Shown: piece after piece, positions 1 to 64,000 of the stretch
Layout: the number at the start of each line of letters is the position of its first letter
Numbering within the stretch: the first letter of the stretch is position 1
From: Neopararhizobium haloflavum
Lineage (GTDB): Bacteria; Pseudomonadota; Alphaproteobacteria; Rhizobiales; Rhizobiaceae
NCBI RefSeq assembly: GCF_002750855.1
Contig: NZ_NWUC01000003.1
Span: 186,001-250,000 of the forward strand
Direction of reading: 5' to 3'
DNA: 64,000 bases
The notes under the pieces: generated by a model
Told to the model about the DNA's origin: nothing
The model's database searches: none
Seen by the model: only the letters and a program-made list of their open reading frames with translations
Translations under genes and position numbers: made by a program

Positions 1-71
1 CTTTTCATCGCGCGCGGCATTGGCTATAGAGCTATTCAAATCGATTTAAATCGAAGCTGGAGCCATACGCC

Positions 72-443
72 TTGGAGCGTCGAAGGACCATCGCGCTCAT
101 CGCGCATGACAGCAAGAAGGACGACATGGTGGCATTCGCAGCCGCGCATGCTGGCGTCCTTGCCGACCATCGGATCGTCTCCACCGGTACGACTGGCGGC
201 TTGGTTCTTGCCGCCTGCCCGAAACTCGACGTCATGCGCGTCAAGAGCGGCCCACTTGGCGGCGACCAGCAGATCGGTGCCCTGATCGCTACCGGGGACG
301 TCGACATGGTGATCTTCTTTGTCGATCCGTTGACGCCTCTGCCGCATGACGTCGACGTCAAGGCGCTGATGCGGCTGGCGATCGTCTACGACATTCCGAT
401 GGCGCTCAACCAGGCGACCGCCGAAGTGCTGTTGCGCCGCTGA
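72..443 (+). CDS. mgsA: methylglyoxal synthase
   Basis: Converts dihydroxyacetone phosphate to methylglyoxal plus phosphate, a cytosolic bypass of lower glycolysis. The 123-residue protein has the family core: GTTG at 39-42, then [12 protein letters not shown] at 59-70 with D65 as the expected catalytic aspartate, and the FVDPL and PHDVDV stretches that complete the active site. The full family domain is present. The chosen start is a TTG at 72. No ATG lies between the in-frame TAG at 27-29 and this codon, so an upstream CTG at 57 is the only other option. It lies 50 bp upstream of glk in the same direction, so the two are probably co-transcribed. Function is confident, start less so. Confidence 0.93.
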
Positions 444-493
444 GACGCGGCACCCATACTCGACCCGAACAGGGAGTTTGAACGGATAACCTC

Positions 494-1519
494 ATGGCTC
501 AATCGACCGAACAGGACCAAACCTATCCATTTCCGATCCTGATCGGCGACATCGGCGGCACCAATGCCCGCTTTGCAATTCTCGTCGATGCCCTGGCCGA
601 GCCGAAGGAATTCCCGATCGTCGCAACGGCCGATTTCCCGGCGATCGACGAGGCCATTCAGGCCAGCGTGCTGGACAAGACCTCCCTGCAGCCCAAAACC
701 GCCATTCTCGCAGTCGCCGGGCCGGTCGATGGCGACGAGATCGACCTGACCAATTGTCCCTGGATCGTCAAGCCTCGTCAGATGATCGCCGAACTGGGTT
801 TCGACGAGGTGATGGTCGTCAACGATTTCGCGGCCCAGGCGCTCGCCGTCGCCTCGCTCGACGAGGCAAATCGCCACCAGATCGGCGAGGGCAGGATCGC
901 GTTGCACGCCTCGCGCGTCGTCGTGGGGCCCGGGACCGGGCTCGGCGTCGCGGGCCTGGTCTATGCGCAGCGCAAATGGATCCCGGTCCCCGGTGAAGGC
1001 GGCCATATCGACATGGGACCACGTACCAAGCGCGATTTCGAGATATTCCCCCACCTCGAAGCGATCGAGGGGCGCATTTCCGCCGAGCAGCTTTTGTGCG
1101 GCCGCGGCATCGTCAACATCTACCGGGCCGTCTGCAAGGCGGATGGCCGCGATGCCTCGCTCGGCACGCCGGCGGAGATCACGACGGCCGGTCTCAAGGC
1201 GGCCGACCCGCAAAGCGAGGAAACGCTTTCTCTGTTCTCGACCTATCTCGGCCGTTGCGCGGGCGATCTGGCGTTGATCTTCATGGCGCAGGGCGGTGTC
1301 TATCTTGCCGGCGGTATCTCGCAGAAGGTCATCCCGGCCCTCGAGCGCCCGGATTTTCGCGCTGCCTTTGAGGACAAGGCGCCGCATTCGGCTCTGCTGC
1401 GCGCCATGCCGACCTTCGTCATGACGCACCCTCTGGCAGCGCTTTCCGGGCTCGCCGCATATGCGCGCACCCCGGCACTGTTCGGCGTCGCCACCGAGGG
1501 ACGGCATTGGAAGCGGTAG
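494..1519 (+). CDS. glk: glucokinase
   Basis: Phosphorylates glucose with ATP to glucose 6-phosphate. The 341-residue protein carries the phosphate-binding signature [10 protein letters not shown] at 18-27, the substrate-side motif [11 protein letters not shown] near residue 145, and the histidine and acidic residues of [10 protein letters not shown]. This matches the bacterial Glk family rather than the ROK family, because no ROK cysteine cluster is present. Length is normal (about 320-340). ATG start at 494. It follows mgsA by 50 bp, and the ABC transporter gene follows after about 110 bp. That gap holds a weak inverted repeat (1523-1529 with 1550-1556) and no T-tract. Confidence 0.94.
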
Positions 1520-1628
1520 ACCCTTTGCCGGCGTGGCGCTCTTGCCATAGGCAAAGCTTCGCCGAGAGGCTATAGACCCGTCTGCACCCGGCTGCCTTGC
1601 AGCCACCAACGCGCGGACTGGACGCTTT

Positions 1629-3476
1629 TTGGAACAGAAGCGAGCAAAGAAGACCCGGCTCGACCCCGATACCGTTCTCGGCATGCTGAAGCGCATCCTG
1701 GCCGAAAACGGCAAGGACTATGTGGGCACCTACGCCGTCGCCATCGTGTGCCTGGTGATCGTGGCCCTGACGACCGCATTTACGGCATGGATCATGGAAG
1801 CGGTCGTCAACGAGGCGTTCGCCAATCAGCGCGCCGATGTCGTCTGGCTGATCTGCGGATCGATCCTCGCCGCCTTCATCCTGCGCGGCCTTGCGTCCTA
1901 CGGGCAGGCCGTTGCGCTGGCACAGGTCGGTAACAACATCGTCGCCCGCTACCAAAAGCGCCTGTTCGATCATCTGATGGCGCTTAGCGTCGGTTTTTTC
2001 TCCGACATGCGCTCAGCCCAGATCGCCGCGCAAATCAGCCAGAATGTCACCGGCATCCGCGATGTGCTGAACCTGACGATCACGTCGCTGGCCCGAGACC
2101 TGCTGACTCTGGTGGCGTTGATCGGGGTGATGATCTCGAAAGACGCACTCTTGACCCTTGTCGTCTTCGCCGTCGCGCCGCCGCTGCTGATCGCATTGCG
2201 CTACATCTCCAAGCGTCTGCGAAGCGCGACGCGGGAATCGGTGGAACTCAACAGCCACGTTCTCGGCGCCATGCAGGAGACAGTGCAGGGCGTCACCATC
2301 GTCAAGGCCTTCACGATGGAGGAGCAACTGCGCGCCAAGATGCGGGTGCTGATCGATGCGGCGGAAGGACGGGCCAATCGCATCGTCCGCCTCACCGAGC
2401 GCACGTCTCCCCTTACCGAGACGCTCGCCGGCATCGCCATATCAGGCGTTCTCGCCTATGCCGCCTTCCGCTCGATCTATGGTGGCGTCCTTCCCGGTGC
2501 GTTCTTCGCGTTCGTCACGGCGCTTCTCCTCGCCTATGAGCCGGCGAAGCGGCTGGCGCGCCTGCAGGTCAATCTGGAACGCGCGATCGTCAATGCGCGG
2601 ATGATCTACGAGATCCTCGACATCGTGCCGACACAAGCCGACGCGCCGAATGCGGTGCCGCTCAAGGTCGAAGGCGGGCGGGTCGTCTTCGACGCCGTCG
2701 ACTTCGCCTACACCGAAGGCGAGCCTATCCTGACCGATGTCAGCTTCACGGCCGAAGCTGGCCGCACGACCGCGCTTGTCGGCCCCTCGGGCGCTGGAAA
2801 ATCAACGGTGATCGGGCTGATCCCGCGCTTTCACGACCCCGAGAGGGGCCGCATCCTGATCGACGGCCAGGATATCGCGGCCGTGACCAAGAATTCGCTG
2901 CGCGCCGCGATCGCTTATGTCTCGCAGCAACCTTACCTTTTCGAAGGCACCATTCGCGACAACATCCGCTATGGCCGGCCCGACGCCACGGATGCCGAGA
3001 TCGAGGCGGCCGCGCACCAGGCGCATGCCCATGCGTTCATTCTGAGCCAGCCCCAGGGCTATGACACCCCCGTTGGCGAAAACGGCATCACGCTTTCCGG
3101 CGGACAGCGCCAGCGTCTCTCGATCGCCCGCGCCCTCGTGCGCAATGCTCCGATCCTCCTCTTGGACGAAGCCACATCGGCGCTCGACACCGAATCCGAA
3201 GCGCTCGTCCAGAGCGCCTTGGAGACCGCAATGGAAGGGCGCACGGTCATCGTCATCGCGCACCGTCTTTCCACGATCGCACGGGCGGACAAGATCATCG
3301 TCATGCAGAATGGCCGTGTCGCCGAGGAAGGTCGCCACGAGGAACTGGCGCGACGTGAGGAGGGGCTTTATGCCCGCTTCCATCGCATGCAGGCGCTAGG
3401 CCTCGACAGCGACGCCGCGCTGGAAGCGGCCGCCGAAACCGGCGACACCGAACGCAAGGGCAAGAGTGCATCATGA
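1629..3476 (+). CDS. ABC transporter, fused permease and ATPase (MsbA/lipid exporter type)
   Basis: A half-transporter of 615 residues: six membrane segments (roughly residues 35-310) followed by a nucleotide-binding domain. The ATPase has Walker [10 protein letters not shown] near 385, signature LSGGQRQR near 488, Walker B ILLLDEAT near 509 and the H-loop IAHRLS. It should homodimerise in the inner membrane. The family includes MsbA-type lipid A or phospholipid flippases as well as peptide and drug exporters, so the substrate is not fixed by sequence alone. The start is taken as TTG 1629; the next in-frame Met is at residue 20 (codon MLKRIL). It overlaps dapB by 4 bp (ATGA), indicating translational coupling. 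Confidence 0.88.
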
Positions 3477-4303
3477 GCGAGATGAAGGATCTGGGGCTGG
3501 TGGTCGTCGGTGCCGGTGGGCGCATGGGACAGACGCTCATCAGAGTGATCGCGGCGATGGACGGCGTGCGTCTTGCCGGTGCCGTCGAGCGGCAGGGCTC
3601 CAGCGACCTTGGACGCGATGCCGGTGAGATTGCAGGGTCGGGCAAGTTGGGCGTCGCGCTCACCGACGACCTCGATACAGCGCTCGCCGGTGCCGATGGC
3701 ATCATCGATTTCACCACGCCGGAAGCCACATCCGCATTCGCCGCCAGAGCGGCAGCCGGCGGGCTCATACACATCATCGGCACGACGGGATGCAACGAGG
3801 ACGTGGAGCGCGCGATCTCTCAGGCCGCTGAGAAGGCGCGGATCGTCAAGTCGGGCAATATGAGCCTCGGCGTCAATCTCCTGTCGGTTCTTGTCGAAGA
3901 CGCGGCCCGCGCGCTGGAGGCAGCGGACTGGGATATCGAAGTGCTGGAGATGCATCATCGCCACAAGGTCGATGCGCCGTCCGGAACCGCGCTTCTTCTT
4001 GCCGAGGCTGCTGCGCGGGGGCGCGCCATCGACCTTGCGGAGAAGAGCGTGCGGGTGCGCGATGGCCACACCGGCGCCCGCCCCCTGGGCACGATCGGGT
4101 TCGCCACGTTGCGCGGCGGTTCCGTCGTCGGCGAACACGCTGTGCTGCTCGCTGGCGAAGGCGAAACCATCGAACTGACCCACAAGGCAAGCGACCGCGC
4201 GATCTTCGCTCGCGGCGCCATCAAGGCCGCACTCTGGGCCAGCCGGCAACAACCGGGCCTTTATTCCATGCTCGATGTTCTCGGGCTTGCCAGCCACAAT
4301 TGA
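3473..4303 (+). CDS. dapB: 4-hydroxy-tetrahydrodipicolinate reductase
   Basis: NAD(P)H-dependent reductase of the diaminopimelate/lysine pathway, supplying peptidoglycan and lysine. The 276-residue protein has the N-terminal Rossmann motif [10 protein letters not shown] (about 12-21), the GTTG stretch near 102, and the catalytic signature [15 protein letters not shown] near 159-173 with the active-site histidine and lysine. Length is standard. The ATG overlaps the TGA of the preceding ABC transporter. gpmA follows 28 bp downstream, so transporter, dapB and gpmA probably form one transcript. Confidence 0.96.
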
Positions 4304-4331
4304 TCCGTTTGCCATCAGGAGAGCGATACCA

Positions 4332-4967
4332 ATGTCCGGAACCCTCGTGCTTGTGCGTCACGGCCAGAGCGAATGGAACCTGAAGAACCTGTTCACCGGC
4401 TGGAAGGACCCCGGTCTCACCGATCTCGGGGTTCAGGAGGCCAGCGAAGGCGGCAAGGCACTCAAGGCCTATGGGATCGACTTCGACATCGCTTACACGT
4501 CGGCGCTCTCACGGGCGCAGAAGACGCTGGACATCATCCTTGAGGAGATCGGCCAGCGCGACCTTGAGACGATCCGCGACGAAGCCCTGAACGAGCGGGA
4601 CTATGGCGATCTGTCCGGTCTCAACAAGGACGATGCCCGCGAAAAATGGGGTGAGGAGCAAGTGCACATCTGGCGACGTTCCTACGACGTCCCGCCGCCG
4701 GGCGGCGAGAGCCTGAAGGATACCGGCGCGCGCGTGTGGCCCTATTACGTGATGGAGATTCTGCCGCGGGTGCTGCGCGGCGAGAAGGTTCTCGTGGCCG
4801 CCCACGGCAACTCTCTGAGGGCACTGGTCATGATCCTTGATCGCCTGAGCCGCGAGTCAGTGTTGAAGCTCAATCTGGCGACCGGCGTGCCGATGGTCTA
4901 CAAGCTCAATGCGGATTCGACTGTCGCCTCGAAAGAGGTTCTGGGCGACATGTCGAAGGCACACTGA
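4332..4967 (+). CDS. gpmA: 2,3-bisphosphoglycerate-dependent phosphoglycerate mutase
   Basis: Interconverts 3- and 2-phosphoglycerate in glycolysis and gluconeogenesis. The phosphohistidine signature RHGQSEWN sits at residues 9-16 (H10 as the phosphate acceptor) and the second histidine motif AAHGNSL near 155-161. The ATG at 4332 is preferred over an earlier in-frame ATG at 4275, because CAGGAGAG lies just upstream and the protein then begins [10 protein letters not shown] as in the family. That gives 211 residues, slightly shorter than the E. coli enzyme, as is usual in alphaproteobacteria. It is convergent with the AraC-MGMT gene, with only 4 bp between stops. Confidence 0.94.
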
Positions 4968-4971
4968 GCCC

Positions 4972-5850
4972 TCACGCCTGCCCCTGGCCCACTTCCCAGC
5001 CGAGCATTGCGCGCTTGCGGGTCAGTCCCCAGTGATAGCCGGTGAGATCACCGGATTTGCCGAGCGCGCGGTGGCAGGGAACGACGAACGAAATCGGATT
5101 GCGTCCGACTGCAGCACCGACCGCGCGTGAGGCGGTGGGCTGGCCGATCTTGCGAGCGAGGTCGGAATAGGTGCACGCCCTGGCCAAGGGAATCTGCATC
5201 AGCGCCTGCCACACCCGGATCTGGAAGTCCGAGCCGATGAGAACGACGTTGAGCGGTTCGTCGGCTTGCCAGCGGGCCGGATCGAAGACCCGCGCGGCAT
5301 AGGGCGCCGTCGCCGCCGCGTCCTCGACATAGCGGGCCTTCGGCCAGCGGCTCGCCATATCCTCGAACGCATCCTTGCCGAGAGACGGGTCGTCGAACGC
5401 CAGCCCCGCCAATCCGCGGTCGGTGATCATGATCAGCGCGAGACCAAAGGGCGAGGGATGATAGCCGTAGCGGATGGTCAGGCCCTCGCCCCTGGCTTTC
5501 CAGACGCCTGGCGACATCGCCTCATGGGTGACGAAGAGATCATGCAGCCGGCCCGGCCCGGAATAACCGACCTCGAAGCTGGCATCGAGAAGCGGCAACC
5601 CCTCCGTCCCAAGCAGCCTCTTGGCGTGGTCGAGCGTGACCGCCTGGAGAAAGGCCTTGGGCGACAGGCCAGCCCAACGCGTGAACACCTTCTGCAACTG
5701 GCTCGGAGACTGTCCAAGGTCGGCCGCAAGCCGGTCTAGCGTCGGCTGGGAGCGGTAGTCCTGCGTGATCATCTCGATCACCCGTCGAACGGTCTCGTAG
5801 TCGGACCCGTCAGGCGTAATGTCTTGATGCAAGCGGGCGGCGACGGTCAT
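4972..5850 (-). CDS. AraC-type HTH / methylated-DNA-[protein]-cysteine S-methyltransferase fusion (Ada-like, no N-terminal zinc domain)
   Basis: Direct-reversal DNA repair of O6-alkylguanine by transfer of the alkyl group to an active-site cysteine. The 292-residue protein has an AraC-like helix-turn-helix region (about 20-120), a ribonuclease-like region, then the MGMT domain with PCHR at 258-261 (C259 the acceptor), followed by GYHWGLTRKRAML. E. coli Ada also has an N-terminal zinc/phosphotriester-accepting domain with four cysteines; that domain is absent here. The ATG at 5850 follows AGGAGAACCGCC. An upstream in-frame ATG at 6021 would run into the malic enzyme gene and was rejected. Whether it activates genes as Ada does is unknown. 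Confidence 0.9.
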   Translation of the reverse strand: MTVAARLHQDITPDGSDYETVRRVIEMITQDYRSQPTLDRLAADLGQSPSQLQKVFTRWAGLSPKAFLQAVTLDHAKRLLGTEGLPLLDASFEVGYSGPGRLHDLFVTHEAMSPGVWKARGEGLTIRYGYHPSPFGLALIMITDRGLAGLAFDDPSLGKDAFEDMASRWPKARYVEDAAATAPYAARVFDPARWQADEPLNVVLIGSDFQIRVWQALMQIPLARACTYSDLARKIGQPTASRAVGAAVGRNPISFVVPCHRALGKSGDLTGYHWGLTRKRAMLGWEVGQGQA

Positions 5851-5920
5851 GGCGGTTCTCCTGAATTGGTCCGATTGGACCATGGTCCGCGATCCGCCGC
5901 CACCCGATTCATGCCAGCCG

Positions 5921-8221
<2,301 letters not shown>

Positions 8222-8393
8222 GTTTCCTCAAACCTTTTGTGGGCGACGGTTCTTGCGCCATCGCATCCTGATCGTTTTTGTGGCCTTAACTTCCTGTGGA
8301 GCCAGGCCCGCGGCCGGCTGTTCTTTCGCCACGGGGAAACGCAGACTACCCTATCGGACCGAAACCGCAATTCGATTGGACGGACAAGGTTTT

Positions 8394-11120
8394 TTGCTGA
8401 AAGAGACGGACCCGAAAGCCGAGCGCGCGGCACGCCTTGCCTCGACGGAAAGCCTGTCGAGTGCGACGCCGATGATCGCCCAGTTCATCGAGATCAAAGC
8501 AGCCAACCCCGATTCCCTGCTCTTTTATCGCATGGGCGATTTCTACGAGCTGTTCTTCGACGATGCCGTCGAGGCCTCGCGCGCGCTCGGCATCACGCTC
8601 ACCAAGCGCGGCCAGCATATGGGCGAGGCCATCCCGATGTGCGGCGTACCGGTGCATGCGGCCGATGATTATCTGCAGAAGCTGATTGGCCTTGGCTATC
8701 GCGTTGCGGTCTGCGAGCAGGTCGAAGATCCCGCAGAAGCAAAAAAACGCGGCGCAAAATCGGTCGTGCGGCGTGACGTGACACGGCTCGTCACGCCCGG
8801 CACGCTGACCGAAGAGCGATTGCTGAACCCCTCCGAGTCCAACTATCTGATGGCTCTTGCCCGCGTTCGATCCGGCGGTGCGAACGGGTTTGCCCTCGCC
8901 TGGATCGACATCTCGACCGGGGTCTTCCGGCTGGCGGAAACAAGCCCGGCAAGGCTCGTCGCCGACATCATGCGCGTCGACCCGCGCGAGGTGATCGTCG
9001 CCGACACCGTCTTTTACGACGACGAGATGCGAGCGGTCTTCCATGCGCTCGGTCGTCTCACCGTCCCGCAGCCGGGCGTTCTCTTCGACAGCTCGTCGGC
9101 AGAAGGGCGCGTCGCACGCTTCTTTGGCGTTGCGACCCTCGATGGCTTCGGCAGTTTCTCGCGCGCCGAACTCGCCGCGGCCTCCGCTGCCATCGCCTAT
9201 GTGGAAAAGACGCAGATCGCCGAACGCCCTGCGCTGTCCAGGCCGGAACGGGAAGCGACATCATCCGCGCTCTATATCGATCCGGCGACACGGGCCAATC
9301 TGGAGCTGCTGCGCACGCTCGCCGGCAGCCGCGAGGGCAGTCTGCTCAAGGCGCTGGATCGAACGGTGACAGGGGGCGGTGCACGGCTGCTGGCGGAACG
9401 GCTGATGGCGCCGCTGACGGAACCGAAGTCGATCGACGCACGTCTTGATTCCGTCGCGCATTTCCTGGCGGCTCCGGGTCAGGCGGACCGCCTGAACACG
9501 GCGCTCAAATCAATGACGGACATGCCGCGTGCGCTGTCCCGCATCGCGCTCAACCGCGGCGGCCCACGGGATCTTGGAGCGCTGCGGCATGGCATGGCGA
9601 CCGCGCGGAACATTGCGGAGTTGCTCGAGGCCAGCGATCTTCCCGCCGAACTGGCAAGCGCCCGAAAGGCGCTGATCGGCCTGCCGGCGAAACTGATCGA
9701 GCGATTGCATGAAACGCTTGCCGAGGACTTGCCGCTGATGAAGCGCGACGGCGGCTTCGTGCGGGCCGGACATCATGGCGAACTCGACGAGCTGCGCGAT
9801 CTGCGCGACCAGTCACGAAAGGTCATCGCCGGACTGCAGGCGCGCTACGCGGACGAGACCGGGGTGAAATCACTCAAGATCCGCCACAACAACGTGCTCG
9901 GATACTACATCGAAGTGACGGCCGGGAATGCGGGTGCGCTGACTGGCGAGGATGCGCGCGCACGGTTCATCCACCGGCAGACCATGGCGAGCGCCATGCG
10001 CTTTACCACCACGGAACTGTCCGACCTCGAAAGCCGAATCGCCAATGCCGCCGACAGGGCGCTGACAATCGAGCTTTCGATCTTCGACGCCGTGAGCGCT
10101 GCCGTGGTGGACGCCGCGGACGCGATTCGTCAGGCGGCACAAGCCGTTTCCGTCATCGACGTGGCGGGCGCCCTCGCCGTCCTTGCGGAGGAACAAGGCT
10201 ATTGCCGACCGACCATCGACAATTCACTCGCATTCCAGATCGTGAGCGGCCGGCATCCGGTGGTGGAACAGGCGCTGAGACGCAGCGCGGGCCAGCCCTT
10301 CGTCGCCAATGATTGCGACCTCTCCCCCTCGGGCGAGGCGGGCAACGGGGCGATCTGGCTCTTGACCGGACCGAACATGGGCGGCAAGTCGACGTTCTTG
10401 CGCCAGAATGCGCTGATCGCCATCATGGCTCAGACCGGCTCGTTCGTACCTGCCGGAAGCGCGCATATCGGCGTGGTCGACAGGCTCTTCAGCCGTGTCG
10501 GCGCCTCGGACGACCTGGCGCGCGGACGCTCGACCTTCATGGTGGAGATGGTCGAGACGGCCGCGATCCTTAACCAGGCAAGCGAGCGCTCGCTGGTGAT
10601 CCTCGACGAGATCGGACGCGGCACGGCGACATTCGACGGACTGTCGATCGCCTGGGCTTCGGTCGAGCATCTGCATGAGGTCAATCGTTGCCGCGGCCTC
10701 TTCGCCACCCACTATCACGAGCTTACGGCGCTTTCGGAAAAGCTTGGGCGCCTCGCCAATGCAACGATGCGGGTGAAGGAATGGAACGGTGACGTGATCT
10801 TCCTTCACTCGGTCGGACCGGGGGCAGCCGACCGCTCCTACGGCATTCAGGTCGCACGCTTGGCGGGCCTTCCCGAAACGGTCGTTGAACGCGCGCGCAA
10901 CGTCCTGGCACGGCTGGAAGACACCGAGCGCAAGAACCCCGCTATCAGCCTGATCGACGATCTGCCGCTTTTCGCGGCAATGTCGCGTCCGCCCCCGGCA
11001 TTGCCGCCATCCGACGACCGTTTGAAGACGGCCCTTGATGCGCTGGACCCGGACGACATGACCCCTCGCGATGCCATGGAAGCCCTCTATCGCCTGAAAG
11101 GCTTGGCTTTCGAGCCATGA
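8394..11120 (+). CDS. mutS: DNA mismatch repair protein MutS
   Basis: Recognises mismatches and starts mismatch repair with MutL. The mismatch-reading Phe-X-Glu motif is visible (F50-Y51-E52 in [10 protein letters not shown]). Walker [10 protein letters not shown] is near 659, followed by the [14 protein letters not shown] segment, Walker [11 protein letters not shown] and the ATHYHEL switch. The reading frame is open from 8214, but the extra 60 residues look non-conserved and overlap maeB. TTG at 8394, shortly after GGACAAGG, gives 908 residues, the normal alphaproteobacterial length. ATG at residue 27 is the other possible start. Function is certain, N-terminus uncertain. Confidence 0.95.
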
Positions 11121-11259
11121 ATGAGGCAGACGATGCCTTGATTTTTGGACCGGAAGCATCGATATCCGGCGCACGGAAAGGCTTGGCCAGGCTCCCCGCA
11201 CGACCGGGTCTGCCAGCGAGCCGATAATCGGACGACGGGACAGGGATCAAAATAACGTC

Positions 11260-11985
11260 ATGACCGACGAGACCAAGAAGCACGCGCCGGACGATAAAAA
11301 GGAAACCCAGAACGGGTTTGACGAGGCCCGCGAAGCCGCGGAAGCCGCGCTCGGTGAGGAAGATCAGCCCTTTGGCGACGAGATTGCGGACAACGGCGAA
11401 GCCTTGACGATCCTCGTCGACGGCCTGAAGAGCGAGAACGCCGATCTGAAGGACAAGTATCTGCGGCTCGCAGCGGAGATGGACAATCTGCGCCGCCGCA
11501 CGGCACGCGACGTCAAGGATGCCAAGAGCTACGCCATCGCGAATTTCGCGCGAGACATGCTGGCCGTTTCGGACAATCTGCGCCGCGCACTCGACGCCAT
11601 ACCGGACGAACAGCGCCAATCGGACGATGCCGGCTTCAATTCGCTTGTCGAGGGCGTGGAGATGACCGAGCGGGCCATGCTTTCCGCGATGGAGCGCCAT
11701 GGCGTGCGCAAGCAGGAGCCGGAAGGCCAGAAGTTCGATCCCAACTTCCATCAGGCAATGTTCGAGGTGCCCAATACGGACGTGGCGAACAACACGGTCG
11801 TCCAGGTCGTCCAGGATGGGTATGTCATTGGCGAGCGCGTTCTGCGGCCCGCAATGGTGGGCGTGTCCAAGGGTGGCCCGAAGCAATCGGCAGAAGCAGC
11901 GGCAGAGGGCGGCGCTGCGGCACAGAGCGCCGACGGCGAGGCCGAACCCGGCGCGCCCAACGCGCAGTCCGAGAAGGACGCCTAG
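11260..11985 (+). CDS. grpE: nucleotide exchange factor GrpE
   Basis: Releases ADP from DnaK during the chaperone cycle. The 241-residue protein has an acidic, low-complexity N-terminus (about 1-55) and a long coiled coil ([25 protein letters not shown]). The C-terminal beta domain ends with the family signature region [21 protein letters not shown], followed by an Ala/Glu-rich tail. ATG at 11260. In many alphaproteobacteria grpE follows hrcA; here hrcA is about 19 kb away and grpE stands alone behind mutS, 139 bp downstream. No CIRCE element was seen upstream. A terminator follows directly. Confidence 0.95.
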
Positions 11986-11995
11986 AGCGCTTAAG

Positions 11996-12018
11996 CCCGG
12001 CCGTTCTGGCCGGGTTTT
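11996..12018 (+). terminator. Rho-independent terminator of grpE
   Basis: A perfect 7-bp GC stem (CCCGGCC / GGCCGGG, loop GTTCT) is followed by TTTT, 10 bp after the grpE stop codon and just before the next gene. Confidence 0.85.
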
Positions 12019-12036
12019 GGTCATCGGGGGCCCGTC

Positions 12037-12669
12037 ATGCCGATCCTGGAACTGATGGATTATGCCGGCGTCGCTGTCTTTGCCGCGACCGGCGCACTGG
12101 CGGCTTCGCGCAAGCTGCTGGATATCATCGGCTTCCTTTTTCTTGCCGGCGTGACGGGCATCGGCGGAGGAACATTGAGGGACGTCATTCTGGGCGTGCC
12201 GGTCTTCTGGGTGGAGAACCCGACCTATCTCATCGTATGCGCCAGCGTCGCCGTAATCGTTTTTCTCACGGCGCACCTTGTGGAGTCGCGGTACCGTCTC
12301 CTCATCTGGCTCGATGCGGTCGGGCTTTCGGCCTATTGCGTGATGGGCGCCGCGAAGGGTTTCGACGCAACCGGATCGATGACCGTCGCGGTCGTCATGG
12401 GCATGCTCACGGCGACGTTCGGCGGCATATTGCGGGATCTGCTCTCGGGCGAACCCTCCGTCCTGATGCGGCCGGAGGTCTATGTGACGGCGGCTCTTGC
12501 CGGCGCTTCCACCTACACCGTCACCGCCGCGATCGGTACGCCGATCATCGCCGCCTCGCTTGCAGGCCTTGCCGTTGCCTTCACCGTCCGCGGCGGTGCG
12601 CTGCGCTATGGCTGGGCATTTTCGCCCTATCGCCCGCGTCCGGGCCGCCCGCCCGACGACGTGATGTGA
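12037..12669 (+). CDS. TRIC/UPF0126-family membrane protein (trimeric intracellular cation channel type)
   Basis: A 210-residue protein, almost entirely hydrophobic, with about seven membrane helices in two inverted-repeat halves. The glycine-rich kinked motif appears twice, GIGGGTLRDV at 41-50 and FGGILRDLL near 128-136. That duplication is the hallmark of the YadS/UPF0126 family, whose characterised prokaryotic members are homotrimeric cation (K+) channels. ATG at 12037, just beyond the grpE terminator, so it likely has its own start of transcription. It is convergent with the adenosine kinase gene. Ion specificity cannot be read from sequence. Confidence 0.85.
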   Translation: MPILELMDYAGVAVFAATGALAASRKLLDIIGFLFLAGVTGIGGGTLRDVILGVPVFWVENPTYLIVCASVAVIVFLTAHLVESRYRLLIWLDAVGLSAYCVMGAAKGFDATGSMTVAVVMGMLTATFGGILRDLLSGEPSVLMRPEVYVTAALAGASTYTVTAAIGTPIIAASLAGLAVAFTVRGGALRYGWAFSPYRPRPGRPPDDVM

Positions 12670-12678
12670 GCGGGTGCA

Positions 12679-13671
12679 TCAGGCAAGGCCAACCTTCTCC
12701 GCTTCCTTTGACAGCTGCTGCATGGGACGCGGTCCCACCTGCTGAATGACGAGGCCGGCGGCCAGGCTGCCAAGTCGGCCGCATTCGTCCAGCGTCTTGC
12801 CGTTGGTATAGCCATAGAGGAACCCGGCGGCATAGAGATCGCCGGCTCCGGTCGTATCGACCAGCTCGCGGATTTCGATCGCATCGATCTCGACACGCTC
12901 GTCACCACGCAGCACGATCGAGCCAAGCTCGCTGCGCGTCACGGCGGCGAGCCGGCAGTCCTTCGCGATCCGCGCCAATGCTTCCTCCAGGTCGTCCGTC
13001 TGGTAGAGCGACTTGGCTTCGCTGGCATTGGCGAAGACGATATCCACCGTGCCCGACCGCATCAGATCCAGAAACTCCTCGCGATAGCGATCGACGCAGA
13101 ATGGATCGGACAGCGTCATCGACATCTCGCGTCCATTGGCATGCGCGATGCTTGCACATTGGCGGATCGCTTCCTTGGCACGCGGCGGGTCCCAAAGATA
13201 ACCTTCGAAATACGTGACCTTGGATGCGGCCACGACGGCTTCCTCGACGTCTTCCGGCCCCAGTTCGACGCAAGCGCCGAGATAGGTGTTCATAGACCGC
13301 TCCCCATCCGGCGTCACGAAGATCATCGAGCGTGCCGTCGGCGGTGGCCCGGCGAGCGGCGCGGTGGCAAAACGCACACCCTGGGCGCGGATGTCGTGGG
13401 CGTAGATATCGCCAAGCTGGTCCTTCGCGACCTTGCCGAAAAAGGCTGCCGCTCCGCCAAAACTGGCAACGCCGGCGGCGGTGTTTCCAGCCGAACCGCC
13501 GGAGGCTTCGAGTGCCGGACCCATGCGGTCGTACAACAACTCGGCGCGCTCGGCATCGATCAGGTTCATCGCTCCCTTGATGATCCCGTTATCTGTCAGA
13601 AATTCTTCCTCGCAGCGCGCGATGATGTCGACAATCGCATTGCCGATGCACAAAACGTCGATGGTAGTCAT
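12679..13671 (-). CDS. adenosine kinase (PfkB family)
   Basis: A PfkB-family sugar/nucleoside kinase of 330 residues. It has the N-terminal CIGNAIVDI strand, the substrate-side GGSAGNTAAGVA glycine motif, and the C-terminal signature DTTGAGD at 272-278 with D278 the catalytic base. The closest architecture I recognise is the alphaproteobacterial adenosine kinase (salvage of adenosine to AMP). A ribokinase-like substrate cannot be excluded without a search. The ATG at 13671 is chosen over an upstream in-frame ATG at 13761, because the protein then begins MTTIDVLCIGNA as in the family. It lies 35 bp upstream of truA on the opposite strand order. Confidence 0.85.
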   Translation of the reverse strand: MTTIDVLCIGNAIVDIIARCEEEFLTDNGIIKGAMNLIDAERAELLYDRMGPALEASGGSAGNTAAGVASFGGAAAFFGKVAKDQLGDIYAHDIRAQGVRFATAPLAGPPPTARSMIFVTPDGERSMNTYLGACVELGPEDVEEAVVAASKVTYFEGYLWDPPRAKEAIRQCASIAHANGREMSMTLSDPFCVDRYREEFLDLMRSGTVDIVFANASEAKSLYQTDDLEEALARIAKDCRLAAVTRSELGSIVLRGDERVEIDAIEIRELVDTTGAGDLYAAGFLYGYTNGKTLDECGRLGSLAAGLVIQQVGPRPMQQLSKEAEKVGLA

Positions 13672-13706
13672 GAGCTCCGATCTCGTTTCTTCGAATGGAC
13701 GGTCGA

Positions 13707-14450
13707 TCAATAATCGACCTGCATGAAATAAAGCCCGCAGGGCGGCGCAACCGGGCCGCATGCCTTCCGGTCACGCGCCTCGAGCGCCGTGCGGAGGTCG
13801 TCCGGCCGCCACTTGCCTTCTCCGACAAGCTTGAGAGATCCTGCGAAAGAACGGATCTGATTGTGGAGAAAACTCTGGGCGGTCACTTGAAGATCTATCC
13901 GCTCACCGCAGCGGGTCACGTCCAGCCGGTCCATTGTCCTCACAGGGCTGTTGGCCTGGCACTGAACCGAACGGAACGTCGTGAAATCGTGACGGCCGAC
14001 CAGCAATTGCGCAGCCTCGTTCATCGCGGCGGCATCGAGCGAGCGGGCGACGCGCCAGGCGCGGGCCGCCTCCAGCGTCAGTGGCGCGGCACGATTGATG
14101 AAGCGATAGAGATAATGTCGCTTCCTGGCGGAAAAGCGGGCATCGAAATCTTCGGCAACCTCGGCCGCGTCCAGAACGCAGACAGTCTGCCTCGCCATCG
14201 TCAGATGCGCGTTGATCGCATTGCGCACCGTCTCAAACGGCCATTGCTTCGAAAGATCGAAATGCGCGACCTGGCCGCGCGCATGGACACCGGCATCGGT
14301 GCGCCCTGCCCCGGAAACACGCGGCGCTTCGCCGCTGAAACATGCGATGGCCTGTTCGAGCGCGGCCTGAATGGAAGGGCCGTTCTCCTGCCGCTGCCAG
14401 CCGACATAGCCGGTCCCATCATATTCCACGATGATACGATAGCGCGGCAT
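13707..14450 (-). CDS. truA: tRNA pseudouridine(38-40) synthase
   Basis: Isomerises uridine to pseudouridine at positions 38-40 of the tRNA anticodon arm. The 247-residue protein has the catalytic motif [11 protein letters not shown] at 47-57 (D52 nucleophilic aspartate) and the downstream [11 protein letters not shown] and [11 protein letters not shown] segments. The ATG at 14450 overlaps the TAA of fmt by one base, so truA translation is coupled to fmt. Confidence 0.96.
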
Positions 14451-15385
14451 TACGCGACCTTCATTCCCTCGAAAAGGCCAGTGCCGCGCTGGAACGCATC
14501 GGCCGGAAGTGCCTTGCCGCCGGCGCGCTGAAGGGTAACAAGCCGCACCGCGCCCTCGCCGCATGCGATGGTCAGGCTGTCGTCTAGAACGTTTCCCGGT
14601 TCGCCGCTGCCGCCGGCCCGCTCGCTGCGCAGGACCTTTATCCGCTCCGGCCCCGCTCCGCGATCGGCCTCGAACCATGCGCCAGGAAACGGCGACAGTC
14701 CGCGAATATGGTTGTGGACGTCGCGCGCGGGCTGCGTGAAATCGATGCGTGCTTCGGCCTTTTCGATCTTCCGTGCGTAGGTGACGCCCTCGTCGGACTG
14801 CGGCGTCAGCGTCAGCGCATCCGCTTCCAGCGCCTTCATCGCGCGAGCCATCAGCCCGCCGCCGACCACCATCAGCCTGTCGTGCAATTCCCCGGTGGTC
14901 ATGTCCGGCCCGATGGAAACCTTTTCGCTCATCGCGACCGGTCCCGTGTCGAGCCCCTCATCCATCTTCATGACCATCACGCCGGTCTCGCCATCACCGG
15001 CCATGATCGCCCGATGGATCGGCGCGGCACCGCGCCAACGCGGCAGCAGCGAAGCATGCCCATTGAAACAGCCGAGCCGTGTGCCCGAGAGGATCGCGGG
15101 AGGCAGCAACTGACCGTAGGCGACGACCACTGCGACATCCGCCTTGAGCGCGCGAAATGCGTGCTGCTCGTCCTGCCCCTTCAAGGACGTCGGCGTGCGC
15201 ACGTCAAAACCCAGCAGTTCAGCCTGCTGATGGACCGGAGACTTCACCGGAGCCAGTCCGCGCCGTCCTCCGGGGCGAGGCGGCTGCGTGTAGACAGCCA
15301 GAATCTCATGTCCGTCCTGGGCGAGGGCAGCCAGTGTCGGCACGGCAAAAGCCGGCGTTCCCATGAACACGATCTTCAACGGCAT
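14450..15385 (-). CDS. fmt: methionyl-tRNA formyltransferase
   Basis: Formylates initiator Met-tRNA using 10-formyl-tetrahydrofolate. The 311-residue protein has the formyltransferase N-terminal domain with catalytic residues N108, H110 and D146 in the expected spacing ([14 protein letters not shown], then GLDTGP) and a C-terminal OB-like domain. The residue between N108 and H110 is Gly, where Val is usual. It is the first gene of the fmt-truA pair. Its common upstream partner def is displaced about 9 kb away by the uronate genes, so fmt must use a promoter within 15386-15472 or read-through from the aldehyde dehydrogenase operon. Confidence 0.96.
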
Positions 15386-15472
15386 GCCTCATCCGCGGGA
15401 CTGCGATCTTCAAGCGAAGGTCACATATGCCCAGCCGGCGCTCCGAGGGCAAGCACCGCCACGTATTTCGCC

Positions 15473-16975
15473 TCAGTTCAACGCCTCGGGCAAAAGGCTG
15501 GCGGGGATGTCCTGATAGCAGACAGGTCGTAGAAACCGCCGGATCGCCAGCGTTCCGACTGATGTGGTCGAGACTTGCGTGGAAGCCGGGTACGGCCCGC
15601 CATGCATCATCGCATCCGCCACCTCGACCCCCGTCGGAAAGCCGTTTGCCAGGAGCCGGCCTGCCTTGCGCTCCAGGATGGGCAGAAGGCGGCGCGCATC
15701 CGCGTGGTCGGCCTCGTCGAGCTGCAGCGTGCAGGTCAACTGCCCTTCGAGCCCTCGGGCGATTTCGAGCATCTGATCGACATCCTTCGCCTTGACCACA
15801 ATGCCGAGCGGACCGAACACTTCGTGGTGGAGGTCGGGCTCGGCCAACCAGGTCTCGCCGCTGGCGACGAAAACCGCCGGCGCGCTGTTGCGGCCGCTGC
15901 TTTCGCCGGCCCACACCGTCTGCGTGCCACCATGCGCGGCGATGCGGTCGAGCCCCTTGCGATAGGCATCGGCGATGCCGTCGCCCAGCATCGTCTGGGC
16001 CGCAACACCTTCCAGCGCCTCGCTGGTCGTGGCGATGAAGGCATCGGCTTCGCCCTCCGGCATCACGACAACGCCGGGATTGGTGCAGAACTGACCGACA
16101 CCCATGGTCAGGGAGCCTGCCCAGGACTTGCCGATCTGGCTGGCACGTGCCTTTGCGGCAGCCGGCAGGACAAAGACGGGGTTCACGCTGCCGAGTTCGC
16201 CGAAGAAGGGGATCGGCTCGGGACGGTTCTGCGCGATGTCATAAAGCGCCCGGCCTCCACCGAGCGATCCGGTGAAACCGATGGCCCTGATCAGTGGATG
16301 GCTGACCAGCGCCTCGCCCAGTGCATTCGTGCTGCCATGGATCAGCGAGAAAACGCCGGGCGGCATGTCTTCCGCCCGTATCGCGGCATCGATCGCCTCT
16401 GCGACATGCTGCGCTGTCCCCGGATGGGCAGGGTGCCCCTTGACGACCACCGGACAGCCCGCAGCAAGAGCCGACGCCGTGTCGCCGCCAGCCGTGGAAA
16501 AGGCGAGCGGAAAGTTCGAGGCTCCGAAGACGCCGACCGGGCCGATGGGCCGCTGCATCAGACGCAGATCCGGACGCGGTGCCGGCTGGCGATCGGGCAG
16601 GGCCTCGTCATGCCGCCGGTCGAGGTAGTCGCCCTTTTCGATGTGGCGCGCGAAAAGCTGGAGCTGTCCCGTGGTGCGGCCACACTCGCCCTCAAGGCGC
16701 GCCTGCGGCAGACCCGACTCGGCCATGGCGGTCTCCACGATCGCGGCCTTGCGCGCGGTGATCTCTTCGGCGATGCGGTTCAGGAAGGAAGCACGTTTGC
16801 TGTCCGGCAGGTATCCATAGGTCCAGAAGGCATCCTCGGCAGCCTTGGCCGCGCGGTCGACCTCTGCCGCGCCACCTTCGGCGAAGGTCCTTGGCTCGCC
16901 CGTTGCCGGGCGCGAGGCGAAGGTCTGCGATCCGGCGACCCACTCGCCGGCGATGAGGTGCTTTCCGTCGGTCAT
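15473..16975 (-). CDS. aldehyde dehydrogenase, probable 2,5-dioxovalerate (alpha-ketoglutarate semialdehyde) dehydrogenase
   Basis: The expected last step of the oxidative hexuronate route: NAD(P)-dependent oxidation of 2-oxoglutarate semialdehyde to 2-oxoglutarate. The 500-residue aldehyde dehydrogenase has FGASNFPLAFS (cofactor-binding region), the catalytic glutamate in FFGELGSVNP (about 260) and the nucleophilic cysteine in GVGQFCTNPG (about C296). This subgroup lacks the common GQxC spelling and matches the KGSA dehydrogenase group. The ATG at 16975 is chosen; an upstream extension would overlap udh. udh ends 5 bp upstream in the same direction. The substrate assignment leans on the neighbours kdgD and udh. 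Confidence 0.88.
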   Translation of the reverse strand: MTDGKHLIAGEWVAGSQTFASRPATGEPRTFAEGGAAEVDRAAKAAEDAFWTYGYLPDSKRASFLNRIAEEITARKAAIVETAMAESGLPQARLEGECGRTTGQLQLFARHIEKGDYLDRRHDEALPDRQPAPRPDLRLMQRPIGPVGVFGASNFPLAFSTAGGDTASALAAGCPVVVKGHPAHPGTAQHVAEAIDAAIRAEDMPPGVFSLIHGSTNALGEALVSHPLIRAIGFTGSLGGGRALYDIAQNRPEPIPFFGELGSVNPVFVLPAAAKARASQIGKSWAGSLTMGVGQFCTNPGVVVMPEGEADAFIATTSEALEGVAAQTMLGDGIADAYRKGLDRIAAHGGTQTVWAGESSGRNSAPAVFVASGETWLAEPDLHHEVFGPLGIVVKAKDVDQMLEIARGLEGQLTCTLQLDEADHADARRLLPILERKAGRLLANGFPTGVEVADAMMHGGPYPASTQVSTTSVGTLAIRRFLRPVCYQDIPASLLPEALN

Positions 16976-16980
16976 GTCAC

Positions 16981-17772
16981 TCAATCCTCGAAATGTCCTT
17001 TGGCGGCAAATCCGCCGCCCTGAAATCTGACGGCTGGGGCGGTGCCTTCGTCCGGCGGATCGCCAGCGAACTTGGCACGGAATTTCTCCGCATTGTCCTT
17101 TGGCCGCCAGCCCAGATAGGCGACCTTGGAATTGTCCCACCAACTCTCGTCATTGTCCGATGCACCATAGATGATCGGACAGCCGAGCCGCGGCGCAGCG
17201 AAGACACGCTCGATCAGCGAAACGAAATCATCCGCGCTGAGCCATGTCGCCAGCATGCGGCGATCCTTCGGCTCGTCGAAACAGCTTCCGATCCTGACGA
17301 TCGCCGTTTCGATGCCGAACTTGTCGTAATAGAGCCGCGCCACCGCCTCGCCAAAACACTTGGATACGCCATAAAGGCTGTCGGGCCGCAGCACCGAATC
17401 CGCATCCAGCCGGGTCTCGCGCTCATGAAACCCGATCGCATGATTGGAACTGGCGAAGACAATGCGGCGGCAGCCGGTCTGGCGCGCGGCTTCATAGACA
17501 TTGTAGAGCCCGCGAATGTTCGCATCGAGAATGACGTCGAACGTGTTCTCGACCGACATGCCGCCAAAATGCACGATGCCGTCACATCCGTCGACGAGAT
17601 CCTTCACGGCAGCGAAATCGGCGAGATCGCACGGCACGACCTCTTCTCCCGACGTCTGGGGCGCCATTTCGGCGACGTCGGACAGGCGGATCGTTTCGGC
17701 CAGATGCGTCAAGCGGCTGCGTGCCATGCGGCCGAGATTTCCGCCGGCGCCTGTTATGAGCAATCGTTTCAT
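16981..17772 (-). CDS. udh: uronate dehydrogenase
   Basis: Oxidises the anomeric carbon of D-galacturonate or D-glucuronate with NAD+ to the aldaro-1,5-lactone. The 263-residue short-chain dehydrogenase has TGAGGNLG at 7-14, the distinctive ASSNHAIGFH around 108-116 and the catalytic YGVSK at 134-138 (Y134, K138). These match the Agrobacterium Udh family closely by eye. ATG at 17772. It sits between the TRAP permease gene (9 bp gap) and the aldehyde dehydrogenase gene (5 bp gap), which supports one uptake-and-oxidation operon read leftward from the dctP promoter. Confidence 0.95.
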   Translation of the reverse strand: MKRLLITGAGGNLGRMARSRLTHLAETIRLSDVAEMAPQTSGEEVVPCDLADFAAVKDLVDGCDGIVHFGGMSVENTFDVILDANIRGLYNVYEAARQTGCRRIVFASSNHAIGFHERETRLDADSVLRPDSLYGVSKCFGEAVARLYYDKFGIETAIVRIGSCFDEPKDRRMLATWLSADDFVSLIERVFAAPRLGCPIIYGASDNDESWWDNSKVAYLGWRPKDNAEKFRAKFAGDPPDEGTAPAVRFQGGGFAAKGHFED

Positions 17773-17781
17773 GTGGCGTCC

Positions 17782-19062
17782 TTACTGCAGCAGGTCGGGT
17801 AGGGTCAAAGAGACGGCGGGGACGTAGGTCGTCAGCATCAATGCGATGAGGATCGCCAGATAGAAAGGCCAGACGGTTTTCAGGACATGCTCGATCTTCA
17901 CCTTGGCGATCGCGCAACCGACGAACAGGCAGCCTCCGACGGGCGGCGTCGTCAATCCGAGCCCGAGATTCATCATCATCACCATGCCGAATTGCACCGG
18001 ATCCATCCCGAATGACGAAACGACAGGCAGGAAGATCGGTGTGCAGATGAGAATGAGCGCCGCCATGTCCATGAACATGCCAAGCACGAGCAGCGCCAGG
18101 TTGATGAGCAGCAGGATGACGATGGGATTTTCCGAGACGCCCGTCAACATGTCCATGATCGAAGCAGGCACTCGATAAAGCGACAGGAAATAGGCGAATG
18201 CCGTCGCCGTGCCCACCAGGGTCATCACCATCGCGGTGGTGCGGATTGCCTGCGTGATGCACTCCCAGAAGGCCGAGAGCGACAAGGAGCGGTAGACGAC
18301 AATGGTGACGAAAAGCGCGTAGATAGCGCCGATCGCTGCCGATTCGGTAACCGTGAAGATGCCCGACAATACCCCGCCGATGATGACGACGGCGGTGAGG
18401 AAGCCCGGCAGTGCGGCTGTCGCGGCAACGACCAACGCCCGCATCCCGGGGAACGGCGAAGCCGGATATCCCCGTTTGACGGCAACGAGATAGGCCGCCA
18501 CCGCAAGGAAGAAGCACATGATCACGCCCGGCACCACCCCGGCCAGGAAAAGCGAGGTGATCGAAATGCCGCCCCCCGCTGCCAGCGCATAGAGGATCAT
18601 GTTGTGGCTGGGCGGGATCATGACGCCTGCGATCGACGACGTGACCGTGACATTGACCGAGTAATCGTCGTCGTAGCCGCGCTCGCGCATCATCGGGATC
18701 ATGACGGAACCGAGTGCCGACGTATCGGCCACCGCCGAGCCGGAAATGCCGCCGAACAGCATCGAGGAAAAGACGTTGACGACGCCGAGGCCGCCGCGCA
18801 CCCGGCCCACCAGCGCTTCGGCGAAGTGGACCAGCCGGATCGCGATGCCGCCGCGCATCATCAATTCGCCCGCGAAGATAAAGAACGGGATCGCAAGGAG
18901 CGAATAGACATTCATCCCAGCGACCATGCGCTGGAACACGATCATGGGCGGCACGCCCTCGTAGAATGCGGCCAAGAGCGCGGCGATCCCCAGGCCGAAG
19001 GCGATAGGCAGGCCGATCACGACGGCAACCGCAAAACTGACGAGAAGGATGGCAAGGCCCAT
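17782..19062 (-). CDS. dctM: TRAP transporter large permease (DctM type)
   Basis: The large membrane subunit of a tripartite ATP-independent periplasmic transporter, driving sodium- or proton-coupled uptake. It has 426 residues with about 12 membrane helices. The conserved features are the early GLPIAFGLGIAALLAA, the GGISGSAVADTSALGSVMIP motif near 100 and the late PPVGGCLFVGC segment. Placement with udh, kdgD and gci, and the type of binding protein, imply hexuronate import. DctQ lies 21 bp upstream. Confidence 0.95.
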   Translation of the reverse strand: MGLAILLVSFAVAVVIGLPIAFGLGIAALLAAFYEGVPPMIVFQRMVAGMNVYSLLAIPFFIFAGELMMRGGIAIRLVHFAEALVGRVRGGLGVVNVFSSMLFGGISGSAVADTSALGSVMIPMMRERGYDDDYSVNVTVTSSIAGVMIPPSHNMILYALAAGGGISITSLFLAGVVPGVIMCFFLAVAAYLVAVKRGYPASPFPGMRALVVAATAALPGFLTAVVIIGGVLSGIFTVTESAAIGAIYALFVTIVVYRSLSLSAFWECITQAIRTTAMVMTLVGTATAFAYFLSLYRVPASIMDMLTGVSENPIVILLLINLALLVLGMFMDMAALILICTPIFLPVVSSFGMDPVQFGMVMMMNLGLGLTTPPVGGCLFVGCAIAKVKIEHVLKTVWPFYLAILIALMLTTYVPAVSLTLPDLLQ

Positions 19063-19083
19063 GCAAATGCTCCTGTGGCCGGA

Positions 19084-19614
19084 TCAATCCTGACGCGGCG
19101 CGTCGACGGCTTCGTCCAGCAAAGCCTCACCCGGCGTCCTGACCCTGGCGGACGAACCGATCAGCCCGACCAAGCGCTCGATCATGAAGATGAAGATCAG
19201 CACGCCGCAGATGACCAGCGGCAGGTACTGGAAGGATTGGGGTATTCCCAGAAGCGGGATCGAGCGATTCCACGTGGAGGTGACGAGGCTCCACGAGAAA
19301 TACGCCATCGCGGCGCCGAAGGCCGCCAGTATCACCGCATTGACGATCTGCAGGCTCCGTTGAATACGCTTCGGAAGCATTTCGACGATCAGCGAAATGC
19401 CGAGATGAAAATCCTCCCGCAATCCGATGGCCGCAATCGGCAATGAAACGACGAGGATCAGGATCAAGGACAGGCGCTCGGCCCATGTGGGCGTATCGTT
19501 CAAGACATAACGCCCGAAGACCTGCCAGCCTGTCGTCGCGATGATCACGATCAGCGCCAGACCGCCCAAAGCCACGACCGCCGCGGCGAGATGGTTCAAT
19601 GGCTTCCAGTGCAT
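19084..19614 (-). CDS. dctQ: TRAP transporter small permease (DctQ type)
   Basis: The four-helix small membrane subunit of the TRAP transporter, 176 residues. It has the family region RYVLNDTPTWAERLS near 38-52 and a hydrophobic C-terminal helix followed by a charged tail. It is co-transcribed between dctP and dctM, with a strong hairpin in the 67-bp dctP-dctQ gap that may reduce its expression relative to the binding protein. Confidence 0.93.
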   Translation of the reverse strand: MHWKPLNHLAAAVVALGGLALIVIIATTGWQVFGRYVLNDTPTWAERLSLILILVVSLPIAAIGLREDFHLGISLIVEMLPKRIQRSLQIVNAVILAAFGAAMAYFSWSLVTSTWNRSIPLLGIPQSFQYLPLVICGVLIFIFMIERLVGLIGSSARVRTPGEALLDEAVDAPRQD

Positions 19615-19634
19615 GAAGGCTCCCTATGGCAGAT

Positions 19635-19664
19635 GGGCCGGCCAGCCCAGAAGCGCGCCGGCCC
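19635..19664 (-). promoter_or_regulatory. intercistronic hairpin between dctP and dctQ
   Basis: An 8-bp perfect GC stem (GGGCCGGC at 19635-19642 with GCCGGCCC at 19657-19664, 14-base loop) lies wholly inside the 67-bp gap between the binding-protein gene and the permease genes. No T-tract follows on the minus strand. Such hairpins can act as partial terminators or mRNA-stabilising ends that let the binding protein exceed the membrane subunits. The role here is inferred. Confidence 0.6.
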
Positions 19665-19681
19665 GGATTCAGCAAAGGATG

Positions 19682-20665
19682 TTATTCGGTGTTCTGAATG
19701 CGCTCGAGCAGATCGGCAACGACGGGATCGGCGGCGAACTCTTCATAGACCGGCTGCATCGCCTCGATGAACGGTGTCTTGTCCTCGACCTCGATGACCG
19801 TCGTGCCCGCTTCACGTACGATCTTTTCCGATTCCTCGTCGCGTTTGGCCCATTCCTCACGCTGGAAGGCCTGCGATTCCAGAGCGGCTTCGCGCACGAT
19901 TTCCTGATCCTCGGCGCTCAGCCCGTCCCAAACCGGCTTCGAGACGGCGAAAATCTCCGGAACGATCGAGTGCTCGTCGAGGATGTAATAGGGCGCCACG
20001 CTGTAATGGTTGGTGTATTCATAGGACGGCCAATTGTTCTCGGCGCCTTCGACCACACCCGACTGGATCGCGGAATACAGCTCTCCAAAGGGGATCGGCG
20101 TTGCGTTGGCGCCGAGCGCCTCGACGAGGGCGACGAACATGTCGGAGGACTGTACGCGGATCTTCAGACCCTCGAAATCATCGATCGTCTCCAACGGAAC
20201 GCTGGCATAGAATGAGCGCGCGCCGCTGTCGTACCAGGCCAGCGCCACCATGCCCGCCTCTTCCATCGCGGCGCCGATCTCCTGGCCGATCTCGCCGTCC
20301 ATGACGGTATGCATGTGATCGAGCGACCGGAACGCATAGGGCAGCGTCGTGGCCTGGGAGGCTGGGACTATGTTGTTGAGCGGAACCATGTTGAACACGG
20401 CGAAGTCGATGCCGCCGAACTGCATCTGCTCGATGGCGAAGTCCTGCTCGCCGAGTTCGGCATTGTGGAAGACGTCGGCCGTGATGCGCCCCTCGGTCCG
20501 CTCCTCCACCAGCTCGGCAAAGCGCTCCATCGCGGTGGACACCGGATAGTCGGGCGCATGCTGGTTCCAGCCGCGCAATTCCTGCGCGCCCGCGGACGCC
20601 ATGAAGGTCAGGGTGGTTCCGGCCAGCAGAGCGGCGATCGACAGCTTGTTCGTGAAATGGGACAT
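19682..20665 (-). CDS. dctP: TRAP transporter solute-binding protein (DctP type), probable hexuronate-binding
   Basis: A periplasmic binding protein of 327 residues with a signal peptide: K7, a hydrophobic core at 8-24, and a likely cleavage after AGA at 25-27. DctP-family features include the carboxylate-binding arginine in LKIRVQSS (about 148) and GELYSAIQSGVVEGAENN. That last segment, followed by WPSYEYTNHYSV, is typical of binding proteins I associate with sugar acids. The ATG at 20665 follows GGGAGGAGCCACCG. It is the first gene of the leftward operon dctP-dctQ-dctM-udh-aldehyde dehydrogenase. Confidence 0.92.
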   Translation of the reverse strand: MSHFTNKLSIAALLAGTTLTFMASAGAQELRGWNQHAPDYPVSTAMERFAELVEERTEGRITADVFHNAELGEQDFAIEQMQFGGIDFAVFNMVPLNNIVPASQATTLPYAFRSLDHMHTVMDGEIGQEIGAAMEEAGMVALAWYDSGARSFYASVPLETIDDFEGLKIRVQSSDMFVALVEALGANATPIPFGELYSAIQSGVVEGAENNWPSYEYTNHYSVAPYYILDEHSIVPEIFAVSKPVWDGLSAEDQEIVREAALESQAFQREEWAKRDEESEKIVREAGTTVIEVEDKTPFIEAMQPVYEEFAADPVVADLLERIQNTE

Positions 20666-20736
20666 CGGTGGCTCCTCCCGAGGGTCGATGGTGTTGGGCA
20701 AGGCCGCAACAAACCTCCGGCGGCCAATGTGATCCT

Positions 20737-20765
20737 TTTCTAGATGTCATAGTATGACTTGTCAA
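20737..20765 (-). promoter_or_regulatory. dctP promoter with embedded GntR operator
   Basis: On the minus strand a -35 TTGACA (20760-20765) is followed by a 17-bp spacer and a -10 TAGAAA (20737-20742). The spacer contains the perfect odd palindrome GTCATAGTATGAC (20746-20758). The same 13-mer, on the other strand, lies in the kdgD promoter. Occupancy between -35 and -10 would block transcription of the leftward uronate operon, consistent with the adjacent FadR-type regulator being a repressor. Confidence 0.8.
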
Positions 20766-20838
20766 CGAGACATCTTACCGGCTTGCCTTTACCCGCGCCG
20801 TCGCCCAGAATGCCGGAACGACAAGGAAGAGGATTTTC

Positions 20839-21594
20839 ATGGCGGCCCCGCAACAGGACAAGCCCCGGATCAGCCTGACGGCGACACTGGTGCGCCGGCT
20901 GCGCGATGATATCGAAAGCGGCCGATACGCCGCCGGGGAAAAGCTGCCGACCGAGCCCGAGATGATCCGCCAGCACGGCGTCAGCCGCACGGTGGTGCGC
21001 GAGGCGATCGCTGCGCTGCGCGCCGACGGCCTGGTGGAATCGCGCCACGGGGTCGGCGTCTTCGTGCTTCAGGCGCAACCGGCGCCATCCGGACTCGACC
21101 TCCTCACACAGGTCAGCGACAAGATTTCCGACATCATCGAGGAACTGGAACTGCGGGCTGGCGTCGAGATCGAGGCGGCGGGCCTTGCAGCGCAGCGGTC
21201 CTCGCCCGCGCAGGAGGCCGAAATTCAGGCCTGCGTCGATGCATTTGCCGCAGACATGGAGGCCGGGCGCGCCACGGACGAAGCCGATTTCGCCTTCCAC
21301 ATGGCAGTCGCCCGCGCGACCAACAATGCCCGCTTCGAGGCCTTTCTCGCCCACCTTGGGCGCCGCACCATTCCACGGGTGAAGTTTCGCAGCGCGCTCG
21401 GCGGCGTCGACCCCCTCCCCAATCGGGACCATGAACTCAACGCCGAGCACGCGCGCGTCGCCGACGCCATATTCGCGCGCGATGCAGAGGCTGCACGCGA
21501 CGCAATGCGCCAGCATCTTGTCGGCGGAATGGAGCGCTACAGGGCCATCACACGCTCCCCGCGCGCAGCCCGCGCAAAGCCAGGCGACAGTTGA
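20839..21594 (+). CDS. GntR-family transcriptional regulator, FadR/FCD subfamily (uronate operon regulator)
   Basis: A 251-residue regulator with an N-terminal winged helix (PTEPEMIRQHGVSRTVVREAIAALRADGLVESR is the recognition region, about 36-70). The C-terminal FCD ligand domain has the metal-binding aspartate/histidines in DFAFHMA and the later H-rich helix (EHARVADAIFARD, then MRQHLVGG). ATG at 20839 after AGGAAGAGG. It sits between the two uronate operons, each with the same 13-bp palindrome in its promoter, so it very probably represses both and is released by a uronate or a pathway intermediate. The effector is unknown. Confidence 0.93.
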   Translation: MAAPQQDKPRISLTATLVRRLRDDIESGRYAAGEKLPTEPEMIRQHGVSRTVVREAIAALRADGLVESRHGVGVFVLQAQPAPSGLDLLTQVSDKISDIIEELELRAGVEIEAAGLAAQRSSPAQEAEIQACVDAFAADMEAGRATDEADFAFHMAVARATNNARFEAFLAHLGRRTIPRVKFRSALGGVDPLPNRDHELNAEHARVADAIFARDAEAARDAMRQHLVGGMERYRAITRSPRAARAKPGDS

Positions 21595-21619
21595 CGTCAT
21601 TTCATAGTCATACTATGAC
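21591..21619 (+). promoter_or_regulatory. kdgD promoter with overlapping GntR operator
   Basis: A -35 TTGACG (21591-21596, overlapping the gntR stop codon) and a -10 TATGAC (21614-21619) are 17 bp apart. The palindrome GTCATACTATGAC (21607-21619) covers the -10 element and is the reverse complement of the 13-mer in the dctP promoter. Both copies are followed by TTG on the plus strand. The geometry suits repression of kdgD-gci-gli by the GntR protein. Confidence 0.78.
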
Positions 21620-21649
21620 TTGATCATCATACGAATATATGTGGATTGA

Positions 21650-23699
<2,050 letters not shown>

Positions 23700-23703
<4 letters not shown>

Positions 23704-24551
23704 AGCGCCCCTTCACAGGCAAGAAGCCTCGGTGCCCGCTGCCGCCCGGCACGGTGGACACGCAGATGCATCTTTACCCACCGGGCTTTGACGCCGTACC
23801 GGGCGGCCCTGCCCTGCCGCCGAACCCACCATCGGTGCCAGCGTACCGATCGGTGATGCAATGGCTCGGAATCGAGCGTGTCGTCGTCACCCAGGCCAAC
23901 GCGCACCAGGCAGACAATGCCGCGCTCATCCACTGCCTCGGCGAACTCGGCGATATCGCACGCGGCGTGGCGGTCATCGAGCCCGGCGCAACACGCGAAC
24001 ACATTGCGCATCTCGACGCGGTGGGCGTGCGCGGGGCGCGCATCATGGACCTGCCGGGCGGCGCTGTCGGGCTCAGTTGCCTGCGGGACGTCGAACCGCT
24101 GATCCGCGATTTCGACTGGGTCATTGCCGTCCAGTTCGACGGCATGCACATTGCGGATCACGTCGCGACACTGGAAACGATCGAGGGCGACTACATCATC
24201 GATCACCACGGCAAGTTCTTCGGCAACGTTGGTCCCGACGATCCGCGCATCGACACGCTCAAGCGTTTGATGGATCGCGGCAATTGCTATTTCAAGCTGG
24301 CGGGGTGCTATGAATCCTCGCAGAGCGGCCCGCCCGACTATGCCGATGTCGCGGCCGTGGCGCGGGCAATCCTCGCGCACGCACCGGACAGGGTCGTCTG
24401 GGGCACGAACTGGCCGCACGTCCTGATGCGCGAGGAGGCGGACTATCCGGACGACGCCGCGCTGTGCGATCTCGTCACGGGCTGGATTCCCGAAGCGGTG
24501 AGACGAAAGGTGCTGGTGGAGACACCCGCCAGGCTTTTCGACTTTACCTGA
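23700..24551 (+). CDS. gli: amidohydrolase-family D-galactarolactone isomerase
   Basis: Probably interconverts galactaro-1,5- and 1,4-lactones, linking Udh (1,5-lactone product) to Gci (1,4-lactone substrate). The 283-residue amidohydrolase-2 type TIM barrel has the N-terminal metal-type motif D20-T-Q-M-H24, a central DHHGKFFG with histidines, and WGTNWPH near the C-terminus. The ATG at 23700 overlaps the gci stop; a longer open frame upstream lies inside gci and is not used. The specific activity is inferred from neighbours. A generic lactone hydrolase is possible. Confidence 0.85.
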
Positions 24552-24563
24552 CGTTCACCGGGC

Positions 24564-25076
24564 TCAGGCGCGCTGGCGCGCCAGCTTGGTGAACTTCTTG
24601 ACGACCATATCGCGCTTCAGCTTCGATATATGATCGATGAAAAGCACGCCGTTCAGGTGATCGATCTCGTGCTGAAGGCACGTGGCGAGCAGGCCTTCGG
24701 CCTCCACGGTCTGTTCCTTGCCGTCGCGATCGAGATGACGGACCGTGACGCGGGCCGGCCGCTCGACCTCCGCGTAATAGTCCGGAATTGACAGGCAACC
24801 CTCTTCATAGATCGAGCGCTCATCCGAGGTTGCGACCACTTCCGGGTTGATGAAGACCTGTGGTCGGCGTCCCTCCTCTTCCCCCGCGACATCGATCACG
24901 AGCAGCCGACGCGGAATGCCGACCTGAACGGCGGCAAGCCCGATGCCGGGCGCATCATACATCGTCTCCAGCATGTCGTCGGCCAACCGGCGCAGGTCGT
25001 CGTCGACGCGCTCGACTGTTGCGGATGGCTGGCGGAGGACGGGATCGGGCAGAAGGATGAGAGGCTTGATCGTCAT
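24564..25076 (-). CDS. def: peptide deformylase
   Basis: Metalloenzyme removing the formyl group from nascent peptides. The 170-residue protein has all three motifs: GIGLAA (44-49), EGCLS (92-96) and QHEIDH (135-140), giving the Cys/His/His metal site. The start ATG at 25076 is preferred to 25085, since it begins [15 protein letters not shown] as in the family. It converges on gli with a 12-bp gap. Its usual operon partner fmt lies beyond the uronate genes, so def appears monocistronic here. Confidence 0.96.
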
Positions 25077-25178
25077 GGCCCGCAATTAAGCATGGAAAAC
25101 CATGCCGTCAATCTGCACGCGGCCAGTTGTTCTTGTTTTGATCTGGCCTTCCGGCGAGAATCGGGTATCGTCGCGCGC

Positions 25179-26411
25179 ATGAATCCTGTTGCCACGACTT
25201 CCGATACCATCGCCATCGGCGCTATCACCATCCCGATCGAAGACGCGCTCGTCTTCGCCGGCGCAGCCATGCTGGCGATCCTTCTGATCATGCTGATCGT
25301 GCTATGGCGGAGCGCGCGTCAGCGTGCCGACGCCCAGGAGGAGGCCGCGGCCGCTGCGCGCGATGCCGAATTCCGCATGGCGGAAATCTTGAAGACGCAG
25401 TCCGAGATGCAGGGCCGAATGGCCACCATCGCCGACGTTTTCGGCTCGCGCCAGGCCGAGCTCAACCAGTCGATCCAATCCCGCCTCGACGGAATGACGC
25501 AGCGGCTCGGCAGCACGATGAGCGAGCAGACGAAATCGACGCACGAGAATCTTGCCAAACTGCAGGAGCGCCTAGCCGTCATCGACACGGCCCAGAACAA
25601 CATTCAGGCGCTGGCGAAGGACGTCGTCGGTTTGCAGGCGATCCTGTCCAACAAGCAGACGCGCGGCGCATTCGGCCAGTCGCGCATGGAAACCATCGTC
25701 GCCGACGGCCTGCCGATGGGCAGCTATGCCTTCCAGTCGACCCTGTCGAACGGATCGCGGCCGGACTGCACCGTGGACATGCCGAACGGACAGCCCTCGC
25801 TGGTGATCGACGCGAAATTTCCGCTCGAAGCGTGGAATGCCATCCGGTCCGCGGACTCGGCCGACGCCACCAAGACGGCGTCGCAGCAATTCCGCCGGGA
25901 CATGGAGGTGCATATCCGCGACATTGCTGAGAAGTATCTCATTCAGGGCGAGACGCAGGACACCGCATTCCTCTTCGTTCCATCCGAATCGATTTTCGCC
26001 GAGATCCACGAGAATTTCGAGGGTGTCATCCAGCGGGCGCACAAGGCGCGCGTGGTCATCGTGTCGCCATCGCTGCTGATGCTGTCCATCCAGGTGATCC
26101 AGGCGATCCTGAAGGATGCCCGCATGCGCGAGCAGGCGCATCTCATCCAGGGCGAAGTCATCCGCCTGATGGAAGATCTCGGCCGGCTCGACGACCGGGT
26201 GCGCAAATTGCAGTCGCATTTCTCGCAGACGCAGAAGGACGTCGACCTGATCCTCACCTCGACCGACAAGCTGACCAAACGCGGTGCCAAGATCGAAGCG
26301 CTCGAGTTCGAGGCCCCCGAAAAGCGGTCCGCACGGAGCGAGGGCGCGGATTTGCGCAACGTCGAACAGCGCACCGGTTCACTTAAACTGCGGATCGTCG
26401 ACGAGGATTGA
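25179..26411 (+). CDS. rmuC: DNA recombination protein RmuC
   Basis: A family protein that limits recombination at inverted repeats. It has 410 residues: one N-terminal membrane helix (about 25-45, ALVFAGAAMLAILLIMLIVLW), a long coiled coil (about 45-150) and the conserved nuclease-like domain (ETIVADGLPMGSYAFQSTLSNG, then the PSLVIDAKFPLEAW and VSPSLLMLSIQVIQAILKD segments). ATG 25179 is chosen; an in-frame ATG at 25092 would add 29 residues. It is divergent from def with a gap of about 100 bp, the rhizobial arrangement. Confidence 0.93.
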   Translation: MNPVATTSDTIAIGAITIPIEDALVFAGAAMLAILLIMLIVLWRSARQRADAQEEAAAAARDAEFRMAEILKTQSEMQGRMATIADVFGSRQAELNQSIQSRLDGMTQRLGSTMSEQTKSTHENLAKLQERLAVIDTAQNNIQALAKDVVGLQAILSNKQTRGAFGQSRMETIVADGLPMGSYAFQSTLSNGSRPDCTVDMPNGQPSLVIDAKFPLEAWNAIRSADSADATKTASQQFRRDMEVHIRDIAEKYLIQGETQDTAFLFVPSESIFAEIHENFEGVIQRAHKARVVIVSPSLLMLSIQVIQAILKDARMREQAHLIQGEVIRLMEDLGRLDDRVRKLQSHFSQTQKDVDLILTSTDKLTKRGAKIEALEFEAPEKRSARSEGADLRNVEQRTGSLKLRIVDED

Positions 26412-26486
26412 GGTGCCGCACTTGCCTCGGCGCGCGAAAGCGGCACACTGCGGCGCCTTTCGACCCGACAGCAGGACAAGCCGACC

Positions 26487-27407
26487 ATGATCACGGTTTT
26501 CGGTTCCATCAACATGGATCTGATCGCAACGACGCCCAGACTTCCCAAGCCTGGCGAGACGCTTGCCGGACGCAGCTTCACAACCGCCGCAGGCGGCAAG
26601 GGAGCCAATCAGGCACTGGCGGCGCGACGCGCCGGGGCGCAAGTCGCGCTGTGCGGGGCGGTGGGCGACGACGCCTTTGCCGACGGAGCCCTTGGCCTTT
26701 TGAGCGAGGCGGGCACCGACCTTTCTCGCGTGCGACGCGTCGAAGGCGCGACAGGCACCGCTTCCATTCTCGTTGGTGACGAGGATGGCGAAAACGTCAT
26801 CGTGGTCGTCGCCGCCGCCAATGACATGGTCTCCCCCGATGACGCGCGAAACGCTATCGCGGCCATGTCGCGCGGCGACATACTTCTCCTGCAGTTGGAA
26901 GTCCCTGCACCATCGGTCGAGGCTGCCTTGACGGCCGCGCGCGAAGCCGGCGTCACCACCATCCTCAACACCGCGCCGCTGACAAGCGACGCAGCGCGCC
27001 TGGCAGCGCTCGCCGATATCGTCATCGCCAATGAAACCGAATTCGCGCTTCTGATCGAACGCGAGGCGCTTGGTGCGGACGAGCGCGAGGCGGAAATGAT
27101 GACCCGCCAGCGCGAGACCGGCCGCAGCTTCATCGTGACGCTTGGCGCCGACGGCGTTGTAGCCGCCCATGAGGGCGCCTTGCACAAGGTGCAGGGTTTG
27201 AAGATCAAGCCCGTCGACACGGTCGGGGCAGGCGACACATTCTGCGGCTATCTCGCCGCCGGCCTCGACACGGGCCTTGCCCTGCCAGAGGCGCTGCGCC
27301 TCGCCGCGGCGGCCGGCAGCCTCGCCTGCCTCAAGCCGGGCGCCCAGCCATCCATACCGCTTGCTGACGCGGTGACTGAAGCCTTGAGCGCGCCATTCGC
27401 ATCCTGA
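26487..27407 (+). CDS. rbsK: ribokinase
   Basis: ATP-dependent phosphorylation of ribose (PfkB family). The 306-residue protein has FGSINMDLIATTPRLPKPGET at the N-terminus, GGKGANQALAARRAGA near 36-51 and the C-terminal DTVGAGDTFCGY (about 243-254) with the catalytic Asp. ATG 26487. No ribose transporter gene is near, so it may serve nucleoside turnover. It is convergent with the RimK-like gene. Confidence 0.93.
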   Translation: MITVFGSINMDLIATTPRLPKPGETLAGRSFTTAAGGKGANQALAARRAGAQVALCGAVGDDAFADGALGLLSEAGTDLSRVRRVEGATGTASILVGDEDGENVIVVVAAANDMVSPDDARNAIAAMSRGDILLLQLEVPAPSVEAALTAAREAGVTTILNTAPLTSDAARLAALADIVIANETEFALLIEREALGADEREAEMMTRQRETGRSFIVTLGADGVVAAHEGALHKVQGLKIKPVDTVGAGDTFCGYLAAGLDTGLALPEALRLAAAAGSLACLKPGAQPSIPLADAVTEALSAPFAS

Positions 27408-27442
27408 CATCTGCCATCCACCGCGAGGCCCGCAGTCTTTGA

Positions 27443-28900
27443 CTAGCTGTCCAACCGTTCGATGAACCAGTTGGTCAGCCGCATCCAGACCTCGTCCTTC
27501 TCCGCGTGATCCTCGACGCCGTGTTCCATGTTCGGGTTGTCGTTCACCTCGATGACGAAGACGCCGTCGTCGGTTTCCTTGAGATCGACGCCATAGAGGC
27601 CGTCGCCGATGCACCTGGCCGCGCGCAGGCCGGTGTCCACGACGAGGGGCGGCGCGGCGGCGAGGGAGAAGGACTTGAACCCGCCTTCCAGCGGCTTGCC
27701 GCCCGCGGTGTCGTGCTTGATGATCTGCCAGTGCTTCTTCGCCATCAGGTATTGCACGGCAAAGAGCGGTTTTCCGCCAAGCACGCCGATGCGCCAGTCG
27801 TAGCTGGTCGGCATGAATTTCTGCGCCAGAAGCAGGTCGGAATCCTCAAGCCATGTGGTGGCGAGCTGCCGGAGCTCCTCCATGCTGGCGACTTTCGATA
27901 CGCCGCGGGAGAACGATGAATCCGGGATCTTGAGGACCATCGGGAATCCGAGAAGATCAGCCGCGCGCGGCAAATCCTCCAACCCTGCGATCATCACGGT
28001 CTTCGGTACGGCGATACCGTTGGATGCCATCAACTCGTCAAGAAAGACCTTGTTGGTGCAGCGGATCATGGACACCGGGTCATCGATGACTGGCATCCCT
28101 TCCTGCTGGGCGCGCCGCGCGAAGCGGTAGGTGTGGTTGGAGATGGAGGTCGTTTCGCGAATGAAGAGCGCGTCGTAATTGGCAAGCCGGGAAAGGTCCT
28201 TCTTGCCGATGGGTTCGACTTCGACGCCCATGCGCGCGGCTATGCGGGACCAGTGCTTCAGCGTGGAAATCGAGGACGGCGGCAGGGCCTCGGACGGGTC
28301 GACCAGTGTCGCGAAGGAATAGCGCGCCGGGGTCTTGACCTTCGCGTCCCGCCATTGGCGACCGGTATATCTGGCAAGGCAATCGAAGAAGAAGGCGCGT
28401 TCGTCGCCCGCAAGCTTGGCTGTCGAGCCGAGCGCGATCCGGGTGATCGTCAGCCAGCTTCCATTGTCCTTGATCGCGACATCGAGATAGGGCGCGCGAA
28501 ACCAGTCGAAGACGAGCCGGCCGAAACGTTCCAGCCGGTTGTCGGCGGTGAAACCGAAGAAGATGCGGATGACGGAAGGCTTCAAGCCATCCTTGAGGCA
28601 GGCTCTGTTCAACGCGTCTTCAAGCTCCGGGATCGCGTTTTCGTAGAGCTTTCGCGCCGACAGATCGATGATCGTCTCGACCGACGGGATCACCCTTTGC
28701 CCCCGCGCCCCGGCGAGCAGCGATGCGTAGTACCCCCGGCTTTGATAGCTGTAGGACCTGGCAAGGTTGATGATGTTTGGACGGGCGCCGCGGAAGAGCT
28801 CGGGCCGCGCCAGATAGTCGCGCGTTGCCAGGACCTTGTGCGAAGTGGCGGCGTGGTCGACGTCGTTCATCCGGCTGGAAAGGATGACCCAGTTGAACAT
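27443..28900 (-). CDS. RimK-like ATP-grasp ligase with N-terminal RLAN-type domain
   Basis: A 485-residue protein. Residues about 1-190 resemble the RimK-like ATP-grasp N-terminal domain (ARSYSYQSRGYYASLLAGARG, then IRIFFGFT). The C-terminal part (about 280-480) is an ATP-grasp fold with MVLKIPDSSFSRGVSKV and the metal-binding FVIEVNDNPNMEHG near the end. ATP-grasp enzymes of this class join carboxylates to amines, usually adding amino acids to a peptide or protein. It starts 2 bp after the GNAT/C39 gene and both follow hrcA. The pairing implies ligase and peptidase act on the same product. Substrate unknown. Confidence 0.88.
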   Translation of the reverse strand: MFNWVILSSRMNDVDHAATSHKVLATRDYLARPELFRGARPNIINLARSYSYQSRGYYASLLAGARGQRVIPSVETIIDLSARKLYENAIPELEDALNRACLKDGLKPSVIRIFFGFTADNRLERFGRLVFDWFRAPYLDVAIKDNGSWLTITRIALGSTAKLAGDERAFFFDCLARYTGRQWRDAKVKTPARYSFATLVDPSEALPPSSISTLKHWSRIAARMGVEVEPIGKKDLSRLANYDALFIRETTSISNHTYRFARRAQQEGMPVIDDPVSMIRCTNKVFLDELMASNGIAVPKTVMIAGLEDLPRAADLLGFPMVLKIPDSSFSRGVSKVASMEELRQLATTWLEDSDLLLAQKFMPTSYDWRIGVLGGKPLFAVQYLMAKKHWQIIKHDTAGGKPLEGGFKSFSLAAAPPLVVDTGLRAARCIGDGLYGVDLKETDDGVFVIEVNDNPNMEHGVEDHAEKDEVWMRLTNWFIERLDS

Positions 28901-28902
28901 TG

Positions 28903-29997
28903 CTATCTCTTGCCCTTGATTATGACCGCGGCGCGCAGATGCGCCTTGCCGAATCGCGTGATGCGGTCGAAGATTTCGTAAGGAACGGGCAGGTTTGCGG
29001 CGTCTGACGCCGTTTCCTCGATCTTGTCCTCGACCCATGGATCGTGAAGGATGATGTGGCGCCCGTCGTCGCCATGCGCCAGCACCCAATGCGGCACCTT
29101 CTTGCCGAACATGAAGTATCCCGAAACCAGAACGATCGCCGAGTGACCGCGCGCGATCGCAGCGCGGATGGTGTTCAACGAAGCTGCATGGCTCATGACG
29201 GGAATGTCAGCCTCGACCACGCGTTGGCGGAAGTCGCGCTGCGCCAGTTCCATCACCTGGCGCTTTTCCGGGTCACGCACCGTATCGAGAAAGAGAACGC
29301 GCGTGTCCGTGACGTAGATCTCGGGATCGAGTCCATATTGATGCGCTGCCACCGCAAGACCGAACGGTTCGCAACCGCCCATGCCGGACATCATGAAGAT
29401 GGTCGTCGCCTCGCGCCAGAACCGGATTTCCCACACCGGGTCGAGATAGTCCGCCGAGACATAGCGACCCATCGCCATGTTGAGACAAGCGGCGCCACAG
29501 GTAAAATCCGTCGTCTGTTCGTAGAACGGCGTCTCGTAGACGGCATGCTCTTCCTCACGCAGGAGCTTTTCGAAGCGAAGCGCGGGCGTATGGTCGGCAT
29601 AATAATCCTCGTAACGCCCGATCTTGCGATAGCCCGCGCGCCGGTAGAGCGCGATCGCCGCTGCATTGTCCTCGCGCACCTCCAGCCGAAGCAGATAGCG
29701 GTCGTGTCCAAGCGCTTCGGTCTCGGCAGCCTCCAGAAGTGCACGTCCGACGCCCCGCCCGGTGGCCCTGGGCGAAACGGCGATCGAATAAAGCCGCGCC
29801 AAACCCGTTCCCTTGCGAAAGAGGATCATCGCATAACCGAGGATGCCGCCTTCATCTTCGCAAACGAGCGTCGCAGCGGTCGGCCGGGAGACAAGCAGAC
29901 GGAAGGATCGCCGCGATATGCGGTCGGCGGAAAACGCCGCGTTTTCAAGGTCTACCAGAGCATCGATGTCGGTCGGGGTGGCAGCGCGGATGCGCAT
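28903..29997 (-). CDS. GNAT acetyltransferase / C39-like cysteine peptidase fusion
   Basis: A 364-residue two-domain protein. Residues 1-145 form a GNAT N-acetyltransferase of RimI type, with the acetyl-CoA loop in VSPRATGRGVGRALLEAA (75-92) and the LEVREDNAAAIALYRRAGY segment. Residues 155-364 form a papain-like C39-family domain whose triad appears intact: C167 in DFTCGAAC, H303 in VPHWVLA and D319 in LHDPW. No signal peptide is visible, so it is probably cytosolic. It lies 9 bp downstream of hrcA and 2 bp upstream of the RimK-like ligase. It could trim or transfer the peptide made by the ligase; that is inference. Confidence 0.88.
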   Translation of the reverse strand: MRIRAATPTDIDALVDLENAAFSADRISRRSFRLLVSRPTAATLVCEDEGGILGYAMILFRKGTGLARLYSIAVSPRATGRGVGRALLEAAETEALGHDRYLLRLEVREDNAAAIALYRRAGYRKIGRYEDYYADHTPALRFEKLLREEEHAVYETPFYEQTTDFTCGAACLNMAMGRYVSADYLDPVWEIRFWREATTIFMMSGMGGCEPFGLAVAAHQYGLDPEIYVTDTRVLFLDTVRDPEKRQVMELAQRDFRQRVVEADIPVMSHAASLNTIRAAIARGHSAIVLVSGYFMFGKKVPHWVLAHGDDGRHIILHDPWVEDKIEETASDAANLPVPYEIFDRITRFGKAHLRAAVIIKGKR

Positions 29998-30006
29998 TGG
30001 CGGTGC

Positions 30007-31092
30007 TTATCGCAAGAGCTTGGAGACGAGCTGCGCCGTATAGTCGACCATCGGCACGATCCGCGCATAATTCAGCCGCGTTGGACCGATGACGCCCACG
30101 GCGCCGATGACGCGCGAATCGCTGTCTCGATAGGGGGCGACCACAAGCGACGAGCCGGAGAGGGAGAACAGCTTGTTTTCCGATCCGATGAAAATCCGCA
30201 CGCCCGAGCCTTCTTCGGCGAGCGTCATCAGTTCAATGAGGCTGTCCTTCGTTTCCAGATCGTCGAAAAGGAGCCGCAGGCGCTCGATGTCTTCGCTTCC
30301 CGACACGCTGTCGAGCAGATTGGCGCGCCCCCTGACGATCAGCCGTGCCGGGTGGCCGTCGCCAGCACCGGACCAGACGGCGAGCCCGCGCTCGACGAGA
30401 TCACGCGACAGCACGTCAAGTTCACGCGAGACCTCACCCTTCAGTTTCTCAAGCTCGGCGCGCACCTCGCCGATCGTCCGTCCCGACAGATGGGCGTTGA
30501 GGAAATTCGAGGCTTCCGTCAGCTGCGAAGCGGTCGTGCCGGCGGGAAGCTCGACGATCCGGTTCTCGACCTGATCATGTTCGCCGACCAGCACCGCGAG
30601 CGCCTTGGTAGGCTCCAGCCTGATGAATTCGATATGGCGCAGCACCGCGTCGCTCTTGGCGGTGATCACGAGGCCGGCGCCGCGCGACAGGCCGGACAGC
30701 ATCTGGCTCGCATCCGTCAGAAGGGTTTCCACCGACTGATCGCGATGCTGGGCGCGCACTTCGGTCTCGATCCGGGCGCGCTCGTCTTCGGAAAGGTCGC
30801 CGGTCTGCATGAAGGCGTCGACGAAGAAGCGCAGGCCCCGCTGGGTCGGCAACCGCCCGGCGGAAATATGCGGCGCGTAGATGAGGCCCAGATGCTCCAG
30901 ATCGCTCATCACATTGCGCACTGACGCTGGCGACAGCGCCATGGGCAGGATGCGCGAGAGATTGCGCGAGCCGAGCGGCTCGCCCGACTCGAGATAGGAT
31001 TCGACGATGCGCCGGAAAATCTCTCGCGAGCGATCGTCGAGGTCACCCGCAATGTTTCTAAGGTCGGATACGGAGGTAAAGCTATTCACCAT
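30007..31092 (-). CDS. hrcA: heat-inducible transcription repressor HrcA
   Basis: A repressor that in other bacteria binds the CIRCE element upstream of groE or dnaK operons. The protein, about 361 residues, has an N-terminal winged helix ([13 protein letters not shown], then [40 protein letters not shown] cut across 50-95) and a GAF-like C-terminal domain. The start is ATG 31092 or the adjacent ATG 31095. It is divergent from rph. It is unusual that grpE does not follow; the GNAT/C39 and RimK-like genes do. No CIRCE sequence was found in the 180-bp region upstream. Confidence 0.93.
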
Positions 31093-31273
31093 CAAACCGC
31101 TGAAAATCGCTCCGCCATGGGCGGCGCCTCCTTCAATTCAACAGATATAGCGTTTCCGTGCGAGTCGAAAAAGGGCACTTCAAGCAAGAGTGTACCGCGC
31201 ATCGCCGGCTTTTTCTTTGCAAGGCGGCGGCGGCGGCGATAGAAGGCGGCAACCAAACGACAGGGAGATCCCA

Positions 31274-31993
31274 ATGCGACCATCCGGACGCAAGCCAGAC
31301 CAGATGCGCGCCGTTTCCTTCGAGCGGAACTTTTCCAAGCATGCCGAAGGATCGTGCCTGGTCCGGTTCGGCGATACACACGTGCTGTGCACCGCTTCTC
31401 TGGAAGAGCGCGTTCCGCCATGGCTGCGAAACGGTGGCCGCGGCTGGGTGACGGCCGAATACGGCATGCTGCCACGCGCCACGGGCGATCGCATGCGCCG
31501 CGAAGCCGCTGCCGGCAAGCAGGGCGGCCGCACCGTCGAAATCCAGCGGCTGATCGGCCGTTCGCTTCGTGCCATCGTCAACCTCGAGGCATTGGGCGAG
31601 CGTCAGATCTCGATCGATTGCGACGTTCTCCAGGCCGATGGCGGCACACGCACCGCTTCGATCACCGGTGCCTGGGTGGCGCTGCATGACTGCCTGAAGT
31701 GGATGGAAGCGCGGCAGATGGTCAAGACCGACCGCGTCCTCAAGGATCACGTTGCGGCCGTCTCCTGTGGCATCTTCGCCAGTCAACCGGTCATCGATCT
31801 CGACTATCTGGAAGATTCCGCAGCCGACACGGACGCAAACTTCGTCTTGACCGGCACTGGCGGCATCGTCGAAATCCAGGGAACGGCCGAAAAGGACCCG
31901 TTCAGCGAGGAACAGTTCGGCACGTTGATGTCACTGGCCAAAAATGGGGTCGGCGAGCTCGTCGCGATGCAGAAGGCGGCGATCGCCCAATGA
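31274..31993 (+). CDS. rph: ribonuclease PH
   Basis: A phosphorolytic 3'-5' exoribonuclease that trims tRNA 3' ends. The 239-residue protein begins [19 protein letters not shown]. It has the family core [15 protein letters not shown] (about 60-74), [15 protein letters not shown] and the catalytic [19 protein letters not shown] (about 115-133). The ATG at 31274 follows CAGGGAG. The stop overlaps the next gene by ATGA. Confidence 0.96.
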
Positions 31994-32415
31994 GCAAGGC
32001 GCCTTTGGCTCCGGCGGGCATCCTGGAATCGGCGCTTTACGCCGAGGATCTCGCCGCGGCCGAGGCGTTCTATGCCGGGATCATGGGACTGGAGAAGATC
32101 GTCGCGGTCGAAAGCCGCCATGTCTTCTTCCGCTGCGGCGACGGCGTCCTGCTGATCTTCGATCCGCGCGCAACGGTCGAAGCGCCGTCCAATCCCGACA
32201 TGCCCGTTCCACCGCACGGCGCACATGGTCCGGGCCATCTGTGCTTTCGCGCCGACGCCGCGGCGATCGCGCAATGGGCCGACCATCTGCGGGCAAACGA
32301 CGTGGTGATCGAAGCCGATTTTCATTGGCCGAATGGCGCGCGTTCCATCTATTTCCGCGACCCCGCCGGAAACAGCATCGAATTCGCCGAACCCTCAATC
32401 TGGGGCCTATCATGA
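31990..32415 (+). CDS. VOC-family (glyoxalase/bleomycin-resistance fold) protein
   Basis: A small cytosolic protein of 141 residues with one vicinal-oxygen-chelate domain: [22 protein letters not shown] at the start and the closing [15 protein letters not shown]. Possible metal ligands are the histidine of GPGHLCFRA and the final glutamate. It begins on the rph stop (ATGA) and its own stop overlaps the rdgB start (ATGA), so it is embedded in the rph-rdgB operon. Substrate unknown. Glyoxalase, dioxygenase and resistance roles are all possible. Confidence 0.85.
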
Positions 32416-33065
32416 GAAAACTCGACAGCGATCGCCTTGTGGTCGCCAGCCACAACGCCGGAAAGATAAGAGAGATTCGCGATCTCATCGAACCGTTCGG
32501 GTTCAAGGTGGTCACAGCCGGCGAGCTTGGCCTGGAAGAGCCGGAAGAGACCGGGACGACCTTCGAAGAAAACGCCGCGATCAAGGCGCTGACTGCGGCC
32601 AGGGCCGCGTCGCTTCCTGCGCTGTCCGACGACAGCGGCATCATGGTCGACGCGCTGGACGGCCAGCCGGGCGTCTACACCGCCGATTGGGCGGAGACAG
32701 GCAGCGGGCGCGACTTCAACATGGCGATGCAGAAGGTCGAGGATTTGCTGATAGAGAAGGGTGCGCGCGAGCCCGAAGCCAGGACCGCCAGGTTCGTTTC
32801 GACGCTGTGCCTTGCCTGGCCGGACGGCCATGTCGAGTATTTCCGCGGCGAAGTCGAGGGCACGCTGGTCTGGCCGCCGCGCGGAGAAAAAGGGTTCGGC
32901 TACGACCCCGTCTTCCTGCCCGAAGGCCGGCAGCAGACGTTCGGCGAGATGAGCGCCGAGGAGAAGCACGGGTGGAAGCCGGGAGACGGCGAGGCCCTTT
33001 CGCATCGCGCACGCGCTTTCAAGCGCTTTGCCGAAACCGGACTTGCGGCCAGGACCGGAGCGTGA
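32412..33065 (+). CDS. rdgB: RdgB/HAM1 family dITP/XTP pyrophosphatase
   Basis: Hydrolyses deaminated purine nucleotides (dITP, XTP) and keeps them out of DNA. The 217-residue protein has [13 protein letters not shown] at 10-22, [25 protein letters not shown] near 70-94 and [15 protein letters not shown] near 157-171. The ATG at 32412 overlaps the upstream VOC gene. hemW begins 13 bp after the stop. Confidence 0.95.
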
Positions 33066-33078
33066 GACCGATTGCGAC

Positions 33079-34275
33079 ATGAATGAGATGACGCGATTCG
33101 GTGGCGTGTTCGAGCCTTTCGCCGACACGGGAGATCCCGGTTTCGGGGTCTATCTGCATTGGCCCTTCTGCGCGGCCAAATGCCCCTATTGCGACTTCAA
33201 CAGCCACGTACGCCACAAGCCCGTCGACCAGCAGCGCTTCATCGAGGCGTTTCGGCAGGAGATAGCGTATACGAGCGGAATGACCGGGCCACGCACCGTG
33301 ACGTCGATTTTCATTGGTGGCGGCACGCCCTCCCTGATGGAGCCGTCCACTGTCGGCGCGATCCTCGACAGTGTGGCGCGTAACTGGACGGTGCCCGATG
33401 GGATCGAGATCACGCTCGAGGCCAATCCGTCATCCGTCGAGGCCACACGTTTTCGCGGCTATCGCGATGCAGGCGTCAATCGGGTTTCCATGGGCGTGCA
33501 GGCGCTCAACGACGCCGACCTCAAGGTGCTCGGCAGGCTGCACGATGTGGCGGATGCCTTGAAGGCAATTCGCCTGGCGCGTGAGACGTTTCCCCGCCTG
33601 TCCTTTGATTTGATCTATGCCCGACCCGGCCAGACAGTCGCGGCGTGGGAAGCGGAGCTGAAACAGGCCATCTCCTTTGCGGTCGACCACCTCTCGCTTT
33701 ATCAACTCACCATCGAGGAAGGCACGCCGTTTTACGCGCTGCACAAGGCCGGCAAACTCGTGGTGCCTGACGGCGACGTCTCGGCGGAGCTCTATGAGGC
33801 GACCCAGGCGATCACCGCCGATGCCGGCCTGCCCGCCTATGAAGTCTCCAACCACGCACGGCCCGGCGCCGAGAGCCGGCACAATCTCACCTATTGGCGC
33901 TACGGCGACTATGCAGGCATCGGTGCCGGTGCGCATGGACGCCTGACGCTCAACGGTTCGAAGGTCGCGACGGCCACCGAACGGCTGCCGGAGCGATGGC
34001 TGGAGATGGTCGAGGCGCGCGGCGCCGGCCATGTCGATATCGAGGAGCTGGAGCTTGAAGAACAGGCCGATGAGCTGCTCTTGATGGGACTGCGGCTGAC
34101 GGAAGGCCTCGACCTGTCGCGCTGGGAGGCGCTGTCTGGCCACGCGATCGACACGGAGCGGGAAGCCTTCCTCATCGAGCAGGGCTTTCTTGAACGGCTC
34201 GGCAACAGCAGGATCCGGTGCACACCAGCCGGGATGCTGATCCTCGACGCCGTGGTCGCCGATCTCGCTCTTTAG
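33079..34275 (+). CDS. hemW: radical SAM protein HemW (oxygen-independent coproporphyrinogen oxidase-like)
   Basis: A heme-binding chaperone-like member of the HemN family. The 398-residue protein has the radical-SAM cluster C31-X3-C35-X2-C38 (FCAAKCPYCDF) and IFIGGGTPSLM. It also has the conserved MGVQALNDADLKVLGRLH and YLTYWRYGDYAGIGAGAHG-like segments. The start ATG 33079 gives MNEMTRFGG, and an earlier in-frame ATG at 33028 falls inside rdgB. True HemN proteins are longer, with an N-terminal extension that is missing here, so HemW is the better name. Confidence 0.92.
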   Translation: MNEMTRFGGVFEPFADTGDPGFGVYLHWPFCAAKCPYCDFNSHVRHKPVDQQRFIEAFRQEIAYTSGMTGPRTVTSIFIGGGTPSLMEPSTVGAILDSVARNWTVPDGIEITLEANPSSVEATRFRGYRDAGVNRVSMGVQALNDADLKVLGRLHDVADALKAIRLARETFPRLSFDLIYARPGQTVAAWEAELKQAISFAVDHLSLYQLTIEEGTPFYALHKAGKLVVPDGDVSAELYEATQAITADAGLPAYEVSNHARPGAESRHNLTYWRYGDYAGIGAGAHGRLTLNGSKVATATERLPERWLEMVEARGAGHVDIEELELEEQADELLLMGLRLTEGLDLSRWEALSGHAIDTEREAFLIEQGFLERLGNSRIRCTPAGMLILDAVVADLAL

Positions 34276-34424
34276 AGTTTCACTGCCAATGGGTCGCGTA
34301 TCTCAGCGATCCTTGTCCGGCGCGCACGACTTTCGGTCGATTGACGATCACCGCCACGGGCCTTAATTTGCCAGTGTTGCGGTTGGTTGGCATCAGCCGC
34401 TCGCTGCGCCCCGGAGAGCCGGCC

Positions 34425-34631
34425 ATGGGTCTTTTCGACCTCGTCATGACAGTATGCCTCATCGCCCAACCGGGCGATTGCCGCCTCGAACGCATAGGCT
34501 TCGACCAGGGCGATACGGCACACAGCTGCATGTTTCTGGCACCGATGGAGATCGCGCGCTGGGCCGATACGCACCCCGGCCTGCAGGTAAAGCGCTGGAA
34601 GTGCGCCCCTCATGGTGAGCGTGACATTTAG
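34425..34631 (+). CDS. small hypothetical protein (68 aa, four cysteines)
   Basis: A 68-residue open frame with ATG at 34425, preceded by GGAGAG. Cysteines sit at 11, 19, 35 and 60. The N-terminus is hydrophobic (LFDLVMTVCLIA) and there is a central AHSCMFLAPMEIARWA. I recognise similar short proteins in other Rhizobiales but no function. The spaced cysteines could form two disulfides or bind metal if the N-terminus leads export. It lies between hemW and rsmI, all in the same direction. Confidence 0.6.
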   Translation: MGLFDLVMTVCLIAQPGDCRLERIGFDQGDTAHSCMFLAPMEIARWADTHPGLQVKRWKCAPHGERDI

Positions 34632-34720
34632 GGTCGGGACCGTATCTCTCTCCCGGCACGACGCGATGGAAGTCAAATCGAGGCTTGCAACCTTGGCGGC
34701 TTTCGTCGCAACTGCCCGCA

Positions 34721-35659
34721 ATGGCTGAATCGATCTCGAATGACGACACTGACCGTCCGGCGGAAGGATCGGGCCAGGACCAGCGCGCTCACTTTCGCAT
34801 AGGACGAAACGCGATCCCCGCACGGCCGCTGGAGCCGGCGCTCTATCTCGTTTCGACCCCGATCGGCAATCTTGGCGACATCACGTTGCGCGCGCTTGAA
34901 GTGCTGGCAGCTTCCGACATCCTGGCTTGCGAGGACACACGCGTTTCCCGTGTGCTTCTCCAGCGTTATGGGATCGAGCGCCGCCCCGTCGCCTATCACG
35001 AGCACAATGCCGAGGCATCGGGTGCGGCATTGCTGGAGGCGCTTGCCGCCGGCCGGAGCGTCGCGCTGATCAGCGATGCGGGCACGCCGCTGGTTTCCGA
35101 TCCGGGATTCCGCCTCGTCGGCAGCGCCATCGAGGCCGGGCACGCCGTCATCCCCATCCCCGGCGCGTCGGCCCCGCTCGCCGCGTTGGCCGCCTCCGGC
35201 CTGCCGACCGACGCATTCTTCTTCGCCGGATTTCTTCCCGCCAAGCAAAAAGCGCGGCGCGAGCGGATCGAGGCAGTCGGGACGATTCCCGGCACGATCA
35301 TTTTTTTCGAGTCGCCGCATCGTCTCGCAGCGACACTCGCCGATTGCGCCGCTGTCCTCGGCGGCGGGCGCGGCGCTGTCGTCTGCCGTGAACTGACAAA
35401 GGCATTCGAGGACGTTCGGCGTGGCAGCCTCGACGCGCTTGCGGCGTTCTATGCCGACGCGGCGAGCGTCAAGGGTGAAATCGTTCTTCTCATTGCCCCT
35501 TACGAGCCGCCGTCGGCAAGCGCCGACGAGGCCGAAGCTTTGCTCAAGGATCTGTCCGCAACGATGGCGCCTGGGCAGGCGGCGACCGAAGCTGCCCGGA
35601 TCACTGGTCTTCCCCGCAAGACGCTCTACAACCGGCTCCTTGCGATGAAGAAGGACTGA
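34721..35659 (+). CDS. rsmI: 16S rRNA (cytidine(1402)-2'-O)-methyltransferase
   Basis: SAM-dependent 2'-O-methylation of C1402 in the 16S rRNA decoding centre. The tetrapyrrole-methylase fold begins ALYLVSTPIGNLGDITLRALEVL after a variable N-terminus of about 40 residues. ACEDTRVSRVLL, LISDAGTPLVSDPG and FFESPHRL follow. The ATG at 34721 (MAESIS) gives 312 residues; another in-frame ATG is at 34685. yraN follows by 2 bp. Confidence 0.94.
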   Translation: MAESISNDDTDRPAEGSGQDQRAHFRIGRNAIPARPLEPALYLVSTPIGNLGDITLRALEVLAASDILACEDTRVSRVLLQRYGIERRPVAYHEHNAEASGAALLEALAAGRSVALISDAGTPLVSDPGFRLVGSAIEAGHAVIPIPGASAPLAALAASGLPTDAFFFAGFLPAKQKARRERIEAVGTIPGTIIFFESPHRLAATLADCAAVLGGGRGAVVCRELTKAFEDVRRGSLDALAAFYADAASVKGEIVLLIAPYEPPSASADEAEALLKDLSATMAPGQAATEAARITGLPRKTLYNRLLAMKKD

Positions 35660-35661
35660 CG

Positions 35662-36048
35662 GTGGCCCGGACGCGCGAGGAGGAAAGCGCACGGCGACGG
35701 CAGGCGGAGCGGCGCGGCCACAGGGGCGAGACGCTCGCGGCAATCGCGCTTCGACTCAGAGGCTATCGCATCCTTGCGCGCCGGTTCCGCACGCGGGCCG
35801 GCGAGATCGACCTTATCGCCCGCAAGGGCGACGTCATCGCTTTTGTCGAGGTCAAGGCGCGCGCGGGGACACTCCTTGCCATCGATGCGGTGCCGGCCGC
35901 AACGCAGCGCCGGATTCGCGCCGCCGGCGACATATGGCTCGCCCAGCAATATGACCGCGGGCGCGATTATTCGGGCTATACGTGGCGCTACGATATCGTC
36001 GTGATCCGGCCAAGGCGCTGGCCGACGCATTTCACCGATGCATTCTGA
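35662..36048 (+). CDS. YraN-family (UPF0102) putative endonuclease-fold protein
   Basis: A 128-residue protein of the restriction-endonuclease-like YraN family. RHRGE...RGYRILARRFRTRAGEIDLIARKGDVIAFVEVKAR (about 20-70) carries the E-D-EVK catalytic-type residues. GTG start at 35662, 2 bp after the rsmI stop. rsmI-yraN-gshB is a common order in this group. Function is not established. Confidence 0.9.
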   Translation: MARTREEESARRRQAERRGHRGETLAAIALRLRGYRILARRFRTRAGEIDLIARKGDVIAFVEVKARAGTLLAIDAVPAATQRRIRAAGDIWLAQQYDRGRDYSGYTWRYDIVVIRPRRWPTHFTDAF

Positions 36049-36135
36049 AGCCAGCGCCTTGTGCGAATGAACGGTTGCGGCGATCGGCCGGTCGGCCTTA
36101 TCTGAGCACCGATTGCCAACAATGAAGGTCAGGTC

Positions 36136-37080
36136 ATGGCGAAGTCGCTGAAAGTCGCGGTCCAGATGGACCATGTTTCCTCCATCCATATCGAAGGCGA
36201 CTCGACCTTTGCCATGTGCCTGGAAGCGCAGCGGCGCGGCCACACGCTTTTTCACTACACACCCGACCGGCTGACGCTGCGAGACGGCAGCGTGTTCGCC
36301 CGCATCGAGCCGATGACGGTGAAGGACGAAAAAGGCGCGCACTACCAGCTGGGCGACGCCGAGCGCACGGACCTTTCGACGCTCGACGTGATCCTCCTGC
36401 GTCAGGATCCCCCTTTCGACATGTCCTATATAACGTCCACGCATCTGCTGGAGCGCATTCATCCCCAGACGCTGGTCGTCAACGATCCGGCGTGGGTCCG
36501 CAACTCGCCTGAGAAGATCTTCGTCACGGAGTTCCCCGACCTGATGCCGGAGACGCTGATCACGCGGGACTGGGCCGAAATCCGGGCGTTCCGCCAGGAA
36601 ATGGGCGACATCATCCTGAAGCCGCTCTACGGCAATGGCGGTGCCGGCGTCTTTCATCTCGGCGAAAGCGACCGCAATCTCTCGTCGCTGCTGGAGATGT
36701 TCACGCAGATGTTCCGCGAACCGATCATCGCCCAGCGCTACCTGCCGAAGGTGCGCGAAGGTGACAAGCGCATCCTGCTCGTCGACGGTGAGCCTGTCGG
36801 CGCCATCAATCGGGTGCCTGCGGAAAACGATGCCCGATCCAACATGCATGTCGGGGGCAAGGCGGTCAGAACCGAGATGACGGATCGCGAGCGCGAGATC
36901 TGTGCGCGGATCGGTCCGGCCTTGCGGGAACGGGGTTTCCTGATCGTCGGCATCGATGTCATCGGCGACGTGATGACCGAAATCAACGTGACGTCTCCGA
37001 CCGGTCTGCGCGAGGTCGAGAAATTCGGCGGTGCCAACATCGCCGCCCTGATGTGGGACGCGATCGAGAAGCGGCGCTGA
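36136..37080 (+). CDS. gshB: glutathione synthetase
   Basis: ATP-dependent ligation of gamma-glutamylcysteine and glycine. The 314-residue protein begins [20 protein letters not shown]. It then has [19 protein letters not shown] (about 93-111), the ATP-grasp lysine strand [16 protein letters not shown] and the C-terminal metal site [21 protein letters not shown] 36136 after GAAGGTCAGGTC. An inverted repeat that may end its transcript follows at 37121-37140. Confidence 0.96.
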
Positions 37081-37120
37081 GCGACTGCGCAGTCGGGAAC
37101 TGCCGGCAACTGCCGATTGC

Positions 37121-37171
37121 GGAAACAACGCTTCGTTTCCACAATGTTCTTGTTTCATTCTCGTCATTGTG
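37121..37171 (+). repeat. two short inverted repeats after gshB
   Basis: GGAAAC (37121-37126) pairs with GTTTCC (37135-37140). Right after it, CACAATG (37140-37146) pairs with CATTGTG (37165-37171). They lie in the 179-bp gap between gshB and comM. The first could be a weak terminator; no T-run follows directly. The second could be an operator. No function is assigned. Confidence 0.35.
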
Positions 37172-37259
37172 TCAAGTTGCATGGGCGGCGTGGTGAAACA
37201 GGCGGTTGTCCGGACGTTGAGGAGCGTGAGGATGGCGGCCCGGGCAAGGGGCTTGGCGC

Positions 37260-38792
37260 ATGGTAGCACGCGTCGCGACGATTGCATTTCAGGGCATCGA
37301 GGCTGTACCGGTCGACGTTCAGGTGATGATCGGTCCGGGCAAGGTCAACACGCACATCGTCGGACTTCCCGACAAGGCGGTGGCCGAAAGCCGCGAGCGT
37401 GTGCAGGCCGCCCTGCACGCATCCGGACTGACGCTGCCGCCCAAGAAGATCACGGTCAACCTTGCGCCCGCCGACCTGCCGAAGGAAGGCAGCCACTATG
37501 ATTTGCCGATCGCACTGGCTCTGATGGCGGCGCTCGGCGCGATTCCGGGCGACGTTCTGGAGGGTTATGTCGTCGTTGGAGAACTGGCGCTCGACGGGAC
37601 GATTGCGCCGGTCGCCGGGGCGCTGCCGGCTGCGATCGGCGCCAATGCGCTCGGCAAGGGTCTCATCTGCCCGGCCCCGAGCGGGCCGGAAGCTGCCTGG
37701 GCCGGCGCGGAACTCGACATCCTGGCGCCCCGCAGCCTGATCGCGATGGCCAATCATTTCCGCGGCACGCAGGTGCTTTCGCGCCCCGAGCCGGCGCTGC
37801 ACGCGCCGCCGGCCGATCTGCCGGATCTTGCTGACATCAAGGGGCAGGAAAGCGCCAAACGTGCGCTCGAGGTTGCCGCTGCGGGTGGGCACAATCTGCT
37901 CATGGTCGGCCCGCCAGGATCGGGCAAGTCGATGCTGGCACAGCGCCTTGCGGCCATCTTGCCGCCGCTGCCGCCGGCCGAGTTGCTCGAGGTGTCCATG
38001 GTCCACTCCATCGCCGGCAAACTGGCGGGCGGCAAGCTTTCCGACCGTCGGCCCTTTCGCGCACCGCATCATTCCGCCTCGATGGCGGCGATGGTCGGCG
38101 GCGGGCTGAAAGCTCGTCCCGGAGAAATGTCGCTCGCCCACCACGGCGTGCTTTTCCTCGACGAACTCCCGGAATTCACGCCGCAGGTCCTCGACAGCCT
38201 TCGTCAGCCCTTGGAAACCGGTGAGTGCGTCATTGCGCGCGCCAATCATCGCATCACCTACCCGGCCAAAATTCAGTTGATCGCTGCGATGAACCCCTGT
38301 CGCTGCGGCATGGCGGGCGAGCCGGGCCATCGCTGCGCGCGCGGGCCACGCTGCCAGAGCGAGTATCAGGCGCGCATCTCCGGCCCACTGCTCGACCGAA
38401 TCGACCTGCGCATCGACGTTCCAGCGGTCTCGGCCGCCGATCTCATCAAGCCCGCACCGGCCGAGCGGAGCGTCGAGGTTGCTGTCCGGGTCGCGCGTGC
38501 ACGCGCGCTCCAGAGGGAGCGCTTCACCGAAGAAGGTATAAAGCAGGCCACGACCAACGCCCAGTGCTCCACCTCCCTAATCGAACGGATCGCCCATCCG
38601 GACGCGTCCGGCCAGGCCCTTCTTTCCGACGCTGCCGACAAGCTGCAGTTTTCAGCACGCGCCTACCATCGCGTCCTGAAGGTTGCACGCACCCTCGCCG
38701 ACCTCGATGGCTGCGACACGGTGGGACGTATTCATCTGGCGGAAGCGATTTCCTACCGGATGCCGGGCGAGCGGTTAAGCGCGGCGGCCTGA
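37260..38792 (+). CDS. comM: YifB/ComM-family Mg-chelatase-like AAA ATPase
   Basis: A 510-residue protein with an N-terminal Lon-like fold (NLAPADLPKEGSHYDLPIAL, about 64-83), a central AAA ATPase domain and a C-terminal helical domain. The ATPase has Walker A GPPGSGKS near 217-224, the HHSAS motif in RAPHHSASMAA and Walker B GVLFLDELPEF. The cysteine-containing NPCRCG...GHRCARGPRC stretch is typical of the family. In Haemophilus and Vibrio ComM is a branch-migration helicase for natural transformation; a role in this organism is not shown. ATG 37260. Confidence 0.92.
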   Translation: MVARVATIAFQGIEAVPVDVQVMIGPGKVNTHIVGLPDKAVAESRERVQAALHASGLTLPPKKITVNLAPADLPKEGSHYDLPIALALMAALGAIPGDVLEGYVVVGELALDGTIAPVAGALPAAIGANALGKGLICPAPSGPEAAWAGAELDILAPRSLIAMANHFRGTQVLSRPEPALHAPPADLPDLADIKGQESAKRALEVAAAGGHNLLMVGPPGSGKSMLAQRLAAILPPLPPAELLEVSMVHSIAGKLAGGKLSDRRPFRAPHHSASMAAMVGGGLKARPGEMSLAHHGVLFLDELPEFTPQVLDSLRQPLETGECVIARANHRITYPAKIQLIAAMNPCRCGMAGEPGHRCARGPRCQSEYQARISGPLLDRIDLRIDVPAVSAADLIKPAPAERSVEVAVRVARARALQRERFTEEGIKQATTNAQCSTSLIERIAHPDASGQALLSDAADKLQFSARAYHRVLKVARTLADLDGCDTVGRIHLAEAISYRMPGERLSAAA

Positions 38793-38966
38793 CGCCGGCC
38801 CACGACCAGTCAGGACCAGCGAATTCCCCCGGCGCACTTTATGCCGCGCCGATTTTGCCCGTTCACAAACCGGCACCTCTGCAGCTAGAATCACGACGAA
38901 CACAACTCTGCCGGACGACACGTCGATCCCGATGAAGCCGGCCTTCGGTGATGAGACTACGCCTGC

Positions 38967-41144
38967 ATGACATCAACTGCCGAAAAGCCCACCACGTCCC
39001 ACCATGCGGCCCCCCAAGCCCAGGATGCCGCCAGGCTGCGTGCCATGCTCGATTTTTCGAGCGACGCGATCGCCATGCTGACAGCCAGGCGCGACGCATC
39101 CGGAAACATTGTCGATTTCACCTGCACGGAGCTCAATCCGGCAGCCTGCCGTGTCTTGAAGACCGAACGCAGGCGCGTCCTCGGCGCTTCCCTCCTGACG
39201 ATCCTGCCGGGGCACGACGGCGTCGACGGCCTCTTCGGCAAGTATCGCGCCGTGGTGGAAAGCGGGGAAGGTCACGACGTGGAGTTTCCCTATGACCGCG
39301 ACGGTCTCGATGGATGGTGGCGCAATATCGCCGTCAAGCATGGTGACGGGGTTCTCGTGCGGTTCACCAACATCACCGAGCAGCGCCGCGAGCAGATCCA
39401 TGCGCAGCGGCTTGCCGTCATCGTCGAGCAATCCGCCGACTTCATCGGCATAAGCCACCCCGACGGCCGTGTCGATTTCGTCAACGATGCCGGGCTTCGC
39501 ATGGTCGGCCTGCCCGATATGGCAAGCGCCGGCAGAACAGCGATGGCAGACTATTTCCAGCCGGAGTCGCGGCGCCGGATGAGCGAGACGGCCGTACCGG
39601 TGATGGAGCGAGAAGGCTTCTGGGAAGGCGAAGTCGAACTGCGCGACTTTCGCTCGGGCAAGGCGCTGCCGGTCCACTACAGTCTGTTTCCCGTTCTCGA
39701 TGCAGGGCAACGGACCGTCGCCTATGCGACAGTGGCGCGCGACATTTCGGGGTCCCGAGAAATGACGGACGCGCTGCGCGTCAGCGAAAGCAAGTTCCGT
39801 GCGATCGCCGACACGATGCCGCAAATGGTCTGGTCGACGACACCCGACGGTCTGCATGACTACTACAACGCGCGATGGTACGAATTCACCGGCGTGCCGG
39901 AGGGCTCGACCGACGGCGAGGGCTGGAACGGCATGTTCCATCCCGACGACCAGCCACGCGCATGGGAGAAGTGGCGTCGATCACTGGAGACCGGCGAGCT
40001 ATATGAGATCGAGTATCGGCTGCGCCATCACAGCGGGCAATACCGCTGGACGCTCGGGCGGGCCTTGCCGATCCGCGACGAAGCAGGCGTGATCCTGCGT
40101 TGGTTTGGCACCTGCACGGACATTCACGACACCCGCATGCATACGGATCGGCTGCACAATGCGCAGTTGCGTCTGCAACTGGCACTGGCAGCGGCGGCCA
40201 TCGGCGTTTGGGAATACGATCCAGCGCTCGACCTTGTCGAATGGGATGAACGGATTCGCGCTGCAACAGGTCGCACGAATGAGGACGGCCCCTTTTCGTT
40301 CAGCCGCGATTTTCTCCCACTCGTCAACCCGGACGACCGCGAACGGGTGCGGGCCGCGATCGAAGAGGCGGCCGCATCCGGCAAGGAACTGGCCCTTGAA
40401 TACCGAATCCGCCCAGCCGGTTCACCTGCCGATGTCTGGGTCTCTTCGGCAGGCCGGCGCGTGCTCGGCGAGGATGGATCCGTGCGCGTCATCGGAACCG
40501 CGATGGACATTTCGGAAGATGTGCGCGCCCTTGAGGAGCAGGAGGTCGTGGCGCAGGAACTCAGCCACCGCATCAAGAACATCTTCTCCGTCATATCGGG
40601 GATGATCGGGCTTTCGGCGCGAACCTACCCGGAGACGCGCCCGCTTGCAGACAAATTGCGTGAGCGCATTGCCGCACTCGGCCGGGCCCACGACTTCGTC
40701 CGCCCCAACAAGAACCGGGCAATCGGCGCACCGGCGGCGACGCTGCAAGGGCTGGCAGCGCAGATTTTCGAACCCTATGGCGATGACCAAGGCTCGCCCA
40801 TTGTCCTCCTTGGCGACGATCTGCCGATCGACGACCGCGCCGCCACGCCTCTTGCTCTCCTGTTTCATGAATTGGCGACCAACGCGGCGAAATATGGCGC
40901 GCTTTCGACAAGGGAGGGACGGGTCACGATCACCATCGCGACCGGGCCAGAATCCGTCTCGGTCGACTGGAAAGAGACCGGCGGCCCGCCGATCACCAGT
41001 CCCCCGGAGCGACGCGGCTTCGGATCACGCCTGACCTCGCTCAGCGTAGAGGCACAATTGGGCGGGACGATCAAGACACTGTGGTGCCAGGACGGCCTCC
41101 ACAGTCGGATCGAGATACCGGCGTCGTCGTTCAGCCGGACCTAG
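38967..41144 (+). CDS. multi-PAS sensor histidine kinase, HWE family
   Basis: A soluble sensor kinase of 725 residues with no predicted membrane helix. About four PAS/PAC modules span residues 25-530; I see clear PAC endings in VRFTNITEQR, TVARDISGSR, GTCTDIHDTR and GTAMDISEDV. An HWE kinase core follows, with the phospho-acceptor H534 in ELSHRIKNIFSVISGM, the N-box HELATNAAKYGAL and the hallmark W668-K-E (VDWKETGGPP). No LOV cysteine motif is present, so the signal is unknown. It converges with a single-domain response regulator 55 bp away, its likely partner. Confidence 0.9.
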   Translation: MTSTAEKPTTSHHAAPQAQDAARLRAMLDFSSDAIAMLTARRDASGNIVDFTCTELNPAACRVLKTERRRVLGASLLTILPGHDGVDGLFGKYRAVVESGEGHDVEFPYDRDGLDGWWRNIAVKHGDGVLVRFTNITEQRREQIHAQRLAVIVEQSADFIGISHPDGRVDFVNDAGLRMVGLPDMASAGRTAMADYFQPESRRRMSETAVPVMEREGFWEGEVELRDFRSGKALPVHYSLFPVLDAGQRTVAYATVARDISGSREMTDALRVSESKFRAIADTMPQMVWSTTPDGLHDYYNARWYEFTGVPEGSTDGEGWNGMFHPDDQPRAWEKWRRSLETGELYEIEYRLRHHSGQYRWTLGRALPIRDEAGVILRWFGTCTDIHDTRMHTDRLHNAQLRLQLALAAAAIGVWEYDPALDLVEWDERIRAATGRTNEDGPFSFSRDFLPLVNPDDRERVRAAIEEAAASGKELALEYRIRPAGSPADVWVSSAGRRVLGEDGSVRVIGTAMDISEDVRALEEQEVVAQELSHRIKNIFSVISGMIGLSARTYPETRPLADKLRERIAALGRAHDFVRPNKNRAIGAPAATLQGLAAQIFEPYGDDQGSPIVLLGDDLPIDDRAATPLALLFHELATNAAKYGALSTREGRVTITIATGPESVSVDWKETGGPPITSPPERRGFGSRLTSLSVEAQLGGTIKTLWCQDGLHSRIEIPASSFSRT

Positions 41145-41199
41145 ACCGTTCGCTCACGCACTGCTGGGCAGGCGTCGGTTTGGCGCGAATACCCAGAGG

Positions 41200-41595
41200 T
41201 CAGGCAAAAAGGCGCAGGTCGGCGGGCGGTTCGATAGCACCGCGCGGCGCGCGTTTTGCTGCGGCAAAGTCGAGCGCGGCCACGATCACCCGATGCGAGC
41301 ATGGTTTGGTCAGCACCCCAATGGTGCCGTCGACGCCTTCGCCGAGCAGCGAGGGGTTTGCCGTCATGTAGACGACCGTGACGCCCATTTCGCTTGCCAG
41401 ACGACGGCCGACGGCGATCCCCGTCAATCCATCGCGAAGGTTGAGATCGATAAAGGCGATGTCCGCATTCTCGGCGAGCTGCAATGCGCTATGGCTATCC
41501 GGGGCTATCCCGATAACGGTGTAGCCTGCATCCTCGACCGCGTTCTCCACATCCAGCGCGACGAAGATTTCGTCTTCGACAATCAAGACATTCAT
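41200..41595 (-). CDS. single-domain response regulator
   Basis: A stand-alone receiver of 131 residues with no output domain. Acidic pocket E7/D8 (VEDE), phospho-acceptor D50 in AFIDLNLRDG, T78 in VVYMTANPS and K97 in GVLTKPCS are all present. The ATG at 41595 begins MNVLIVEDE; a longer upstream frame was rejected because it adds low-complexity sequence before this canonical start. It probably acts as a phosphate relay or sink for the adjacent HWE kinase. A general-stress EcfG-type promoter lies about 120 bp upstream. Confidence 0.92.
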   Translation of the reverse strand: MNVLIVEDEIFVALDVENAVEDAGYTVIGIAPDSHSALQLAENADIAFIDLNLRDGLTGIAVGRRLASEMGVTVVYMTANPSLLGEGVDGTIGVLTKPCSHRVIVAALDFAAAKRAPRGAIEPPADLRLFA

Positions 41596-41715
41596 AAGAA
41601 CCCAGCTATTCCGTTTCAGACCCGCCAAGGGACACAGTGTGTCGCTGCGGCATTGAGAAATCGTCAATCGACGCTCTGCCGCATGAGAACATGCGAACCG
41701 CTCCCTTGCGCGCGT

Positions 41716-41740
41716 AACGCGTGGACCCGCCTCGAGTTCC
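41716..41740 (-). promoter_or_regulatory. EcfG-type general stress promoter of the response regulator gene
   Basis: On the minus strand GGAAC (41736-41740), 16 bp, then CGTT (41716-41719), an exact match to the alphaproteobacterial general-stress consensus GGAAC-N16/17-CGTT. It lies in the 173-bp gap upstream of the receiver gene and points at it, leaving a leader of about 110 bases. Confidence 0.7.
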
Positions 41741-41768
41741 ATTCGGCGTGCGTAAATCGGGCCGTCCG

Positions 41769-42614
41769 CTATTCATCGGCGGGCGCCGGATTGGAGATGT
41801 AACCTTCGATCAGGGAGGAAGGCGCCGCTTTCTCGACGAAGGCGAAGCTACCATCCTGCCGCATCGCCCGCGCGGCATCGATCAGCGTCCCATAGACCAG
41901 CTTGGACAATTGCGAGCCGAGGCTGATGCGCGCCACCCCCGCCTCGGCCAGTTGATCGCGCGTGAATGGCGGATCGGCGGGAATTCCGGCCAGCACGTTG
42001 ACGGGTTTCGACAAGGCGGAACAGACCGTGCGGATTGCCGCAAGGCTTGGCAGCCCGGGCGCATAGAGCACATCGGCGCCGGCCAGCTCGAAGGCGCGCA
42101 GCCGAGCGATCGTGTCGTCGAGGTCTTGGCGGCCCCACAGGAAATTCTCCGCCCGTGCCGTCAGAACAAACGTGCGGCCCAGCCGGTCGCGGGCTTCGCA
42201 TGCGGCTGCGATGCGTTCGACGGCAAGGCCGGAGTCATAGATCGGGGCGCGCGGATCGCCGCTATGGTCCTCGATGGAACAGCCTGCCATCCCGGTCTCT
42301 GCGGCTTCGGCGATGCCCACGGCCACGGTATCGGGATCGTGGCCCTTGCCGTTTTCCAGGTCGGCGTTGACCGGAAGCGACGTTGCCGAGACCATCGTGC
42401 GCGCGTGGTCCAGCCTTTCGCTCCAGGACACGGTGCCGTCGCGCCTGCCGAGGGTGAAGGCATGGGCGGCGCTGCTGGTCGCGATGGCCTCAAAACCGAG
42501 ACCGGCGAAAAGGCGGGCGGTACCGACGTCCCACGGGTTGGGCATGATCACGGGATCGCCCTTGCGGTGAAGGCTCAGGAAGCGATCGCCCGGAGATGGA
42601 TTGAACGCACTCAT
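41769..42614 (-). CDS. isocitrate lyase / PEP mutase superfamily enzyme
   Basis: A TIM-barrel enzyme of 281 residues. It begins with [26 protein letters not shown], then the substrate-loop region [13 protein letters not shown] (about 82-94, the D-x-E-N-G metal motif) and [10 protein letters not shown]. The classic isocitrate lyase KKCGH motif is absent, so it belongs with 2-methylisocitrate-lyase-like/PEP-mutase-like enzymes, often oxaloacetase or carboxylyase. The exact substrate is not determinable. It overlaps dut by 4 bp and is downstream of it. Confidence 0.85.
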
Positions 42615-43099
42615 GTGCCCGTCGAGCCGAAACCGCCCGCTCCGCGTCTTGTCTCGTCAGTCGTCGCGCGTTCCTCGACGACCGCTCGCAAAACGGGCGC
42701 GATCACGAGCTGCGCGATGCGCATGCCGCGGCTGATGGTGAACGGCGCCTCACCCAGATTGACCAGCAGGATCCTAACCTCGCCGCGGTAGTCCCAATCG
42801 ATGGTGCCGGGGGTATTGAGACAGGTGATGCCATGCTTGAACGCGAGGCCGGACCGCGGCCGGATCTGGCCCTCATAGCCGGCCGGAATATGCATGACGA
42901 ACCCCGAAGGGACCAATACGCGCGTCCCCGGCTCCAGGATCAACGGTGCCTCGCCGGCAACGGCGGCGCGCAAGTCCATTCCCGCGGCGCCATCGCTCTC
43001 ATAGGCAGGAAGGGCAAGCCCCTCGCCATGCGGCAAGCGCACGAACCCGACGGTCGGGGCGGTGGCTTCGGCAGGCGGACGAATCTCAGATGCACTCAT
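42611..43099 (-). CDS. dut: dUTP diphosphatase
   Basis: Hydrolyses dUTP to dUMP and pyrophosphate, keeping uracil out of DNA and supplying dTMP synthesis. The 162-residue trimeric type shows the ordered motifs: GAAGMDLRA (35-45), [23 protein letters not shown] (about 68-90), [17 protein letters not shown] (about 102-118) and the C-terminal GAGGFGSTG loop over the active site. Unusually for the group it is followed by the PEP-mutase-like gene, not paired with coaBC. Confidence 0.96.
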
Positions 43100-43188
43100 G
43101 GCACCATAGTGTGCCGCACGAACTTCAGGTCAATTGCAAGGGCCGGGCGAAAACGCTAGAAGCCCGCCAACAACAGGATATCCACAGA

Positions 43189-44778
43189 ATGACCGAGAGC
43201 CTGGAAAAGGCGGTTGCCCGCCGCCGCACCTTCGCGATCATATCGCACCCGGACGCCGGCAAGACGACCCTGACGGAAAAGCTGCTGCTTTTCGGCGGTG
43301 CGATCCAGCTCGCCGGTGAAGTGAAGGCGAAGAAGAATCGGATGGATACCCGCTCCGACTGGATGAAGATCGAGCGCGAGCGCGGCATCTCGGTGGTCAC
43401 GTCCGTGATGACCTTCGAATATGGCGAGCATGTCTTCAACCTGCTCGACACGCCGGGCCACGAAGACTTTGCCGACGACACATACCGCACTTTGACAGCC
43501 GTCGACGCCGCGATCATGGTCATCGACGCCGCCAAGGGCATCGAGCCGCGCACGCTGAAGCTTTTCGAGGTCTGCCGCCTGCGCGACATCCCCATCGTGA
43601 CCTTCGTGAACAAGATGGACCGCGAAAGCCGCGATCCCTTCGAGATACTCGATGAAGTCGAACAGAAGCTGGCGCTGGACACAGCGCCGATGACCTGGCC
43701 GATCGGGCGGGCCAAGACCTTCTCGGGAACCTACCACCTTTCCGACAACACGGTGCGCGGCTCGGACGGCGAGGAAAGGACCACGCCGGCCAATGGGCCG
43801 GAATCGGATGCGGCGGCCGGGCTCTTGCCGGAGAACGAGCGCGAGACCTTCATCGAGGAATGCGGGCTTGCGATGGAGGCTTGCCGGCCCTTCGACCACA
43901 AGGCCTTTCTCGAGGGACATCTGACGCCCGTCTATTTCGGTTCGGCGCTGAAGAACTTCGGCGTGCGCGACCTCATCAATGCGCTCGGGCGCTATGCGCC
44001 GCCGCCACGCGCCCAGGTCGCCGACACGCGCGTCGTCGAGGCGACGGACGAGAAAATGTCGGCGTTCGTTTTCAAGATCCAGGCCAACATGGACCCCAAC
44101 CACCGTGACCGCATCGCCTTCGTGCGGGTGTGTTCCGGCAAGCTGCAGCGCGGCATGAAGGCGCGCCTGTCCCGTACAGGCAAGCCGATGTCGCTGTCCG
44201 CGCCACAGTTCTTTTTCGCCCATCAGCGTCAGTTGGCCGACACGGCCTTTGCCGGCGACGTGGTCGGTATCCCCAACCATGGAACGCTGCGCATCGGCGA
44301 TACCCTGACGGACGGCGAGCCGCTCGTCTTCAAGGGCGTGCCGAATTTCGCTCCGGAGATTTTGCGTCGCGTGCGTCTGGAAGACGCGATGAAGGCAAAG
44401 AAGATGAAAGAGGCCCTCGCCCAGATGGCGGAAGAAGGCGTCGTCCAGCTGTTCCAGCCAGAAGACGGCTCGCCGCCTCTCGTCGGTGTGGTGGGCGCGC
44501 TCCAACTCGACGTGCTCAAGGCGCGGCTCGAGGTGGAATACGGTCTGCCGGTCTCGTTCGAAACGGCACGGTTCAACGTCTGCCGTTGGATTTCAGCCAC
44601 CGACAAGGCGGAACTGGATCGGTTCATCAACGCCAAGCGCGGCGACATCGCGCGAGATCTCGACGGCGATCCGGTGTTCCTCGCCTCGGACGGTTTCTCT
44701 CTCAACTATGAGACGGATCGCTGGAAAGCCATCCGGTTCGATGCGGTAAAGGAATATCAGATCGGGATCGCGGCCTGA
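43189..44778 (+). CDS. prfC: peptide chain release factor 3
   Basis: A GTPase that recycles RF1/RF2 from the ribosome. The 529-residue protein has G1 HPDAGKTTL at 20-28, the switch region ERERGISV, G3 DTPGHEDF near 87 and G4 NKMD near 142, then the RF3-specific C-terminal domains ending KEYQIGIAA. ATG 43189 is chosen: the frame is open further upstream, but the family start aligns at MTESLEKAVARRRTFAIISHP. Confidence 0.96.
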   Translation: MTESLEKAVARRRTFAIISHPDAGKTTLTEKLLLFGGAIQLAGEVKAKKNRMDTRSDWMKIERERGISVVTSVMTFEYGEHVFNLLDTPGHEDFADDTYRTLTAVDAAIMVIDAAKGIEPRTLKLFEVCRLRDIPIVTFVNKMDRESRDPFEILDEVEQKLALDTAPMTWPIGRAKTFSGTYHLSDNTVRGSDGEERTTPANGPESDAAAGLLPENERETFIEECGLAMEACRPFDHKAFLEGHLTPVYFGSALKNFGVRDLINALGRYAPPPRAQVADTRVVEATDEKMSAFVFKIQANMDPNHRDRIAFVRVCSGKLQRGMKARLSRTGKPMSLSAPQFFFAHQRQLADTAFAGDVVGIPNHGTLRIGDTLTDGEPLVFKGVPNFAPEILRRVRLEDAMKAKKMKEALAQMAEEGVVQLFQPEDGSPPLVGVVGALQLDVLKARLEVEYGLPVSFETARFNVCRWISATDKAELDRFINAKRGDIARDLDGDPVFLASDGFSLNYETDRWKAIRFDAVKEYQIGIAA

Positions 44779-44830
44779 TTCATCCGCACCGGTCAAAGCG
44801 GAGTCATATTCATCGGCGAGCATCGACGGC

Positions 44831-46513
44831 ATGATCGTCGATTTGGCAGCCAGGACCGGGCGCAGCTTCTCCGTGACCGGACTTCTGCTCGGCACGCTTT
44901 TCTTCGCTGCGTCGCTGACGCCGAGCCTCCTGCCGCGCACCGACCTTTTGCAGGGCGTCCTGTCGGGCTGTTCCTTTGCCGCCGGATACGGCGTCGGAGT
45001 CGCGGCGCGCTTCGCCTGGGATATCATTCAATTGCCGGTGCCGCCGCGGCGCTGGAAGCAGAGGCTGCGCCTCGTTGCCGCGGCCGCCTGCCTGTCGACA
45101 GCCGCTGCCTTCCTGCTGCAGGCGTCGGAATGGCAAAACGATATTCGGGCACTCATGGACCTTGAGCCGGTCGCCCAATCGCGCCCGCTTCAGATCGGCG
45201 CGCTGGCAATCGCAGTCTTCGCCGTCATTGTCCTTCTCACCCGGCTCGTCCTGCTGGTGCCGATCCGCTCGTCGCGCCTGCTCGGCCGCTATGTTCCGCC
45301 GCGCACGGCTGCCATCTTCGGGACGATCTTCGGCGCTCTGGCCTTGTGGTCCGTTCTGGACGGTGTCGTCTTCCGACTGGCGCTGCGTGCCGTCGATTCC
45401 TCGTTCCAGCAACTCGACGCGCTGGTCGAGGACACCGTTATGCAGCCGCAAGGCATTCTTCGCACCGGCAGTGATGCGTCCTTGATCAACTGGGACGAGA
45501 TCGGCCGCGCCGGTCGACGGTTCGTCGCATCCGGCCCGTCGCGCTTCGCCATATCCTCATTCACCGGCGATGACGCGGAAGAACCGATCCGCGTCTTTGT
45601 CGGCCTGAATTCCGCCGAAACGGTGGAGGAGCGCGCAACGCTGGCGCTTGAGGAACTGAAGCGTACCGGGGCGTTCGATCGCTCGCTGCTCGTCATCGTG
45701 ACGCCGATCGGCACCGGAGGCATCGATGCTGGCGCGATGAACACGCTTGAGTATCTTCACAGAGGCGACGTCGCGAGCGTGGCGGTCCAGTACTCCTATC
45801 TGACCAGTTGGCTGTCGCTGCTCATCGAGCCCGGCTACGGGGCCGACACGGCTCGCGCGCTCTTCACGAAGATTTACGAGCATTGGACAAACCTGCCCCC
45901 CAACGAGCGTCCCCGCCTCTATCTGCATGGCCTCAGCCTTGGCGCTCTCAACTCGGATCTCTCCGTCGATCTCTACGATATCGTTGCGGACCCGATCGAC
46001 GGCGCATTGTGGAGCGGCCCGCCCTTCTCAATGGAAACCTGGCGTCTGGCAACGGCGGAACGGAACTCCTCATCCCCGGCCTGGCTGCCGACATTCCGCG
46101 ACGGGTCCGTCATCCGTTTTGCCAACAGATACAACGGTCTTGCCCGGGGCGGCGCACACTGGGGGCCGTTTCGCATCGCCTTCCTCCAGTATGGCAGCGA
46201 TCCGGTGACGTTTTTCGAGCCGGCCGCGTTCTACCGGCCGCCCGCCTGGATGGAAGGGGCGCGGGCCGCCGACGTTTCAGAAGATTTCCGCTGGTTTCCC
46301 GTGGTCACCTTCCTGCAACTGGCGCTCGACATGGCAAATGCCGTCAAGACCCCTGTCGGCTACGGTCATCGATATGGAGCCGCCGACTATATCGACGCCT
46401 GGATCGCCTTGACCGAGCCTGAAGGCTGGAGCGCCGAGGAGATCAGCGAACTCAAGGAACGCTTTCGTCCGCCGCCCTTCGAGCCGTCGGTCTCGTCCTT
46501 TTCTTTTCACTGA
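44831..46513 (+). CDS. membrane-anchored alpha/beta hydrolase (Abhydrolase_9 type)
   Basis: A 560-residue protein with several N-terminal membrane helices (about 15-185, including TGLLLGTLFFAASLTPSLLP) and a C-terminal alpha/beta-hydrolase domain. The nucleophile elbow G-L-S-L-G is at 367-371 (S369). The ending VTFLQLALDMANAVKTPVGYGHRY is typical. It matches families annotated as alpha/beta hydrolase with an N-terminal membrane domain, sometimes linked to lipid or wax-ester metabolism. Substrate unknown. It follows prfC by 52 bp. Confidence 0.82.
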   Translation: MIVDLAARTGRSFSVTGLLLGTLFFAASLTPSLLPRTDLLQGVLSGCSFAAGYGVGVAARFAWDIIQLPVPPRRWKQRLRLVAAAACLSTAAAFLLQASEWQNDIRALMDLEPVAQSRPLQIGALAIAVFAVIVLLTRLVLLVPIRSSRLLGRYVPPRTAAIFGTIFGALALWSVLDGVVFRLALRAVDSSFQQLDALVEDTVMQPQGILRTGSDASLINWDEIGRAGRRFVASGPSRFAISSFTGDDAEEPIRVFVGLNSAETVEERATLALEELKRTGAFDRSLLVIVTPIGTGGIDAGAMNTLEYLHRGDVASVAVQYSYLTSWLSLLIEPGYGADTARALFTKIYEHWTNLPPNERPRLYLHGLSLGALNSDLSVDLYDIVADPIDGALWSGPPFSMETWRLATAERNSSSPAWLPTFRDGSVIRFANRYNGLARGGAHWGPFRIAFLQYGSDPVTFFEPAAFYRPPAWMEGARAADVSEDFRWFPVVTFLQLALDMANAVKTPVGYGHRYGAADYIDAWIALTEPEGWSAEEISELKERFRPPPFEPSVSSFSFH

Positions 46514-46530
46514 AGCCCGCAGCGCCGGCA

Positions 46531-46555
46531 GGAACCATCGCCGTTGCCCACCGTT
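46531..46555 (+). promoter_or_regulatory. EcfG-type general stress promoter of the membrane-protein operon
   Basis: GGAAC (46531-46535), 16 bp, then CGTT (46552-46555), an exact consensus match lying 60 bp upstream of the first gene of the three-gene operon. The same element with the same spacing is found upstream of the response regulator at 41716-41740. Confidence 0.72.
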
Positions 46556-46615
46556 GGGTTCGACACCGTCATCGACGCCATCTGGCGGATGACGGACGAA
46601 CCCCGGGAGACCGAC

Positions 46616-47197
46616 ATGAGCATTGCGGACAGCACACGCGAGGGAGCAACCGACCCGCTCTCCTCCGATATCGAATCGACGCGGCACACGATCCGACAAG
46701 AGGTCGACGACGCCAAGCGGCGTGCCTCCAATCTCGGCGAGGCCGCAGGCAAAGAGGCGCACCGGCTTGGGGACAGCCTGAAGGCAAAGGCCCATCACGA
46801 AGCGGAGAAGCGCAAGAACGAGACCGCGACCCATATCGACCATTTTGCCGAAGCCGTGCGGCACGCCTCCGACGAACTGGCGGAGCGCGATCAATCCATC
46901 GTCTCCCGGCTCGTGCAGGAGGCAGCCGGGAGCATCGAAAGCGTCGCGCGATCCATCCGGACACACTCGGTGGACGACATGGCCCGCTCGGTCTCACGCT
47001 TCGGACTGGAGCGCCCGACGGCCTTCCTCGCTGGCGCGGTCATCGCAGGCATCGCCATCGGACGCTTCGCCAAGGCGTCGGCCGAACGCCAGCGCCAGCG
47101 CGACCTCGACAGCGAGTCGGATTTCGAGGGAGGCCTGCCTGTCGCCCGTCCTCTCGCCGACCGCCCGGCAATGGGAGATGACGATGCACAGCGATGA
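46616..47197 (+). CDS. coiled-coil membrane protein, first gene of stress operon
   Basis: A 193-residue protein of unknown function. Residues 15-115 are charged, Ala/Glu/Arg/His-rich and predicted helical (ELAxRDQSIVSRLVQEAAGSIESVARSIRTHSVDD). One membrane helix follows at about 134-152 (PTAFLAGAVIAGIAIGRFA) and then a short polar tail. Ordinary phasin-like or ElaB-like anchors share this layout, but no family is certain. ATG 46616. The next gene starts inside its end, 14 bp before its stop. Confidence 0.8.
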   Translation: MSIADSTREGATDPLSSDIESTRHTIRQEVDDAKRRASNLGEAAGKEAHRLGDSLKAKAHHEAEKRKNETATHIDHFAEAVRHASDELAERDQSIVSRLVQEAAGSIESVARSIRTHSVDDMARSVSRFGLERPTAFLAGAVIAGIAIGRFAKASAERQRQRDLDSESDFEGGLPVARPLADRPAMGDDDAQR

Positions 47198-47627
47198 TCC
47201 CGAAACGCGGCGCACGCCCATCAGTCGCTCCATCCCCGATCTTCTCAGCGATCTGATCCGCGATCTCTCGGCGCTCTTCAGGACGGAGAGCCGCCTGGTA
47301 AAGGCAGAAATTTCCGAAGCGCTCGGCAGGATGGCGACCGGGGCCGAACTCATCGGGGCCGGCAGCATCGTACTTCTGGTCTCGCTGGTGGTTCTTGCCC
47401 AGGCGCTGGTGATCGCACTCTCCAACATCATGGGTCCCGGCTGGGCAGCGCTGGCCGTCGGCGGCGCGCTGGCAGTGATCGGCGCGGTGATGGTTGCGCG
47501 CGGCAAATCCGACCTCAGCGCCAACACGCTGGTGCCGGAGCGCACGCTCGGCCAGACAAGCCGCGATGCCGAACTGGCACGCAGCCAGATGTCCTCGGAC
47601 CAAACCAGGAAGGAATCTGTCAAATGA
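47184..47627 (+). CDS. phage holin-like / Holin-X family membrane protein
   Basis: A 147-residue protein with an amphipathic N-terminal helix (IPDLLSDLIRDLSALFRTESRLVKAEISE) and two membrane helices (about 54-75 and 82-102), the layout of the putative Holin-X (PF07332-type) family. This family is chromosomal and not evidence of a prophage. The ATG at 47184 is preferred for spacing from GGGAG, and ATG 47178 is an alternative. It overlaps the preceding gene and, by 4 bp, the following gene. Confidence 0.82.
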   Translation: MHSDDPETRRTPISRSIPDLLSDLIRDLSALFRTESRLVKAEISEALGRMATGAELIGAGSIVLLVSLVVLAQALVIALSNIMGPGWAALAVGGALAVIGAVMVARGKSDLSANTLVPERTLGQTSRDAELARSQMSSDQTRKESVK

Positions 47628-48610
47628 GCAAGTCTTCGGCAGAATTGGAACGCGAGGCCGAAAGCAAGCGCCAGGATGTCGAGCGCACGCTGGATAGTCT
47701 CAAGGGCAAGTTGAGCTTCGGACAGTTGGCCGAAGAGGCCGGAAATTATCTTCACGCCGATCAGGCGCGGGACGCTGCCCTCAATGTCGGACGCCAGATG
47801 CGGGACAATCCGCTGGCGCTTGGGCTTGTAGGCGCGGGACTTGCCTGGCTGATGTTCGGAGATGGCGTTCGCCACCGTGCCGACCGTCTGCGATCCGACT
47901 ACGACGACTACGGCGTCGGCTATATCGAAGATCGCGAAGGTGTGCGTCCGCTGGACCGCCGCCATGCCCCGGTCCGTCGTGATGCCGCAACGCCAGGCGT
48001 CGTGCCCATCGAGCCAGCGATCAACACGCAGGGCGGCGAGGGCATTTCATCGCGCGCCAAAGACCGTGCAAGCGCCGCCAGCCATTCGGTGCGCCAGGGT
48101 GCGGCATCCCTCGCACACGGCGCGGCAGACAGCGCATCGGCGGCGCGCGAGCGCGCAAGGCACGGCTACGACCGCAGCCGTGAGGGACTTCACGACGCCG
48201 CCGACTATGTTTCCGAGCGCGGCCATCAGGCACGCACGGCCGCGGGTCGCTACGGACGGCGCGTCGAGAACGCGTTCGTCGATGCGATGCGCAATGAACC
48301 GCTGATCATCGGCGCTTTCGCGGTCGCCGTCGGTGCGGCGATCGGTGCCGCGCTGCCGCCGACGCGGCGCGAGGACGAGTGGCTGGGCGAAGAGCGCGAC
48401 CGGCTGGCGGGAGAAGCCGCCGACTACGCTCGCCATGCCGGGCACGAAGCCGAGGCGGTAGCCCGTAAGGCGTACGACAGCGCCAGCGCTGCGGCCTCCG
48501 AGGAAGGCCTCACCAAGGGCCCCGACGACAAGACGGTGGCTGAGAAGGTGGAGCATGTCGCCAAGGCGGCCCGCGACACCACGGCAAGTGAAGCCGACAA
48601 GCGCTTCTGA
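47624..48610 (+). CDS. DUF3618-like membrane-associated protein
   Basis: A 328-residue protein. The N-terminus (about 4-50, ELEREAESKRQDVERTLDSL) resembles DUF3618, with a first hydrophobic segment near 62-80 (PLALGLVGAGLAWLMFG). A long Ala/Arg/His-rich region follows (about 95-220). A second segment NEPLIIGAFAVAVGAAIGAALPP lies near 224-246, ahead of an Ala-rich charged tail. Both hydrophobic segments follow the same pattern (R-N/D-x-P-L), suggesting an internal duplication. It is the last gene of the operon and a strong terminator follows. Function unknown; an envelope-stress role is inferred from the promoter. Confidence 0.82.
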   Translation: MSKSSAELEREAESKRQDVERTLDSLKGKLSFGQLAEEAGNYLHADQARDAALNVGRQMRDNPLALGLVGAGLAWLMFGDGVRHRADRLRSDYDDYGVGYIEDREGVRPLDRRHAPVRRDAATPGVVPIEPAINTQGGEGISSRAKDRASAASHSVRQGAASLAHGAADSASAARERARHGYDRSREGLHDAADYVSERGHQARTAAGRYGRRVENAFVDAMRNEPLIIGAFAVAVGAAIGAALPPTRREDEWLGEERDRLAGEAADYARHAGHEAEAVARKAYDSASAAASEEGLTKGPDDKTVAEKVEHVAKAARDTTASEADKRF

Positions 48611-48627
48611 GCCGGTGCCAGACATGA

Positions 48628-48664
48628 AAAAGGCTGCGGGCACCATTTGTGTCCGCAGCCTTTT
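48628..48664. terminator. bidirectional Rho-independent terminator
   Basis: A long stem, AAAAGGCTGCGG(G)CAC at 48628-48643 pairing with GTG(T)CCGCAGCCTTTT at 48649-48664, has a CATTT loop and one G-U pair. The A-run on one side and T-run on the other make it work in both directions, between the convergent DUF3618-like and peroxiredoxin genes. Confidence 0.93.
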
Positions 48665-48685
48665 GTCTTGTTCGGTAGCAGGCCG

Positions 48686-49345
48686 CTAGGCAGACGGCTG
48701 CTTGGTCTTGCGCAGATAGGGCAGCACGCGCTCGAACCCGCCGAAGCGCTTTTCCGCGTCCTCGTCCGACACGGCGGCGGTGATGATCACATCTTCGCCC
48801 TGCTTCCACTGCGCCGGTGTCGCAACCTGGTGCTTGGCCGTCAGTTGGATCGAATCGATCGCTCTGAGAATCTCGTCAAAATTGCGCCCCGTAGTCATAG
48901 GGTAGGTCAGGATCAGCTTGATCTTCTTGTCCGGCCCGATGACGAAGACAGACCGCACGGTCGCATTGTCAGCAGGCGTGCGCCCATCCGAGGAGTCGCC
49001 CGCGCCAGCCGGCAGCATGTCATAAAGCTTGGCAACTTTCAGTTGGTTGTCGCCGATCAGCGGGTAATCGACGCTGTGCCCCGTCGCGACCTTGATATCT
49101 TCCTTCCACTTGCCGTGGTCGGCGACCGGATCAACCGAAATTCCGATGATCTTGGCGTTGCGCTTTTCGAACTCGCCGGCGAGGCTGGCCATATAGCCCA
49201 ATTCGGTCGTGCAGACCGGCGTGAAATTCTTCGGATGCGAGAAGAGCACGGCCCAGCCATCGCCAATCCATTCATGGAAATTGATCGTTCCCTGCGTGGT
49301 CTCGGCCGTGAAGTCGGGCGCGGTGTCGTTGATGCGAAGGCCCAT
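48686..49345 (-). CDS. 1-Cys peroxiredoxin (Prx6 group)
   Basis: Reduces hydrogen peroxide and organic peroxides through a cysteine sulfenic acid. The 219-residue protein has the peroxidatic C45 in FTPVCTTELG, the partner threonine T42 and arginine, and the Prx6-type C-terminal extension (QLTAKHQVATPAQWKQGEDV). No second resolving cysteine is present, in line with the 1-Cys class. The ATG at 49345 follows GGAAGGGAGACG. Confidence 0.95.
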   Translation of the reverse strand: MGLRINDTAPDFTAETTQGTINFHEWIGDGWAVLFSHPKNFTPVCTTELGYMASLAGEFEKRNAKIIGISVDPVADHGKWKEDIKVATGHSVDYPLIGDNQLKVAKLYDMLPAGAGDSSDGRTPADNATVRSVFVIGPDKKIKLILTYPMTTGRNFDEILRAIDSIQLTAKHQVATPAQWKQGEDVIITAAVSDEDAEKRFGGFERVLPYLRKTKQPSA

Positions 49346-49492
49346 GTTTCGTCTCCCTTCCTGTGATGATCGTGCTGACCGTTATGTAGGAACCCGGTCG
49401 GCAATTTTGAGCAGCAGAATACGCCAAAGTCCGGCCAGGCGTGAGGCAAGCGTTGCGGACGAAAGCGCAAAACGCGGAAAATTGTTGCCGAA

Positions 49493-49900
49493 CTACGCCT
49501 CGACAGGCGCTCCGGGCAGAGTGCTGATGTCCTGTGTCCATTCCAGAGCGGATCGGCACCATATCTGTCGGGTCGGAACGAGGTCGCGACGCTGGCGGAT
49601 TGCGCCCCAACGCAGGCCGAACGGCGACGCATCATCGTGTGCATCGCATGCATAGAGCGGTGTACCGCAGTCTGCGCAGAAGGCCTGCAGGCGCTTGGCG
49701 CCACTCTCGGCCATCTTGACATAGGCGCGCGGCTCGCCGCGCAACAGCGCGAAATCGCGGCGCTCGGCCCGCACTGAAACGCGAAATGCCGTTCCGGTCA
49801 GTTGCTGGCAGTCGGTGCAATGGCAGATCGCAACATTCGCAGGGTCCACCTGCGCCTCATAGGCGATGGCGCCGCAATGGCACTGCCCTTCAACCTTCAT
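49493..49900 (-). CDS. GFA-family (glutathione-dependent formaldehyde-activating / Mss4-like) protein
   Basis: A 135-residue zinc-binding protein with the family cysteines C7, C9 (GQCHCGAI), C26, C28, C31 (ICHCTDC) and C75, C78 (FCADCGTPLY). This gives a structural and a catalytic-type zinc site. Family members act on S-hydroxymethylglutathione or have unknown substrates. The ATG at 49900 follows AGGAGAAGACC. It lies 12 bp after lrp in the same direction, so the two are co-transcribed. Confidence 0.9.
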   Translation of the reverse strand: MKVEGQCHCGAIAYEAQVDPANVAICHCTDCQQLTGTAFRVSVRAERRDFALLRGEPRAYVKMAESGAKRLQAFCADCGTPLYACDAHDDASPFGLRWGAIRQRRDLVPTRQIWCRSALEWTQDISTLPGAPVEA

Positions 49901-49912
49901 GGTCTTCTCCTG

Positions 49913-50371
49913 CTAGAGTGGGACCGCTGTCGTTTCCTTTATTTCCTCCATTACGAAGGAAGCCGAAACGTCCGAGAGGGGCACTTTCTCGATGAGGCGC
50001 TGATACAGCCTGTCATAGGCCTTCACATCACGCACCCTCGCCTTCAAGACATAATCGAGATCGCCCGAGGTCCGGTAAACGCCGACGACCTCCGGCAGTT
50101 GCGTCACCGCACTGCGGAAATCGGCCAGCCAGCCGGGGTCGTGATTGGCGGTGCGAATGAAGACGAAGACGCTGAGGCCGCAGCCGGCCCGCTCGGCATC
50201 CACCAGCGCGACCCGCCCCCGCATGATGCCTTTCTCCTCCAAGGCCTTCATCCGGCGCCAGCAGGCGTTGCGCGAAAGCGGAAGCCGCTCGGCCACCGCT
50301 TCGACCGAGAGCGTTCCATCCTGCTGCAGGACGGCGAGTATCTTGCGATCTATGTCATCCATTTCCGTCAT
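49913..50371 (-). CDS. Lrp/AsnC-family transcriptional regulator
   Basis: A DNA-binding regulator of 152 residues: N-terminal winged helix (DDIDRKILAVLQQDGTLSVEAVAERLPLSRNACWRRMKALEE, from about residue 5) and C-terminal ACT-like RAM domain (LPEVVGVYRTSGDLDYVLKARV). ATG 50371 is chosen; ATG 50362 (MDDIDRK) is possible. A perfect palindrome sits 3 bp upstream of this start, which suggests autoregulation. The divergent DUF6356 operon may also be a target. Confidence 0.92.
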   Translation of the reverse strand: MTEMDDIDRKILAVLQQDGTLSVEAVAERLPLSRNACWRRMKALEEKGIMRGRVALVDAERAGCGLSVFVFIRTANHDPGWLADFRSAVTQLPEVVGVYRTSGDLDYVLKARVRDVKAYDRLYQRLIEKVPLSDVSASFVMEEIKETTAVPL

Positions 50372-50374
50372 TAG

Positions 50375-50392
50375 TTGGGATGGATATCCCAA
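50375..50392. promoter_or_regulatory. palindromic operator between lrp and the DUF6356 gene
   Basis: TTGGGAT (50375-50381), 4 bp, ATCCCAA (50386-50392): a perfect 7-bp inverted repeat directly next to the Lrp start codon in the divergent intergenic region. Lrp/AsnC proteins typically autoregulate from such sites. No footprint evidence exists. Confidence 0.6.
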
Positions 50393-50480
50393 AATTAAGG
50401 CTCACGAAAGGATATTCGGGACAAAATCGGCCCAGCGAATCGTTAGGATTGCGCATTGCCATCCAACGAGAGGACCTGCA

Positions 50481-50696
50481 ATGAGCCGCACATTCACACG
50501 CCTTTTCACGGATCATCCTGCCTCGGTCGAGGAAAGCTACATCGAGCATATGCGTTTTGCGGGTTGGTTCGCCGGTCAGCTTCTCATTGCCGGCCTTGCG
50601 GCGCTGACGCATGCGATCCTGCCATTTCTTTTCGAGCGCACCGCGAGCCGCATCATCGATCGGCTGCATCATCGCATGCACAACAGGGCTGGATAG
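50481..50696 (+). CDS. small DUF6356-like membrane protein
   Basis: A 71-residue protein with the family start TRLFTDHPASVEESYIEHMRFA and one membrane helix (about 28-50, FAGQLLIAGLAALTHAILPFLF). I recognise this as DUF6356, common in Hyphomicrobiales and of unknown function. ATG 50481. It precedes the glutamine amidotransferase by 7 bp, so the two form an operon. Confidence 0.85.
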   Translation: MSRTFTRLFTDHPASVEESYIEHMRFAGWFAGQLLIAGLAALTHAILPFLFERTASRIIDRLHHRMHNRAG

Positions 50697-50703
50697 GAAC
50701 GTC

Positions 50704-51495
50704 ATGTGCCGCTGGGCAGCCTTTCGCGGTCAGGCGCGATTCCTTGAAGACCTTGTCGCTTCGCCCGCGCATTCGCTGATCGCCCAGTCCCATTGCGCCA
50801 GCCAGGCCAAGACCGCGACCAACGGCGATGGCTTCGGCATCGCCTGGTATGGCGAGCGACCAGAGCCGGGGCTCTACCGCGACATCCTGCCAGCGTGGTC
50901 GGACTGCAACCTCAGGAGCCTGTCGCGCCAGATCCGCTCGCCGCTGTTCCTGGCTCATGTCCGTGCCTCAACGTCGGGTGGCACGCGGCGCGACAATTGT
51001 CATCCCTTCGTATCGGGACAATGGTCGTTCATGCACAACGGCCAGATAGGCGCCTACGAATCCCTGAAGAGGACGCTCGAAGGAAAACTGACGGATCGCT
51101 TCTACCGCGAGCGCATCGGCACCACCGATTCCGAACTCGTCTTTCTGCTGGCGCGCGATGCGGGGCTGAACGAGGATCCGCTCCGCGCTTTCGAAACGGT
51201 GATTGGCCTGATCACATCAGAAGCTCGCAGTCTCGGCGTTGCCCCGCTGATCCGCTTTACCGCCGCGTTCTCGGACGGATGCACGCTCTATGCGATCCGT
51301 TACGCAACGGACGTTTTCGCGCCGACGCTCTATGTGGGCCGCTCGGTTTCCGGCTTCACGCTGGTTTCCGAACCGCTGGACGAAATCACCGAATGGGAAA
51401 CCGTGCCGGCCGGCAGTTTCGTCACGGTCGACGATCGCGGGATCGACATCCGGCCGTTCTTCGGATCCGCGGGCAGCTTGGCGCTCGCCTCCTGA
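50704..51495 (+). CDS. class II glutamine amidotransferase
   Basis: A 263-residue Ntn-type protein. It begins Met-Cys, so C2 becomes the N-terminal nucleophile after Met removal; CRWAAF is the usual start. Further motifs are GDGFGIAWY, HVRASTSGG, NCHPFV and FMHNGQIG. There is no synthase domain, so it may act alone as an amidohydrolase (YafJ/EgtC-like) or with a partner. EgtC-like ergothioneine processing is a possibility, but no egt genes are near. Confidence 0.88.
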   Translation: MCRWAAFRGQARFLEDLVASPAHSLIAQSHCASQAKTATNGDGFGIAWYGERPEPGLYRDILPAWSDCNLRSLSRQIRSPLFLAHVRASTSGGTRRDNCHPFVSGQWSFMHNGQIGAYESLKRTLEGKLTDRFYRERIGTTDSELVFLLARDAGLNEDPLRAFETVIGLITSEARSLGVAPLIRFTAAFSDGCTLYAIRYATDVFAPTLYVGRSVSGFTLVSEPLDEITEWETVPAGSFVTVDDRGIDIRPFFGSAGSLALAS

Positions 51496-51499
51496 GGCT

Positions 51500-52720
51500 C
51501 TAGCCCTTTTCCGCCGACGCAAGCCGGTCGGCGAACAGGCGCGCAAGCTGCGCGGCAACCTCTTCCTTGCCCGATTCCGGCCAGTCCTCGACGCCATCCG
51601 CCGTGACGATGTGCACGGCGTTGCGCAGGCCGCCCATGACACCCTTTTCCGGCTGCACGTCGTTGGCAACGATGATATCGGCCCCCTTGCGGGCCAGTTT
51701 CGCCTCAGCGTTCGCAATGACGTTCTCGGTTTCGGCGGCGAAGCCGACAACCAGTGCCGGCCGCTGGCGATGATGACCGACCGCCTTTAGGATGTCCGGA
51801 TTTTCGACGAGCGTCAGCGCCGGCGGCCCCTCGCTCGCCTGTTTCTTGATCTTTTGCCGGCTGTCTGCCTCCGTGCGCCAGTCTGCAACGGCGGCGACCA
51901 TCACCGCGATGTCGGCCGGCAAGGCGGCCTCGACCGCCTCCATCATGGCTCGCGCCGTCTCCACATGCACCGTCGCAACGCCATCGGGATCCGGGATCGT
52001 CACCGGCCCGGAAATGAGGGTGACATCGGCGCCCAGCTGCGCAAGCGCGGCGGCGATGGCGTGACCCTGCCGGCCGCTGGAACGATTGGCGATGTAGCGC
52101 ACAGGGTCGATCGGCTCATGGGTCGGCCCCGATGTGACGACCGCCCGCTTGCCGGAAAGGGGCTTTTCGCCGCCATCGAGAATCGAGCTCAGCGCTTCGG
52201 CAATGGCAAGCGGCTCGCTCATCCGACCAACGCCCGCCTCGTTGCGCTCCGCCATCTCGCCGGCCTCCGGCCCAATGAAGCGCACGCCGTCGCGTTTCAA
52301 GGTTTCGACATTGCGGCGCGTTGCCGGATGCGCCCACATGGCAGGGTTCATCGCGGGTGCGACCAGAACGGGCCGATCGCTCGCCAGAAGAACGGCGCCG
52401 GCAAGGTCGCCGGCAAGGCCGTTCGCCATCTTGGCCATAAGGTCCGCCGTCGCAGGCGCCACGACGATCGCATCACAGTCGCGCGCCAGGCGAATATGAC
52501 CGACATCGTGCTCGTCCTCGCGGGAGAAAAGATCGGTAAAGACCTTGTCGGCGGCAAGAGCGCCTGCAGCCAGCGGCGTTATGAATTCCTGCGCGCCGGC
52601 CGTCATGATCACACGCACGGCCGCACCGCGCTCACGCAGCCGACGAATGAGGTCGAGGCACTTGTAAGCCGCGATGCCGCCGCCGATGATCAGCAGGATA
52701 CGTTTTGCGTTCAGGCTCAT
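51500..52720 (-). CDS. coaBC: bifunctional phosphopantothenoylcysteine decarboxylase/phosphopantothenate-cysteine ligase
   Basis: Two steps of coenzyme A synthesis. In the 406-residue fusion the N-terminal flavin decarboxylase (about 1-180) has GGGIAAYK, the histidine in DVGHIRLARDCD, and APAMNPAMW. The C-terminal ligase (about 190-400) has TSGPTHEPIDPVRYIANRSSG, the metal-binding AAVADW and VGFAAETE. ATG 52720. It abuts the amidotransferase convergently (4 bp). Confidence 0.96.
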   Translation of the reverse strand: MSLNAKRILLIIGGGIAAYKCLDLIRRLRERGAAVRVIMTAGAQEFITPLAAGALAADKVFTDLFSREDEHDVGHIRLARDCDAIVVAPATADLMAKMANGLAGDLAGAVLLASDRPVLVAPAMNPAMWAHPATRRNVETLKRDGVRFIGPEAGEMAERNEAGVGRMSEPLAIAEALSSILDGGEKPLSGKRAVVTSGPTHEPIDPVRYIANRSSGRQGHAIAAALAQLGADVTLISGPVTIPDPDGVATVHVETARAMMEAVEAALPADIAVMVAAVADWRTEADSRQKIKKQASEGPPALTLVENPDILKAVGHHRQRPALVVGFAAETENVIANAEAKLARKGADIIVANDVQPEKGVMGGLRNAVHIVTADGVEDWPESGKEEVAAQLARLFADRLASAEKG

Positions 52721-52874
52721 GGCACCATCCGTTCAGCCCGCCGGCATGACGCGCTCGACCTTGGTATGGACAAAATCGTCGCGCTTGAAAAGAAGTCGCC
52801 ATTCGCGGGACAGCGATAGCGAAACGGCCGCGGGTCTGAACGCCCACCCATCGGCCGCGGCGTTGCCATCGAAA

Positions 52875-54449
52875 TCAGGCCAGCTGCCAGCCGATGAAGA
52901 CCAGTGCCAGCGCGGCGATCCAGAGCGCGATGCGCCCGCTGCGGCCGTGACGCGCCTCCGAGCGGCCGATCGCCTCCGCGGTTTCCGCGTCGAAGCGAAC
53001 GCCGTTCTCGGCCATCTCATCCAGTTCGCGCGAAAGCCGCTCGGCGCGGGCAGCCAGCTCCGGCGCCTGCTCGGCCAGGCGAAACGCGGCACCCAGCCCT
53101 TCGCGGGCGTCGCTCAGCAGGCGCGCGGGGCCGAGATTCTGCCGGATCCACTCGCCGACCACCGGCTCTGCGGCCTTCCACATGTTGAAGCGCGGGTTGA
53201 GACTGCGCGAGACACCCTCGACAACGACCATGGTCTTTTGCAGCATCACGAGCTCGGGCCGCGTCTGCATCTCGAACAGTTCGGTGATCTCGAAAAGCAG
53301 CGTCAGCAGGCGCGCCATCGAGATCGTCTCGGCGGACTGACCGTGAATGGGCTCGCCGATCGCGCGGATCGCCTGGGCGAAGCTGCGCACGTCGTGGTGG
53401 CGCGGCACATATCCGGCTTCGAAGTGCACTTCGGCAACGCGCAGATAGTCGCGGGTGATGAAGCCGAACAGGATCTCCGCAAGAAAGCGCCGCTCCTTCT
53501 TGCCCAGCCGGCCGACGATGCCGAGGTCGACAGCGACGATCGTGCCGTCGGGTTCGACGAAAAGATTGCCCTGATGCATGTCGGCGTGAAAAAAACCGTC
53601 GCGAAGCGTATGGCGCAGGAACGACTGGATAAGCACATCGGCCAGGTGATTGAGGTCGTGCCCGGCCCGGCGCAGTTCGTCGACATGCGACATCTTGATG
53701 CCGTCGATCCACTCCATCGTCAGGACATCGCGGCCGGTGCGCTCCCAGTCGACTTCCGGCACGCGAAAGCCCGGGTCATCGCGGGTGTTCTCGCCGAGTT
53801 CCGAGAGTGCAGCGGCTTCGAGGCGAAGGTCCATCTCGATCCGTGTCGTCTGCTCCAGGATGCGCGCGACTTCCACCGGCTTGAGGCGGCGCGCCTGCGG
53901 CACGTGACGCTCGACCAGATGGGAGACGAGATAGAAGGTCTGCAAGTCCTGGGCGAACCTTCGGCGAATGCCGGGTCGAACGACCTTGACCGCGACCTTG
54001 TGATCGCCGGCGTCGGTCCTGACCGCCGCAGGATGCACCTGTGCGATCGAAGCGGCAGCGATGGGAGCGTCGAAGCGACTGAAGACTTCCGGTATGGGCC
54101 GGCCGATGGACATGGCCGCGCTCGCCTCGGCCTTGTCCTGCGCGAAGGTCTCCATCTGGTCCTGCAGCAGGGACAGATCGCTCGCCATTTCGGCACCGAC
54201 AACGTCGGGACGGGTGGCCAGGAACTGTCCGAGCTTCACATAGGACGGACCAAGGCGCGCCACCGCACGCGCCAGCCGATCGCTACGGCTCGCATGCTTG
54301 GCCTTGGAGCGGGCGAAATGCCGCGAAAGCGACTGAACCATGCGCGCCGATGGCGGCAATTCTTCGGCGGGCAGCGCCGAGATCACCCCTTCGCGCAGGA
54401 AGACCCAGCCAACACGCACCAATTGCAGATAGGAATAAAGCCGCCCCAT
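52875..54449 (-). CDS. ubiB: ubiquinone biosynthesis protein UbiB (ABC1/ADCK-like ATPase)
   Basis: An atypical protein-kinase-like ATPase needed for ubiquinone assembly. The 524-residue protein has the UbiB motif (KLGQFLATRPD near 77), the Ala-rich nucleotide loop (AAASIAQVHPA) and the catalytic DMHQGNLF, then VDLGIVG. It has a C-terminal membrane anchor (RIALWIAALALVFIGWQLA). The ATG at 54449 is chosen; upstream in-frame codons overlap ubiE. Confidence 0.95.
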   Translation of the reverse strand: MGRLYSYLQLVRVGWVFLREGVISALPAEELPPSARMVQSLSRHFARSKAKHASRSDRLARAVARLGPSYVKLGQFLATRPDVVGAEMASDLSLLQDQMETFAQDKAEASAAMSIGRPIPEVFSRFDAPIAAASIAQVHPAAVRTDAGDHKVAVKVVRPGIRRRFAQDLQTFYLVSHLVERHVPQARRLKPVEVARILEQTTRIEMDLRLEAAALSELGENTRDDPGFRVPEVDWERTGRDVLTMEWIDGIKMSHVDELRRAGHDLNHLADVLIQSFLRHTLRDGFFHADMHQGNLFVEPDGTIVAVDLGIVGRLGKKERRFLAEILFGFITRDYLRVAEVHFEAGYVPRHHDVRSFAQAIRAIGEPIHGQSAETISMARLLTLLFEITELFEMQTRPELVMLQKTMVVVEGVSRSLNPRFNMWKAAEPVVGEWIRQNLGPARLLSDAREGLGAAFRLAEQAPELAARAERLSRELDEMAENGVRFDAETAEAIGRSEARHGRSGRIALWIAALALVFIGWQLA

Positions 54450-54454
54450 GAAGT

Positions 54455-55231
54455 CTAGAGCTTCCAGGCCGAATGCAGCGCAGCGATCCCGCCCGAATAA
54501 TCGGTCCATTTGACGCGATCGAAGCCGGCGCGCGCGATCATGTCGGCGAAATCGCGCTGATTGGGGAACTTGCGGATCGATTCGACCAGATAGCGATAGG
54601 GTTCGTCGTCGCCGGCGATCGCCTTGCCGAGCGCCGGGATCGCGTTGAACGACCAGGCCTCGTACACCTTGTCCAGAATCGGCATCTGCACCTCGGAAAA
54701 TTCCAGGACGAGCAGGCGCCCGCCTCGTTTGAGGACGCGGCGTGCCTCGCCGAGTGCCTTGGCGATATCCGGGACGTTGCGAATGCCGAAGGCGATCGTA
54801 TAGGCGTCGAAGCTGGCGTCGTCGAACGGAAGCTCCTCCGCATTCGCCTCGATGAAATCGACATTGCCGGAGAGCTTGCGCTGCTGCGCCCGCTCGCGGC
54901 CGACGGCCAGCATCGAGCCGTTGATGTCGAGCACCGTCGCATGCGCCTCGCGCCGCGACGCCTCGACGATGCGAAAGGCGATATCGCCGGTGCCGCCCGC
55001 CACATCAAGGACTCGGTAGTCGTGGCGCGCTGGAGGATTGAGCGCGGCGACCATAGCCTCCTTCCACAAACGGTGCAGCCCGCCCGACATGACGTCGTTC
55101 ATCACATCGTAGCGCTTTGCGACACGGTGGAACACGTCGTTCACCAGTCCCTGCTTCTCGCCGCTCGCAACGGACTGAAATCCATAGGACGTATCCATTC
55201 CGCCAGCTGCGCTGGTGCGCTCGTCAGACAT
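54455..55231 (-). CDS. ubiE: ubiquinone/menaquinone C-methyltransferase UbiE
   Basis: SAM-dependent C-methylation in ubiquinone synthesis. In the 258-residue class I methyltransferase, the first signature [17 protein letters not shown] is near 40-56, the SAM site [14 protein letters not shown] near 74-87 and the second signature [16 protein letters not shown] near 165-180. It is followed 5 bp later by ubiB, the usual alphaproteobacterial pair, and is divergent from mutM. Confidence 0.96.
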
Positions 55232-55364
55232 TCAAGGCCTCATGCAGTGTCATCGCGTCCGGCTTTCTTGTGGACTTGCGAGGTCTTATATGGGCAATCC
55301 ACGTCAAAACGAAAGCGCGGTCGGCCGCAAAGAACAAAGTGACGCGAGATTGGGTTAAGGCGCG

Positions 55365-56264
55365 ATGCCCGAACTGCCTGAAGTTGAGACCGTGCGGCGG
55401 GGCCTTGCGCCGGCCATGGAGGGTGCCCGGATCGTCGCCGTCGACCAGCGCCGTCCCGATCTGCGTTTTCCCTTCCCGGCGGATTTCGCCGACCGGCTTG
55501 CCGGCCGCACGATCGTGGCGCTCGGGCGCCGCGCGAAATACCTTTTGATCGAACTCGACGACGGCGGCGTCCTCGTCTGCCATCTCGGCATGTCGGGCTC
55601 GTTCCGGGTCGAAACCGAAACCCTCGCCTCCGCCCCCGCAACGTTTCACCACAAGCGGTCCAAGCTCGCCCGCCACGACCATGTCGTCTTCCACCTTTAC
55701 GCCGGGGATACGAGCGGTGGCTGCAAGGTCATCTACAACGATCCGCGGCGTTTCGGCTTCATGGATATTGTCGCCACCAAGGGCGACCTTGACGCCCACC
55801 CCTATTTTGCCGGCATGGGACGCGAGCCGACCGGCAACGACCTTGACGCCGCCTATCTCGCCCGAAAATTTGCCGGAAAGAGCGCGCCGCTCAAGGCAGC
55901 CCTTCTCGACCAGCGCGTTATCGCCGGGCTCGGCAACATCTATGTCTGTGAAGCGCTCTGGCGGGCCCGCCTGTCGCCGAGGCGCCTTGCAGGATCGCTC
56001 GTGCGTGTGAACGGGCAACCCGGCGAACGTCTCGTCACCTTGAGCACCGCAATCCGCGCCGTCATCGCCGACGCGATCGCCGCAGGCGGCTCGTCGCTCC
56101 GCGACTACGTGCGCGCCGATGGGTCGCTCGGCTACTTCCAGCACAGCTTTTCCGTCTATGATCGCGAAGGCGCGCCTTGCCCGAGACAGGACTGTGGCGA
56201 TACGGTCCGGCGGATCGTCCAGAGCGGACGCTCGACTTTCTATTGTCCGCGCTGCCAGCGATAG
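55365..56264 (+). CDS. mutM: formamidopyrimidine-DNA glycosylase
   Basis: Excises 8-oxoguanine and formamidopyrimidines. The 299-residue protein starts [12 protein letters not shown], with the P2 catalytic proline, E3 and the conserved lysine near 60. It has the H2TH region ([31 protein letters not shown]) and the C-terminal zinc finger (CPRQDC...CPRC) with all four cysteines. ATG 55365. Confidence 0.97.
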
Positions 56265-56294
56265 ACACTGGCCGGAACGCTACCCGGAGGAACC

Positions 56295-57068
56295 ATGAGC
56301 CACAGCACCATCAAGACCGATATCAGGGGACGCGTTGCGCTGATCACCCTCAACCGGCCCGAAGCGCTCAACGCGCTGAATTCGACGCTTATGCGCGAGC
56401 TGCTGGAAGCACTGAGGGCGTTCGACGAGAACCCGGATATCGGCGCGATCGTCATGACGGGCTCGGAAAAAGCCTTTGCCGCCGGCGCCGACATCAAGGA
56501 GATGCAGAATCTCACCTTCATCGACAACTATGTCGGCAATTTCATCGGCGGCTGGGACGACGTGGCCCGCACCCGAAAGCCGAAGATCGCCGCCGTCGCC
56601 GGCTACGCACTGGGTGGGGGCTGCGAGCTTGCGATGATGTGCGACTTCATCATCGCGGGCGACAATGCGAAATTCGGCCAGCCCGAGATCACGCTGGGCG
56701 TGCTGCCGGGCATGGGCGGCACGCAGCGTCTGGCGCGTGCTGTCGGCAAGGCCAAGGCCATGGACCTTTGTCTGACGGGGCGCATGATGGATGCGGCGGA
56801 AGCCGAGCGTTCCGGCCTCGTGGCGCGGATCGTTCCGGCTGCCGAGCTGTTGGATGTCGCGGTCAAGGCCGCAGAGAAAATCGCCGGCTTTTCGCTGCCC
56901 GCCACGATGATGGCGAAGGAAACCGTCGACCGCGCCTTCGAAACCACGCTGGAAGAAGGTCTTCGCTTTGAGCGCCGTGTCTTCCACTCGCTCTTTGCGA
57001 CGGACGATCAGAAGGAAGGCATGAGCGCCTTTGTCGAGAAGCGGAAGCCTGATTTCCGCCACCGATGA
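56295..57068 (+). CDS. enoyl-CoA hydratase
   Basis: Crotonase-family hydration of 2-enoyl-CoA in beta-oxidation or related routes. The 257-residue protein has the oxyanion segments [10 protein letters not shown] (about 60-69) and [13 protein letters not shown] (about 100-113). Both catalytic glutamates are present, in GGCELA and [23 protein letters not shown] 56295 after GAGGAACC. It lies between mutM and rpsT, a usual order in rhizobia. Confidence 0.94.
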
Positions 57069-57098
57069 CAAGACGAAGCTGATCTGCGCGATTGCGCG

Positions 57099-57127
57099 TT
57101 GACGCGCCGCGCCAATCCAGCTATACG
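57099..57127 (+). promoter_or_regulatory. rpsT promoter
   Basis: TTGACG (57099-57104), a 17-bp spacer and TATACG (57122-57127), a good sigma-70 match in the gap between the enoyl-CoA hydratase gene and rpsT. It would give a leader of about 120 bases. Confidence 0.72.
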
Positions 57128-57142
57128 GCGCCTCACGGATTT

Positions 57143-57161
57143 GGCGGGCCATGTGCCCGCC
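57143..57161 (+). promoter_or_regulatory. hairpin in the rpsT leader
   Basis: A perfect 7-bp GC stem (GGCGGGC / GCCCGCC, loop CATGT) lies about 10 bases inside the predicted transcript. It has no T-tract, so it is not a terminator. S20 represses its own translation in E. coli; whether this hairpin has that role is open. Confidence 0.5.
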
Positions 57162-57253
57162 TTCGCGTATTGCTCCCAGAGACGATGACGACGATGCCTT
57201 CGAGGCTCTCCGCTGTCATGGGCGCACTGGACAGGTTTTGAAGAGAGGCATTG

Positions 57254-57520
57254 ATGGCCAATACAGCTTCGGCGAAGAAGGCGACCCGCAAGATCGCTAG
57301 CCGCACCTTGATCAACAAGTCGCGCCGTTCGCGGGTGCGCAACTTCGTACGCAAGGTCGAAGAGGCGATTGCCTCGGGCGACCAGAATGCTGCAAAGGAT
57401 GCGCTCCAGGCTGCCCAGCCTGAGCTGATGCGCGCCGCCACCAAGGGCGTCCTGCATCGCAACACCGCATCGCGCAAGGTTTCGCGGCTTGCCGCACGGG
57501 TCAAGTCGCTCGGCGCCTGA
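57254..57520 (+). CDS. rpsT: 30S ribosomal protein S20
   Basis: A primary 16S rRNA-binding protein of the 30S subunit. The 88-residue Lys/Arg-rich helical protein begins [29 protein letters not shown] and ends [24 protein letters not shown], the family pattern. Start ATG 57254; the TTG just before is not used. It lies next to dnaA as in most alphaproteobacteria. Confidence 0.96.
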
Positions 57521-57561
57521 TCCCGGCTGAACGCCACACCTAATTTGCCGCACATCGACAA

Positions 57562-57580
57562 GCCCGGTCAGCGACCGGGC
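57562..57580 (+). terminator. likely terminator of rpsT
   Basis: A perfect 8-bp stem, GCCCGGTC / GACCGGGC with loop AGC, lies 42 bp after the rpsT stop. The T-run is short and broken (CGTTCCGATT), so termination may be partial. Confidence 0.6.
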
Positions 57581-58366
57581 CGTTCCGATTCGTGCCTTAT
57601 ACACCAAGGCCGACGGCGCCTCGCTGCCGTTAGGTAACTTTTTCACCTGCAGGATATTGTTAATAAAATCAAAGGCTTGCAGGAGCTTTTTGTTTGTACG
57701 CTTCTTGTTCTCAGGGCGCCGCCGATGGCTTTGGCGTCAAGCGAAAAATAAATTATCTTTGTGCGGGATGGGCCGGACCGGGGCTTTGAATTTGAAAAAG
57801 CCTTGTCTTCAAAGCCTTACCGAAAACGCACTGCATGCGGCCGTTGCCCGGCAATCGTGTCAAGCCTCCCACAGGTTAAAATGGCGTAAATTCTCGGGTT
57901 GATCTCTCCCGGTCAGCCTGCCTTAATACAGCTCACAGGGGGCGGCCGAGAGACACTCCTCCACGATCGATAGCGGCAGGAAATGCACGACGATCTGGAA
58001 GCCTGCATGTCTCGCCACGGTCAGTTTTTTGTCGCGCGGCGTTTTACGCGCGCTTTATCATTGCAGCATGTTTCGTTCCCGACCGGACCCGTCCGGCCGA
58101 CGGTCGAATTGTGCCGCATTGCCGGGGCAACATTAAGGAGGTTCGACGGTGGCGAAGACGTAACGAGGACGTTTTTTCTTCCAAATCCGCTTTCGGCATC
58201 CGCCTCGGGCAAGGCGATGGCGAGAACGGTGACCGGGGCTTGGCGACAGTTCCCCGGAGAGGCCAGAGACCGACAAAGAGCGGCCGGCCAATAAGGCCTG
58301 ATCCTGTGCGAGGTAGAGCGGGGATCGGGGGGATTAGGCGAAGAACAGGCAAAAAGGCGGCAAAAC
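57581..58366 (+). other. long leader region upstream of dnaA, no convincing gene
   Basis: Holds about 785 bp between the rpsT hairpin and dnaA. The first part (about 57630-57760) is AT-rich for this genome (TTTTTCACCTGC, GTTAATAAAATC, TTTTTGTTTGT). One GATTC CcrM-type site is at 57587-57591. A strong AAGGAGG at 58135-58141 is followed by GTG-GCG-AAG-ACG-TAA at 58149-58163, a possible four-codon leader ORF. Open frames here lack codon bias or motifs. I found no exact DnaA box (TTATNCACA), so an origin cannot be claimed. Confidence 0.5.
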
Positions 58367-59923
58367 ATGCAATCGACCCAGACGTCCGTCGCGAAAGGCG
58401 GCGATTGGAATGCGCGTAAGGACGTTGTTGAACCGGTTTCGGCCGACATTTGCCCTCCCAAGGAGAGAGGGGGCGACGAGATGGTGCATGATGCACTGTT
58501 CGACCGGGTTCGGACTCGGCTGAAGGCCCAGTTGGGGCAGGAAATCTTCGCAAGCTGGTTCGGCCGCCTCAAGGTGGATTCCACGTCGAAGAGCGTCGTC
58601 CGGCTTTCGGTTCCGACCACCTTCCTGAAATCCTGGATTCAGAACCGCTATCTCGACCTGATCACGCAGCTCTACAAGGAAGAGAACGCCGACATCCTGC
58701 GTGTTGAGATCGTCGTGCGCTCCGCGACGCGGCAGGCGCGACCGGTGGTGGCGGCAACGGGCGAGCGGCCCGCGGCACCGACAGGACAGCACACGACAAA
58801 CGTCAATCCAGTCCATATCCGCATTCCGTCCTCGGCTCCGGCCCATGCGGCCGCGAAGCGCGGCCCCGGATCCAACCCGGTCATCGGTTCGCCGCTGGAT
58901 GCGCGCTATACCTTCGAGACCTTCGTGGAGGGCTCCTCCAATCGCGTGGCGCTCGCTGCCGCCAAGACAATCGCGGAAGCCGGCTCGGGTGCCGTCAGAT
59001 TCAACCCGCTGTTCGTCCACTCCAGCGTTGGGCTCGGAAAGACGCACCTTCTCCAGGCCATCGCCTCGGCCGCATTGGCAAGCCCGCGCAATCCGCGCGT
59101 GGTCTATCTGACCGCAGAATATTTCATGTGGCGCTTTGCCAGCGCGATCCGTGACAATGACGCGCTGTCGTTCAAGGAATCCCTGCGCAATATTGACCTC
59201 TTGGTCATCGACGACATGCAGTTCCTTCAGGGCAAGGCGATCCAGAACGAGTTCTGCCATCTGCTCAACATGCTGCTCGATAGCGCAAAGCAGGTCGTCG
59301 TTGCCGCTGATCGTGCACCTTGGGAGCTGGAATCGCTCGATGCGCGTGTGCGTTCGCGCCTGCAGGGCGGCGTTGCGATCGAGATGGACGGACCGGATTA
59401 CGAGATGCGCCTTGAAATCCTCAAGCGCCGGCTGTCGACCGCGCAGACCGAGGACCCGAGCATCGATATTCCCGCTCCGGTTCTCGACCACGTCGCCAAG
59501 AGCATCACGGCCAGCGGCCGCGAACTGGAAGGCGCCTTCAACCAGTTGCTGTTCCGCCGCTCGTTCGAGCCGAACCTGACGATCGACCGCGTCGACGAGT
59601 TTCTCGGCCACCTCGTCAATGCCGGCGAACCCAAACGTGTGCGGATCGAGGACATCCAGCGCGTCGTCGCTCGGCATTACAACGTTTCGCGCCAGGAGCT
59701 GGTGTCGAACCGGCGCACACGCGTCATCGTCAAGCCACGGCAGATCGCCATGTATCTCGCCAAGACCTTGACGCCGCGCTCTTTCCCGGAGATCGGCCGC
59801 CGCTTCGGCGGTCGCGATCATACGACGGTGCTGCACGCAGTGCGCAAGATCGAAGACCTGATCGGCAAGGACACCAAGCTGTCGCATGAGGTCGAACTCC
59901 TCAAGCGCCTGATCAACGAGTAG
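58367..59923 (+). CDS. dnaA: chromosomal replication initiator protein DnaA
   Basis: An AAA+ initiator that binds DnaA boxes and melts the origin. In the 518-residue protein, the DnaB-interacting domain I begins [23 protein letters not shown] variable linker follows. The AAA+ core has Walker A GLGKTHLL near 222, Walker [11 protein letters not shown], and sensor RLQGG. Domain IV has the DnaA-box helix ([15 protein letters not shown]). ATG 58367 is the only good start; its N-terminal 40 residues are an extension common in rhizobia. Confidence 0.97.
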
Positions 59924-60272
59924 CGCCGAGCGCCTGCGCCAGGTTTGATATCAGGCGCGCTGCAAGACAACCGGCGATGCCGTCACGGCATCGCCCGGCA
60001 TCCCGGAGAGGGCGGCGGGATGGTTGGTGGGTCGGGCCTGCATTCGTGGGTCCGACCCGCCAGCCGGTCTGAAGACCGCCCGATCCTCAAAAACCGGTGC
60101 AAGTTGATCGGCCGTATTGCTGCCGGCCTTGCGTTGCACCGTGTGAATTGCCATTTTGCTCGTCCACATTTGGGCGAGCCTTCCGGACAAGCGATCGATG
60201 GCAAACCGGCCATGGCCGGATCGACGATTCACTGATATCCGGACGGGGCGACACAAGAAACGGACAAGTCTC
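59924..60272 (+). other. dnaA-dnaN intergenic region with inverted repeats
   Basis: Has a perfect 9-bp inverted repeat CGATGCCGT/ACGGCATCG (59975-59983 and 59985-59993, one base apart) about 50 bp after the dnaA stop, a likely terminator stem without T-tract. A second short one, CGGTCT/AGACCG, is at 60065-60078. An open frame across 59945-60235 has no recognisable family. No dnaN promoter was confidently identified. Confidence 0.5.
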
Positions 60273-61391
60273 ATGCGCGTCACACTCGAGCGGTCGAACC
60301 TCTTGAAATCGCTGAACCACGTTCACCGCGTGGTGGAACGGCGCAACACGATCCCGATCCTGTCCAATGTCCTGATGAAGGCCGAGGGCGCGAGCCTGTC
60401 GCTGCGCGCGACGGACCTCGACCTTGAGATCACCGAGGCCACCGCCGCTGTTGTCGAGCAGGCCGGGTCCACCACGGTTCCCGCGCACCTGCTCTACGAG
60501 ATCGTGCGCAAGCTGCCGGACGGGGCCGAGGTGTCGCTTACGATGAGCGGTGATGCCGGATCCATGACCGTCACGTCGGGCCGCTCGCGCTTCACGTTGC
60601 AGTGCCTTCCGGAGGCCGACTTCCCCGACCTGACAGCGGGTGCCTTTTCCCACACCTTCCGGCTGCCTTCGAGCGCGCTTAAGATGCTGATCGCGCGCAC
60701 GCAGTTCGCGATCTCAACGGAGGAGACGCGCTACTATCTGAACGGAATCTATGTCCATACGATGGAAGAAAACGGCAAGCTGAAGCTTCGGGCCGTAGCC
60801 ACCGACGGACACAGGCTGGCGCGCGCCGATGTGGAGGCGCCTTCCGGCTCCGAAGGCATGCCCGGCATCATCATTCCACGCAAGACCGTCGGCGAACTGC
60901 AGAAGCTCGTCGACGATCCGGATGCGGTGGTCACGATCGAATTGTCGGACGCCAAGATCCGCTTCACCATCGGTTCGGTCGTGCTGACCTCCAAGCTGAT
61001 CGACGGAACCTTCCCCGACTACCAGCGCGTGATCCCGACGGGCAACGACAAGGAACTGACGATCGACTGCCAGTCCTTCGCTCAGGCGGTGGACCGCGTC
61101 TCGACCATCTCGTCGGAGCGCGGGCGCGCGGTGAAGCTCGCGATCTCGGACGGTCAGCTCGTTCTGACGGTCAACAATCCCGACTCCGGCAGCGCCACCG
61201 AAGAACTCGCGGTCGGCTACGAGCACGATCCCATCGAGATCGGCTTCAATGCAAAATATCTCCTCGACATCACCAATCAGCTCTCGGGGTCTGAAGCCGT
61301 CTTCATGCTCGCCGATCCCGGCTCGCCGACGCTGGTGCGCGAGACCAAGGACGACGACGCGCTCTATGTGCTGATGCCCATGCGGGTTTGA
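60273..61391 (+). CDS. dnaN: DNA polymerase III beta subunit (sliding clamp)
   Basis: A ring-shaped processivity clamp of 372 residues, three clamp folds. It begins MRVTLERSNLLKSLNHVHRVVERRNTIPILSNVL and ends YVLMPMRV, the standard closing residues of the protein-binding pocket. The start ATG 60273 is the family start; the longer open frame to 60156 adds non-conserved residues. recF follows 31 bp later. Confidence 0.97.
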   Translation: MRVTLERSNLLKSLNHVHRVVERRNTIPILSNVLMKAEGASLSLRATDLDLEITEATAAVVEQAGSTTVPAHLLYEIVRKLPDGAEVSLTMSGDAGSMTVTSGRSRFTLQCLPEADFPDLTAGAFSHTFRLPSSALKMLIARTQFAISTEETRYYLNGIYVHTMEENGKLKLRAVATDGHRLARADVEAPSGSEGMPGIIIPRKTVGELQKLVDDPDAVVTIELSDAKIRFTIGSVVLTSKLIDGTFPDYQRVIPTGNDKELTIDCQSFAQAVDRVSTISSERGRAVKLAISDGQLVLTVNNPDSGSATEELAVGYEHDPIEIGFNAKYLLDITNQLSGSEAVFMLADPGSPTLVRETKDDDALYVLMPMRV

Positions 61392-61422
61392 GCCGCGCCG
61401 TCTGCCAGAAGCAGAGCCGCCA

Positions 61423-62562
61423 ATGCCGGAATGCGTTGCAATCAAGCGGCTGTCGCTTACCGATTTCCGCAACTACGACACGCTGAGCGTTGCGTTCGAC
61501 GGGCGGCATGTGGTTCTTGCCGGTGAAAACGGCGCGGGCAAGACCAATCTGCTCGAAGCGATCTCATTCCTCTCGCCCGGCCGCGGCCTCAGGCGCGCAT
61601 CCTATGGTGAGGCGGTGCGCAAAGGCGCGCCTGACGGGTTCACGATCTTCGCCGAGATCGAGGGATTGGCCGGACCGGCGCGCATCGGAACCACGGCGGG
61701 CGGAGCGGCGGAGGGCGGCCAGCGCCGTGTGCGGATCAATGGCGGACCCGTGAAGGCAAATGAAGAGCTGCTGGACTATCTGCGCGTCCTGTGGCTGACG
61801 CCGGCCATGGACGGCCTCTTCACCGGGCCGGCCGGCGACAGGCGGCGTTTCCTCGATCGCATGGTGCTCGCCGTTGATCCTGAGCACGCGCGCCGCACGA
61901 TCGATTACGAACGGGCCATGAAGGGCCGAAACCGGCTTTTGTCGGAGGGCCGGCTCGATCCCGTCTGGCTCGATGGCCTGGAAACGCAGATGGCCGAGCT
62001 CGGCATCGCGATCCTTGCGGCGCGGCGTGATTTCGTCGGCATGCTGAGAAGCCTCGCCGCCCGAACGAGCGACGAGGAGGGGCCATTCCCCCGCGCCGCG
62101 GTCGCCCTGGCCGGATTCTTCGATGAGGAAGAACTGGCGCCGGCGGTCGACCTGGAGAACCGCTTCATGGACCTTCTCGGCGCAGAGCGGCGGCGCGACC
62201 AGGCGGCCGGCCGCACGCTGACCGGGCCGCATCGCCAGGACCTGATCGTGCTTCACGAAGCCAAGGCGATGCCGGCAGCGTCGTCCTCGACGGGCGAACA
62301 GAAGGCGCTGCTCACCGGTCTCATCCTCGCTCATGCGCGCCTTGTCCGGGAGATGACGGGCGCTGCGCCGATCCTGCTTCTGGACGAAATCGCCGCCCAT
62401 CTCGACGCCGGACGCCGCGCGGCGCTTTTCGACCTCATCGACACGCTTGGCGGTCAGGCTTTCATGACGGGAACCGATGCGGCGATGTTTTCTGCCCTTG
62501 AGGGCCGCGCACAATTCTTTAGCGTCACCGGTGGCAGCATAGCGGAGGCCGGCACGCCATGA
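61423..62562 (+). CDS. recF: DNA replication/repair protein RecF
   Basis: An SMC-like ATPase loading RecA at gaps. The 379-residue protein begins with RLSLTDFRNYDTLS. Walker A GENGAGKTN is at 34-42, followed by LLEAISFLSPGRGLR and a signature STGEQKALLTGLILAH. Walker B is LLLDEIAAHLD. ATG 61423. It ends with a 4-bp overlap (ATGA) with moeB. Confidence 0.96.
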   Translation: MPECVAIKRLSLTDFRNYDTLSVAFDGRHVVLAGENGAGKTNLLEAISFLSPGRGLRRASYGEAVRKGAPDGFTIFAEIEGLAGPARIGTTAGGAAEGGQRRVRINGGPVKANEELLDYLRVLWLTPAMDGLFTGPAGDRRRFLDRMVLAVDPEHARRTIDYERAMKGRNRLLSEGRLDPVWLDGLETQMAELGIAILAARRDFVGMLRSLAARTSDEEGPFPRAAVALAGFFDEEELAPAVDLENRFMDLLGAERRRDQAAGRTLTGPHRQDLIVLHEAKAMPAASSSTGEQKALLTGLILAHARLVREMTGAAPILLLDEIAAHLDAGRRAALFDLIDTLGGQAFMTGTDAAMFSALEGRAQFFSVTGGSIAEAGTP

Positions 62563-63317
62563 CCGATACCCCTACCCTTTCGCGTGAGGAAATCGAGCGC
62601 TACGCCCGCCACATCGTGTTGCCCGAAGTCGGTGGCCCCGGCCAGCAGAAGCTGAAGGCGGCCCGTGCGCTCGTCGTCGGAGCGGGCGGGCTCGGAGCGC
62701 CGGTTATCGCCTACCTCGCCGCGGCGGGCGTCGGCACGATCGGCATCGTCGATGATGATCATGTCTCGCTGTCCAACCTGCAGCGGCAGGTGATCCACGA
62801 CACCAATCGCATCGGCATGGCAAAGACCGACAGCGCGGCGGCGGCGGCGCGTGCAATCAACCCGCACGCAACGGTGGTTGCGCATCAAACGCGCCTAGAT
62901 GCTGCCAATGCGCCAGCGCTTTTCTCGGCCTATACGCTCGTGCTGGACGGTTCGGACAATTTCGCAACCCGCTACCTTTGCGCCGACATCGCTGCCAGCG
63001 TTCAACGGCCGCTCGTCACTGGCGCCGTCGGGCGTTTCGACGGGTCGCTGACCGTGCTCAAACCCTACGAGGTGGGCGATGACGGCAAGCCCAACCCCTC
63101 CTATCGCGACCTCTTTCCCGAGCCGCCGCCGGCAGGGCTCGTGCCCTCCTGCGCCGAGGCAGGCGTGATCGGCGCGCTGACCGGCGTCATCGGCACCCTG
63201 ATGGCGATGGAGGCGATCAAGCTCGTCACGGGGATCGGCGAGCCGCTTGTCGGCAGGCTGTTGCTTTATGATGGGCTAGCGGCACGTTTCGACGAGATGC
63301 GCTACCGGGCGGGCTGA
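62559..63317 (+). CDS. moeB: MoeB/ThiF-family adenylyltransferase
   Basis: Adenylates the C-terminal glycine of a sulfur-carrier protein (MoaD or ThiS). In the 252-residue protein, the nucleotide site is GAGGLGAP at 41-48. VDDDHVSLSNLQRQVIH follows, then D130 in VLDGSDNFATRYL and the cysteine C198 in PSCAEAGVIGALTGVIG. The zinc-binding CxxC pairs of E. coli MoeB are missing: SYRDLF replaces the usual CYRCLF. It is in the recF transcript and its stop abuts the BLUF gene stop. Confidence 0.93.
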   Translation: MTDTPTLSREEIERYARHIVLPEVGGPGQQKLKAARALVVGAGGLGAPVIAYLAAAGVGTIGIVDDDHVSLSNLQRQVIHDTNRIGMAKTDSAAAAARAINPHATVVAHQTRLDAANAPALFSAYTLVLDGSDNFATRYLCADIAASVQRPLVTGAVGRFDGSLTVLKPYEVGDDGKPNPSYRDLFPEPPPAGLVPSCAEAGVIGALTGVIGTLMAMEAIKLVTGIGEPLVGRLLLYDGLAARFDEMRYRAG

Positions 63318-63755
63318 TCAGCTGGCCTTTGCCAGAAAGTCCCGACCGGCAAAGGCAAGCACCATCTCGAGCATCATGCCGCCGTCAGCGTCGCCGATGC
63401 GGTTCTGCAGTGCCTGACGCGACAGTTCGAACACCGCCTGATCGTCCTTCAGCTTCGGGTCGAGGCGCTTGAAGCCCATTTGCCAATCGGAAAACGCGCG
63501 CGCTTCTGCCTGCAGCTCGGCCAGCACCATGAAGTTGCGATGGCGCTGATCCTTCCGGATCGTCTGGGCAAGCGACTGAACCACGTGACGCTCTCCTTCC
63601 AGGATCTGGATGAAGGTGCCATCGGCGTAAAGCAGCAGGCCGGTGACGTCCAGACGCGCATTGTTCGCCCGCGAGGCGGCCAGGATGGCGTCGATATCGG
63701 CCGGAAGCATCGGGCGGGTCGCGCCGGAGACATAGAGAAGTTGATAAGTGGACAT
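63318..63755 (-). CDS. BLUF-domain blue-light photoreceptor
   Basis: A FAD-binding blue-light sensor of 145 residues, essentially a single BLUF domain. The flavin-pocket residues are in place: Y8 (YQLLYVSGA), N32 (NNARLDVTGLLLY), Q50 (FIQILEG), and W91/M93 in FSDWQMGFK. A C-terminal tail of about 50 residues carries no recognised output domain, so signalling probably goes through a partner, dimerisation or the tail. The ATG at 63755 follows AGGGAGG. Divergent from a gene running off the window end. Confidence 0.94.
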   Translation of the reverse strand: MSTYQLLYVSGATRPMLPADIDAILAASRANNARLDVTGLLLYADGTFIQILEGERHVVQSLAQTIRKDQRHRNFMVLAELQAEARAFSDWQMGFKRLDPKLKDDQAVFELSRQALQNRIGDADGGMMLEMVLAFAGRDFLAKAS

Positions 63756-63910
63756 GGTGCCTCCCTGACGTTGCAAGCAAAGCCAGCATAGGGGCAAGTC
63801 GGTTGCAGAAGGGTGAATCCATCGTCCCGCGTGTCGCCATCGCCGCTCCAACCCTTGCTCTTGCACCCTCCGCATGGTCGAACTCGGTGCAGAAACAAGG
63901 GAGCGCCAGA

Positions 63911-64000
63911 ATGCAGACCTATGACCGTCAGCGCCGCGAGCGCTACGATGCGCAGACGAGCACCTATACCGTCATCCAGATCACCGACGAGGATCACGCA
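63911..64000 (+). CDS. unknown protein, 5' part only
   Basis: Begins ATG at 63911 after AAGGGAG and runs open to the window end (30 codons). The visible start is MQTYDRQRRERYDAQ, then TSTYTVIQITDEDHA. No family can be named from this. It is divergent from the BLUF gene with 155 bp between. Confidence 0.6.
   Translation, partial: MQTYDRQRRERYDAQTSTYTVIQITDEDHA

Follow-up and report, generated by a model that had tools for sequence, protein, structure and literature searches.

Two copies of a 13-bp palindrome flank a GntR-family regulator gene, gntR, in a 64,000-nucleotide stretch of the Neopararhizobium haloflavum genome (hereafter the window), and they are very likely the operators of the protein encoded between them. 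From the sequence we infer, with a probability of about 0.85, that this GntR-FCD protein binds both palindromes, silences a transporter operon and a catabolic operon for hexuronates together, restrains its own gene, and is released from the DNA by an acid. The same site accompanies orthologues of the regulator in alpha- and betaproteobacteria, and it departs from the operator consensus of the FadR subfamily in a way that matches a change in the protein.

A regulator gene between two hexuronate operons

The features on which the analysis turns are the following, with coordinates given in window positions.

15473-17143, minus strand: aldehyde dehydrogenase ORF (PF00171), true start probably near 16975
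16981-17772, minus strand: udh, uronate dehydrogenase (PDB 3rft, uronate dehydrogenase, E 1.5e-101)
17782-19062, minus strand: dctM (PF06808)
19084-19614, minus strand: dctQ (PF04290)
19682-20665, minus strand: dctP, TRAP solute-binding protein (PF03480; PDB matches 4x8r, 4pf8 and 4n8y)
20737-20765, minus strand: putative dctP promoter, TTGACA-N17-TAGAAA, -35 at 20765-20760 and -10 at 20742-20737, called by inspection
20746-20758, minus strand: putative operator 1, GTCATACTATGAC toward dctP, between the dctP -35 and -10 and 80 bp before the gntR start
20839-21594, plus strand: gntR, GntR helix-turn-helix (HTH) and FCD regulator of 251 aa (PF00392, PF07729)
21591-21619, plus strand: putative kdgD promoter, TTGACG-N17-TATGAC, -35 at 21591-21596 and -10 at 21614-21619, called by inspection and by a layout conserved in relatives of the regulator
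21607-21619, plus strand: putative operator 2, GTCATACTATGAC, lying over the -10 of the kdgD promoter
21623-21635, plus strand: weak possible second operator, ATCATCATACGAA, 9.4 bits, 16 bp from operator 2
21656-22561, plus strand: kdgD, 5-dehydro-4-deoxyglucarate dehydratase (TIGR03249, 394.9 bits; cut-off 373.95)
22558-23703, plus strand: gci-like galactarolactone cycloisomerase, enolase superfamily (best PDB match 4ggb, E 9.7e-144)
23700-24551, plus strand: gli-like galactaro-delta-lactone isomerase, amidohydrolase (best PDB match 4mup, E 7.5e-94)

PDB entry 4ggb is a galactarolactone cycloisomerase and 4mup a galactaro-delta-lactone isomerase. Udh, Gli, Gci and KdgD are identified by strong matches, and the fifth enzyme gene matched as an aldehyde dehydrogenase alone, with no NCBIfam cut-off reached among the 25 families listed out of 40; from its pathway context it is probably 2-oxoglutarate semialdehyde dehydrogenase. 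The accessible text of PMC6353982 gives the oxidative hexuronate pathway as Udh, Gli, Gci, KdgD and 2-oxoglutarate semialdehyde dehydrogenase, and by comparison with this account the two operons together appear to encode that pathway plus a TRAP transporter. In three genomes of the same genus we found no match to the regulator at E 1e-30 and none to gci at E 1e-100, so the cluster looks accessory.

The initial annotation had placed a GntR regulator gene between the palindromes, and a GntR-FCD protein is indeed encoded there, with 73 bits to PF00392 (cut-off 27) and 80.9 bits to PF07729 (cut-off 24.3). Its best PDB match was 9jpj, a pyruvate dehydrogenase complex repressor (E 3.5e-23), and its NCBIfam matches to FadR-subfamily regulators fell below the cut-off. 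The predicted model (mean pLDDT 82.2, with the start of the first helix weak) contains seven C-terminal helices (85-120, 123-141, 147-159, 164-173, 179-186, 197-212 and 216-239). By this predicted count the protein belongs to the FadR group within the FCD class, the VanR group having six such helices according to the portion of PMC7797058 available.

Two identical palindromes in promoters of different geometry

The palindrome GTCATAGTATGAC had been reported at 20746-20758 and its reverse complement at 21607-21619, and both positions are correct; the two sites lie 861 bp apart. In each copy, a single centre base separates the six-base arms of an inverted repeat (GTCATA/TATGAC), and when the copies are read in the direction of their own operons, 14 bases are identical (AGTCATACTATGAC). 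A search that allowed up to two mismatches returned four strand matches in the window, all of them at the two sites, compared with a mean of 0.28 in 100 shuffles. When the promoter spacers were shuffled 3,000 times, the longest common word was at most 12 bases and no shuffle reached 13 or more, while the real spacers share 14.

Across the organism's own genome (4,171,940 bases), GTCATANTATGAC occurs at these two places only. With the three central bases left free (GTCATNNNATGAC), two further places appear, the first where two ORFs overlap and the second within an ORF. The shorter pattern RTCATNNNATGAY occurs at eight places, two of which are the window sites; by ORF calls, five of the other six fall within likely coding sequence or at its edge, and the sixth (L154) lies in a stretch of poor coding quality. 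We considered a wider regulon in this genome and rejected it, adding none of the six further places. The genome scan for more copies of the 13-mer that the initial annotation had proposed therefore gave no convincing further site in this genome.

As had been claimed, the palindrome can be read from the sequence within the 17-bp spacer between TTGACA and TAGAAA in the dctP promoter, and over the -10 of TTGACG-N17-TATGAC in the kdgD promoter. A strict sigma-70 scan missed both promoters, since their -10 hexamers lack the final T that it requires, and reported one other, unrelated match; the promoter calls are consequently based on inspection and, for kdgD, also on conservation. The kdgD -35 hexamer (21591-21596) overlaps the gntR stop codon. 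Directly before operator 2 there is an extra TCATA half-site, so that window positions 21602-21619 form an overlapping inverted repeat, TCATAGT-CAT-ACTATGA.

The site accompanies the regulator

We surveyed one genome per species, 84,980 species in all, with short peptide patterns of the regulator and obtained 73 loci, whose genera include Sinorhizobium, Rhizobium, Phyllobacterium, Mesorhizobium, Aurantimonas and Aureimonas; Jiella, Devosia, Skermanella and several Alcaligenaceae are also represented. Fifty of these loci, 58-69% identical to the window regulator, were treated as close relatives, and the other 23 were excluded from motif counts, although L085-L087 were retained for the trees and counted with the 34 related regulators described below. 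A GTCAT-N3-ATGAC site with 9 or 10 of its 10 arm bases was present just downstream of gntR in 43 of the 50 relatives, compared with 8 of 1,416 random places, and upstream of gntR in 22 of the 50, compared with 8 of 1,390 random places. Seven relatives had no good downstream site (one of them, L082, at a contig end) and 28 had no good upstream site. The kdgD gene follows gntR in 45 of the 50. No homologue of dctP, udh, gci or gli above 40% identity was found near the relatives' gntR, in a stretch of up to 5 kb on each side. The relatives' sites keep their arms and their promoter spacing and vary in the centre. The site thus stands beside orthologues of the window GntR in alpha- and betaproteobacteria, in varied surroundings and on both contigs and plasmids, and it is because of this association that we consider the palindromes at both operons very likely to be operators of the encoded GntR-FCD protein, as the initial annotation had supposed.

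We identified the gene upstream of gntR in seven relatives that have a good site there. Three of these genes are divergent from gntR (siderophore synthesis, a phosphoesterase and a KAP/Schlafen-domain protein), and four are transcribed toward it (a chemotaxis protein, an argininosuccinate lyase-like protein, a short-chain dehydrogenase and an amino-acid transporter). In the latter four, the upstream site can hardly serve anything except gntR, which gave rise to the idea of autoregulation.

Downstream of kdgD, parts of a peptide-family ABC transporter follow in L041, L157 and L158, and in L043 and L077 the ORFs that come after kdgD lie on the opposite strand. In a plasmid collection, 71 records match GntR with an E value of 1e-60 or better, and 64 of these plasmids are predicted to be conjugative. 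One of the plasmid loci, L158 (Hartmannibacter diazotrophicus plasmid HDIAp1, typed as conjugative), carries a gntR-kdgD-ABC transporter unit with a divergent aldehyde dehydrogenase gene, and an IS3 transposase lies a few genes from this unit. In whole-genome searches reaching beyond the family, a near copy of the regulator (E 1e-68 or better) was present in just one of 385 genomes of the class, the organism's own, and in four of 397 genomes of the order, its own included. L063 (Brucella endophytica) and L152 have two divergent, adjacent gntR copies of this group, about 60% and 65% identical to that of the window; kdgD was not found beside these paired copies within the stretch examined.

The layout of the kdgD promoter is conserved along with the site. 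A downstream site matching at least 8 of 10 arm bases is present in 47 relatives. Of these, 39 have TTGAC 17 or 18 bp before site position 8, which puts the -10 under the site, and in 36 the -10 is TATGA, the same as in the window. In 34 of the 47 (within L035-L084), the best second site above 4 bits downstream of gntR lies 20-24 bp away on one side of the primary site; a second site at any position within 60 bp was seen at 3.2% of 1,020 random places. The second operator of the relatives is the weaker one and stands about two helical turns from the primary site. In the window, the candidate at 16 bp reaches only 9.4 bits and is off the usual 20-24 bp phase. Lacking the phased second site, the window would depend on one strong site per promoter, whereas most relatives would depend on a tandem pair.

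Related uronate clusters carry a different operator

Outside the window, gci was found at 46 places, of which 35 were taken for comparison together with two further GntR loci. The regulators of these related uronate clusters are about 44-57% identical to the window GntR, and several of the clusters share the window's gene order. Their operator, recognized by eye, is AACTTRT-N3-AYAAGTT just upstream of the kdgD -35, and a strict core stands at -15 or -16 in the kdgD promoters of 20 of 36 related clusters. The GTCAT-type site is absent at the same gene pair with these regulators. When gapped palindromes were sought blindly in the related clusters, arms of four bases yielded mostly GC words, and arms of five gave one AT-rich hint (AACTT-N7, in 7 of 36 loci); the motif emerged from reading the promoters.

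We scored sites on matrices of both groups, leaving one locus out at a time. Operator 1 scored 22.4 bits on the matrix of the relatives vs. 7.6 on that of the related uronate regulators, and operator 2 scored 22.6 vs. 8.3. All 69 own-group sites preferred their own matrix, but because they had been chosen by the motif, the relatives' scores are partly circular and serve as a consistency check rather than a test. The sites of the other group, which were picked by position with the better palindrome of two offsets taken, preferred their own matrix in 34 of 36 cases, and two of the 36 preferred the wrong one. The dctP site of L127, one of the two closest transporter relatives, scored about alike on the two matrices (10.3 and 11.2 bits), and its core, TTATCATATGA, differs by one base from TCAT-N3-ATGA, suggesting that an operator change would be cheap.

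The dctP promoter of the window resembles those of some related clusters in layout. Its operator core is offset by 8 bases from the start of the -35. The same offset occurs in the dctP promoters of L108, L121, L123 and L127, the four of ten related clusters with a divergent dctP that have the strict core at +8. L110 has the core at +8 with one mismatch, the remaining five divergent dctP promoters lack it, and it was found at none of ten dctP genes placed elsewhere in related clusters. At the 22 good upstream sites of the regulator's close relatives, TTGAC never stands 10-25 bp before position 8, whichever strand is read, and the dctP register (TTGAC with the core at +8) is likewise absent; the window alone possesses it. 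The two site geometries that had been pointed out therefore both find parallels, that of kdgD among the regulator's relatives and that of dctP in four of ten divergent dctP promoters of related uronate clusters.

Protein and operator depart together from the FadR-subfamily code

HTH position 28 is taken here to be the R of the common LPSER motif. At this position, so placed, the window protein reads LPTEP and thus has Pro in place of Arg. The 50 relatives have Pro (43), Gln (6) or Ser (1), and the 34 related regulators have Ala (30), Ser (3) or Pro (1), their operators having G or A at the corresponding base. In the available part of PMC4494728, the FadR-subfamily consensus is given as TKGT-N3-ACMA, and Arg at position 28 is described as preferring G/C, with A/T avoided. 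The core in the window and its relatives, TCAT-N3-ATGA, keeps the spacing of three bases but carries A/T where the consensus has the G that is correlated with Arg 28. Pro or Gln at position 28 is in line with A replacing the consensus G, and because protein and DNA leave the consensus together, the GntR protein gains support as the reader of the site. The loss of Arg 28 is not special to the window group, since the related regulators mostly have Ala. The description of the regulator as FadR-type in the initial annotation suits the protein, with its GntR HTH, FCD domain and seven predicted C-terminal helices, but does not extend to the operator.

A proposed mechanism and its alternatives

In the mechanism that we propose, a GntR dimer would bind each palindrome, covering the -10 at kdgD and filling the gap between -35 and -10 at dctP, and RNA polymerase would be kept off both promoters. 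Without substrate, dctPQM, udh, the aldehyde dehydrogenase gene, kdgD, gci and gli would be repressed together. Operator 1 would probably check gntR itself as well, since it lies only 80 bp before the gene. Upon entry of a uronate, an acid of the pathway would bind the FCD domain and free both operons. The most likely effector would be 5-dehydro-4-deoxyglucarate, on which KdgD acts, since among the catabolic genes kdgD alone is common to the window and nearly all relatives.

It is unlikely that the palindromes belong to another transcription factor, such as a paralogous GntR, and surround gntR by coincidence. Paralogues are common, as 149 of 298 genomes of the family match the regulator at E 1e-30 or better, many of them several times; however, the site is found beside orthologues of this GntR in varied surroundings on contigs and plasmids, it is missing from the same gene pair where the regulator is a related one, and no third convincing site was found in the organism's own genome. 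We give slightly less credence still to the idea that the operators are those of GntR but are used otherwise, with the regulator activating one of the promoters or with bound dimers looping across gntR. Looping has been proposed for Atu1419, a tetrameric FCD protein, between palindromes 190 bp apart (PMC7797058, in the portion available), a distance beside which we note the 861 bp of the window. The helical phase between upstream and downstream sites was not significant over 18 distinct distances (Rayleigh p about 0.11-0.21), which speaks against a loop. As for activation, sites on the -10 or between the -35 and -10 are positions of repression, and it is these positions that both window sites occupy.

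Repression by GntR from DNA operators also has to be weighed against explanations in which no such operator exists. For the dctP copy a hairpin of 5 bp is possible, and folding predicts a 7-bp stem around operator 2, as might be expected if the elements worked as RNA hairpins (terminator, attenuator or processing site). We rejected such an RNA element as very improbable, given that folding does not stand out from that of shuffles (z 0.14 and -0.67), that no terminator-like site was found, and that in 39 of 47 relatives the spacing between the kdgD copy and TTGAC is preserved. Sites of recombination or mobility flanking gntR, which the inverted arrangement of the copies about one gene and the presence of close gntR homologues on plasmids (64 of the 71 records being predicted conjugative, and one homologue lying near the IS3 transposase) could bring to mind, seem more improbable again, for we identified no recombinase among the genes between and beside the copies, and the relatives keep the arms and the promoter spacing while varying the centre. 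A chance repeat without function has a negligible probability: the conserved arms are just five bases long, but no spacer shuffle in 3,000 produced 13 common bases and the site is conserved in relatives.

Descent of the cluster

We built trees from segments covering at least 75% of the query; later trees were made without L086 and thinned to 35 rows for KdgD, without L087 and L070 for Gci, and without L139 and L141 for Udh. For the regulator, the window sequence groups with the 50 relatives (100/99). KdgD groups with the relatives against the other group in the full tree (89/83) and in the thinned tree (100/100), but the opposite grouping, window and other group against the relatives, also reaches 71/71, so the window KdgD lies near the split of the two lineages. 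DctP groups with L123 and L127 (100/99), and so does DctM in a quick tree (96 SH-aLRT). In the Gci tree the window sequence branches outside all 35 other clusters (96/94), and the window Gli falls outside 25 of 27 clusters. Forced grouping with L123 and L127 was rejected for Udh (p-AU 2.9e-8) and for Gli (p-AU 0.0053) and was not rejected for Gci (p-AU 0.144).

Judged by these comparisons, the cluster is a mosaic, with the regulator and the kdgD promoter layout of one lineage and a dctP promoter layout known from some clusters of a related one. The dctP promoter combines this layout with an operator sequence that goes with the window regulator. That a plasmid gntR-kdgD cassette was simply dropped into a standard cluster is weakened by the outlying positions of Gci and Gli, just DctP and DctM grouping with L123 and L127. 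The results are compatible with two histories. In one, a standard cluster had its regulator swapped; in the other, an old cluster had this regulator throughout and later received its transporter operon from a source like L123 or L127. Either way, the operator that accompanies the window regulator now stands in a dctP promoter of the other layout. Tentatively, and at somewhat short of even odds, we propose that the cluster changed its regulator and that its dctP promoter, laid out like those of related clusters, was re-matched in register by acquiring a perfect site for a different GntR protein, that the kdgD promoter has the layout proper to the new regulator, and that this regulator reads a palindrome lacking the G typical of the family's operators, with Pro in place of the usual contacting Arg.

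Comparison with known systems

Bouvier et al. are said to have dealt with the GguR regulon of oxidative hexuronate and aldarate catabolism in J Bacteriol. According to the accessible part of PMC5507952, GguR is a GntR-family regulator of Udh, Gli, Gci and a TRAP hexuronate transporter; the window operons carry the same gene set, a likeness of gene content, but GguR is described there in Halomonas, while the window comes from a member of the Rhizobiaceae. Atu1419 of Agrobacterium fabrum, a GntR-FCD repressor of the VanR group, has identical short palindromes that lie over the -10 of some genes and between the -10 and -35 of another; its palindrome, ATGTATACAT, differs in having an essential G, and it serves another pathway and another effector (PMC7797058, as far as the text was available). 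As Atu1419 shows, one FCD GntR repressor can own both site geometries in one regulon.

FadR-subfamily regulators such as PdhR, LldR, ExuR and GlcC share with the window system a GntR HTH joined to an FCD domain, a three-base gap between half-sites, divergons in which each operon has its site, and extra half-sites; they differ in their consensus (TKGT-N3-ACMA vs. TCAT-N3-ATGA) and in the Arg that is common where the window has Pro (PMC4494728, available sections). The same sections describe BioR as a FadR-subfamily member whose operator also lacks the consensus G, but its consensus, TTATMKATAA, is different in both sequence and half-site spacing. In the open-access papers searched, a minority of the literature, we found neither the letters of the palindrome nor a regulator described for this alphaproteobacterial group, and nothing relevant on the Sinorhizobium meliloti pSymA homologue.

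A regulator over paired operators is ordinary control, and systems of this kind are already known. Here, however, the operator departs from the usual sequence of its family and, judging from the promoters compared, it looks as if one of the two has been re-matched to a different regulator. A GntR-FCD group of rhizobia, Skermanella, Aurantimonadaceae and Alcaligenaceae, many copies of which are on plasmids, gains a probable operator and regulon from the analysis. The analysis also offers a testable pair, protein position 28 and the operator G/A, for specificity change among FadR-subfamily regulators, and a possible natural case in which a promoter layout was kept while the operator moved between the codes of two regulators.
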